Assembly: GCA_031273495.1 (NCBI GenBank)
Contig: JAISRT010000024.1
Span: 1 to 45,310 of the forward strand
DNA from: Candidatus Ancillula kalotermitis
GTDB taxonomy: Bacteria; Actinomycetota; Actinomycetes; Actinomycetales; Bifidobacteriaceae
Reading direction: 5' to 3'
DNA length: 45,310 bases
Positions 1 to 45,310 of this stretch are shown in pieces. The position numbers were made by a program, and so were the translations under genes. Numbering within the stretch: the first letter of the stretch is position 1; each line of letters starts with the position of its first letter. The notes under the pieces were generated by a model, which was not told the origin of the DNA, did not search any database, and worked only from the letters and a program-made list of their open reading frames with translations.

Positions 1-120
1 CCAGGGGGTGTTAGGGGGAGGTCCCCCTTAAATTAGATTGCCGGGGGTCGGGGTCCCCATTTTTGGGGCACCGGTGCAATTCCCCCCATCTCCACAGTAA
101 ATCGAGAATTGCGCACCCCG
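1..120. other. G/C-run palindromic non-coding DNA
   Basis: No gene is recognisable here. The stretch holds several G runs paired with C runs, for example GGGGGAGGTCCCCC and GGGGTCGGGGTCCCC, followed by a CACCGGTG palindrome. It may be the end of a dispersed repeat cut by the window edge, or a hairpin-forming 3' region of an upstream gene. It does not clearly match the three repeat families seen elsewhere in the window. Confidence 0.4.
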
Positions 121-122
121 TG

Positions 123-131
123 TGCTACACT
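123..131 (+). promoter_or_regulatory. Extended -10 promoter (TGC-TACACT)
   Basis: TGCTACACT matches the extended -10 motif that recurs in this window. It is followed by 7 nt and then the GTG start of the first gene, so the predicted transcript begins at or next to the start codon. No -35 box is evident. Confidence 0.55.
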
Positions 132-138
132 CTAACTA

Positions 139-1257
139 GTGCTTAGGAAGAGATGTTCAAATAGTAGTGCGACGCGCCCCGTCCGCCGAGTAGTGTGGCG
201 TGGTTGGCATTTCATCGATCTGCACACCCCGAAGACTGAATCCGAAAAAGACGCGTGGGAAGTGTGGGATGATTTCTGGTTAACCCATGGAAGGTTTATT
301 GACTCAATCAGAAAAGTGTTTTTCTCCGATAAGGTCAATCAGTATATTAAACTTCGGGATACATTTGCAGCAAAACTACTGTTGCGAAAATCGATAGTCT
401 GCGACACTGACAATATTTACGTCTTTATGTATAATTTTCGCCCAAATCTGCGTTATTTTCAGTCATCGCACGCACAAAAAATGATTTCACAGAACGCTAA
501 TCTGGTGTATCTCTTTGGTGATTCTGTTAAATATCTGACTGCCCCAGTTTTCAAGAATAACGGTGAGACAAAACAAGTTTTCGATGCGATTTCCGTTTTC
601 CCTTCCATATTGAGCTATTGCTATTCAGATTGCGAACAGCTCGGATATCAGTATATGCCGCTAGCGTATCCTAGCGCTTCAAACTTGCCAGTAAAACATA
701 ATCCAGAGTATGACTTTTCGTTGTTCCAGAATATACGTTGCGTCCGGAAACCTGGAACAGAATTTTATGATCCCGAATATGATTTTGATTCAAACAATAG
801 GGTAGTGCTGACGAAAAAGCTCATTGAGACCGCAAACTGCAATGACGCCAAGTTTCTGCACCATTCTGACTCTGATTTTAACGTGTTCGACGAGTGGAAT
901 AATGTCGAGAGTGACACTATTAAAGATAACTTTTTGGCAAGAGTTGGTGACGCAAACTGCGTGGTTGCTTTTACTCAATTTGGAGAAAACTATTTGAGTT
1001 ATACCGTTTTCCAAGGGTTCTATTACGGACGCAAAATCCTTACAGATGCTGTATGCGTAAAAATGTTGAAGTGCTATGATGAGAGATGGGTGAAAGTTGT
1101 AGAATCTCCCGATGAAATTGACGACAAGCTGATAGAGTGGATGAAGAAACGTGAAGATGTGCAATACTCCAATGTCAGTGAGCTATCAATGGAACATGAT
1201 GCCGAACTTATTAGAGGGATAGTGCGTAAAAGGCGGGTCGAACTGAGTATTGCGTGA
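139..1257 (+). CDS. Diverged glycosyltransferase-like protein, function uncertain
   Basis: A 372-residue soluble protein with no signal peptide or membrane segment. I do not firmly recognise it. The layout weakly resembles polysaccharide glycosyltransferases of the lipopolysaccharide/capsule type: an aromatic-rich N-terminal half (VYLFGDSVKYLT, DAISVFPSILSY) and a later segment, CVVAFTQFGENYLSYTVFQGFYYGRKILTD, that recalls the segment in which such enzymes end in a small residue-GKKLIT motif. The GTG start is supported because it sits 7 nt after an extended -10 box, giving a leaderless message; there is no Shine-Dalgarno site. The N-terminus (RKRCSNSSATRPVRRVVWRGW) is basic. Codon use looks more AT-rich than the following aspS, which could mean transfer or relaxed constraint. 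It stands alone upstream of aspS, which has its own promoter. Confidence 0.55.
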   Translation: MLRKRCSNSSATRPVRRVVWRGWHFIDLHTPKTESEKDAWEVWDDFWLTHGRFIDSIRKVFFSDKVNQYIKLRDTFAAKLLLRKSIVCDTDNIYVFMYNFRPNLRYFQSSHAQKMISQNANLVYLFGDSVKYLTAPVFKNNGETKQVFDAISVFPSILSYCYSDCEQLGYQYMPLAYPSASNLPVKHNPEYDFSLFQNIRCVRKPGTEFYDPEYDFDSNNRVVLTKKLIETANCNDAKFLHHSDSDFNVFDEWNNVESDTIKDNFLARVGDANCVVAFTQFGENYLSYTVFQGFYYGRKILTDAVCVKMLKCYDERWVKVVESPDEIDDKLIEWMKKREDVQYSNVSELSMEHDAELIRGIVRKRRVELSIA

Positions 1258-1293
1258 ACTTCTGAATTTTAACGCCAATTTGACATACTGCAG

Positions 1294-1302
1294 TGCTATA
1301 CT
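1294..1302 (+). promoter_or_regulatory. aspS extended -10 promoter (leaderless)
   Basis: TGCTATACT is followed by CAAGAT and then the aspS ATG, a 6-nt gap that puts the transcription start on the A of ATG. A TTGACA occurs upstream, but only 11 nt from the -10, too close to act as a -35 box. Confidence 0.75.
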
Positions 1303-1308
1303 CAAGAT

Positions 1309-3174
1309 ATGAATAATTACAGGACAAAGTATTGCGGTGAGTTGTTGGCTGAGAATGCTGGCGAAGAGGTGGTATTATCTGGCTGGATTGACCGCCGGCG
1401 AGACCACGGCGGCGTGGCGTTTATTGATTTACGTGACAAATCAGGCGTCGCACAAGTCGTCATAAATGATGAAGCGGTGGCACACCCGTTGCGCAGTGAA
1501 TTCGTGTTGAAAATTACTGGAAGGGTGCGCAAACGGCCCGAAGGGCAGGAGAACCCACGTCTGAGTTCAGGTGAAATTGAGGTCGAGGCAACCGATGTAG
1601 AGATACTAAATGAGTCCTCTGCGTTGCCGTTCCAGGTGTCGACTGCTCTTGAAGAAGCAACTGACGAAAAGGTCGGTGACGAAGTGCGCCTCAAGTTCCG
1701 TTACCTTGACCTCAGGCGTCCTGCACTAGCGAACGCACTGCGCTTGAGGGCTAAAGTTTCCTCGACTGCACGCCGCGTTCTAGACGAGTTAGGGTTTGCG
1801 GAGTTCGAAACGCCAACTTTGATCCGCTCGACGCCCGAAGGTGCCCGAGATTTTATCGTGCCCGCACGGCTTTCTCCAGGTTCGTGGTACGCACTGCCTC
1901 AGAGTCCGCAACTTTTCAAGCAGTTGTTGCAGGTGGCTGGCTTCGAGAAGTATTACCAGATTGCCAGATGCTATCGCGATGAAGATTTCCGTGCGGACCG
2001 CCAGCCCGAGTTCACGCAGCTCGATGTGGAGGCTTCGTTTGTCGGCGCTGAGGACATTTATGCCCTGACCGAAAGGCTAATGGGTGAACTTTTCGCGCTT
2101 ATTGACATTAAACTGCCCAGTGTGTTTCCCAGAATTTCTTTTGCGGATGCGATGAACAGTTATGGCTCGGATAAACCTGACTTGCGGTTTGGTAACCCTA
2201 TCGTTGAGTTGACGGAGTATTTCAAAGACACTGAGTTTCGCGTATTCCAGTCGGACTATGTCGGCGCAGTAGTTTACCCAGGTGGGGCAAGCCTCCCTCG
2301 TCGTCAGTTTGATGCCTGGCAGGAGTGGGCGAGGAGCCGCGGTGCGAAAGGGCTAGCATATGTGCAGTTTAATGAGTCTGAACTCGGAGGTCCAGTAGTC
2401 AAAAATCTTAGCGAAAAGGAGCGTGAAGGTCTACTCAAAGCAGTCAACGCTAAGGAAGGTGACGCCGTTTTCTTCGCTGCGGGTGAGCGCGTCAAGTCTC
2501 AAGAGCTACTCGGTGCGGTCCGTGTTGAAATAGCACAGCGTCTCGGTGTAATAGACCGTCATCTAACAGGTAATACTGCTCCTGACACCGCGATAGAGGA
2601 CCAATTGATGAAAGATGCACCATTTGAAGTTCTGGTGGGTAAGGATGGCAGAAAATGGTCAATTGTCTGGGTGGTTGACTTCCCAATGTTCAAGTCTACG
2701 GCACTAGCCAAAGGTGAAGGTGACGTTGCGGTCGGCGGTGGCGAGTGGACTGCGGTTCATCATGCTTTCACAGCGCCTATTGATGTTGAAGGCTTTGACA
2801 AGGACCCCGAAAATGCATTGAGCGATTCGTATGATATTGTCCTGAATGGCAATGAGATAGGCGGTGGGTCTATCCGCATCCACAGTCGTGACGTCCAAGA
2901 GCGAGTATTTAGACTGATGGGCATTGATGAAGATGAGGCGCAGGAGAAGTTCGGCTTCCTGCTTGACGCGTTCAAATATGGGGCACCTCCCCATGGTGGA
3001 ATTGCTTTCGGGTGGGATCGTATCGTTGCCTTGATGGCTGGAGTTGCTTCGATTCGTGATGTGATAGCGTTTCCCAAGACTGGAAATGGCGTAGATTTGA
3101 TGCAAAAGTGCCCTGCGAAGATAACTGATGAACAGAGGGCGGAAGCTGGAGTGGATTATGAGGATCTAGATTAG
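1309..3174 (+). CDS. aspS: Aspartyl-tRNA synthetase
   Basis: A 621-residue class II aminoacyl-tRNA synthetase that charges tRNA-Asp (and possibly tRNA-Asn) in the cytoplasm. An N-terminal OB-fold anticodon-binding domain ([19 protein letters not shown], about residues 25-45) precedes the catalytic core. Motif 2 is [20 protein letters not shown] (around 225) and motif 3 is [16 protein letters not shown] near the C-terminus. The bacterial GAD insertion lies between them, matching the full bacterial length of about 590-620 residues. The ATG at 1309 is 6 nt from a -10 box and is therefore predicted to be leaderless. hisF starts 3 nt after its stop, so the two are probably cotranscribed. Confidence 0.97.
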
Positions 3175-3177
3175 TTT

Positions 3178-3924
3178 ATGTTAAAGCGGCGTGTTATCCC
3201 TTGTCTAGACGTCAAGGACGGTAAGGTTGTCAAAGGCGTCAACTTCCAGGGGCTTAAAAATGTTGGCGACCCAGTCGAGTTGGCTAAGCGGTATTATGAG
3301 GAAGGTGCCGACGAGTTGACATTCTTGGACGTTTCCGCGTCAATTGAAGGACGAGGCACAATGCTTGAAATTGTCGAGCGCACTGCGAATCAGGTTTTTA
3401 TACCGCTTACGGTGGGCGGCGGTGTTCGGAGTGTTGAAGATGTTCGGACACTGTTGAATGCTGGTGCGGACAAGATTGGCGTTAACTCTTCAGCTGTTAA
3501 ACGTCCAGACTTGATTTCGGAGATTTCCGCTGCGTTTGGGCGTCAGGTCGTGGTGCTCAGTGCTGACGCGAGGCGAGCCGATGCTTCTTGGGCGCCTTCA
3601 GGATTCGAAGTGACCGTTAAAGGTGGCACAGTGTCAGCGAAGCGAGATTTGCTTGAATGGGTTAGGCTTGCAGAAAAGTTGGGTGCGGGTGAAGTGCTGT
3701 TAAACTCTATGGACAAGGATGGGACCAAGTCAGGGTTTGACCTCGAGATGATAAATCTACTGCGTGCGGAGTCGTCATTGCCGCTGATCGCGTCCGGGGG
3801 AGCTGGAAAGCTTGACCATTTTCGGGAAGTGTTCGATGAAACTGAGTGTGACGCTGTCCTAGCTGCGAGTGTGTTCCATAACGGTGAAGTTAGCATTTAT
3901 GACGTGAAACACCTTCTAGCGTAG
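3178..3924 (+). CDS. hisF: Imidazole glycerol phosphate synthase cyclase subunit
   Basis: A 248-residue TIM-barrel protein. With the HisH glutaminase it converts PRFAR and ammonia into imidazole glycerol phosphate and AICAR in histidine synthesis. The first strand carries the catalytic Asp ([19 protein letters not shown]), the second catalytic Asp is in VVLSADAR, and the phosphate-binding loops LTVGGGVRS and IASGGAGK are intact. Length is normal for the family. It starts 3 nt after aspS without a clear Shine-Dalgarno site, suggesting coupling to aspS translation. No other his gene is in the window. Its stop lies 2 nt from the stop of the convergent MoxR gene, leaving no room for a separate terminator. 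Confidence 0.95.
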
Positions 3925-3926
3925 GG

Positions 3927-4922
3927 CTAGTGTGCATAAATTTCAGTCTTCGTCAATACGTCTTGGACAACTTGACCAGCGGATACTGAGTCAAATATAG
4001 CGTCCTGATTGAGTATTATTCGATGTTCAAACGAATATGTCGCGATGAACTTCACATCGTCTGGGGTAACGTAGTCCCTAGAGTCAATCGCTGCACAACA
4101 CCTGCTCATCTGCAGTAACATTTGGGCTCCACGCTGCGAAACTCCGCATCGGGTCCTTGAGTCAATTCGAGTGGCGTCAACAATGCGCATAATGTACTCG
4201 GCGATCTCGTGGGACACATCAACAGTGTCGACGAACTGCTGCATTTTTAGCATCTTCTCCACGTTTAAGTTGTTTTCGTTCGCGTTGCCCTCGAACAGTG
4301 AGGGGTCGGTGCCACTGAAGAAATTCGACGTAGTGCTACTCTTGCGCTCTGAGATTGGACTCAACAATAGCCGTAGCGCGTCCTTTTTGTTAAGGTATCC
4401 GATGCTGGTTTTGACTCCGAACCGGTCAAGTTGGGCCTCCGGAAGTTGATATACACCATTTTCTTCAAGTGGATTCTGCGTCGCGATGATGAAAAATAAC
4501 TCCGGGAGCTTGTGTGTAACGCCATCTATCGTAACTTGACGCTCCTCCATCGCCTCTAGCAGTCCGGACTGAGTTTTGCTACTGGCACGGTTAAGCTCAT
4601 CGGCGAGGACAACATTGGCGAAAATTGGTCCTGGACAGAAGTTGAAGCTCGAACTCGCCTGATTGAACACGTTTACACCAGCAATGTCTGAGGGCAGTAG
4701 GTCTGGCGTGAATGAAATACGCTTGGACACCCCTTCGAACGCGTCGCCAACCGCCTTCGCTAGCACAGTTTTCCCAGTCCCTGGCACATCTTCTAGAAGG
4801 ACATGTGTCCGTGAGAGTAGCGAGATTAGTACGAGTTTCAATACGACGCTCTTGCCGACGAAACTCCTAGAAACGGCATCAAAAAGTGCCTGATAATGCT
4901 TTGCGAACCAGTTAATATCCAT
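3927..4922 (-). CDS. MoxR-family AAA+ ATPase
   Basis: A 331-residue MoxR-type AAA+ ATPase. This family typically acts as a chaperone-like factor with von Willebrand A or DUF58 partners in metal insertion or stress pathways. Walker A is EDVPGTGKT (about 43-51) and Walker B plus the sensor region is VVLADELNRASSKTQSGLLEAMEERQVT. FFIIATQNPLEENGVYQLPEAQLDRF is the hallmark MoxR sequence. The usual DUF58/VWA partner is not next to it: upstream are repeats and downstream is convergent hisF. The ATG lies 6 nt after a TATACT box on the minus strand, predicting a leaderless message. Confidence 0.9.
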   Translation of the reverse strand: MDINWFAKHYQALFDAVSRSFVGKSVVLKLVLISLLSRTHVLLEDVPGTGKTVLAKAVGDAFEGVSKRISFTPDLLPSDIAGVNVFNQASSSFNFCPGPIFANVVLADELNRASSKTQSGLLEAMEERQVTIDGVTHKLPELFFIIATQNPLEENGVYQLPEAQLDRFGVKTSIGYLNKKDALRLLLSPISERKSSTTSNFFSGTDPSLFEGNANENNLNVEKMLKMQQFVDTVDVSHEIAEYIMRIVDATRIDSRTRCGVSQRGAQMLLQMSRCCAAIDSRDYVTPDDVKFIATYSFEHRIILNQDAIFDSVSAGQVVQDVLTKTEIYAH

Positions 4923-4928
4923 AGAAGT

Positions 4929-4934
4929 AGTATA
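4929..4934 (-). promoter_or_regulatory. MoxR gene -10 promoter (leaderless)
   Basis: On the minus strand TATACT is followed by ACTTCT and then the ATG, the same 6-nt spacing as at aspS. The TGC extension is not perfect here (CTC precedes the hexamer). Confidence 0.6.
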
Positions 4935-4970
4935 GAGCGCTGAGTTGTCAAGTAGACGAAAATCTTGCCG

Positions 4971-5253
4971 TGTGGTTAATAAGTGGCATTTTTATGGTGG
5001 ACTGATTTTTTTTTGTCATACGATTAAGGGGCCACGGCCCCCCACCACCCGGTGGTATTGTAGCACAAAATGGTGTTGTCAAGGTGCCAAGAGTGCACTG
5101 TGGTTAATAAGTGGCATTTTTATGGTGGGCTGAATTTTTTTCGTCATACGATTAAGGGGCCACGGCCCCCCGCCACCCATGTGGCTAGTGTAGCACGAAG
5201 TTGGGGCAGAAAGGTGCCAAGGGTGCGACGTGGTTAATAAGTGCGGTTTTTAT
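4971..5253. repeat. Tandem pair of family-1 intergenic repeats
   Basis: Two near-identical units run from ATTAAGGGGCCACGGCCCCCC to GTGGTTAATAAGTGGCATTTTTAT (5023-5123 and 5151-5253), with a period of 128 bp and a partial end fragment at 4971-4999. The core GGGGCCACGGCCCC is an inverted repeat. Together they fill the MoxR-DHFR gap of more than 300 bp, and no gene is seen. The far end of the second unit supplies the TAA stop of the minus-strand DHFR gene. Confidence 0.85.
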
Positions 5254-5882
5254 TGCGAGCACTTCGGGTGCGCTTTTAAGGCGTACTGACAGAAGCGGTA
5301 CTTAATTTTCTCACCAGTGGGCGTTAAATCGCTCTCGGAGAACATCCACTCAGTTGAAGAAATCGGCATATAATCAGTGTTCATCGCGAGTTCGGGCGCA
5401 TAAACATAAACGGACAGTTCGGTATCTTGCGCAAAAGAATAATCAATCTCGGTGACATACACTTTCTGCACCTGGTTCGTTGTGACTGCCCAATTATAAA
5501 CCGACGCACCACCTATAATGAACACTTTATCCACGTCTGATACACTGACCGCTCGTGTGGCTATATATTCAGAGACTTCACTCAGACTAGTGCAGATTCT
5601 CAGGTTCTTGCCCGCCAAGTCGCCTGCGAACTCAGTTTCAAGCGCACGCCTCTCGTCTGGGAAGCACAATATCCAGTTCAAGCGCTTCGGTAGCGGTCTT
5701 TTGGGCAGACTGCGGTAGGTCTCGACACCCATAACGACGTGGTTTCCGCGGGCGGTAGGGTCGGATGTCACTCTCCTAAAGAAGTCAAAGTCCTCCTTGA
5801 GGTGCCAGAGTAGTTCGCAGTCACCCTTTTTCCCCAGTAGTTTGTCTCGGTCTTGGCACCAAATTGCAGCAATTTCAATCAT
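5250..5882 (-). CDS. folA: Dihydrofolate reductase
   Basis: A 210-residue dihydrofolate reductase, which makes tetrahydrofolate from dihydrofolate with NADPH. Recognisable segments are the N-terminal [38 protein letters not shown], with the acidic substrate-binding position in the LKEDF helix; the cofactor segment [25 protein letters not shown]; and the glycine pair of [30 protein letters not shown] follows. It is longer than the usual 160-180 residues because of loops in the C-terminal third. thyA, a common neighbour, is not in the window. The gene is divergent from carB with only 39 bp between start codons, and its ATG lies 6 nt after TGCTAAACT, predicting a leaderless message. Its TAA stop lies in a family-1 repeat. 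Confidence 0.93.
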
Positions 5883-5888
5883 AACATC

Positions 5889-5897
5889 AGTTTAGCA
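5889..5897 (-). promoter_or_regulatory. folA extended -10 promoter (leaderless)
   Basis: On the minus strand TGCTAAACT is followed by GATGTT and then the folA ATG. It lies back to back with the carB promoter, with 8 nt between the two extended -10 boxes. Confidence 0.6.
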
Positions 5898-5905
5898 TAC
5901 GAACG

Positions 5906-5914
5906 TGCTATACT
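5906..5914 (+). promoter_or_regulatory. carB extended -10 promoter (leaderless)
   Basis: TGCTATACT is followed by AGAGCAA and then the ATG at 5922 (7 nt). This decides the carB start, since the ORF-track start at 5853 lies upstream of the promoter and inside folA. Confidence 0.75.
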
Positions 5915-5921
5915 AGAGCAA

Positions 5922-8900
5922 ATGAAGCGAAATGACTTGAATTCAGTGCTAGTAATCGGCTCTGGTCCTATTGTTATTGGTCAAGCGTGCGAGTTTGACT
6001 ACTCAGGGACGCAGGCTTGCCGTGTGCTAAAATCTGAGGGCATTCGTGTGATACTTGTTAATTCCAACCCAGCGACCATTATGACGGACCCCGATTTTGC
6101 CGATGCGACCTATATTGAGCCAATCACAACCCCGATTCTGGAGGCGATTATTGAGAAAGAGCGCCCCGACGCAATACTACCTACTCTAGGCGGACAGACT
6201 GCCCTGAACGCGGCGGTGGCACTTGGTGAGGCTGGTGTGCTTGAGAAATATGGTGTTGAGCTGATTGGAGCGAGCCTTGAGGCTATCAACAAAGGTGAGG
6301 ACCGCGAAGAGTTCAAGAAAGTGGTTGAAAAGTCTGGCGCGGAGTCAGCGAGAAGTGTGATTGCACATTCTATGGAGGAGTGCCGAAAAGGTGTGGATGA
6401 TTTGGGTGGGTTCCCCGTAGTCGTTCGCCCTAGTTTTACGATGGGGGGGCTAGGCTCTGGGATTGCGTATAATGACGAGGACTTGGAGAATATTGCTGGG
6501 GCTGGCTTGCGTTACTCTCCGACTAGTGAGATACTACTTGAAGAGTCGATACTAGGCTGGAAAGAGTATGAGCTTGAGATGATGCGTGACAGCAAGGACA
6601 ATGTGGTCGTGGTGTGCTCGATTGAGAATTTTGACCCAGTCGGCGTCCATACCGGCGATTCTGTGACAGTTGCGCCAGCGTTGACACTGACTGACCGTGA
6701 GTATCAGAAGTTACGGGACATATCAATTAACATTATCCGTGAAGTTGGCGTGGACACAGGTGGGTGCAATATTCAGTTCGCGATCAACCCAGAAAACGGT
6801 CGTATTATCGTTATTGAGATGAATCCGAGAGTGAGCCGTTCAAGTGCATTGGCGTCAAAAGCCACTGGGTTCCCGATTGCCAAAATCGCTACGAAACTGG
6901 CGTGCGGGTATAACCTCGACGAGATCAAGAATGACATCACGAGGGAGACACCCGCCTCGTTTGAGCCTACACTAGACTATGTGGTGGTTAAAATACCACG
7001 GTTTGCATTCGAGAAGTTCCCTGCCGCCGACGACACTTTGACGACCACTATGAAGTCCGTGGGTGAAGTGATGGCTATCGGACGTAGTTTCAATGAGGCA
7101 CTGCAAAAAGCCTGCCGCTCAATCGACAACGGCGCGACAGAGTTCAATTTCGAGTCTACTGCTGACGAACTAGATGACCTGCTTGAGAGCGTAAAGAGGC
7201 CGACTGCGGGGCGTCTACTCCAGATCCAGAGAGCACTCTACGCCTTACAGAAGACTGATACGGCAGATGTAGCGGTGACGAAACTACACGAATTGACAAA
7301 AGTTGACCCCTGGTTCCTCAACCAGATATGCTATATAAACGAGGTAGCAGATCGCATTAAGCAGAGTGCCGCTCTCATCAAGAGTGCCGAAAAGAGTGCA
7401 CGAAACGTATTGAAGATGGCTAAGCAAAACGGGTTTAGCGACAAGCAGATTGCAATGCTGATAGGGCTTGGGACTGGTGCAGATACTGAGAACGAAGTCA
7501 GGATGATTCGCATGAAAAACAATATTGCGCCGGTGTATAAGTCGGTCGATACGTGCGCAGCGGAGTTCCCAGCGAAGACGCCATACTATTATAGCACATA
7601 TGACTTAGAGACTGAAGTGTTGCCTCGGGAGAAGGAGGCCATCTTGATTCTAGGGTCGGGGCCGAATAGGATTGGGCAGGGGATTGAGTTCGACTACTCG
7701 TGTGTGCATTGTGCACTCGACCTGAGCAACCCATTTTCGCTTGATTTGAGCAACCCATTTTCGTTGTCTTCGGCTCAAGCAGTGCCTTCGCACAGCCATT
7801 CGCCTGCAGACTTAGAAACTGACTCACTCATATCAAGCTCGCCGCTCGATCAGTGCAAACCATCGTTACCGTCATACGAGACCATTATGGTGAACTGCAA
7901 CCCGGAAACGGTTTCAACAGATTATGACACCGCAGACCGCCTGTATTTCGAACCGGTGACCTTCGAGGACGTGATGTCGATCTATGACGCGGAATTGAAG
8001 GCGGGCCCAATAAAAGGGGTCATCGTCCAGCTCGGAGGGCAGACACCCCTCAGTTTGGCAGCACGCTTGAAGGCTGCAGGTGTCCCGATAATAGGCACAA
8101 CTCCAGAGGCGATTGACTTGGCAGAAAACCGTGAAGCATTTGGGGAAGTCCTCAAGAACGTCGGACTGAACGCTCCAAAGTTTGGGACCGCACTAACAGT
8201 TGATGATGCATTCAAGATTGCAGATGCCATCGGTTTCCCAGTGCTTGTTCGCCCAAGCTATGTCCTCGGTGGCCGTGGTATGGAGATAGTCTACACCAAT
8301 GATCAGCTTGAGGATTACGTGTCGCGCGCCCTGTCTGCGGCAAAAATGCAGGCGGAGGATCGTGACGAGCTACCAGTGGCACTCCTAATCGACAAGTTCC
8401 TAGACGACGCGATGGAGATTGACGTTGACGCACTCTTTGACGGCAAAGAGCTGTATTTAGGCGGCGTAATGGAGCACATTGAGGAGGCGGGCATCCATTC
8501 TGGTGACTCGGCTTGCGTTCTGCCTCCAGCAACTTTGAGTAAGGCACAGATTGGCGTGATTCGCGAGGCGACAGAAAAGATTGCAAGGGGGGTCGGTGTT
8601 CTCGGGCTAATAAATGTGCAGTTCGCGTTGGCGGCAGGGCAACTTTATGTGATTGAGGCTAACCCACGGGCGAGTAGGACAGTCCCATTTGTGTCGAAGG
8701 CGTCAGGTATTTCGTTGGCTAAAGCGGCGGCGCGAGTAATGACGGGTGTCCCGATTTCACAGTTACGCGAGCTAGGATACCTCAAGCGGGTGGGTGATGG
8801 TGCCGACTTCGATTCATCAACGCCAATAGCAGTCAAAGAAGCAGTGCTACCGTTCAAAAGGTTCCGCACCAAGTCAGGGCAAGCAGTTGATTCGCTACTT

Positions 8901-9446
8901 GGCCCCGAGATGCGTTCCACCGGTGAAGTGATGGGCTTCGATGTTGACTTTCCGCACGCCTTCGCGAAGGCACAAGATGCAGTCGTTGGCAAGCCTAGCG
9001 CAACATCTGGCGGCGTGTTCCTCTCGATTAGTGACCGTGACAAGAAATTACTACCACTGGTTGCTAGGGAAATTAGCGACATCGGTTTCAAAATCTACGC
9101 GACACAAGGCAGTAAAGACATCCTAGACCGTAATGGCATCGAGTCGACAATAGTCAGCAAGATTTCGGGCAAGTTCGGCGGTATGATAGACGGTGCACCA
9201 ACCGCAGTCGAGCTAATCGAGCGGGGTGACATTCAGTTGGTGATTAACACTCCGTCCGGGCAGGGTTCGCGCACTGATGGTTACGAAATCCGTGCGGCAG
9301 CAACCGTAATGGACATCCCAACTATAACTACAATTCAACACTTCGTCGCCGCGGTGGAGGCTCTTCGCGTAACAAAGAACTCGAAATTCACGGTCAAGAG
9401 CCTGCAGGAGCACCACAAGTCAACCAGGAGTACTGAGTCTAGGTGA
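5922..9446 (+). CDS. carB: Carbamoyl-phosphate synthase large subunit with novel insertion
   Basis: A 1174-residue CarB, which makes carbamoyl phosphate from bicarbonate, ATP and CarA-supplied ammonia for pyrimidine and arginine synthesis. Two homologous ATP-grasp halves are present: [21 protein letters not shown] at the N-terminus and [21 protein letters not shown] at about 585. An MGS-like allosteric domain closes the protein ([18 protein letters not shown], then [17 protein letters not shown]). The start is moved from 5853 to the ATG 7 nt after the -10 box, giving [16 protein letters not shown]. The oddity is in the second pre-ATP-grasp domain. Where the family has a short loop before [18 protein letters not shown], this protein has about 50 low-complexity residues, beginning with a duplicated LDLSNPFS. 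Catalytic motifs on both sides are intact, so I expect it to be functional. carA is not in the window. Confidence 0.96.
7716..7763 (+). repeat. 24-bp in-frame tandem repeat inside carB
   Basis: Two 24-bp units (7716-7739 and 7740-7763), differing at three positions, each encode LDLSNPFS. They open an approximately 50-codon Ser/Pro-rich insertion ending near 7871, in a region that is normally tightly conserved in CarB. Confidence 0.85.
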
Positions 9447-9484
9447 GGACCAGTTTGCGGCACATCAAAAAAAATCGTTACACC

Positions 9485-9594
9485 ACTAAGGGGCCACGGC
9501 CCCCCACCACCCAAGGCCAGTGTAGCGCAAAATAGTGTCGCCAAGGTGCGGAAAGTGCGACGTGGTTAATAAGTGCCGATTTTATGGCTGGACT
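9485..9594. repeat. Family-1 intergenic repeat, single copy
   Basis: CTAAGGGGCCACGGCCCCCCACCACCC continues to GTGGTTAATAAGTG and then a T-rich end, the same order as in the pair near 5.0 kb. It lies between carB and the isomerase-kinase gene, ending about 30 bp before the promoter of the latter. Confidence 0.8.
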
Positions 9595-9626
9595 TCTTTT
9601 TAAGGGTGACTCGCATTCAAGATATG

Positions 9627-9635
9627 TGCTACAAT
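9627..9635 (+). promoter_or_regulatory. Isomerase-kinase extended -10 promoter (leaderless)
   Basis: TGCTACAAT is followed by AGTGCT and then the ATG at 9642 (6 nt), placing transcription and translation starts together and overriding the ORF-track start at 9573. Confidence 0.7.
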
Positions 9636-9641
9636 AGTGCT

Positions 9642-11906
9642 ATGATTAAGAATAGGCAACTCAATGCGGCAGTTAACCTATTAAATTTCGCGCGTAATTG
9701 CGTAGCTAAATGTGGTGGTTCGGGCTATCTCGATGCCAAGGGCGAACTGATTATTGATCGTGGCGTGGAGACGTGGATTACTGCACGGATGCTTTATAGT
9801 TTCTCGCTGGGGAAGATACTGCTGGACAACCGTTTAGTCGATGAGCGGCAATACAAGTTCGATGTTGAACATGTGATTGAGGGGCTACTGCAGGCGTTCG
9901 AGCCAGGAGGTTGTTTGTGCGATGATGTCAATGACGGCTGGTATGCGAAAGTCAGCTCAGTGGGCGAGGTGCTTGACCAGTCCAAAGCTGCGTATGCCCA
10001 CGCGTTTGTGATCTTGGCGTCGGCAACCCTTTTGAAAGCGGCTGAGAGTAATGATGAGCTGGCGGCCAGGGCGCAGAATTTATTCAGGCACAGTTTCGAC
10101 ATTTTCTATAAGTATTTCTGGGACAATGAGCAGCAGATGGCGCGAGATAATTACAAGCACGCCAATTGGACTGCACTTGATGATTACCGTGGTATTAACG
10201 CCAATATGCACACTGTAGAAGCACTTACGGCGGCATCGAGCATTTGCAAAGAGCTGAACTACGAGTTTGACAATCCCCAAAAAGTTGTACTTGAAGCTGA
10301 CTTGCCGTATGAGTTGGATGCGAAGAGTGCGTATTCGGTATTACTCTTTGATATGGCAGGCAGCATTATCGGGCGTGTTGTTCGTTTGGCGAAGCAGTTT
10401 GACTATAGGATACCTGAGCACTTTGACGAGAAGTGGACCCCGTTGCCTGAATTTAACAGCGCAGTGCCCGATGATCCTTTTAAGCCGTTTGGTGCGACTC
10501 CTGGGCACGCTATCGAGTGGGGGAGACTGATTCTGCAATACAACACTGTGGCGAAAGATGACGAACTCGCGAAAGTGGGGTGGAAGTTGATTGCGCAGAC
10601 ACTTTCGGAGAACTACACGCGCGGTGATGACGAGGGAATTGCCTACACGACTGATTTTAGCGGTGTGCCTGTGGTTAAGACAAGGATGCATTGGGTGGTT
10701 GCTGAGGCTTTAAGTGCGACTGCGGTGTTGGCGAAGGCTGGTGATGCAACTGCCTGGGAATTTTACGCTATGTTGGAACACTACGCACAAGAGTGCTTTT
10801 ATGACGAGGAATACGGGTCCTGGTTCCACGAGCTTGACGACAAGAACAGACTGAGTGATAAGGTTTGGCCGGGGAAACCTGATGTGTACCATGTGTTGCA
10901 GAGCTACCTTATTCCACTGTTTGACCCTGGAATGTCACTGGCGACCTCGATTAAGCCTACTGCAGTTGTTGTCGTCGGCGAATTGCTTTTCGATATCGAT
11001 CACACGAAGGGTTCGGGGCTTAAAGCGCTTGGAGGCAGTCTGACCAATATGGCAATCGGCATCTCGCGGCTGGGCAATAATGTGAAGCTATACACTGGTG
11101 TCGGCGATGATTCGCTCGGTACTGAAGCTCGAAACATTTTGCGCAGTGAACATGTGGATTTTGACGCTACAATGACCCTGATCGCGAAGACTAACACCGC
11201 GAAGGTAACACTTGACGCTAGCGGGAATGCACAGTACGAGTTCGAATACGACCCAACAATTCGTGGCATTCTGACTAGTGCCGCTGCCGACTTAATGAGT
11301 GCTAAAGCGCTGGTGCTAGGCTCGTTGTCGTCACAGTTTCCGCAAGGTGTGGCTGCTCATGAAATCGGTGTTTTGGCGCAAGAGGCAAAAACTCGCGGTG
11401 TAAAAGTCTATTACGACCCTAACATTCGCCCCACAGTTATCCCTGATCGTCACGCCACACTGAAAATCGTTGAGAACTATATTGCTAAATCGGCAGTTGT
11501 GAAGGCGTCACTTGAAGATCTCGAATGGCTCTACGGCAAGCAGGGCGAAGCATTTACCCGTGCAGACTGCGCAACATGGGCGGAGCGCTGGCTAGACCTA
11601 GGAGCAAAACTCGCAGTGTTCACTTTAGGGGCTGAAGGTGCCGTGGGATACTTCAAAGAGGTGCAGACCGCGTCTAGTGGTATCAATTTACAGTCAGTCT
11701 ATGTGCGCCCGAACGAAGTCGATGTCGCGGACACTATTGGCGCAGGTGACAGTTTCATGTCGGCATTGGTTGATGCGACCGCTAGTCTGGACCTTGACGC
11801 ACTCAACGCTCGCACAGTTGAAGAGGTGTTGCACTTCGCGTCCTCAGTTTCCGCAGTCACGGTTTCCCGCAAAGGTTCGAACCCACCGCACCTACATGAA
11901 CTCTAA
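9642..11906 (+). CDS. AGE-family sugar isomerase fused to PfkB sugar kinase
   Basis: A 754-residue two-domain cytoplasmic protein. Residues 1 to about 425 are an (alpha/alpha)6-barrel of the N-acylglucosamine 2-epimerase / mannose isomerase (YihS-like) family. Typical landmarks are NANMHTVEALTAA, PGHAIEWGRLILQ, RMHWVVAEALSA and YGSWFHELDDKNRLSDKVWPGKPDVYH. From about 436 a complete PfkB/ribokinase-type kinase follows: VVVVGELLFDI, LGGSLTNMAIGISRLG and the catalytic DTIGAGDSF. Lactyl- or sulfo-specific features cannot be judged. I infer a one-polypeptide route in which an aldose such as mannose is isomerised to the ketose (fructose) and phosphorylated to fructose-6-phosphate. The ATG at 9642 is leaderless relative to its -10 box. 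It is flanked by repeats and tuf, so there is no operon context. Confidence 0.88.
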   Translation: MIKNRQLNAAVNLLNFARNCVAKCGGSGYLDAKGELIIDRGVETWITARMLYSFSLGKILLDNRLVDERQYKFDVEHVIEGLLQAFEPGGCLCDDVNDGWYAKVSSVGEVLDQSKAAYAHAFVILASATLLKAAESNDELAARAQNLFRHSFDIFYKYFWDNEQQMARDNYKHANWTALDDYRGINANMHTVEALTAASSICKELNYEFDNPQKVVLEADLPYELDAKSAYSVLLFDMAGSIIGRVVRLAKQFDYRIPEHFDEKWTPLPEFNSAVPDDPFKPFGATPGHAIEWGRLILQYNTVAKDDELAKVGWKLIAQTLSENYTRGDDEGIAYTTDFSGVPVVKTRMHWVVAEALSATAVLAKAGDATAWEFYAMLEHYAQECFYDEEYGSWFHELDDKNRLSDKVWPGKPDVYHVLQSYLIPLFDPGMSLATSIKPTAVVVVGELLFDIDHTKGSGLKALGGSLTNMAIGISRLGNNVKLYTGVGDDSLGTEARNILRSEHVDFDATMTLIAKTNTAKVTLDASGNAQYEFEYDPTIRGILTSAAADLMSAKALVLGSLSSQFPQGVAAHEIGVLAQEAKTRGVKVYYDPNIRPTVIPDRHATLKIVENYIAKSAVVKASLEDLEWLYGKQGEAFTRADCATWAERWLDLGAKLAVFTLGAEGAVGYFKEVQTASSGINLQSVYVRPNEVDVADTIGAGDSFMSALVDATASLDLDALNARTVEEVLHFASSVSAVTVSRKGSNPPHLHEL

Positions 11907-11963
11907 TTAGCAGAGGCACTATTTCTGCCGTGGGTCACTCCTATTTAACTATTGAACATAAAG

Positions 11964-11972
11964 TGCTATAAT
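11964..11972 (+). promoter_or_regulatory. tuf extended -10 promoter
   Basis: TGCTATAAT predicts a start near 11979 and an untranslated leader of about 129 nt before the tuf Shine-Dalgarno site (GAAAGGAAAT). The long leader contrasts with the leaderless genes using the same motif and could hold regulatory structure. Confidence 0.7.
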
Positions 11973-12107
11973 AGTGATAAGTGCACTCGATAGGTTTACA
12001 ATGCTTGCACGCTACTGATGATGAGATTGATTGAGCAGAGCACTCGCCCTGTTTGATGTTTCTTTGAGTCGGCAACTATGTAAGTAAACAAAAACGAAAG
12101 GAAATAT

Positions 12108-13298
12108 ATGGCAAAGGCTACATACGAAAGAACAAAGCCGCACGTAAACGTCGGTACAATTGGACACGTTGACCACGGTAAGACTACTCTGTCTGCTGCA
12201 ATCTCTAAGGTTCTGCACGATAAATTACCAGATGTGAACCCAGTGTTTGCGTTTGATGAGATCGACAAGGCTCCAGAAGAGAAAGAGCGTGGTATCACAA
12301 TCAACATCGCTCACATCGAGTATGAGACTGAGAAGCGTCACTATGCGCACGTAGATGCACCAGGGCACGCAGACTTCATCAAAAACATGATTACAGGTGC
12401 TGCTCAGATGGACGGCGCAATTCTTGTTGTTGCTGCTACTGACGGACCTATGGCACAGACTAAGGAGCACATCCTTCTTGCTAAGCAGGTCGGCGTTCCG
12501 AAGCTTCTCGTGGCTTTGAACAAGTCGGACATGGTAGATGACGAAGAACTACTTGAGTTGGTTGAGATGGAGATTCGTGAAGCTATTGAGGCTCAAGGTT
12601 TCGATCTTGGCGACGATGAGATTGTTCGCGTTTCTGCTCTGAAGGCTCTTGAAGGCGATGCTGAGTGGGCTAAAAAGGTTGAAGAGTTGATGGATTTGGT
12701 CGATGACCGCATTCCTGAGCCTGTTCGTGACCTTGACAAACCATTCTTGATGCCAATCGAGGACGTATTCACAATCACTGGCCGTGGTACAGTCGTAACT
12801 GGTCGTGTTGAGCGTGGTACTCTAGACATTAACACTGAAGTTGAAATCGTTGGTATTCGTGACACCCAGAAGACTACTGTTACTGGAATCGAGACTTTCC
12901 ACAAGCAGATGACTCAGGCACAAGCTGGTGACAACACTGGTCTTTTGCTTCGCGGCATCGAGCGTACGGCTGTTGAGCGTGGACAGGTTATCTGCAAGCC
13001 AGGTTCTGTTACACCTCACAGTGTTTTCGAAGGTCAGGTATACGTTTTGACTAAAGAAGAGGGTGGGCGTCCTGCTCCATTCTTCGCTGGTTACCGTCCT
13101 CAGTTCTACTTCCGCACGACGGACGTTACTGGTGTTGTTAATTTGACTGGTGGTGCTACTCAGGTTATGCCTGGTGATAACGTCACTCTTGAAGTTGAAC
13201 TAATCCAGCCTATCGCAATGGAAGAGGGACTTGGCTTCGCTATCCGCGAGGGTGGGCGTACTGTAGGTTCTGGTAAGGTTACCAAGATCATTAAGTAG
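12108..13298 (+). CDS. tuf: Translation elongation factor Tu
   Basis: A 396-residue EF-Tu, the GTPase that delivers aminoacyl-tRNA to the ribosomal A site. G1 is [10 protein letters not shown]2 lies in [11 protein letters not shown]3 is DAPGHADF, G4 is NKSD, and both beta-barrel domains follow at full length. The start is set by a strong GAAAGGAAA Shine-Dalgarno site. Codon use is noticeably more uniform than in neighbouring genes, as expected for very high expression. It is monocistronic, with its own promoter and a strong terminator. The usual fusA/rpsG neighbours are absent. Confidence 0.98.
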
Positions 13299-13319
13299 TT
13301 CAGACACCTCTGTTCAAGC

Positions 13320-13348
13320 AAAAAAGCCGGCGTTCCGCCGGCTTTTTT
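13320..13348 (+). terminator. Rho-independent terminator after tuf
   Basis: GCCGGCG-TTC-CGCCGGC forms a perfect 7-bp stem with a 3-nt loop, preceded by an A run and followed by six T residues. It is the clearest intrinsic terminator in the window and lies about 20 bp after the tuf stop. Confidence 0.95.
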
Positions 13349-13371
13349 GCGTTTTGTACAGTTTCCCGGCC

Positions 13372-13402
13372 CGCAAGTTCCCTCGCAAGTTCCCTCGCAA
13401 GT
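13372..13402. repeat. 12-bp tandem repeat after tuf terminator
   Basis: CGCAAGTTCCCT occurs twice in tandem (13372-13383, 13384-13395) followed by a partial third unit (CGCAAGT). It lies in non-coding DNA between the tuf terminator and a family-1 repeat. Confidence 0.8.
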
Positions 13403-13424
13403 CAGTATTTTTTTCGAGCACTCC

Positions 13425-13553
13425 ATTAAGGGGCCACGGCCCCCCGCCACCCGGTGGCATTGTAGCATAAAATGGTGTCGTCAAGGTGTCAAGTGCGCGC
13501 TGTGGTTAATAAGTGCGGAAAGTGCAGCGTGGTTAATAAGTGCTGTTTTTATT
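13425..13553. repeat. Family-1 intergenic repeat with doubled end
   Basis: ATTAAGGGGCCACGGCCCCCCGCCACCCGGTGG continues to a GTGGTTAATAAGTGCGG end that is present twice, the second followed by TTTTTATTA. As at folA, the end of the unit overlaps the TAA stop codon of the adjacent minus-strand gene, here fumC. Confidence 0.85.
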
Positions 13554-14970
13554 ACACGAAATGTTCGGGGTCTATTGCCTCGCGGAACTCTTCCACGGTC
13601 AAATCAAGCCCAAGGTCACCTTGTAACGCGGTAAACGCCTCTTGCAACGTCAGGTCATTCTCAAATGCGTGTCGTGATATTTTCGTCGCATTATCATATC
13701 CAATCCGTGGGGTAAGCGCAGTGATCAACATTAGCGAATTCATCACATTTTCCCGCATCTTCGCAGTGTTCAAATGCATCCCAGAGAGTAAATTGTCCAC
13801 AAATGAGTTCACGCTATCGCCTAGAAGACGCCCAGACTGCAAAATGTTGTAGATTATCACTGGCATAAAGGTGTTCAACTGGAAGTGCCCGTTGCTCGCT
13901 GCGAATGTAATCGTCGCATCATTTCCTATCACTTGGGAACAAACCTGAGTCAGTGCCTCGATCTGAGTAGGGTTAACCTTTCCTGGCATTATAGAACTAC
14001 CAGCCTCATTCGCCGGAATGCTCAACTCGCTCAACCCTGCACGTGGTCCCGAAACGTAGACTCTAATGTCATTGCCAATTTTCGTTAAGCTTACCGCCAG
14101 CTCTTTCAGCACTGAAGAGTATGCCACGAGCGTTGACTTCGAGGAAATCTGGAAGAACTTGTTGGCGTCGAGTGTGAAGCCGTCCTCTTCAAGATGCTCT
14201 TGTGCTTTATCGACAAATGTTCCCATTTTCGGGACGTTAAGCCCAGTTCCGACCGCGGTTCCGAAGAGCGCCAACTTGCTCAACTCGGGCAGAATTGCAA
14301 TCAACCTGTTCTTTGCGACAACAATCATCTCGACCCATGATAAAACTTCATCTCTAAAACGCATTGGCACTGCGTCCTGCATATGTGTGCGCCCGATTTT
14401 TATTGCCTCTGACTCCTTCGAGTATGCCAAATTGTTGAGCGCATCGATAAGCTTGTTTAGCGACGGTATTACCAACTCCTCAAGCTGCTTTTTCGCGGAA
14501 ATGTGCATTGCGCTCGGGAAGACGCAGTTTGAAGATTGCGCAAAATTCACGTCATCATGCGAGTCAATTGGACAAAAATTCGAGCTCCCGAACAGTTCAG
14601 GCTCCTGTATTGAAATGTAGCGGTTCGCCAAATTCGCAATCACTTCGTTAACATTCATATTGGTCTGTGTGCCCGACCCCGTCTGAAACACTACGAGAGG
14701 AAAATGCTGATCATGCTCCCCATTCTCCACCTCTGCAGCAACTTTCACTATTGCACCAAGCACAACGTCGGCAGAATCTCTCGCACTGCGCACGTTCGAT
14801 TCAAGTGCCGCCTTTGCCACGATCCTTTTGATGTAACTTATCGAGTGGATAACCTCTATCGGCATCTTTGACGTCCCAATTCGGAAATTGTCCAGGCTCC
14901 TCTGAGTGTTAATGCCCCAGAACTTGTCGTCTTCGATTTCGACACTGCCAAATGAATCCGAATATTGCAT
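13552..14970 (-). CDS. fumC: Class II fumarate hydratase
   Basis: A 472-residue class II (iron-independent) fumarase, interconverting fumarate and malate. The superfamily signature GSSIMPGKVNPTQIEALTQVC is intact (about 312-332). Substrate-site segments are TGSGTQTNMNVNEVIAN and KIGRTHMQDAVPMRF. I prefer the ATG at 14970 (MQYSDSFGSVEIEDDKFWG), which fits the usual N-terminus and has AAAGG about 11 nt upstream; the ORF track uses a GTG at 14982. It starts 1 nt after the malic enzyme stop and so belongs to the same minus-strand operon. Together the pair links pyruvate, malate and fumarate, as in a succinate-forming or reductive branch. Confidence 0.94.
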   Translation of the reverse strand: MQYSDSFGSVEIEDDKFWGINTQRSLDNFRIGTSKMPIEVIHSISYIKRIVAKAALESNVRSARDSADVVLGAIVKVAAEVENGEHDQHFPLVVFQTGSGTQTNMNVNEVIANLANRYISIQEPELFGSSNFCPIDSHDDVNFAQSSNCVFPSAMHISAKKQLEELVIPSLNKLIDALNNLAYSKESEAIKIGRTHMQDAVPMRFRDEVLSWVEMIVVAKNRLIAILPELSKLALFGTAVGTGLNVPKMGTFVDKAQEHLEEDGFTLDANKFFQISSKSTLVAYSSVLKELAVSLTKIGNDIRVYVSGPRAGLSELSIPANEAGSSIMPGKVNPTQIEALTQVCSQVIGNDATITFAASNGHFQLNTFMPVIIYNILQSGRLLGDSVNSFVDNLLSGMHLNTAKMRENVMNSLMLITALTPRIGYDNATKISRHAFENDLTLQEAFTALQGDLGLDLTVEEFREAIDPEHFV

Positions 14971-14971
14971 A

Positions 14972-16138
14972 TCAGATCGCACCTTTTACCGCGTCGGCAA
15001 CTATTTCTGCAAGGTTCGGCGTAAACACACTCGGGATAATGTTTGCCGTGTGTAACTCGTCGTCACTCATTGAATACGCTAATGCATTAACTGCCGCCAA
15101 CTTCATCTCGTCGGTAATTCTGGTCGCCCTCGCTTCGAGTGCCCCCTTAAAGATGCCAGGAAACGCAATCACATTGTTGATTTGGTTGTCGAAGTCGCTA
15201 CGCCCACTACCGTAGATTTTAGCGCCGTTCTCTAGTGCCACATCTGGCATAATTTCTGGCGTCGGGTTAGAGAGTGCGAATATCACTGAGTCTTCGCGCA
15301 TTTTTTTAACATCGGCCGCAGTAAGAACATTTGGCGCCGACACACCGATGAATAAATCCCTGCCTTCTACCGCATCGCTCAACGTCTGAATCTGCTCTGA
15401 AAACGCATAACCACGAGCGTTCTTGAGTTCTACTGCAAGTTCACGCTTTTCGTCATTTATGCCCTCACGTGTAGAATGGATTGCACCTCGAGAATCACAA
15501 ATCAGTATGTCCTTAACACCGACCTTGAGCAACATTTTCGCAATAGAAATACCAGCCGCACCAGCACCATTAATCACTGCCTTCACCTCGGAGAGCGGTT
15601 TTGCCACCAGACGAAACGCATTGATTACCGCCGCGCAGACAACAATTGCCGTGCCGTGTTGGTCATCGTGGAAGACTGGGATGTTAAGTCGCTCGACTAG
15701 TGCCCGCTCAATCTCGAAACACCTTGGCGCAGAGATGTCCTCAAGGTTTATGCCACCGAAAGTGGGCTCCAGCAACTCAACGGTTCTGACTATTTCATCA
15801 ACATTCTGAGTCCGCAAGCAGATCGGGAACGCGTCCACGCCAGCAAACTCTTTGAATAGTGCACACTTACCCTCCATAACAGGCATCGCGGCTTCAGGAC
15901 CAATATTGCCGAGGCCCAACACAGCAGAGCCATCAGATACTACTGCGACAGTGCGTCCTTTTAGTGTTAACTGGTTCGCGCGCTGTACGTCCTCAGCGAT
16001 TGCGCGACAAGGCTCAGCGACACCCGGTGTGTACGCGATTGACAACTCGTCTTGTGTAGTAATTGGCATGCGCGACTTCACCTCAAGTTTTCCTTGATGC
16101 TTCAGGTGCTCCGCAAGTGCAGTTTGAAAATAGTCCAT
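14972..16138 (-). CDS. NAD(P)-dependent malic enzyme
   Basis: A 388-residue malic enzyme of the short bacterial type, converting malate to pyruvate and CO2 with reduction of NAD(P)+, or the reverse. YTPGVAEPCRAIAED, the metal and substrate segment FGGINLEDISAPRCFEIE, the signature VFHDDQHGTAIV and the Rossmann motif INGAGAAGISIAKML are all intact. The phosphotransacetylase-like C-terminal domain of the long MaeB form is absent. The cofactor cannot be assigned safely. The ATG is 6 nt after TGCTATACT on the minus strand (leaderless). The upstream 200 bp are a copy of the cassette that also precedes the TPM operon at 37 kb. Confidence 0.94.
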   Translation of the reverse strand: MDYFQTALAEHLKHQGKLEVKSRMPITTQDELSIAYTPGVAEPCRAIAEDVQRANQLTLKGRTVAVVSDGSAVLGLGNIGPEAAMPVMEGKCALFKEFAGVDAFPICLRTQNVDEIVRTVELLEPTFGGINLEDISAPRCFEIERALVERLNIPVFHDDQHGTAIVVCAAVINAFRLVAKPLSEVKAVINGAGAAGISIAKMLLKVGVKDILICDSRGAIHSTREGINDEKRELAVELKNARGYAFSEQIQTLSDAVEGRDLFIGVSAPNVLTAADVKKMREDSVIFALSNPTPEIMPDVALENGAKIYGSGRSDFDNQINNVIAFPGIFKGALEARATRITDEMKLAAVNALAYSMSDDELHTANIIPSVFTPNLAEIVADAVKGAI

Positions 16139-16355
16139 ATCAGCAGTATAGCACTAACTTCATTCGCAGGGCGGCGAAGCCACCCTGACGAATTTAGTAA
16201 GTGCTATTCATAACAAATTTAACTTCGAGAGGAAGAACCGCTGCGCTCGCGGGCGGGCGGGTGCGTCTCAGGGTCCCGCGCGCTAGCGCGGGTGGACGCC
16301 GAGCTCTCCTCCCGCTTATTTGCCAAACTCGCAAGCGAGTTTGACCTCTGTGCAC
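16139..16355 (-). repeat. Family-3 promoter-bearing repeat cassette, copy upstream of malic enzyme
   Basis: Read on the minus strand this runs from the CAAACTCGC/GCGAGTTTG palindrome (16324-16343) through a GCGCTAGCGCG-rich part and AAGTTAAATTTGTTATGAATAGCACTTACT to the promoter. Large parts match 36360-36500 and 36694-36977. The final 35 nt, ending in the -10 box, match those upstream of the TPM gene at 34 of 35 positions. It fills most of the malic enzyme-adhE gap. Confidence 0.85.
16145..16153 (-). promoter_or_regulatory. Malic enzyme-fumC extended -10 promoter (leaderless)
   Basis: On the minus strand TGCTATACT is followed by GCTGAT and then the ATG (6 nt). The hexamer and 26 nt before it are shared with the TPM-gene promoter. 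Confidence 0.75.
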
Positions 16356-16384
16356 TTTTGTGCACTTTCCAGATTCGTCGGTCG

Positions 16385-16393
16385 TGCTATACT
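16385..16393 (+). promoter_or_regulatory. adhE extended -10 promoter
   Basis: TGCTATACT predicts a start near 16400 and a leader of about 36 nt containing the GGAAGGAAG Shine-Dalgarno site of adhE. Confidence 0.65.
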
Positions 16394-16435
16394 AGTGATG
16401 TTGTTCGGCGCGGGATGCCGACGGGAAGGAAGTTC

Positions 16436-19135
16436 ATGTCAGAAGTGAAACCAGTAGATAATCCTGAGAACATCGCAGGAGTCAATGAAGTTAATGATAT
16501 GGTGCCAAAGGCGTTAAAAGCGCTTGGTGAATATCGTGCGCTTGACCAGGAGAAGATCGACTATATCGTCAAGAAGGCGTCAGTTGCAGCACTTAATCAG
16601 CATGCACCGTTAGCCAAGTTCGCAGTTGAGGAAACTGGGCGCGGTAGGATTGAAGACAAGGCTGTGAAGAACATCTTTGCCTGTGAGCATGTGACCAATT
16701 ACCTCGCGAAACAGAAGACAGTGGGCGTGATTTCCCGTGACCCTATTTCGGGCATCACTGAGATTGCGGACCCAGTTGGCGTGGTGGCTGGTGTGACCCC
16801 GACGACGAACCCTACTTCGACGGCAATTTTCAAGTCACTGATCGCGATCAAGACGCGTAACCCGATCATTTTCGGCTTCCACCCATCGGCACAGCAGTGC
16901 TCAATCGCGGCAGCAAAAGTTGTCCGTGACGCGGCGATTAAAGCGGGTGCCCCAGAGAACTGTATCCAGTGGGTTGAAACTCCCTCTCTTGAGGCGACGA
17001 CTGCGTTAATGAACCATGAGGGTGTGGCGACAATTCTTGCAACTGGCGGTAACGCGATGGTTGAGGCAGCCTATTCTTGCGGTAAGCCTGCGCTAGGTGT
17101 TGGTGCTGGAAATGTGCCGAGTTATGTCCATAAAGATGCGAACATCAAGCGCGCTGCGAACGACATTGTGGTCTCGAAGAACTTTGACTACGGGATGATT
17201 TGTGCCTCCGAGCAAGCAGTGATCCTCCATAAAGATATCGCTGACGAGTTCCTTAATGAATGCGAGAAGCTGCACGTTTATATGTGTAACGCCGACGAAA
17301 AAGCGAAGCTTGAGGAGTTCCTTTTTGGAGTGAAGGCGTATTCGGAAAACTGTTCTGGACGTAAACTCAACCCTACAATTGTCGGTAAGTCGCCGCAGTG
17401 GTTGGCGGAGAATGCTGGATTTAGCGTGCCTGAAGAGACGTCAGTCATATTCGCCGAGGTCTCAAAAGTTGGTGAAGAAGAGCCGTTAACCTTCGAGAAG
17501 CTCAGCCCAGTGCTCGCAGTGATTAAAGTCAATGATGAGGTTGAAGGGTTTGATGCAGCTGAAGCGATGCTCGAAAATGGTGGTCTCGGTCACTCTGCCT
17601 GCATTCACACGCGCGATAGCCAACTCGCTGAGGATTACGGTACTCGTATGCAAGCGTGCCGTATTTTGTGGAATAACCCTACGTCTCTCGGTGGTGTTGG
17701 TGACATCTATAATGCTATCATCCCGAGTCTGACCCTCGGTTGCGGTAGTTATGGTAAAAACTCGGTCTCAAACAATGTGCAGGCCTGTAATTTAGTGAAC
17801 GTTAAGCGTATCGGAAGGAGAAACAATAATATGCAGTGGTTCAAAGTCCCAAGTCGAATCTATTTCGAGCCCAATTCAATCAAATACCTCCAGGATATGC
17901 GTGAACTAGACAGTCGTGTAGTCATCGTAACTGATAAAGTGATGAATGAGATTGGCGTTGTCCAGAAAGTTATTGACCAGCTCCTCGCACGTGAGGATGG
18001 ACAGAATATCCGCTACAAAGTCATCGATTATGTTGAGCCAGAGCCTAGTGTTGAAACCGTTCAAAAAGGTGCTGCCGAGATGCGTGACTTCCAGCCGGAC
18101 ACAATTATTGCAGTCGGCGGTGGTTCTCCTATGGACGCGGCGAAAATTATGTGGCTGTTGTATGAGCACCCCGAAATCGACTTCAACGACTTGCGCGAGA
18201 AGTTCTTCGACATCCGTAAGCGTGCCTTCCGCATTCCAAAACTCGAGAAAGCGCGCCTGGTTTGTATTCCGACAACTTCTGGTACTGGCTCGGAAGTGAC
18301 CCCGTTTGCAGTGATTACTGACCACTCGACTGGCTATAAGTACCCGATTGCTGACTATGCGATTACACCGTCTGTGGCGATTATTGACCCAGAGTTGGCG
18401 TATTCTCAGCCTGCACGTGTCGCTACGGACTCCGGTCTGGACGCTTTGACGCACTGTATTGAGAGTTATATTTCAGTCTACGCTAACGACTACACTGATG
18501 GCTTAGCGCTGCACGGAATCCGTATCATCTCGAAGAACCTTGAGAAAGCTGTCCTCGAGGGCGATCGCTGTGCGAAGGAGAGTATGCATAATGCGGCGAC
18601 TATTGCTGGTATGGCTTTCGCGAATGGTTTCTTAGGTGTTTGTCACGGTATTTCACACACACTCGGTGCCGTCTATCACGTGGCGCATGGTCGCATGAAC
18701 TCGCTGCTATTGCCGACTACAGTCCGCTACAATGCGAAAACACCTGTGAAGCCGACTGCTTGGCCGAAATATGACCACTACGTTGCTGGAGAGAAGATGC
18801 AGGACATCGCTTGGGCAATGGGGTTGGACAATTCTACTCCTGAGGTGGCAACTGAGAATGTGGCGACTTTCATTGAGGGTATGCGTGACCGCCTCGGCGT
18901 CGAGAAGTCGATTAAAGAGGTTCACCCAGAAATCAATGACGACGACTTTATGCGTAACCTTGACTCAATCGTGATGCGTGCGTATGAGGATCAGTGCACA
19001 CCAGCGAACCCGCGCGTGCCGTTGCTTGAAGAGATGAAAGACATCGCTGTTGGAGTGTTCTACGGCGTCCGCATGGAAGAGGGCAACCGCATTCGCAAAG
19101 AGTGGGAGGAGGCGCACGGCATCGAGTCTGAGTAG
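16436..19135 (+). CDS. adhE: Bifunctional aldehyde-alcohol dehydrogenase
   Basis: An 899-residue AdhE that reduces acetyl-CoA to acetaldehyde and then ethanol, regenerating two NAD+ in fermentation; the family forms long spirosome filaments. The N-terminal acylating aldehyde dehydrogenase has its nucleophilic Cys in NFDYGMICASEQAVI. A linker (RIGRRNNNMQWFKVP) leads to the iron-dependent alcohol dehydrogenase with VGGGSPMDAAK, ATDSGLDALTHCIESY and the metal-binding GVCHGISHTLGAVYHVAHGRMN. Both active sites look intact. The ATG at 16436 is chosen for its Shine-Dalgarno site; the ORF-track extension to 16292 runs through the promoter and a repeat. It is monocistronic and implies an anaerobic, ethanol-forming metabolism. 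Confidence 0.96.
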   Translation: MSEVKPVDNPENIAGVNEVNDMVPKALKALGEYRALDQEKIDYIVKKASVAALNQHAPLAKFAVEETGRGRIEDKAVKNIFACEHVTNYLAKQKTVGVISRDPISGITEIADPVGVVAGVTPTTNPTSTAIFKSLIAIKTRNPIIFGFHPSAQQCSIAAAKVVRDAAIKAGAPENCIQWVETPSLEATTALMNHEGVATILATGGNAMVEAAYSCGKPALGVGAGNVPSYVHKDANIKRAANDIVVSKNFDYGMICASEQAVILHKDIADEFLNECEKLHVYMCNADEKAKLEEFLFGVKAYSENCSGRKLNPTIVGKSPQWLAENAGFSVPEETSVIFAEVSKVGEEEPLTFEKLSPVLAVIKVNDEVEGFDAAEAMLENGGLGHSACIHTRDSQLAEDYGTRMQACRILWNNPTSLGGVGDIYNAIIPSLTLGCGSYGKNSVSNNVQACNLVNVKRIGRRNNNMQWFKVPSRIYFEPNSIKYLQDMRELDSRVVIVTDKVMNEIGVVQKVIDQLLAREDGQNIRYKVIDYVEPEPSVETVQKGAAEMRDFQPDTIIAVGGGSPMDAAKIMWLLYEHPEIDFNDLREKFFDIRKRAFRIPKLEKARLVCIPTTSGTGSEVTPFAVITDHSTGYKYPIADYAITPSVAIIDPELAYSQPARVATDSGLDALTHCIESYISVYANDYTDGLALHGIRIISKNLEKAVLEGDRCAKESMHNAATIAGMAFANGFLGVCHGISHTLGAVYHVAHGRMNSLLLPTTVRYNAKTPVKPTAWPKYDHYVAGEKMQDIAWAMGLDNSTPEVATENVATFIEGMRDRLGVEKSIKEVHPEINDDDFMRNLDSIVMRAYEDQCTPANPRVPLLEEMKDIAVGVFYGVRMEEGNRIRKEWEEAHGIESE

Positions 19136-19200
19136 CAGTTCTTAGAATTCTTCCACGGTAAGCATCGTGGGCGTGTTTTAGCGTGCCGAAATCGTAAAGT

Positions 19201-21495
19201 ATGACTGAGAGTATTCTTGATGAGTTAGTCGCTGGTGCAGTTGAAGATTGTGCTGAGCGTCGACGTCTTGTGCCAAAAACCCAGCTGATGCTACTGGCGC
19301 AAAACCAGCGTCCTGCGTTAGACGTGCTTGAAGTGTTCAGACAGAGGCCCTTCAACTTGATAGCGGAAATCAAGCGCGCTAGCCCGTCAAAAGGTGACAT
19401 CGGTGAAATACTTGATCCGGTGAAGTTGGCGAAAGAATACGAATATGCGGGTGCTTCGATGATATCAGTTTTGACCGAGCGGCGTAAATTTAAGGGCAGC
19501 ATTAACGACTTGAAAAAGATTGCGAGTAGTGTTAATGTGCCTGTATTGCGCAAAGACTTCATAGTGGACGAGTATCAGATTCTTGAGTCGCGGGCTTGCG
19601 GCGCTAGTGTTGTGCTTCTAATTGTTGCGGCATTCGAGTGGGACAAAAACGGTGGGTTTAACCATCTGCAACGCCTCGTAAATCTGACGCACGAACTTGG
19701 CATGAAAGCGCTAGTGGAGTGTCACAATTATGACGAGATTCGCACTGCAAAAGGGCTCGGCGTTGAACTAATTGGTGTTAACGTGCGGGACTTAAAGACT
19801 TTCGAGGTCGATAAGAACATTTTTGCGCGGTATGCCCCCTCTTTTACTGATGAGGTCACACTAGTCGCAGAGTCTGGTGTTGCTGAGCCAGCAGATTTCG
19901 CATACTATGTGCGCAACGGGGCGAAGGCGGTTCTAGTGGGTGAGGCACTTGTCAAGGCAGCGGACCCCGTGCGCCAAGTTCGAGAGTTCTTGACGGCGGG
20001 TAAAATCGCGAAAATGGATACTCCGCAAGACCAACCCTCGATGTATCCAGTGGCAGATATCGCTCCTGACAGCACTCAGACTCAAAGTCAAGTCGGTGCA
20101 CAACGCAGCATTAACACTTCTGGTGTGGGTGCCTCGTTCAATACCACGCGCTATCAGACGCAGGAAGAGCAGAACCCGAACCAGCGTCCACTCGACGGCA
20201 AGCTTAGCGAGCTCAACGGACCGTATTTTGGTGAGTTCGGTGGTCGTTTTGTCCCCGAGGCGTTGGTTGGTGCCTTGACCGAGTTCGATGAGGCGTATCA
20301 GAAAGCAAAGGCGGACGACGAGTTCCAGTCCGAGTTCAAGCGGTTGTTGAAGGATTACGTTGGGCGTCCCAGTAGTTTGACTTTAGCCGACAGGTTCGCG
20401 ACGGCGTTGGGGGTCCGGATTTCCGAGGAGTTAGGTGTTTACGCGGTTCCAAAAGTATACCTTAAACGCGAGGACCTCAACCACACGGGTGCACACAAAA
20501 TAAACAACGCACTAGGTCAAGCACTCCTTGCAAAAAAGATCGGCAAGAAGCGTGTCGTTGCAGAGACGGGTGCGGGCCAACACGGCGTCGCCACAGCAAC
20601 CGTTTGCGCACTGCTCGGGCTGAAGTGCGTGGTCTATATGGGGGCGGTGGACGCAAAGCGGCAGGCATTAAACGTGGCTCGAATGAAACTGCTTGGCGCA
20701 GAAGTTGTTGAGGTTCAGACTGGTGACAAAATCCTCAAGGATGCGATAAATGAAGCACTGCGCGACTGGGTGACGAATGTTGAAACTACACATTATCTGC
20801 TAGGAACAGTTGCGGGCCCACATCCATTCCCTACTGTTGTGCGTGACTTCCAGAAAGTGATTGGCGAAGAGGCGAAACAGCAACTCAAGGAGGAGTATTT
20901 AGAACAGAAACTCCCTGATGCAATCGTGGCATGTGTTGGCGGTGGGTCGAACGCAATAGGCATTTTTAACGCATTTCTCGATGATGATCAGGTGCAACTT
21001 TTTGGTGTCGAGGCTGGTGGGAGTGGTCCTGAATCGGGCAAGCACGCGATACGTTTCGGTGAAGATTTGCCTGGCGCGCAGAATGTCGGGTCAATCGGCG
21101 TGTTCCAGGGTGCTAAGTCATACCTTTTGCAGGATTCGCAGGGGCAAACGCTAGAAACACACTCGATTTCAGCAGGACTAGACTACGCTTCGGTGGGGCC
21201 TGAGCATCCATATTTGAGAGCGATTGACCGCGTGAACTACACTTTTGCCACTGACGACGAGGCGATGGACGCGTTTTCAACACTCTGCAAGACTGAGGGC
21301 ATTATACCGGCACTAGAGTCGAGTCATGCGCTAGCGGGGGCCTATAAAGTGCTCCGAAAACTTGTCGAGCGGGGCAATTTAACCCCGACGGTGCTCATTA
21401 ACTTGTCTGGGCGCGGTGATAAAGATGTCAGTACAGCGTCAAAATACTTCGGAATTGCGGGTGACGAGTCAAGTGGAGGTGCAGGTGATGTCTAA
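19201..21495 (+). CDS. trpCB: Fused indole-3-glycerol phosphate synthase / tryptophan synthase beta
   Basis: A 764-residue fusion catalysing two tryptophan steps. Residues 1 to about 265 are TrpC ([31 protein letters not shown] with catalytic Lys; [12 protein letters not shown]). A roughly 70-residue low-complexity linker follows ([19 protein letters not shown]). TrpB begins near 338 ([18 protein letters not shown]), with the PLP lysine in [17 protein letters not shown] and the phosphate-binding GGGSNAIG. The same order of fusion is known from Bifidobacterium. trpA does not follow; dapF starts 6 nt after the stop, giving a trpCB-dapF-pyrF operon. No clear Shine-Dalgarno site or -10 box precedes the ATG. 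Confidence 0.95.
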
Positions 21496-21501
21496 CCCAA
21501 G

Positions 21502-22368
21502 GTGAGTGTTCCGTCTACATTTCTAAAAGTCACTGCGACAGGTAATGACTTCATAATCTTTTTAGACCTCGAAAACCGCTTCTCACCTACTGAACGCGAA
21601 GTATCTGGGCTCTGCGACCGGCACTTCGGAATTGGGGCAGACGGGTTAATCCGCATTGGCACTACTGAACTTGACGACTTCTTCATGGACTATTTTAACT
21701 CGGACGGCAGCTCGGCGCAAATGTGTGGTAATGGTGTTCGGGCGACTGCGGCGGCCCTGAAACATTTCGGCAAGACTGACGACGACTCAAGTATTTTAGT
21801 TGATACACGTGCAGGGCTGAAAGTTGTGCAACGACAGCATGATGTTGAACATGTGGGCTTTTCGCTTTTCGACGCTAACAATTTCCAGAAAAAGATTGAT
21901 GTTTTCCGCGTGAATATGGGCAAGTGGAGCGCGGACGACGGCGCAAAGTTTGAAGTGCGTGCAGGTCAGTTTAATTATTCCGCGCGATTTGTTGATATGG
22001 GCAATGAGCATCTTGTTGTCGAAGTGCCACTCCAGGCGGAGTTAGACAAGCTAGATTTGAGTATGCCTCCGCTGGTGTCTTCAGATGATTCAGAGTTTGC
22101 TGAGCGCGTTAAGACTGCGGGCACTAATGTTGAGTTCTACTATTTCCACAACGGTAAGCTGAAGTTACGCATCTGGGAGCGGGGTGTCGGTGAGACTTTA
22201 AGTTGCGGAACTGGGGTGTGTGCCACTGCCATCAGTAATTACCTAGACCGCGGGTTATTGCATGCTAGGGTTGAGGTGAAGGGTGGCGTGCTTGATGTCG
22301 ATGTCCACCCAGATTTCGTGTCGCTGCAGGGGAGTGCGCAAGTGGTTAGTGAGTTCGAGTATTTTTAG
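21502..22368 (+). CDS. dapF: Diaminopimelate epimerase
   Basis: A 288-residue epimerase that converts LL- to meso-diaminopimelate for peptidoglycan and lysine synthesis. The two catalytic cysteines lie in QMCGNGVRA (about 75) and LSCGTGVCATA (about 234), in the duplicated epimerase fold. ATGNDFI near the N-terminus and GIGADGLI are typical. The GTG start at 21502 lies just after the trpCB stop, with AAGG overlapping it; the next usable start would cut into the fold. It is the middle gene of the trpCB-dapF-pyrF operon. Length is typical of the family. Confidence 0.94.
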   Translation: MSVPSTFLKVTATGNDFIIFLDLENRFSPTEREVSGLCDRHFGIGADGLIRIGTTELDDFFMDYFNSDGSSAQMCGNGVRATAAALKHFGKTDDDSSILVDTRAGLKVVQRQHDVEHVGFSLFDANNFQKKIDVFRVNMGKWSADDGAKFEVRAGQFNYSARFVDMGNEHLVVEVPLQAELDKLDLSMPPLVSSDDSEFAERVKTAGTNVEFYYFHNGKLKLRIWERGVGETLSCGTGVCATAISNYLDRGLLHARVEVKGGVLDVDVHPDFVSLQGSAQVVSEFEYF

Positions 22369-22395
22369 GTCTAGGGCAGTAAAGGGGGTTGAATA

Positions 22396-23235
22396 ATGTC
22401 TAGTTTATGGCAGAATTTGTTGGAGAATGTGGACGGAAAGCGTATTTGTCTGGGTATTGACCCACATGACGCCTTGCTCAGACAGTGGTCAGATGAGCAT
22501 GATGACTTGGCGACCGCCGCTGATGAAGGTGTCCTGCCTCTCAGTAAGTTCTCTAGTGCAGTGCTAGAGGTGGCTGATAACAACCCTAGAGTTGTCGCAG
22601 TGAAGCCCCAGTCGGCGTTTTTCGAGGCTCAAGGTGCAAATGGTGTGCACATTTTACAGGACTGCCTACAGAGTGCCCGGATGCGTAACGTCCCGACAAT
22701 TCTTGATGTCAAGCGCGGCGATATTGGCTCTACGAATCTAGGCTATGCGAAGGCGTATCTTGACTCGAAGTCTCCTATGCGTGCAGATGCGATCACTGTG
22801 TCTCCGTTTCTTGGTGTTGAAGCTTTGCGTAATGTTGCCGAGTTTGCTGCTGCCAATGGGCGTGGCGTTTTCATACTTTGCTTGACTTCGAACCCCGAGG
22901 CGATAAGTGTTCAACTTGCGGAGTATCAGGGCAGAACTGTTGCGCGGCAGGTCTTTGACTTCGCGAAGAACTTCAACCACGAATTCGGTATCACTTGCGG
23001 GCTTGTGGTGGGTGCCACTATTGGGGGACTTGCCGATGATGCAAATGTGCCACTCAGTGAGTTCAACGGTCCGATTTTGTCTCCAGGGGTCGGTGCACAA
23101 GGAGCTGGAAAACGTGAGCTAGATACGGTTTTTCGCGGTGCCAGGGACAAAGTTATCCCATCAGTCAGCCGTGCGGTGCTTAAACTTGGCCCTAACGTGA
23201 ATAGTATGCGTGATTATATCACTGAACTTGTCTGA
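22396..23235 (+). CDS. pyrF: Orotidine-5'-phosphate decarboxylase (type 2)
   Basis: A 279-residue OMP decarboxylase that makes UMP. It belongs to the longer PyrF subfamily common in actinobacteria: LCLGIDPHD-like start (ICLGIDPHDALL), AVKPQSAFFEAQG, and the catalytic Lys/Asp array TILDVKRGDIGSTNLGYAKAYL. A strong AAAGGGGG Shine-Dalgarno site precedes the ATG by about 8 nt. It lies 27 bp after dapF, completing the operon. carB, elsewhere in the window, serves the same pathway but under separate control. The repeat-filled gap after it has no clear terminator. Confidence 0.94.
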   Translation: MSSLWQNLLENVDGKRICLGIDPHDALLRQWSDEHDDLATAADEGVLPLSKFSSAVLEVADNNPRVVAVKPQSAFFEAQGANGVHILQDCLQSARMRNVPTILDVKRGDIGSTNLGYAKAYLDSKSPMRADAITVSPFLGVEALRNVAEFAAANGRGVFILCLTSNPEAISVQLAEYQGRTVARQVFDFAKNFNHEFGITCGLVVGATIGGLADDANVPLSEFNGPILSPGVGAQGAGKRELDTVFRGARDKVIPSVSRAVLKLGPNVNSMRDYITELV

Positions 23236-23263
23236 AACGCAAGGTTAACCGACTCGTCTTGTT

Positions 23264-23376
23264 TTTGGATCCAGCGCAGCGTGGGACAAGCCCAAGGATG
23301 ACATGGGACCCCAAGGATGACATGAGGGGTTAATGTGTCATCTTTGGCTTTATGCCGAAGATCTACAAATCTTGAG
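23264..23376. repeat. Family-2 palindromic repeats
   Basis: Pieces of the recurring element are present: GGGACAAGCCCAAGGATGACATGGGACC, a second CCAAGGATGACATG, and TGTCATCTTTGGCTTTATGCCGAAGATCTAC. The last is an inverted repeat (CTTTGG/CCGAAG type). This fills the space between pyrF and the MacA-like promoter. Confidence 0.8.
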
Positions 23377-23406
23377 GAAATCTTAACGTAAAATGACATA
23401 CAGTGT

Positions 23407-23415
23407 TGCTATACT
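23407..23415 (+). promoter_or_regulatory. Export operon extended -10 promoter
   Basis: TGCTATACT predicts a start near 23422, with a leader of about 46 nt containing the GAAAGGAAG Shine-Dalgarno site of the MacA-like gene. Confidence 0.65.
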
Positions 23416-23467
23416 AGTGTTGTAGAACTAGAATATAGTCTAAAGTGCAACGAAAGGAAGTGTTGAC

Positions 23468-25243
23468 GTGAAAGAATCGCCACTAAAAATAGTCAATAAT
23501 ATACGCAAAAAGCATAAGTGGGTGCTGCCAGTATTGATTATTGCCATTGTGATTGTTCTAGTTCTTGTGATAATGAACGGTATGGCTCCAAAGCGCAATT
23601 TCAATTCTATGGCGACTGCAGCAACTGGCGAACTGGAGAAAACGAGTATTGCTTCGACGGTTTCAGCCACAGGGAAGTTATTAGACCAGCGTGAGCGCAA
23701 TGTTTCGACAACTCAATCAACTAGGAAAATTGAGTCCATTGAAGTGAAAGACGGTCAGCAAGTTCACGAGGGTGACATCTTAGCAACCCTTAACACTGAC
23801 GAGCTTAATGACAGTTTGAAGACAGCTGACGTTCAGACAAGGACCGCGGCAAACAGCCTAGAAGAGCAGAAAACCACTCTAGCAAATTCACTAGAGTCCG
23901 CGCGGCTCCAAGTGGTCAGCGCAGAGAATAAGTATAATAATGCAAAACGACTGTATGAGCAGTATAAGTCAGACCCGAATCAGGAGTTGTCTGTCCAGTC
24001 GGCACAACTAACACTGAATGACGCGATAGCTAAGCAAAACGAAGTAAATAATGACACAGTGCTCAACGCTGCGAATGCTGCAGTCAGCGCAGCGCAGTCC
24101 GCCGCGGATCAACTTAAAGAAGCGTATAACGCGTGCATATTGGCAGCAGATGAGCTTGATGCGATCTCCCAACCAACTGCAATTGCGGAGTGTAACACCA
24201 ATGTAACTTATGGGTCAGCGGCACAAAACGCGGCGTCAGCAACACTCCAGAGCGCGAAGTCCACTCAGCAGGTGGCACAAGCATCACATAACCAGAATGC
24301 GGCGTCGGCTCAACAAACCAGGGACAAAGCGCAGAATGCCTACGACGTAGCGGTCAAGAATGCGAATGACCAGAAAGAATCAGCAGCGAACAGCCTCCGT
24401 GACGCCGAGAACTCACTCAATTCGGCAAGAGTGTCCTATTCGGCAGCCGAAAGCAAAACTACAAACTCACAACTCCTGAGCCTAGAGTCCTCGAAGATAT
24501 CGCTAAACAAGGCGAAACGCAATCTGGCGGAAGCGGTCGTCAAGGCCCCTACGGACGGAACGATTACACTTGTGAACTGCAAAATCGGGGACACTGCGAG
24601 CGGGACACTCTTCGTCCTAGACAGTGTTAGATCCCTAAAAGTTGAGGCGGAACTCGGGGAGTTTGACATTTCGAACATTAAACAAGGTCAGCGGGTCAAG
24701 ATTTCGACTGACGCAACTGGGGATGACGAATTCGTGGGTGAAGTGACTGAAGTTGGTATGACGTCAACATCCAGCGTCCCGTCTACGAGCTCAACGACTT
24801 CATCATCTTCAGGCTCGACCGCTTCTTCGACATCGTCAACGCCAAAATATAAGGTCAGTATTGCTGTAAACACTTATGACGAGCGGATGAGAATTGGGAT
24901 GACCGCGCGCGTTAGCATAACTACACAGGAGAAGAATAATGTGTTCAGTGTGCCATTTGACGCCGTGAAGACTAATGACAAGGGAGTGGCGCAGATTTTC
25001 GTTGTGGAAGGCGAAGGTGAGGAGGCACGGACCCGGCCAGTGCAGGTCACGACTGGGATTGAGAACGACACTAACACGGAAATTACTGGTGCTGCACTGA
25101 AAGAAGGGCTTAAGTATGTGCTGTCTACTGCGGAGGCATCAGACTCTATAGGGTCATTGCGTGGCGGTGCGATGATGGGTGGCGCAGGCGGTATGGGGGC
25201 TGTCGGTGGCGGTGCCAGTGGTGGCGGTACACGAGGACTCTAG
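23468..25243 (+). CDS. MacA-like periplasmic adaptor (membrane fusion protein)
   Basis: A 591-residue HlyD/MacA-type adaptor. One N-terminal membrane anchor (about 20-38, VLPVLIIAIVIVLVLVI) leads to a lipoyl/barrel-sandwich half (IESIEVKDGQQVHEGDILATLNTDEL). A long Ala/Gln/Asn-rich coiled coil follows (about 110-345), then the second lipoyl half (VVKAPTDGTITLVNCKIGDTASG) and beta-barrel domains. A Ser/Thr-rich stretch interrupts the barrel (SSVPSTSSTTSSSSGSTASST), and the tail is Gly/Met-rich. It heads an operon with the ATPase and permease, so it is the extracytoplasmic part of an ABC exporter; the substrate (peptide, antibiotic or lipid) is unknown. It begins with GTG, 6-7 nt after its Shine-Dalgarno site. 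Confidence 0.9.
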   Translation: MKESPLKIVNNIRKKHKWVLPVLIIAIVIVLVLVIMNGMAPKRNFNSMATAATGELEKTSIASTVSATGKLLDQRERNVSTTQSTRKIESIEVKDGQQVHEGDILATLNTDELNDSLKTADVQTRTAANSLEEQKTTLANSLESARLQVVSAENKYNNAKRLYEQYKSDPNQELSVQSAQLTLNDAIAKQNEVNNDTVLNAANAAVSAAQSAADQLKEAYNACILAADELDAISQPTAIAECNTNVTYGSAAQNAASATLQSAKSTQQVAQASHNQNAASAQQTRDKAQNAYDVAVKNANDQKESAANSLRDAENSLNSARVSYSAAESKTTNSQLLSLESSKISLNKAKRNLAEAVVKAPTDGTITLVNCKIGDTASGTLFVLDSVRSLKVEAELGEFDISNIKQGQRVKISTDATGDDEFVGEVTEVGMTSTSSVPSTSSTTSSSSGSTASSTSSTPKYKVSIAVNTYDERMRIGMTARVSITTQEKNNVFSVPFDAVKTNDKGVAQIFVVEGEGEEARTRPVQVTTGIENDTNTEITGAALKEGLKYVLSTAEASDSIGSLRGGAMMGGAGGMGAVGGGASGGGTRGL

Positions 25244-25283
25244 TGTTAACGGTTCTGCTGCAAGTGAGAAAAGGTGCTATAAT

Positions 25284-26063
25284 ATGATTGACCTCAAGAA
25301 TATCAGCAAGATTTATTTCAAGGGGACAGAGAACGAAGTCGCCGCAAACGATGATATTTCTTTGCGTGTCGATGAGGGTGAACTTATTGCGATAATTGGT
25401 CAGTCTGGGTCCGGAAAGTCGACTTTGATGAATATTATTGGAGCGCTCGACAAGCCAACTGAGGGCGAGTATATACTAGATAATGTTGCTGTGCATGAAA
25501 TCGATGATGCCGACTTGAGTGACATCCGAAACCAGAAGATTGGGTTTGTGTTCCAGACGTTTAACTTGTTGCCGAAAATCACCGCGCAGCAAAATGTCGA
25601 GTTGCCGATGCTTTATGCGGGTGCCAGCAAGTCTAAGCGGCAGAAAAAAGCCCGCGAACTGCTTGAAGTTGTCGGTATGCTTGACCGCGCAAAACACTAC
25701 CCAAACGAGCTCTCCGGTGGGCAAAAGCAGCGAATAGCGATAGCCAGAGCGCTAGTCAATGACCCCTCGATAATCCTTGCGGACGAGCCGACTGGTGCGC
25801 TAGACTCGAAGACCACGAAAATGGTGCTCGAACTCTTCCAGAAGCTGCATAAGGAGCGCAACTGCACAATTGTGATCATTACGCACTCCGCAGAGGTGGC
25901 AGAAGTGTGCGAAAGAGTTGTCACAATCGTAGACGGCAAGATTATCAAGGACACTGCGAACCCAGCGGTTTCTGGGGGTAGTTCTGCGAGCGGAGTGTCT
26001 AATAATGAAGAAAGTGACATCGATGACATAATGATTAGTTCAACCAAAGAAGGTGATGAATAG
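25284..26063 (+). CDS. MacB-like ABC exporter ATPase
   Basis: A 259-residue ABC ATPase of the LolD/MacB type that powers the adjacent FtsX-like permease. Walker A is IGQSGSGKST, the Q-loop is FVFQTFNLLPKI, the signature is LSGGQKQRIAIARAL, Walker B is IILADEPTGALD, and the switch His is in VIITHS. The ATG at 25284 (MIDLKNISKIY) is chosen over the ORF-track start at 25179 because AAAAGG lies 9 nt upstream and the family starts here; the earlier start would overlap the adaptor by 65 bp. A Gly/Ser/Asp-rich tail of about 35 residues follows the core. Confidence 0.94.
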   Translation: MIDLKNISKIYFKGTENEVAANDDISLRVDEGELIAIIGQSGSGKSTLMNIIGALDKPTEGEYILDNVAVHEIDDADLSDIRNQKIGFVFQTFNLLPKITAQQNVELPMLYAGASKSKRQKKARELLEVVGMLDRAKHYPNELSGGQKQRIAIARALVNDPSIILADEPTGALDSKTTKMVLELFQKLHKERNCTIVIITHSAEVAEVCERVVTIVDGKIIKDTANPAVSGGSSASGVSNNEESDIDDIMISSTKEGDE

Positions 26064-27346
26064 TGCATCTGATTGAAAATGTTAAAATGGCACTTGAGTC
26101 GCTAGTTAGTAATAAGATGCGCACTGCGTTGACTATGCTCGGTATAATTATCGGCATCTCGTCGGTAATCGCGATAGTTTCGGTTGGGCAGTCTATGACC
26201 GGTGCGGTGACTGATGAGTTCGCGAATATGGGCATGAACAACATTCAGGTCAGTCTGCGTGCGAAGTCGACCACTGCAACTTCAACATCAAGGACAAGCT
26301 CGACTGGGAGCGGTGGTGCGTCGAGGCAGCCCAGTAATGACGATATGTTCACGGCGGATATGCTCGAGACTTTCAAGGACATGTACCCAGACGACATCCA
26401 GACTATAACGCTCACGGAGTCTGGGGGCTCAGGGCAGATTAAGGACGGGCACAAGTATGCCACAATCTCGGTTTCTGGCGTCAACGAAGGCATCACGCAG
26501 TCAAGTAACATCGAGATGCTACACGGCAGGTTCATACAAGAGTCTGACTTGATGCGCACGACACCTATTGCGGTAATCTCCGACAAGGCAGCAACTCTAA
26601 TTTTTGGAACATCGTCTGACGCCGTGTTAGGCAAGCAGATTAAGGTGTATGTCAATAATGAAGTTCAAGTGTATGCTATAGTTGGGGTATATGAATACGT
26701 CCAATCTGCGTTGATGACCGCGATGTCTGATGCCGACGTTTCGACTACACTCTACGTCCCAATAAATGTGCTCAAGGCGAATTCGAACAATAAGAACTAC
26801 GCGTCTTTCACGGTGATGGCGAAGAATGGGGTTGACACCAATATACTGAAGACCAAGACTGAGAACTTCTTCAACAGATACTACAAGAACAATGCGCAGT
26901 TCCAGCCGTCTGTCTTTAACACTGCCGCAGCGATGTCTACTGCGACCGATATGCTCGGCACGCTGTCTATTGTCATCGCCGTCATAGCAGGGATTTCACT
27001 TCTAGTCGGGGGGATTGGCGTCATGAACATTATGCTAGTCTCGGTCACCGAACGGACGCATGAAATCGGGGTGCGCAAGGCTCTGGGTGCACGAAACGGC
27101 GCGATAAGGATGCAGTTTGTCGTTGAGGCAATCACGGTGTCAATGCTAGGCGGTATTGTAGGGGTGATTATTGGGACTACTGGTGCCGCGGTGGCGTGCC
27201 ATTACTTGAAATATAACCTCGTCATCAGCCCTGGTGTGGTCGCACTAGCGGTCGGATTTTCGATGATGGTGGGCCTCTTCTTCGGATATTACCCAGCGAA
27301 CAAGGCGGCGAAACTGAACCCGATTGACGCATTGCGCTACGAATGA
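26063..27346 (+). CDS. MacB-like ABC exporter permease
   Basis: A 427-residue membrane permease of the FtsX/MacB family. The first membrane segment (about 18-42, MRTALTMLGIIIGISSVIAIVSVG) is followed by a large extracytoplasmic MacB-type domain with a Ser/Thr-rich start. Three C-terminal segments follow (LGTLSIVIAVIAGISLLVGGIGVMNIML; VSMLGGIVGVIIGTTGAAVAC; GVVALAVGFSMMVGLFFGYYP), with the conserved ERTHEIGVRKALGA coupling loop. The GTG start shares its G with the TAG stop of the ATPase gene, so the two are translationally coupled. Confidence 0.93.
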   Translation: MHLIENVKMALESLVSNKMRTALTMLGIIIGISSVIAIVSVGQSMTGAVTDEFANMGMNNIQVSLRAKSTTATSTSRTSSTGSGGASRQPSNDDMFTADMLETFKDMYPDDIQTITLTESGGSGQIKDGHKYATISVSGVNEGITQSSNIEMLHGRFIQESDLMRTTPIAVISDKAATLIFGTSSDAVLGKQIKVYVNNEVQVYAIVGVYEYVQSALMTAMSDADVSTTLYVPINVLKANSNNKNYASFTVMAKNGVDTNILKTKTENFFNRYYKNNAQFQPSVFNTAAAMSTATDMLGTLSIVIAVIAGISLLVGGIGVMNIMLVSVTERTHEIGVRKALGARNGAIRMQFVVEAITVSMLGGIVGVIIGTTGAAVACHYLKYNLVISPGVVALAVGFSMMVGLFFGYYPANKAAKLNPIDALRYE

Positions 27347-27400
27347 CTTAACTTTTGCCGGAGGATAATGCATTGCGATACGAATGATTTAACTTTTGCG
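27329..27400. repeat. 31-bp imperfect direct repeat at permease 3' end
   Basis: GCATTGCGCTACGAATGACTTAACTTTTGCC (27329-27359, spanning the end of the permease gene) recurs at 27370-27400 with three substitutions. It is a local duplication of the gene end. Confidence 0.85.
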
Positions 27401-27411
27401 GTCAGAGGCGC

Positions 27412-27417
27412 TATACT
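27412..27417 (+). promoter_or_regulatory. -10 box upstream of tRNA-Arg
   Basis: GCGCTATACT resembles the common -10 motif but with GGC in place of TGC. It would start a transcript near 27424, about 70 nt before the tRNA, and may also read on into malQ. Confidence 0.5.
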
Positions 27418-27493
27418 AGGAGTATCACATTACAGCACACTGCTTGCTGTCTGACTGTGGCTGAAACCGCAGACCTACACTCGCAGTGCAGTA

Positions 27494-27567
27494 GCACCCG
27501 TAGCTCAGTGGATTAGAGCACTTGTCTACGGAACAAGGGGTCGGGGGTTCGAATCCCTTCGGGTGCA
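27494..27567 (+). tRNA. tRNA-Arg (anticodon ACG)
   Basis: A complete cloverleaf. The acceptor stem GCACCCG/CGGGTGC has discriminator A; the D arm is GCTC-AGTGGATTA-GAGC; the anticodon arm is CTTGT-CTACGGA-ACAAG with ACG at 27528-27530; the T arm is GGGGG-TTCGAAT-CCCTT with two G-U pairs. CCA is not encoded. The ACG anticodon is read as ICG after deamination and decodes CGU/CGC/CGA. Confidence 0.95.
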
Positions 27568-27613
27568 CGCACTAGTAAGACACTGAGCTACAGCAGCCAG
27601 CGTAGCGAGTGGT

Positions 27614-27631
27614 AATCCCTTCGGGTGCACG
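27614..27631. repeat. Duplicated tRNA-Arg 3' end
   Basis: AATCCCTTCGGGTGCACG repeats, over 18 identical nt, the 3' end of the tRNA gene (27552-27569). The 44 nt between the copies hold no tRNA fold. It could be a decayed second tRNA or a scar of site-specific integration. Confidence 0.8.
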
Positions 27632-27690
27632 TGTGACGATAGTGGGGAATCTCTTGCCTTGAGCATTTAAGTACATCGTTGAAAGGAAGT

Positions 27691-29946
27691 ATGGTTACAC
27701 ACCTAGTGAAAATAGGGGAGCAAGTCACCAAAAACGGTGCCGAGGATAAGCGCTTACGGTCCGAAAACGTTATCGAGTCTGCAGGAAAGATGTTCGAGCG
27801 CGCGAAACTGAACCAAAAAAAAATTGTTGAACTAGCGGATCTGGCAAGATTGCAAACATCCTACATCGGTGCGGACGATAATTATTACGAAATCGACACT
27901 GACGCTCTGCTCAAAGTGTTAAGTAGCCTAGGAATTGCGTGTAGCACCCCGGGGGACATAGAGAGAAGCATAGAGAAGCAGAAGAACAAGCGGTGGCTGA
28001 CCCCAATCAAGAAGACCGTAATCGAGATAGCGGAATACGCATCCGAAGTTGAGCTTTACCTCCCCTCAACTGTGTTCAAAAAATTGGACAACTTTGACCT
28101 GCGTATCGTTCTAGAAGAAGGCGCTTCGACACTTGAGAACATTCAGATTGACCAGATTTCGCGCTCACTTGAGGAAAGAGTGGTAGACGATGTAGAGTAT
28201 GAGAAGCATGTATTCAAACTCCCGGAGAACTTACCGCTCGGCTATCACACCATTGTGCTTGATATTGACGACTTGCACCACAAGTCCAGTTTGATTTGCA
28301 CCCCGATGTCCGCACCAGTGCCCAGCAAGCAGATGTATGGGTTTATGGCGCACTTTTATTCGATGCGTTCGCGCACTTCTTGGGGTGTTGGTGACTTCCA
28401 GGACCTAAAAATGCTGACTGACCCGATGAAATCAGAGACTGGTGCCGACTTCTGCCTAATAAATCCGATTCACGCCGACACACCTTCACTCCCACAGACC
28501 CCCTCGCCGTATCTCCCCACCTCGAAGCGCTGGATTAACCCTATTTACATTCGCCCACAGCTGATTGAGGAGTTCATATTCTCCAGCTCGAAAACCCAGA
28601 AATATGTTGAGCAGCTCGCTCGAATGGGGCGCAGTCTGAGCAACGAGAAGGGCAATTTGAACCGGGACGCAGTATGGTCGTTAAAAAAGGCGGCACTACG
28701 TCTAGTGTTTTCTGAAGGCATTAAGGACTCACGTCGTCAAGCAAAGTTCGTCAAGTTCATCAACGCGGGTGGTAGTTCTCTCGCTAAGTTTGCCCTTTGG
28801 TGCGCGCTAGTTGATGACTTTGGTTTTAACGGTGCGTTTCAGCAGGAGTCACCCAATTTAGAGAAGCATAAAGCCTACGCGAAGGATAATGAAGAGGAGC
28901 TGTATTTCTACATGTGGTTGCAGTGGATCGCCTTCGAGCAGTTGGAAGTCCTGCAGAATGACTTCAAGGCAAAGGGTGCAAATATTGGGCTGATTGCAGA
29001 CCTTGCTGTTGGAGTTCACCCCGAGGGTGCCGACGTCTGGGGTAACCGTTCAATGTTTGTCGAGGGCGCGAGTGTTGGTGCCCCACCTGACGTGTATAAC
29101 CAGATGGGTCAGGATTGGTCACAGCCGCCGTTGAGCCCAGAAAAACTTGAGGCGACCGGCTACCGTTTCTATATCGACCAGGTGCGCCAGACTATGAGGC
29201 ATGCCGGGGCAGTCCGCATCGACCACGCCTTAGGTTTGTTCAGGTTGTGGTATGTTCCGCGGGGTGCAACTGCGCGAGAGGGTGCCTACGTCCTGTATGA
29301 CCATGACGCAATGGTGGGTATTCTAGCACTTGAGGCACTGCGTAACAACTGCTATGTTATCGGTGAAGATATGGGGACACGGCCACCACATGCGGCAAAA
29401 TACCTCAAGAACCGTGGCATATTAGGGACGTCGGTGTTATTCTTCGAGCGTGAGAAAAATGGTGATCCCCGTAGTCCCGAAATGTTGCGCGAACTCTGCT
29501 TCTCTAGTGTTACGACCCATGACATACCGCCCACGATTGGTTACCTCGAAGGTGAACATGTTAAGCTGCGCGAAGAGCTTGGACTGCTGACTGAGGACCC
29601 CGCGCAAGTCTACCGCGAGCAGCAGAAAGACCTCCAGAAAGTTAAGGCGTCATTGATTCAAGCAAAACTACTGGATGATAATAAGGCGGATGACGACCTT
29701 GAAGTTTCAATTTCGCTCCAGAAGTCACTCTTTTCGGCACCGAGCCTCCTACTTGGCTTCGCAGTCACTGATTTCGTCGGGGAATACCGTGCACAAAACC
29801 AGCCTGGCACCTCTGACGAGTATCCGAACTGGCGTGTTCCGCTCGAAAATCTAGAAGGGGAACTCGTGTACACTGACAACATCTACGATAACAAGTGTTT
29901 CAGGCACTTTATGGCAAACCTAGAGAAAATGCGTCCTAAACGCTAA
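27691..29946 (+). CDS. malQ: 4-alpha-glucanotransferase (amylomaltase)
   Basis: A 751-residue GH77 amylomaltase that transfers alpha-1,4-glucan chains between maltodextrins and releases glucose. The actinobacterial N-terminal extension (about 1-200) precedes the barrel. Landmarks are LPQTPSPYLPTSKRWINPIYI, IGLIADLAVGVHPEGADVW, the nucleophile segment AVRIDHALGLFRLWYVP, the acid/base in NCYVIGEDMGTRPP and SVTTHDIPPTIGYLEGE. The ATG at 27691 has GAAAGGAAG about 5 nt upstream; the track start (TTG 27679) is discarded. It lies downstream of tRNA-Arg with no separate promoter that I can see. It indicates starch or glycogen use. Confidence 0.95.
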   Translation: MVTHLVKIGEQVTKNGAEDKRLRSENVIESAGKMFERAKLNQKKIVELADLARLQTSYIGADDNYYEIDTDALLKVLSSLGIACSTPGDIERSIEKQKNKRWLTPIKKTVIEIAEYASEVELYLPSTVFKKLDNFDLRIVLEEGASTLENIQIDQISRSLEERVVDDVEYEKHVFKLPENLPLGYHTIVLDIDDLHHKSSLICTPMSAPVPSKQMYGFMAHFYSMRSRTSWGVGDFQDLKMLTDPMKSETGADFCLINPIHADTPSLPQTPSPYLPTSKRWINPIYIRPQLIEEFIFSSSKTQKYVEQLARMGRSLSNEKGNLNRDAVWSLKKAALRLVFSEGIKDSRRQAKFVKFINAGGSSLAKFALWCALVDDFGFNGAFQQESPNLEKHKAYAKDNEEELYFYMWLQWIAFEQLEVLQNDFKAKGANIGLIADLAVGVHPEGADVWGNRSMFVEGASVGAPPDVYNQMGQDWSQPPLSPEKLEATGYRFYIDQVRQTMRHAGAVRIDHALGLFRLWYVPRGATAREGAYVLYDHDAMVGILALEALRNNCYVIGEDMGTRPPHAAKYLKNRGILGTSVLFFEREKNGDPRSPEMLRELCFSSVTTHDIPPTIGYLEGEHVKLREELGLLTEDPAQVYREQQKDLQKVKASLIQAKLLDDNKADDDLEVSISLQKSLFSAPSLLLGFAVTDFVGEYRAQNQPGTSDEYPNWRVPLENLEGELVYTDNIYDNKCFRHFMANLEKMRPKR

Positions 29947-29961
29947 AAAACGACAAGCATC

Positions 29962-29970
29962 TGCTATAAT
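29962..29970 (+). promoter_or_regulatory. LCP operon extended -10 promoter (leaderless)
   Basis: TGCTATAAT is followed by ACTGATA and then the ATG at 29978 (7 nt). Confidence 0.75.
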
Positions 29971-29977
29971 ACTGATA

Positions 29978-31552
29978 ATGTCTAACCTTGCTAATTTGGC
30001 AAACAGTTCAGGTAGCGATCCCGCGCCTAGAGTTAAGCGCATAAAAACCGATCCTCACGACAAAACGGATAGCGCTAAGAACAGGAGTTTCGAGTCGATA
30101 AAGGTGCGTAACACTGACATCACCAATCTTGAGTATGACATCAAAACGGGTGCGAATGACGAGAAGAAGAATATTGTTCGAATTGAGAAGACTTACCACA
30201 GCGGAAAGCGCAAAGGCGAAGTTAAGGTCAATAGGAAGGGGTTCGCGAAATGCAAAGTGCGGGTCCAAAAGTTCAAGCGGAACGGTATGCCTGTCCTCAA
30301 GCGCGACGGTAACTTTAAGTTGGCGTTCACAAATTCCAGGAGGTTCCTAAATGCACTTCTAATCTTTCTATTTCTTGCACTTATCGCTGTAACAACACTT
30401 GCCGGTATCTTTTACTTTAGTGCAGAAAAATCACTCAACCAGGGCTCAATTCAGGGCAGCTTGAGCGACGTAATTTTGAAGAATGACCCGCTGCAGACCG
30501 ACGACTCAGGGCGAACCAATATCGCGATTCTGGGTACTTCTGAAGATGATGTCGGGCATGACGGTGACACTCTAGTGGATTCAATCATGATTCTTTCGAT
30601 TAATGTGCGCACTGGTGCGGCTAACGCTGTGTCAATCCCACGCGACTTAACCTATAAGGACACTGTGCCGAGCGGGCAGCGGATGTGTAGCGCGGGGATA
30701 ATTTGGAAGTTGAATACTGGGTATATGTGCGGTATGGAGTATGCGATTAACGGGATTGAGATGGATGTCAAAGACCCGAACTATAATCTCGAAAAGCAGC
30801 GACGAGGTGCACGATATATGGCAGACATCCTAGAGAAGGTGACCGGTCTACAGATTCAATACTACGTCAAGGTTGATTATACGGTTGTTTCTCAGACAGT
30901 TGACGTGCTCGGAGGCATTGACGTTATACCTTATTCTGACGACCCGCGCGGCATCTGGGACTGGAATATGGAGCTCAAGATTCCTACAGGACTACAGCAT
31001 CTCGACGGCGCTACGTCATTAAAACTTGCACGTGCTAGGAATGACAATGGTGCCTATGGGCTCGCACGGAGCAACTTTGACCGTGAGATTAACCAGCAGA
31101 TTGTGATCGCAGGAATACGTGAAAAAGCAGCGAACTCGGGTATTCTGCTCAATCCACTTAAAATACTGGAACTCTCGGGTGCACTCGGTAGCCATATTGT
31201 GACCAATTTCAAAACTAGTGAACTACGTAGCCTTGGGCAGATGGCGAACTTGACGCAGAATATTGTCCAGATGCCGTTGCTAGCGCCAAAAGACAACCCG
31301 AGCTTCCTGGACCTCGTGGTTGCGGGGGGCTCTCTTGCCTCACCAAATCTAGGCTCAGTAGTCCTCCCTGTTGCTGGCGAGTTTGATTTCACGGACATCA
31401 AGAAGTATATTCGCATATGCCTAGAGAATAACGGTGCCAATATCACTCAGGCGTCAATCGATGCATTCGGTGGCAAGCGCGGGAAAGTTGGTGTATATTC
31501 GCCTCCGACTGACGATGAGGAGACGACAAGTTCAACGGAGACAACGCACTAA
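29978..31552 (+). CDS. LytR-CpsA-Psr family cell-wall glycopolymer ligase
   Basis: A 524-residue LCP protein, the family that attaches teichoic acid, arabinogalactan or capsule chains to peptidoglycan. A basic cytoplasmic N-terminal stretch of about 120 residues precedes one membrane anchor (about 125-147, ALLIFLFLALIAVTTLAGIFYF). The extracellular LCP domain has DTLVDSIMILSINVRTGAANAVSIPRDL, LGGIDVIPY and ATSLKLARARNDNGAYGLARSNFDREINQQIV, containing the conserved Arg and Asp residues. A Thr/Ser-rich tail closes it. It is leaderless and first in an operon with tesB and tlyA (stop TAA directly followed by ATG). The function agrees with a Gram-positive envelope. Confidence 0.93.
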   Translation: MSNLANLANSSGSDPAPRVKRIKTDPHDKTDSAKNRSFESIKVRNTDITNLEYDIKTGANDEKKNIVRIEKTYHSGKRKGEVKVNRKGFAKCKVRVQKFKRNGMPVLKRDGNFKLAFTNSRRFLNALLIFLFLALIAVTTLAGIFYFSAEKSLNQGSIQGSLSDVILKNDPLQTDDSGRTNIAILGTSEDDVGHDGDTLVDSIMILSINVRTGAANAVSIPRDLTYKDTVPSGQRMCSAGIIWKLNTGYMCGMEYAINGIEMDVKDPNYNLEKQRRGARYMADILEKVTGLQIQYYVKVDYTVVSQTVDVLGGIDVIPYSDDPRGIWDWNMELKIPTGLQHLDGATSLKLARARNDNGAYGLARSNFDREINQQIVIAGIREKAANSGILLNPLKILELSGALGSHIVTNFKTSELRSLGQMANLTQNIVQMPLLAPKDNPSFLDLVVAGGSLASPNLGSVVLPVAGEFDFTDIKKYIRICLENNGANITQASIDAFGGKRGKVGVYSPPTDDEETTSSTETTH

Positions 31553-32482
31553 ATGCCAAGTCTTGCGCAAGTCCTTAAAGTCCTCGACCTAGAGCAAAAC
31601 GGGGCTGACAAGTTCACAGGTGGTAATATTTCAATTCCTACTGGAGCAGTGTATGGCGGTCAATTCCTGGCACAGTCAATCATCGCGGCATCAAGGACAA
31701 CTTCTGAATACCGCTTTCCGAATTCAATGCACGCCTACTTCATAAAAAGTGGTGACCTGAAGAAAGAAATCTGCTATACTGTTGATAGGTTACGCGACGG
31801 TGTCAAATTCTCCCACCGCGAATTGTCTGCGTCTCAAAAAGTAGACAACCGCGAAGTATTGGCATTCCGCTCGCTGCTTAATTTCCACGAAAAAGAGGAT
31901 TCTGCGCTTGATTTTAGTGCCGAGATACCCGACGTCCCACTGCCTGAAGAGGTCCAAAAACTGAGCGATAGATTCCTCGAACGTGGGGTGAAAGGAGAGT
32001 GGGGCAACTATTTCATCAATGAAGCACCATTTGAGGTTCGTCAGATTTCCCCGAGCCTATTCTTGACCCAGGACGACACACCAGATCGCATTGAAGCCGC
32101 TTGGTTCAGGATTAACCCCGAGGACGTTGAGATGTTCAAAAAAATGACAGCAGAGCAGTTCGGCAACAATTCCGAGACGCTAAATAGGGCACTCCTCGCG
32201 TTCATCTCCGACCAGTTTGCGTTTTCACCCGCGATACGGAAGTCAAACCTCAACTGGATGACACATGGTGCAAGTTATGTCAGTCTCGACCATTCCCAGC
32301 ACTTCCACCGTGCGGTCGACTTGAGCAAGTGGCACCTAATTTACGGGACATCGCCCGCAGGGGCAAATGCGCGTGGTATCGGTGTTTCCAATATTTTCAG
32401 CATCGCTGGTGATTGCGTCTCGACAGTTGTGCAAGAGGGCTCGATTCGGGTTGCCGACCACGACAGTTCGGTAAAGTTTTGA
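31553..32482 (+). CDS. tesB: Acyl-CoA thioesterase II
   Basis: A 309-residue double-hotdog thioesterase that hydrolyses acyl-CoA to free acid and CoA. The first hotdog has VYGGQFLAQSIIAASRT and MHAYFIKSGD. The second has the catalytic Asp in ASYVSLDHSQHFHRA and the Gln in VSTVVQEGSIR. The catalytic arrangement and length fit the family (about 285-310). The ATG follows directly after the LCP stop, and its own TGA overlaps the TTG start of tlyA (TTGA), so all three are coupled. Confidence 0.93.
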   Translation: MPSLAQVLKVLDLEQNGADKFTGGNISIPTGAVYGGQFLAQSIIAASRTTSEYRFPNSMHAYFIKSGDLKKEICYTVDRLRDGVKFSHRELSASQKVDNREVLAFRSLLNFHEKEDSALDFSAEIPDVPLPEEVQKLSDRFLERGVKGEWGNYFINEAPFEVRQISPSLFLTQDDTPDRIEAAWFRINPEDVEMFKKMTAEQFGNNSETLNRALLAFISDQFAFSPAIRKSNLNWMTHGASYVSLDHSQHFHRAVDLSKWHLIYGTSPAGANARGIGVSNIFSIAGDCVSTVVQEGSIRVADHDSSVKF

Positions 32483-33261
32483 CACGTCTGGACATATTGC
32501 TGGTTGAGCGCGGTTATGCTTTGTCGCGCAATAAGGCACAGGAATTAATCAAGTCCTCTGCGGTTCTAGTCACTGGGGTCCCCGAGCGCAAGCTGAAGCC
32601 TTCGCTTAATCTTCCCGACGACGCAGTCATCAAGTTAAAAGCGTCCAAGGCTGGAACTGATGGTCAAACAGTGAGCATAGGTGGCGTGCAGGCCACGCAT
32701 TATGTCGCCCGCTCTGCGTTCAAACTGCTCAATGCGCTTGATGAGACACTTTGCAGTGCAATCGCTGGTGGGAGATGCCTTGACGTCGGTGCCTCCACTG
32801 GTGGGTTCGTGCAGGTTCTACTCGAGAAGGGTGCGCAGGAGGTTGTCGCACTAGACGTCGGACGGGGACAATTAAATGAGTCACTAGCGTCCAACCCGAG
32901 AGTGTCTAGCCTGGAAGGTATTAACGTCAAAGATGCCAAGTTCAGCAAGGAGTTCGACATTATTACAGTCGATGTGTCATTCATCTCGGTCACGCATATT
33001 ATACGTCAAGTTGCCTCGTTCCTCAAGACGAGTGGTTATGCTATAATACTAGTTAAGCCGCAGTTTGAGGTGGGCAACTTCAGCACGAAAAGGTTCAAGA
33101 ACGGAGTAGTCAATGACGACGCTCTGATAAGTCGTTGTGTCGAAAACATTATTGCGCAGTGCGCTGACGTGGGGTTGATGAAAATACGACTTGAGCCCGC
33201 AGCAATCCAAGGGAAGAGGGGTAACACTGAGTGGGTGCTGGTGCTGAAAAGCTCATTTTAA
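32479..33261 (+). CDS. tlyA: TlyA-family rRNA 2'-O-methyltransferase
   Basis: A 260-residue TlyA protein, the family that methylates ribose 2'-OH groups in 16S and 23S rRNA and affects capreomycin sensitivity. The N-terminal S4 RNA-binding domain (TRLDILLVERGYALSRNKAQELIKSSAVLV) is followed by an FtsJ-type methyltransferase with the SAM motif GGRCLDVGASTGGFVQVLLEKGAQEVVALDVG and DIITVDVSFISVTHI. The TTG at 32479 is preferred over the track start at 32413: it gives the usual N-terminus and overlaps the tesB stop by 4 nt. No strong Shine-Dalgarno site is seen, consistent with coupling. Confidence 0.93.
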   Translation: MTRLDILLVERGYALSRNKAQELIKSSAVLVTGVPERKLKPSLNLPDDAVIKLKASKAGTDGQTVSIGGVQATHYVARSAFKLLNALDETLCSAIAGGRCLDVGASTGGFVQVLLEKGAQEVVALDVGRGQLNESLASNPRVSSLEGINVKDAKFSKEFDIITVDVSFISVTHIIRQVASFLKTSGYAIILVKPQFEVGNFSTKRFKNGVVNDDALISRCVENIIAQCADVGLMKIRLEPAAIQGKRGNTEWVLVLKSSF

Positions 33262-33330
33262 CTACTTCATTAAAAGCCTCTTCAAAAAATGTTACTCCAT
33301 TAAGGGGCACTCCGAAAAAACCGGCACTCC

Positions 33331-33433
33331 ATTAAGGGGCCACGGCCCCCCGCCACCCATGTGGCCAGTGTAGCATGAAGTCGGGGCAGAAAGGCGTCAA
33401 GTGTGTGCTGTGGTTAATAAGTGTGGTTTTTAT
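33331..33433. repeat. Family-1 intergenic repeat after tlyA
   Basis: ATTAAGGGGCCACGGCCCCCCGCCACCCATGTGGCCAGTGTAGCATGAAG continues to GTGGTTAATAAGTGTGGTTTTTATT, closest to the 5151 copy. A short extra ACTCCATTAAGGGGCACTCC fragment lies just before it (33292-33312). Confidence 0.85.
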
Positions 33434-33495
33434 TGGGCAAAGAGGTTCTGCGATATGTAAATGGAATAATCTGCATGTTTTCTCGTTATAAAGTA

Positions 33496-34881
33496 ATGTT
33501 TGGCGCGCTGTTTGGTGATATAATCGGGAGTACATATGAGTCTGTCCCAGCTTTTGGGTCTGATTTCGATTTGTTTCCTGCCAGTGCGCATTGGACCGAC
33601 GACTCTGTCTTGACGATTGCGACGACGGTCGCCTTGCGTAAATGCCGTGAATTGGGTGCCGAAAGAGCGCGTAACTCCAACCATAGTATTGACGATATAA
33701 GTTTGCGTGAAGTTTGGCCTGATGCACTAACAGACGACGAGATTTCTGTCATTTTTCGAGAATGCTACGCTAAGTATGCAATCATGAATCCTCGTTCGGG
33801 GTTCGGCGGTATGTTCTACGAGAAGTGGCTTGTCGAAAAGAACTTTGTGCCCTACAACTCTTTTGGGAATGGTTCCGCTATGCGTGTTTCGCCAGTGGGT
33901 GAGTATTTCATTCGCGAAGAGCAAGTGCTAAGGTTCGCTAAGTTATCAAGCGCCGTGACTCATGACCATCCTGAAGGCGTAAAAGCCGCACAAGCAGTCG
34001 CACTAGCAGTTTTTCTGGCGCGAAGAGGGTGTACGAAACGCGAAATTCGTGATCGGCTTGTCAAAATGTTCGGGTATGACGAGGCTCCGTATCTAGTCAA
34101 TAGACAGTATGACGAGGTTAAGAAAGGTAGTGTTTGGTCAGAGCGCGCAATGGACTCAGTGCCTGAGGCGATCATCTGTTTTCTGGAGTCGACAAGCTTC
34201 GAAGACTGTGTTCGCAAGGCGGTGTTCCTACAAGGTGACGCGGATACTCAGGCTGCCATTGCTGGCTCAATTGCCTATTCATACTACAAAACCGAGGTCC
34301 CAGAGCATATTGTTGTCCCCGGGATGCGCATAATAACAGGCAGGTTTAACGACGAGATTCGGGCATGGCAACGCGACGAGCAGACGGCGAATTTGCATCA
34401 TAACGGCGACGGTTTCATAAACTGCGAGGGGTGCAAGAAGACGCATTGGGGAGTGAATGGCGCCGCGGGAATGCTTATCGCGCAGACGGAACGCAAAAAA
34501 GTGAAGGCGATTTTATTGCAGTTGCGCAGTCTAGACACTATAATGGGTGGGACTTGGGGTAATCCAGGCGGTGCGATTGACAACGGAGAGTCTGACGAAG
34601 AAGGTGCGCTGCGCGAGGCGTATGAGGAGGCGAATGTTCTTCCGGAAAACATTACGGTGCTCGGCAAAATTGTGCGTGACCATATCAACTGGAAGTTCAC
34701 GACATTCCTTGCGGTTGAGGATCCTGAATGCCCAATAGACCCTGCAGATAACGACAATGAGGCAGTTACCGTCCGTTGGGTGCGCCTTGAGGAGCTTGAC
34801 GAGATTGAACTACTGCCCGCCTTGAAAGATGAACTCCCCGAACTGTTACACGCACTTGAGGACGCTTTGCAGTCAAACTGA
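33496..34881 (+). CDS. ADP-ribosylglycohydrolase fused to Nudix hydrolase
   Basis: A 461-residue fusion. Residues 1 to about 290 are a DraG/ADP-ribosylglycohydrolase domain: MFGALFGDIIGSTYE, metal-binding HWTDDSVLTIAT, VTHDHPEGVKAAQAV and QGDADTQAAIAGSIAYSYY. A Cys-containing segment (INCEGCKKTHWGVNGAAGMLIA) then opens a Nudix domain whose box GGAIDNGESDEEGALREAYEEANV fits GX5EX7REUXEEXGU except for N in place of the last G. I infer that the first domain frees ADP-ribose from a protein, nucleic acid or metabolite, and the second cleaves it or a related nucleotide. The start is uncertain: ATG 33496 fits the family, ATG 33475 is possible, and no Shine-Dalgarno site is near either. Confidence 0.88.
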   Translation: MFGALFGDIIGSTYESVPAFGSDFDLFPASAHWTDDSVLTIATTVALRKCRELGAERARNSNHSIDDISLREVWPDALTDDEISVIFRECYAKYAIMNPRSGFGGMFYEKWLVEKNFVPYNSFGNGSAMRVSPVGEYFIREEQVLRFAKLSSAVTHDHPEGVKAAQAVALAVFLARRGCTKREIRDRLVKMFGYDEAPYLVNRQYDEVKKGSVWSERAMDSVPEAIICFLESTSFEDCVRKAVFLQGDADTQAAIAGSIAYSYYKTEVPEHIVVPGMRIITGRFNDEIRAWQRDEQTANLHHNGDGFINCEGCKKTHWGVNGAAGMLIAQTERKKVKAILLQLRSLDTIMGGTWGNPGGAIDNGESDEEGALREAYEEANVLPENITVLGKIVRDHINWKFTTFLAVEDPECPIDPADNDNEAVTVRWVRLEELDEIELLPALKDELPELLHALEDALQSN

Positions 34882-34887
34882 AAGAGG

Positions 34888-34896
34888 TGCTATAAT
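34888..34896 (+). promoter_or_regulatory. Extended -10 promoter before the ATT-start phosphatase
   Basis: TGCTATAAT lies 6 nt before an in-frame ATT at 34903. The promoter begins 7 nt after the stop of the ADP-ribosylglycohydrolase-Nudix gene. Confidence 0.7.
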
Positions 34897-34902
34897 AGTG
34901 AA

Positions 34903-36120
34903 ATTAGCACAGGAAAATCTGCGGCTCTACGGTCTTTAACGGCGCTTCTTCTCGGATGCGTTGCGGGTTTTGTCGCCGTTTTTTTGCACCGGATGTGGCT
35001 AAATGCTGTCCTGCCGTTCGGGTTTATCATCGCAATTTTAGGGCTCTTCTGCGCTGGTGTCGTCGTTCGGGCGTATCTTGGCAAAAACTTCACGTACATC
35101 TTTGCGCTTTCCGTTTCGCTGAGTATTTTCTTCCTCGGAACGCTCTCTTCGGGTGACACACTCATCCTCGCTGGCACGATTGAAGGGGAGAAAGGGTATG
35201 CAGGGCTAGTCGGTGTGTGTTTGATGCTCTTCTCGTTCATCTTCCCGTTCCTTGCCTGTCTGCTGCCTGAGAAGTTGTTCACACGGCGTCTGCGTGCTCC
35301 GATTTGGCGAGTTCCTGACGCTGACCTGCAGTTTATGCTCTCGATTGTTGAGATTACCGACGTTATGCTGGAAACCGCGTTTTTGAGCGGTAAGTTCAAG
35401 GCTGAAACTAAGTCGGATTCCACACCTGTGACCGAAGTTGACCGCGACATCGAGAAGTATATTCGAAGTCATATCGAGAGGAAGTTCCCCAACGACGGCA
35501 TACTGGGAGAAGAAGGTGACGACAAACCAGCAAAAAACGGCAGCACGAGGCGGTGGATTGTCGACCCAATTGACGGGACCAAGAATTTTGTCCGTGGCGT
35601 TCCGATCTGCGCAACGCTTATTGCACTCGAGGACGAGGTGACGCTCGAAAATGGTGAACGCATCATCAAGCCAATAAAGTCAATCGTTTCGGCACCACTG
35701 CTGAAGACGCGCTATTGGGGTGTTTCTGATGCTAAAGTGCAGCTCGCCTTCAAGCAGTTTGACCAGTCGAAGCCCGTGCGGATTGAGGTTTCTGGAATAT
35801 CTGACCCGCAGGACGGGACAATTTCTATATCTTCAAGAGGCGGGTGGGCGCAGAATGGGCGCGCGGATTTTATCGACGGTTTGACAAGACGGTTTGCTCG
35901 TACGCGTGGGTTCGGCGACTTCTTTTCGTATATGCTACTTGCACAGGGGAGCGTCGATTGTGCTACTGAACCAGACTTAGAGCTCTATGATATTGCGGCA
36001 CTACTTCCGATCGTCGAGGGTGCAGGCGGTAGGCTAGTTGATGTTGACCAGAATGCTTGGACTACTCGCGCCGGGATACGCTCTGCGCTTGCGACTAATG
36101 GTGCCCTGACACTCACATAA
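34903..36120 (+). CDS. Membrane-anchored inositol-monophosphatase-family phosphatase (HisN-like), putative ATT start
   Basis: A predicted 405-residue protein. The first 125 residues form about four membrane segments (SLTALLLGCVAGFVAVFL; LPFGFIIAILGLFCAGVVV; IFALSVSLSIFFLGTL; AGLVGVCLMLFSFIFPFLACLL). From about 145 an inositol-monophosphatase domain follows, with KSDSTPVTEVDRDIE, the metal ligands in ILGEEGDD and WIVDPIDGTKNFVRG, and ELYDIAALLPIVEGAGGRLVD. Actinobacterial HisN histidinol-phosphatases are its closest type, but those are soluble. The ORF track starts at TTG 34984, which cuts the first membrane helix. The frame stays open to the previous stop with no ATG, GTG or TTG; ATT 34903 is exactly 6 nt after a -10 box. 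If the ATT start is wrong, 34984 is the fallback. Confidence 0.85.
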   Translation: MSTGKSAALRSLTALLLGCVAGFVAVFLHRMWLNAVLPFGFIIAILGLFCAGVVVRAYLGKNFTYIFALSVSLSIFFLGTLSSGDTLILAGTIEGEKGYAGLVGVCLMLFSFIFPFLACLLPEKLFTRRLRAPIWRVPDADLQFMLSIVEITDVMLETAFLSGKFKAETKSDSTPVTEVDRDIEKYIRSHIERKFPNDGILGEEGDDKPAKNGSTRRWIVDPIDGTKNFVRGVPICATLIALEDEVTLENGERIIKPIKSIVSAPLLKTRYWGVSDAKVQLAFKQFDQSKPVRIEVSGISDPQDGTISISSRGGWAQNGRADFIDGLTRRFARTRGFGDFFSYMLLAQGSVDCATEPDLELYDIAALLPIVEGAGGRLVDVDQNAWTTRAGIRSALATNGALTLT

Positions 36121-36141
36121 CTTCGGTTTGCGCCCCTCTAT

Positions 36142-36352
36142 TGTCATCCTTGGGCACACTGCCCCTTCATGTCATCCCAGCGTAGCGTGGCATAAAGCCA
36201 AGGGCAGGCGCGGCTTGTCCGTCCCATGTCATCCTTGGGCAGTCCGCCCCATGTCATCCTTGGGCACACTGCCCCCTCATGTCATCCTTGGCTTTATGCC
36301 GAGGATCTACTGACACGATGTACTCTATGTACCCTCGGGACAAGCCCAAGTG
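36142..36352. repeat. Family-2 palindromic repeat cluster
   Basis: At least six partial units of GTCATCCTTGGGCA/CTTGTCC, ending with GTCATCCTTGGCTTTATGCCGAGGATCTACTGACACGATG and CCTCGGGACAAGCCCAAGTGTGACAGAATGGGTC. They form the first part of the 857-bp gene-free stretch 36121-36977; the rest is family-3 cassettes. Confidence 0.85.
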
Positions 36353-36359
36353 TGACAGA

Positions 36360-36693
36360 ATGGGTCAAACTCGCTTGCGAGTTTGGCAAATAAGCGGAAG
36401 AGGGGTGTCGCGTCCACCCGCGCGCTAGCGCGCGGGACCCTGAGACGCACCCGCCCCAGCGGCGGACAGCGTAGCGAATAGGCGCTCGATTCATTCGGCG
36501 CCGTCAATGAGCGGAGTGTGCTTGAGAAGTGTGAAACACTTCGAGGTCCGCGCCGGAAAGCGACGATATAGCGAGCGTAGCGAGCGCTGAGGAGCGAGGC
36601 TCAAAGCGTGAGCAGCGGTTCGTCTCCCTGACGATTAATCTGTTATGAATAGCACTTATTATTCCGGAGGAAAATTTGCGAATGAAGTCAAAT
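36360..36693 (+). repeat. Family-3 cassette, decayed copy
   Basis: The copy starts with the CAAACTCGC-TT-GCGAGTTTG palindrome (36366-36385), GGCAAATAAGCGG and GCGTCCACCCGCGCGCTAGCGCGCGGGACCCTGAGACGCACCCGCC. It later has TCTGTTATGAATAGCACTTATTATTCCGG and TTTGCGAATGAAGTCAAA. Where the other copies have TTAGTGCTATACT this one has lost the -10 box. It is followed directly by the next copy, so the two are tandem. Confidence 0.8.
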
Positions 36694-36977
36694 ATGGTCA
36701 AACTCGCTTGCCAGTTTGGCAAATAAGCGGAAGGAGAGCTCGAGAGGAGAGCGCAGCGGTTCTTCCTCTCGAAGTTAAATTTGTTATGAATAGCACTTAC
36801 TGAATTCGCCGCATTTGGTTCGATCGCTCCGCGCTCTCATTACGCCCCTCGCACAGGCTTCGCCAGTGCTCAAACACACTCCACTCGCTTTACGCCGCCG
36901 AATAAATCGTCGGCTGCTCGCTACGCTGGGCATGTGCTTCGCCACCCTGCGAATGAAGTTAGTGCTATACTACAGAT
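36694..36977 (+). repeat. Family-3 promoter-bearing cassette upstream of TPM operon
   Basis: The palindrome (36699-36718, one base changed), GGCAAATAAGCGGAAGGAGAGCTCG and GCGCAGCGGTTCTTCCTCTCGAAGTTAAATTTGTTATGAATAGCACTTACTGAATTCG are followed by about 110 bp unique to this copy. It ends with CTTCGCCACCCTGCGAATGAAGTTAGTGCTATACT. The matching copy lies in front of malic enzyme on the other strand. Confidence 0.85.
36963..36971 (+). promoter_or_regulatory. TPM-asd-aro operon extended -10 promoter (leaderless)
   Basis: TGCTATACT is followed by ACAGAT and then the ATG at 36978 (6 nt). The promoter is the terminal part of a family-3 cassette. Confidence 0.75.
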
Positions 36978-40634
<3,657 letters not shown>

Positions 40635-40690
40635 AGAGCAGAACACTATTAGACCTAGTTGAAGGACGAGAGCAGGATGAACTACTCTTC

Positions 40691-42223
40691 GTGTCTAAGG
40701 TTGTGTCCAAAATTGGCGGTAAACATTATGATTGGCGTGAAGTTACCGCAGCGGATTTTATACTGAATGCAAAACTAGCGGCTTGTCTATTAGTCAGGAA
40801 GAAGTTCAAGCCTGGTGCAAAAGTGTTGATCATTGCACACTCGTCATATTGGGTCCTACTGATGGAATTCGCCTGTCTCTATGCTGGTCTGACAGTCGTG
40901 CCGATTTATGAAACTGCGTCTAAGCGCCAGGTGAAGTCGGTGGTGGACCAGGTTAACCCGTGTTGTGGATTTATTGACAGTGTTCGCTACGAAAGCTTGC
41001 TGCCCAAGGATTTGGAGGTCATTGGGGTGCAGGAACTGGTTGAGTCGACGCATGGGACACGAGTTAATGAGAAGAAGCTTGCCGAGAGGAGGCCTTCAAA
41101 CACGGATGTTGCAGCAATGGTGTGGACTGCGGGTATGGACGGGAAACGTGTCGGAATTGAATATACGCATGAAGATTTCTTGAAGAATGTCGATACCGTT
41201 TCTGCGCGTCTCAAGGGTTCGGGGCTGAATGTTGACCGGTATTTGAGTTTCTTGTCCTTTGCACACATTTCACCACGGATTTTTCTCTACGCCGCGATCA
41301 GTCTTGGAGCAAGGGTCGGTGTTAGTCCAGGGGTGCGGCACCTACTGAAAGACCTCGCGGATTTCAAGCCCACTTTTATCGTTAGCGTTCCCCGTGTGTT
41401 CGACTCGCTTTACGCTCAAATACTCGACTCAGCACCTAACCACCTACTTAGCCTGCTCATAAAGTGGCAGATTCATAGGGTCACAATTGGGAAAACATCA
41501 CCGCGTCTGACGAGGAAGGTCAAGCAGATGTTCGGTGGCTGTCTTGAAGGCGTTTTTTCCTCCGCGATTAAGGCAGACTCTAGGCTATTGCAGACGTTTA
41601 CTGATTTTGGCGTGCCTGCGTTTGATTGCTACACCTCCACTGAATTCAAGGGTGTCATCTCTATGAATGTGCCTAAGCAAAACAAGATCGGGACTGTCGG
41701 GGTGCCACTAGAACAATTTCAAGTTGCGGTTGAAGACGGCGAAATACTGATTGACGGCGCGAAGACTGGTGACCTCGGTGCTATTGACTCTGACGGGTTC
41801 TTGAGCATTAACGGGCGCGAAAAGGATGTCATTATACTCAGAAACGGGCGCAGTGTTCTTCCAGAGCCACTTCAGCAAGCCCTGGCGACAGACCCGATGA
41901 TAGAAGATGTGCTGGTGATAGGGGAGAACCGACCATATCTTGCAGCACTAATCTCGCTCAACAACCAACACAAGCGTAAAGTTCTAGACGACTGCGGACT
42001 CGACGAGGATTCGATTGAGGGCGCCGTTTTGATTGACCGTCTTGTGGAAAAGGCCATCGAGAAGCTTAACAGATTGAACTCCAAGGACGAGAGCATTCTA
42101 AAATATGTCATCCTTGAAGACGGGTTTGCGAAGAAGGATGAGTTTATGACTGGTTCGCTACTCTTGAAGCGCGATGCGGTGTGCAAATTCTACAAGCAGT
42201 TGATCAATGAAGTGCTGTATTAA
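40691..42223 (+). CDS. Degenerate long-chain acyl-CoA synthetase (AMP-binding family)
   Basis: At least 510 residues of the FadD/AMP-forming acyl-CoA synthetase family, which would activate fatty acids with ATP and CoA. The general pattern is kept: VLIIAHSSYWVLLMEFACLYAGLTVVPIYETAS, SFAHISPRIF, GDLGAIDSDGFLSINGREKDVIILRNGRSVLPEPLQ, and a C-terminal KRDAVCKFYKQLI. The ATP-binding motif, normally YTSGTTGxPKG, reads WTAGMDGKRVG, losing key residues, so activity is doubtful. The start is also odd: family-like sequence (SRTLLDLVEGREQDELLFVSK) continues in frame upstream of GTG 40691 to about 40634, but has no ATG/GTG/TTG there, although GGAGG sits at 40621-40625. Confidence 0.8.
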   Translation: MSKVVSKIGGKHYDWREVTAADFILNAKLAACLLVRKKFKPGAKVLIIAHSSYWVLLMEFACLYAGLTVVPIYETASKRQVKSVVDQVNPCCGFIDSVRYESLLPKDLEVIGVQELVESTHGTRVNEKKLAERRPSNTDVAAMVWTAGMDGKRVGIEYTHEDFLKNVDTVSARLKGSGLNVDRYLSFLSFAHISPRIFLYAAISLGARVGVSPGVRHLLKDLADFKPTFIVSVPRVFDSLYAQILDSAPNHLLSLLIKWQIHRVTIGKTSPRLTRKVKQMFGGCLEGVFSSAIKADSRLLQTFTDFGVPAFDCYTSTEFKGVISMNVPKQNKIGTVGVPLEQFQVAVEDGEILIDGAKTGDLGAIDSDGFLSINGREKDVIILRNGRSVLPEPLQQALATDPMIEDVLVIGENRPYLAALISLNNQHKRKVLDDCGLDEDSIEGAVLIDRLVEKAIEKLNRLNSKDESILKYVILEDGFAKKDEFMTGSLLLKRDAVCKFYKQLINEVLY

Positions 42224-42257
42224 CACTGTCCGCGGACACATATACCCTTATGAGTCT

Positions 42258-42348
42258 CAGCATAAAGCAATGTCATCCTTGGGCAGCATAACGTGTCCCG
42301 AGGACCCATAATGAACCTGACAGTGAGTGATGTCTCGAGGGTGACAGT
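42258..42348. repeat. Family-2 palindromic repeats
   Basis: CAGCATAAAGCAATGTCATCCTTGGGCAGCATAACGTGTCCCGAGGACCC and GTCTCGAGGGTGACAG. They lie between the convergent ends of the acyl-CoA synthetase and coaC genes and may act as a bidirectional terminator. Confidence 0.7.
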
Positions 42349-42349
42349 A

Positions 42350-42883
42350 TTATCGCTCGTCAAGCACTGCGCGAACTATATCCTCAACGCTGGCTAGTGC
42401 GCCACGTCCCTCCACTCCACACGCTAGTCGGGCTGTCCGCGGCTCGATGACTTCCCAGCCGCGGTTTCGCAAAGTTTCTAGGTTACTGCGGGTTGCAGCG
42501 TTCTCAAGCATCACGGTGTTCATTGCGGGGGCGACCACTTTCCTTGTCGCGTCGGGGAGTGCGAGAACCATAGAGCTTAACTGGTCGTCAGCAATGCCGT
42601 GCGCAATTTTAGCGATGATGTTCGCGGTTGCGGGGGCCAAGCAAAATACATCGACACTCTGCGGAAGGTCAACGTGCACAATTTTCTCTGCCACTGGTTC
42701 GTCAAGCACATCGAGATAGACATAATTCTGGCTCAGCGCTTGCATAGTCAGTGGTGTGATGAACCCGCAGGCATGCTTACTCATTACCACGCTCACTTCG
42801 ATATCACGTTTTTTGAGCGCAGAAACAACATCGGCCGCCTTGTATGCAGCAATCGATCCAGAAACACCGAGCAGTACCTTAAT
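42350..42883 (-). CDS. coaC: Phosphopantothenoylcysteine decarboxylase, stand-alone, putative ATT start
   Basis: A 177-residue flavoprotein of the CoaC/HFCD family that decarboxylates 4'-phosphopantothenoylcysteine in coenzyme A synthesis. KVLLGVSGSIAAYKAADVVSALKK is the classical N-terminus. The catalytic His is in EKIVHVDLPQSVDVFCLAPATANIIAKIAHGIADDQLSS, the Asn in VVAPAMNTVML, and the flap Cys in RLACGVEGRGALASVEDIV. Most actinobacteria have a fused CoaBC; the CoaB ligase half is missing here. The ORF track adds 22 residues (GQTRLRVWQISGRGV...) that are a translated repeat and promoter. No ATG/GTG/TTG stands at the homologous start; ATT 42881-42883 does, exactly 6 nt after TGCTATACT. Confidence 0.9.
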   Translation of the reverse strand: MKVLLGVSGSIAAYKAADVVSALKKRDIEVSVVMSKHACGFITPLTMQALSQNYVYLDVLDEPVAEKIVHVDLPQSVDVFCLAPATANIIAKIAHGIADDQLSSMVLALPDATRKVVAPAMNTVMLENAATRSNLETLRNRGWEVIEPRTARLACGVEGRGALASVEDIVRAVLDER

Positions 42884-42889
42884 TCCATT

Positions 42890-42898
42890 AGTATAGCA
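42890..42898 (-). promoter_or_regulatory. coaC extended -10 promoter (leaderless)
   Basis: On the minus strand TGCTATACT is followed by AATGGA and then ATT AAG GTA CTG. The ATG inside AATGGA is out of frame with coaC. The promoter directly abuts a family-3 palindrome. Confidence 0.75.
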
Positions 42899-42901
42899 CG
42901 A

Positions 42902-42948
42902 CACCCCTCTTCCGCTTATTTGCCAAACTCGCAAGCGAGTTTGACCCA
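42902..42948 (-). repeat. Family-3 palindromic core next to coaC promoter
   Basis: GGGTCAAACTCGCTTGCGAGTTTGGCAAATAAGCGGAAGAGGGGTG on the minus strand matches the start of the 36360 copy over about 45 nt. It ends 3 nt before the coaC promoter. Confidence 0.85.
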
Positions 42949-43187
42949 TTCTGTCACCCTTGGCTTTATGCCACGCTGCGCTGGGATGACACTGCGAGGG
43001 TGTAATGAGAGCGTGGAGCGTGTGTCATTCTTGGCTTTATGCCGAGAATCTATAATGGCATGACTGACGCGTGGATCCTCGGGACAAGCCCAAGGATGAC
43101 ATGGTGGCGCGGTGTGTCCGTTACCGTGTGTCACCCTTGGCGTCCCATGTCACCCTTGGGCTTGTCCCGAGGGTCCACATTGGCGCG
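42949..43187. repeat. Family-2 palindromic repeat cluster
   Basis: Units include TCACCCTTGGCTTTATGCCACGC, TCATTCTTGGCTTTATGCCGAGAATCTA, GATCCTCGGGACAAGCCCAAGGATGACATG and GTCACCCTTGGGCTTGTCCCGAGGGTCCAC. With the family-3 core it fills most of the roughly 470-bp space between coaC and rpsD; no gene is seen. Confidence 0.85.
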
Positions 43188-43238
43188 GAGCGTTCGAACC
43201 AAATCACGTGACGCTAATTTAACAATCCGGACGGAGTG

Positions 43239-43247
43239 TGCTAGACT
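43239..43247 (+). promoter_or_regulatory. rpsD operon extended -10 promoter
   Basis: TGCTAGACT predicts a start near 43254 and a leader of about 99 nt before rpsD, which has a GAAAGGAA Shine-Dalgarno site. Autoregulation by S4 through this leader is possible, but no known S4 motif was identified. Confidence 0.6.
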
Positions 43248-43352
43248 AGTTAAGTTCAAGGACGTTCACCCGCCCGCAGTATTTGTGCGCAAAAGAAGGT
43301 CCAGCCGAGCAGACGGTCTGCAAGGTTATGTAGGAATACGAAAGGAACTCAA

Positions 43353-43985
43353 ATGACAGGAAATAACCTGACGAAATCACGTCGCCTAGTGCGTCGTTCA
43401 CGTGCCCTCGGATTGGCATTGACCCCGAAGGCAGCAAAGTATCTCGATCGCCGAAATTATGCACCTGGTGATCACGGTCGCACATCACGCAAGAAAGACT
43501 CTGACTATAAAATCCGCTTGAAGGAGAAGCAGCGTCTACGCGAGCAGTATGCACTCCGTGAGAAGCAACTCCGTGCAGTTTATGACTACGCAAAGACGCG
43601 TCCTGGTCTGACAGGTGAAGTTATGATTGAAACGCTAGAAACACGTCTTGATGCTCTAGTTCTCCGCGCAGGGTTTGCTCGCACAATTTATCAAGCTCGC
43701 CAGATTGTGACCCACGGGCACCTCCTTGTTGATGGCGTGAAGTTAGATCGTCCAAGCGCAAAGATTAAGGAGGGGCAGACAGTTCAAGTCCGTCCGAAAT
43801 CGCAGGCGTCACCTCAGTTTTTCGTTGCCGCTCAAGGCTCACACCGTGACGTATTGTCACCTTGTCCTGAGTATATTGATGTTGAGTTGACAAAACTACG
43901 TTTCAAGCTCGTGCACGCGCCAAAGCGTTCAGAAGTGCCAGTTGTATGCGAAGAAAACCTTGTTGTTGAGTATTACGCACGTTAA
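43353..43985 (+). CDS. rpsD: 30S ribosomal protein S4
   Basis: A 210-residue primary 16S rRNA-binding protein that nucleates small-subunit assembly and tunes decoding accuracy. TKSRRLVRRSRALGLALTPKAAKYLDRRNYAPGDHGR is the N-terminal part, without the zinc cysteines. The S4 domain LETRLDALVLRAGFARTIYQARQIVTHGHLLVDGVKLDRPS follows at about 90-130. The length and the Zn-free N-terminus fit actinobacteria. It is encoded apart from the rpoA/rpsK cluster and followed by rbfA and phoH on the same strand. Confidence 0.97.
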   Translation: MTGNNLTKSRRLVRRSRALGLALTPKAAKYLDRRNYAPGDHGRTSRKKDSDYKIRLKEKQRLREQYALREKQLRAVYDYAKTRPGLTGEVMIETLETRLDALVLRAGFARTIYQARQIVTHGHLLVDGVKLDRPSAKIKEGQTVQVRPKSQASPQFFVAAQGSHRDVLSPCPEYIDVELTKLRFKLVHAPKRSEVPVVCEENLVVEYYAR

Positions 43986-44029
43986 TAGTCGATAAGCTGC
44001 GCAGTAAGATTCACGGTCCACTTTAAGAT

Positions 44030-44491
44030 ATGGTAAGAGCACGCAATGTTGCACAGCGCAAACCGCGTATGGAGTCAGCAATTCTACAGGTTGTTGCTTC
44101 AACACTGCTTTCTGACTACACTGACCCAGATCTTCAAGGGGTGACCATCACGCAAGTTAGTATGACTGGCGACCTTCAGCACGCGACAATCTACTGGACG
44201 GCTGCATTTGTGGAGTCTGGTTCTGATGAAGCGCTAACTGACCGTGATGAAAAACTAGTCGCAAGGAGTTCTACCGCGCTAAATAAGGCGAAGGGGCGTT
44301 TCAGGACAAGCGTAGCGAAGAAGTTGGGTTCTAGGCTCGCACCGACACTTGAGTTTGAGTTCGACAGGCTGAACGAGCAAGTATCTTCAATAGAGAACTT
44401 ACTGGCACAAGCCGAGAAAAAGGACCGCGATGCCGCAAAACTCCGCGCTAACGCACAGCCCGCAGGAGGTGACGCGCCCTATAAAAGCTAA
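44030..44491 (+). CDS. rbfA: Ribosome-binding factor A
   Basis: A 153-residue KH-like RNA-binding protein that assists late 16S processing and 30S maturation, including in the cold. The family pattern runs from [48 protein letters not shown] to [31 protein letters not shown] charged C-terminal tail follows. The ATG at 44030 lacks an obvious Shine-Dalgarno site. It lies 44 bp after rpsD and probably shares its promoter; the usual nusA-infB-truB neighbours are absent. Confidence 0.92.
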
Positions 44492-45113
44492 GTTGAACAT
44501 TAAGGCGAAAACCGCAGGGCAGATGAAATACCTCGAGGCGATTGAGAACAACACTATAACATTTGGCATCGGACCGGCAGGCACCGGAAAGACTTTCCTC
44601 GCAATCCTCAAGGCCATAGAAGCGCTGGTATCACACCAAGTTCAACGTATAATACTGACGCGTCCAGCAATTGAAGCAGGCGAGCGACTTGGTTTCCTCC
44701 CTGGTGACTTGTATGCGAAAGTTGACCCGTATCTGAGACCACTATTCGACAGCCTGAACACTATTCTTGATGTGAAATCTGTTGCGGAACTCATCGAAGA
44801 TGGCATCATTGAGATTGCACCTCTAGCGTATATGCGCGGTCGCACGCTGGAGTCGGCATTTATTATACTCGACGAGGCGCAGAACACGACAAATGAGCAG
44901 ATGAAGATGTTCTTAACGCGACTGGGGAATGATTCAAAAATGGTCATAAACGGCGACTTGACCCAAATAGACCTGCCGAAAACTACACCTTCAGGACTCG
45001 AGAAGGCCGTGCAAATTCTTGGTGGAGTTAAGGGGCTCGAAATACTGCGCTTGACCGAAAAAGATGTTGTCCGAAACCGCATCGTGTCCGAAATAATTAA
45101 AGCCTACGCATAA
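44430..45113 (+). CDS. phoH: PhoH-like ATPase (short N-terminus)
   Basis: A PhoH/YbeZ-family ATPase of 227 residues from the track start. Walker A is [14 protein letters not shown] (about 46-59) and Walker B is [24 protein letters not shown], followed by [15 protein letters not shown]. The whole catalytic core is present, but the N-terminal domain of roughly 80-100 residues found in most PhoH proteins is missing. From ATG 44430 the gene would overlap rbfA by 62 nt. GTG 44469 and TTG 44493 are alternative starts; AGGAGG at 44464-44469 lies near both. ybeY normally follows phoH, but only repeats do here. Confidence 0.88.
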
Positions 45114-45127
45114 CACCTCGCGCCTCC

Positions 45128-45236
45128 TCATGTCATCCTTGGGCTTGTCCGTCTCATGTCATCCCTCGGCATAAAGCCAAGGGCAGGCGCGGGCTTGTCC
45201 GTCCCATGTCATCCTTGGGCTTGTCCCGAGGATCTC
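45128..45236. repeat. Family-2 palindromic repeats after phoH
   Basis: ATGTCATCCTTGGGCTTGTCCGTCTCATGTCATCCCTCGGCATAAAGCCAAGGGCAGGCGCGGGCTTGTCC and CATGTCATCCTTGGGCTTGTCCCGAGGATCTC. The last is the best full unit, with CCTTGGG...CCCGAGG pairing. Confidence 0.85.
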
Positions 45237-45237
45237 G

Positions 45238-45310
45238 CTAATCGCTCGATTTTCTGCGTTTGTCGCCAAAAATATACAACAAGTTGTCCATTGTGGCTCG
45301 TAAACTTGAA
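45238..45310 (-). CDS. Possible 3' end of a gene running off the window
   Basis: On the minus strand a frame is open from the window edge to a TAG at 45238-45240, ending MDNLLYIFGDKRRKSSD. The charged ending and the position just outside a repeat cluster, as at other gene ends here, make a convergent gene plausible. It is too short to identify and may be chance. Confidence 0.2.
   Translation of the reverse strand, partial: SSLRATMDNLLYIFGDKRRKSSD

Follow-up and report, generated by a model that had tools for sequence, protein, structure and literature searches.

What does a protein that joins a sugar isomerase to a sugar kinase in one chain do for the bacterium that encodes it? The window, which is the whole 45,310 nt stretch of Candidatus Ancillula kalotermitis DNA analysed here, raises this question through a single gene (9642..11906, forward strand) whose 754 aa product carries a mannose-isomerase-like AGE domain followed by a fructokinase-like PfkB domain, both matching Pfam above cut-off. 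A sequence-only reading had proposed that a complete AGE-family isomerase and a complete ribokinase-family kinase are combined here to convert mannose to fructose and then to fructose-6-phosphate. Our analysis indicates that the window protein is real and probably functional, with two predicted activities, and that a catabolic role in this route, from mannose through fructose to fructose-6-phosphate, is likely.

A single open frame with two complete domains

The gene occupies one open frame of 754 codons, opposite which the reverse strand is riddled with stop codons, and its AGE part (approximately residues 1-436) and PfkB part (approximately residues 437-754) share that frame nearly without a linker. 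In particular, the Pfam profile GlcNAc_2-epim (PF07221) matches residues 25-420 with an E-value of 9.9e-72 across profile positions 1-346 of 347, and the profile PfkB (PF00294) matches residues 443-749 with an E-value of 1.4e-36 across positions 5-298 of 302; this near-full coverage indicates that both domains are complete, as had been claimed. An alternative in-frame start, GTG at 9573, lies upstream of the ATG at 9642 and would yield a protein of 777 aa. A weak promoter-like site (GTGACT-18-TACAAT; 9606..9635, forward strand; a consensus match only, 9/12) ends 6 nt before the ATG, and because its TACAAT ends at 9635, the ATG is favoured over the GTG. Judged from this arrangement, the transcript is possibly leaderless, starting at or beside the ATG.

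The fusion gene sits between carB and tuf, neighbours that were named by reading their translations, and its two halves have GC contents of 0.498 and 0.520, similar to those of carB (0.514) and tuf (0.487). The fusion is known in its source species from one genome assembly (G000) of 62 contigs, and the sister species (G002) has both genes apart, as would be expected if the assembly had artificially joined two genes. However, the junction is in frame and falls exactly at the domain boundary within a 45 kb contig, the composition is uniform, and the same architecture is present in an independent genome (G924), which together make an assembly join highly improbable.

Other genes of the window have their own peculiarities. 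The CarB-like protein (5853-9446, forward strand; 1197 aa) has an odd low-complexity, repeat-bearing insert in mid-protein. By eye, a 764 aa protein (19201-21495, forward strand) reads as a fusion of TrpC (indole-3-glycerol phosphate synthase) and TrpB (tryptophan synthase beta), and a 486 aa protein (33421-34881, forward strand) reads as an ADP-ribosylglycohydrolase-Nudix fusion.

The isomerase domain is of the YihS/mannose isomerase type

The AGE/YihS-type aldose-ketose isomerase domain (residues 1-436; 9642..10949, forward strand) was delimited by Pfam, alignments and a structure model. An (alpha/alpha)6-barrel AGE fold spans the whole domain, according to Pfam and a comparison of the model with Salmonella YihS (2zbl), its top match (TMt 0.89, rmsd 2.1); the D-mannose isomerase 5x32 appears further down the match list (TMt 0.87), and a sequence search of the PDB also returns YihS proteins as the nearest solved relatives. 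The E. coli YihS residues R55, Y111, N172, H176, H248, E251, W316, E320 and H383 are kept in the fusion as R49, Y118, N186, H190, H289, E292, W351, E355 and H417, which are the catalytic residues of the domain, and the catalytic and substrate positions are invariant in an alignment of 27 rows. These residues include the three-histidine centre (H176, H248 and H383 in YihS; H190, H289 and H417 here), accompanied by the equivalents of R55 (R49) and E251 (E292). Such a centre is the hallmark of the YihS type, whose Pseudomonas geniculata member is a measured D-mannose isomerase (PMC7762179). Moreover, a mannose isomerase of the YihS subfamily reaches 39% mannose from fructose (PMC7762179), and the same paper cites a Pseudomonas saccharophila mannose isomerase from 1956.

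The window's domain and the D-mannose isomerase/YihS type (EC 5.3.1.7 / 5.3.1.31) have in common the fold, the three catalytic His, the Arg, the Glu and the substrate Tyr/Asn; in contrast to these enzymes, the fusion adds a C-terminal kinase and an insertion of approximately 30 residues, and its identity to YihS is approximately 29%. The insertion (approximately residues 202-233; 10245..10340, forward strand) is lineage-specific in the alignment and has a pLDDT of approximately 59; the isomerase of the sister species (L036) is also longer there, whereas G924 and the other compared relatives are not.

The Pfam name of the first domain suggests an alternative, in which an N-acylglucosamine 2-epimerase and a sugar kinase serve amino-sugar catabolism. 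The domain scores 44.8 bits on the NCBIfam N-acyl-glucosamine epimerase model, compared to 267.6 bits on the mannose isomerase model. Moreover, at the positions of YihS Tyr111, Asn172 and His176, nAGE10, an AGE enzyme, carries Phe, Ala and Ile (PMC6333288), where the window protein has Tyr118, Asn186 and His190. The epimerase was rejected on these N-acetyl pocket residues, leaving it scarcely credible; judged by its sequence, the domain is of the YihS/mannose-isomerase type and not an N-acylglucosamine 2-epimerase. The mannose isomerase score is under the equivalog cut-off of 600, and E. coli YihS itself scores 500.9, also below the cut-off, on the same 'D-mannose isomerase' model. The model therefore does not part mannose from sulfoquinovose isomerases, and the match was rejected as proof of substrate.

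The kinase domain is nearest to fructokinases

The PfkB fructokinase-like domain (residues 437-754; 10950..11903, forward strand) was defined by Pfam, motifs and a structure model. It keeps the kinase motifs GE446-447, D451, GGSLTN 464-469, DPNIRP 592-597 and DTIGAGD 697-703, so that the catalytic and anion-hole motifs are present, with Asp 703 as the PfkB catalytic Asp; across both domains, the alignments reveal no loss at any tested catalytic residue. By sequence, the nearest solved relatives are the Brucella and Mycobacterium marinum fructokinases. The domain's model (mean pLDDT 90.6) has as its top match the Brucella fructokinase 4wjm (Z 38.3, rmsd 2.1, 293 residues), and compares to M. 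marinum 7cf8 with a Z of 36.1 and to Vibrio cholerae 5eyn, with fructose bound, with a Z of 34.1; because Z values are close among PfkB proteins, the fold alone does not fix the substrate.

The fusion kinase and these three PfkB fructokinases have in common the full-length fold and the motifs GE..D, GG...N, DPNxR and GAGD. Unlike them, the fusion kinase stands behind an isomerase, has 25-30% identity to them and falls far below the equivalog cut-off: its best NCBIfam model is the fructokinase NF006957, at 93.2 bits against a cut-off of 450, and the tandem and stand-alone relatives too reach only 110-121. By both sequence and model, the kinase is nearest to fructokinases and not to the sulfofructose kinase YihV.

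A sulfosugar pair is disfavoured

YihV figures in the one other substrate assignment that deserves serious consideration, a YihS/YihV-like sulfosugar pair, which is disfavoured. The protein would then hold a sulfoglycolytic pair in one chain, a YihS-like sulfoquinovose isomerase and a YihV-like sulfofructose kinase of the sulfo-EMP pathway. The products of E. coli yihS and yihV likewise belong to the AGE and PfkB families and act in sequence as isomerase and kinase, the best PDB matches of the AGE domain are YihS proteins, as described above, and the sulfo-EMP pathway, with homologues of YihS/YihV, is also present in Actinobacteria (PMC12890257). However, the E. coli genes are separate and YihV lies on another PfkB branch: BLASTP of the kinase to YihV covers only 54 residues, and the best NCBIfam class is fructokinase here but ribokinase for YihV. 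Further, YihS belongs to a different AGE clade, and its residues R238, Q362 and Q379, which we take to be those of the sulfonate site, are P279, H396 and P413 in the window protein. No sulfoglycolysis gene (YihT aldolase, sulfolactaldehyde reductase or dehydrogenase) was recognised when the window's ORFs were read, and the relatives' tandem operons bear mannosidases, as described below. Overall, we consider a sulfosugar substrate very unlikely.

A separate AGE protein, at L050 (G044 C5; 9141-10289, reverse strand), groups loosely with E. coli YihS (98/55) and lacks Q362 and Q379; it may represent an actinobacterial branch for sulfosugars or mannose.

Fused and tandem forms and their operons

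The survey covered 189 Bifidobacteriaceae genomes and two further samples, each of 396 genomes, drawn at the order and the phylum level. Matches at an E-value of 1e-20 occur in 98 of the 189 family genomes, nearly all of them to the AGE domain, and the fusion is found in one (1/189), the source genome. In the sister species, a congener, the isomerase gene is unfused and neighbours, on L036, a gene for a glutamyl-tRNA synthetase; the kinase gene lies apart from it, on L037, next to a purM-like gene. The sole further fusion in the 396 + 396 sampled genomes is that of G924, which belongs to another family (47 genomes) of the same order; it has the same domain order and aligns with the window protein near end to end at 36% identity. 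The search of open-licence literature returned no description of an AGE-PfkB fusion, and as far as searched the fused architecture is undescribed there, both enzymes and the route being already known separately. The initial remark that no described enzyme of this architecture was known agrees with this literature search, but the architecture recurs in G924 and also exists as unfused tandems.

Five relatives of G924 (G938, G669, G869, G885 and G826) have such AGE-PfkB tandems, and two Embleya replicons have AGE and PfkB genes close together, with a LacI-type gene between them in 2/3 copies; these tandems have the same two genes as the fusion, in the same order and on the same strand, but unfused. 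At all four tandem junctions that were checked, the stop codon of the AGE gene shares nucleotides with an ATG or GTG whose frame continues into the kinase (a 4 nt overlap, ATGA or GTGA). The Embleya pairs are borne on plasmids (L060, L061 and L109), and Embleya sp. NBC_00888 carries two of these loci.

Four of the tandems (G938, G869, G885 and G826) are accompanied by mannosidase or GH2 genes. The G869 operon runs from sugar ABC transporter genes through a GH38 alpha-mannosidase (by Pfam) to the isomerase and the kinase. The G885 operon has the order LacI regulator, ABC transporter, GH2 beta-mannosidase, isomerase and kinase, where the GH2 assignment comes from Pfam and solved beta-mannosidases match at an E-value of 1e-102; the G826 operon has the same gene order, its GH2 gene being named from a near-identical N-terminus. 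In G938, the order is transporter, GH2-like gene, AXE1-type esterase, isomerase and kinase, and the GH2-like gene is named by its resemblance to the G885 sequence, Pfam giving no match on the G938 fragment. In contrast, no mannosidase or sugar transporter adjoins the fusion of the source genome within the window. By analogy, this operon context is the strongest evidence for mannose as the substrate: because the relatives' tandems lie with mannosidases and sugar ABC-transporter genes, the route from mannose through fructose to fructose-6-phosphate is the best reading, and it also fits the AGE subtype and the kinase class.

The two domains could instead be independent enzymes in one chain, coupled by co-expression alone, with the kinase acting on fructose from any source (sucrose, fructans) and the isomerase on mannose or glucose. 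No PfkB protein besides the fusion turned up in the assembly, which is 81% complete, the fusion has its own promoter-like site, and in the full-length model, which used an AGE-only alignment, the kinase half is of low confidence and the domain orientation is not confidently predicted. However, the same pair is fused in two families and forms operonic tandems with mannosidases, which argues for a pathway shared by both domains and leaves independent action with a small share of the probability.

Origins of the two fusions

The AGE tree places the window protein with the sister species (100/98) inside the Bifidobacteriaceae (100/99), and the G924 fusion with the G938 tandem copy (96/81); an AU test rejects holding the two fusions together (p = 7.8e-6). 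In the kinase tree, G924 joins the G938 and G669 tandem copies (100/99), the window row has no resolved place, and a kinase origin shared with G924 is not rejected (AU test, p = 0.33). On this phylogenetic evidence, the isomerase halves of the two fusions have separate origins, whereas two independent fusions of the whole protein are only probable, because the kinase test does not reject the join with G924. The window's AGE and PfkB branches are long; its tree positions carry some doubt, and altered specificity is possible. The fusion in the source lineage would most likely have arisen from separate genes, and that of G924's family, probably an independent event, would have had an overlapping tandem as its ancestor.

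Genome context and proposed function

The source genome assembly has a length of 1.07 Mb. It encodes one phosphoketolase (XFP, E = 1.5e-179), in agreement with the proposed entry into the bifid shunt. At its 81% completeness, the assembly revealed no second AGE or PfkB protein, no type I phosphomannose isomerase and no ROK kinase; all three congeners have a ROK match, and the absence here may be due to loss or incompleteness. The suggested bypass of manA is consistent with the missing type I enzyme, but a strict bypass goes beyond what an 81%-complete assembly can carry. A role as the 'sole hexose kinase' was likewise dropped, given the completeness of the assembly and the ROK matches of the congeners.

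In the mannose-to-fructose-6-phosphate reading, the N-terminal domain, whose fold, subtype and active-site residues are established, would interconvert D-mannose and D-fructose as its predicted substrates, and the C-terminal PfkB domain is predicted to phosphorylate D-fructose with ATP, putatively at O6. The near-equilibrium isomerase step would be drawn toward fructose-6-phosphate by the irreversible kinase step, and the product would enter the bifid shunt via the genome-encoded phosphoketolase. We infer the coupling of the domains and the physiological role of the fusion; its advantage probably lies in a fixed co-expression and in the closeness of the two domains. The channelling that the sequence-only reading had suggested is a further possibility, although each domain could also work independently of the other. 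A stronger version, in which fructose is handed from pocket to pocket and a twice-evolved fusion is the principal or sole entry point for free hexose (mannose, perhaps glucose by slow isomerisation) in an organism lacking ManA and a ROK glucokinase, is unlikely.

The mannose-to-fructose-6-phosphate reading would give an orphan isomerase gene that is common among Bifidobacteriaceae a place in a route that uses neither a mannokinase nor a phosphomannose isomerase. Together with the mannosidase operons, the fusion's probable double origin would amount to a Rosetta-stone assignment. Further, the fusion and the overlapping tandem would form a ready pair for asking whether fusing sequential enzymes improves flux.
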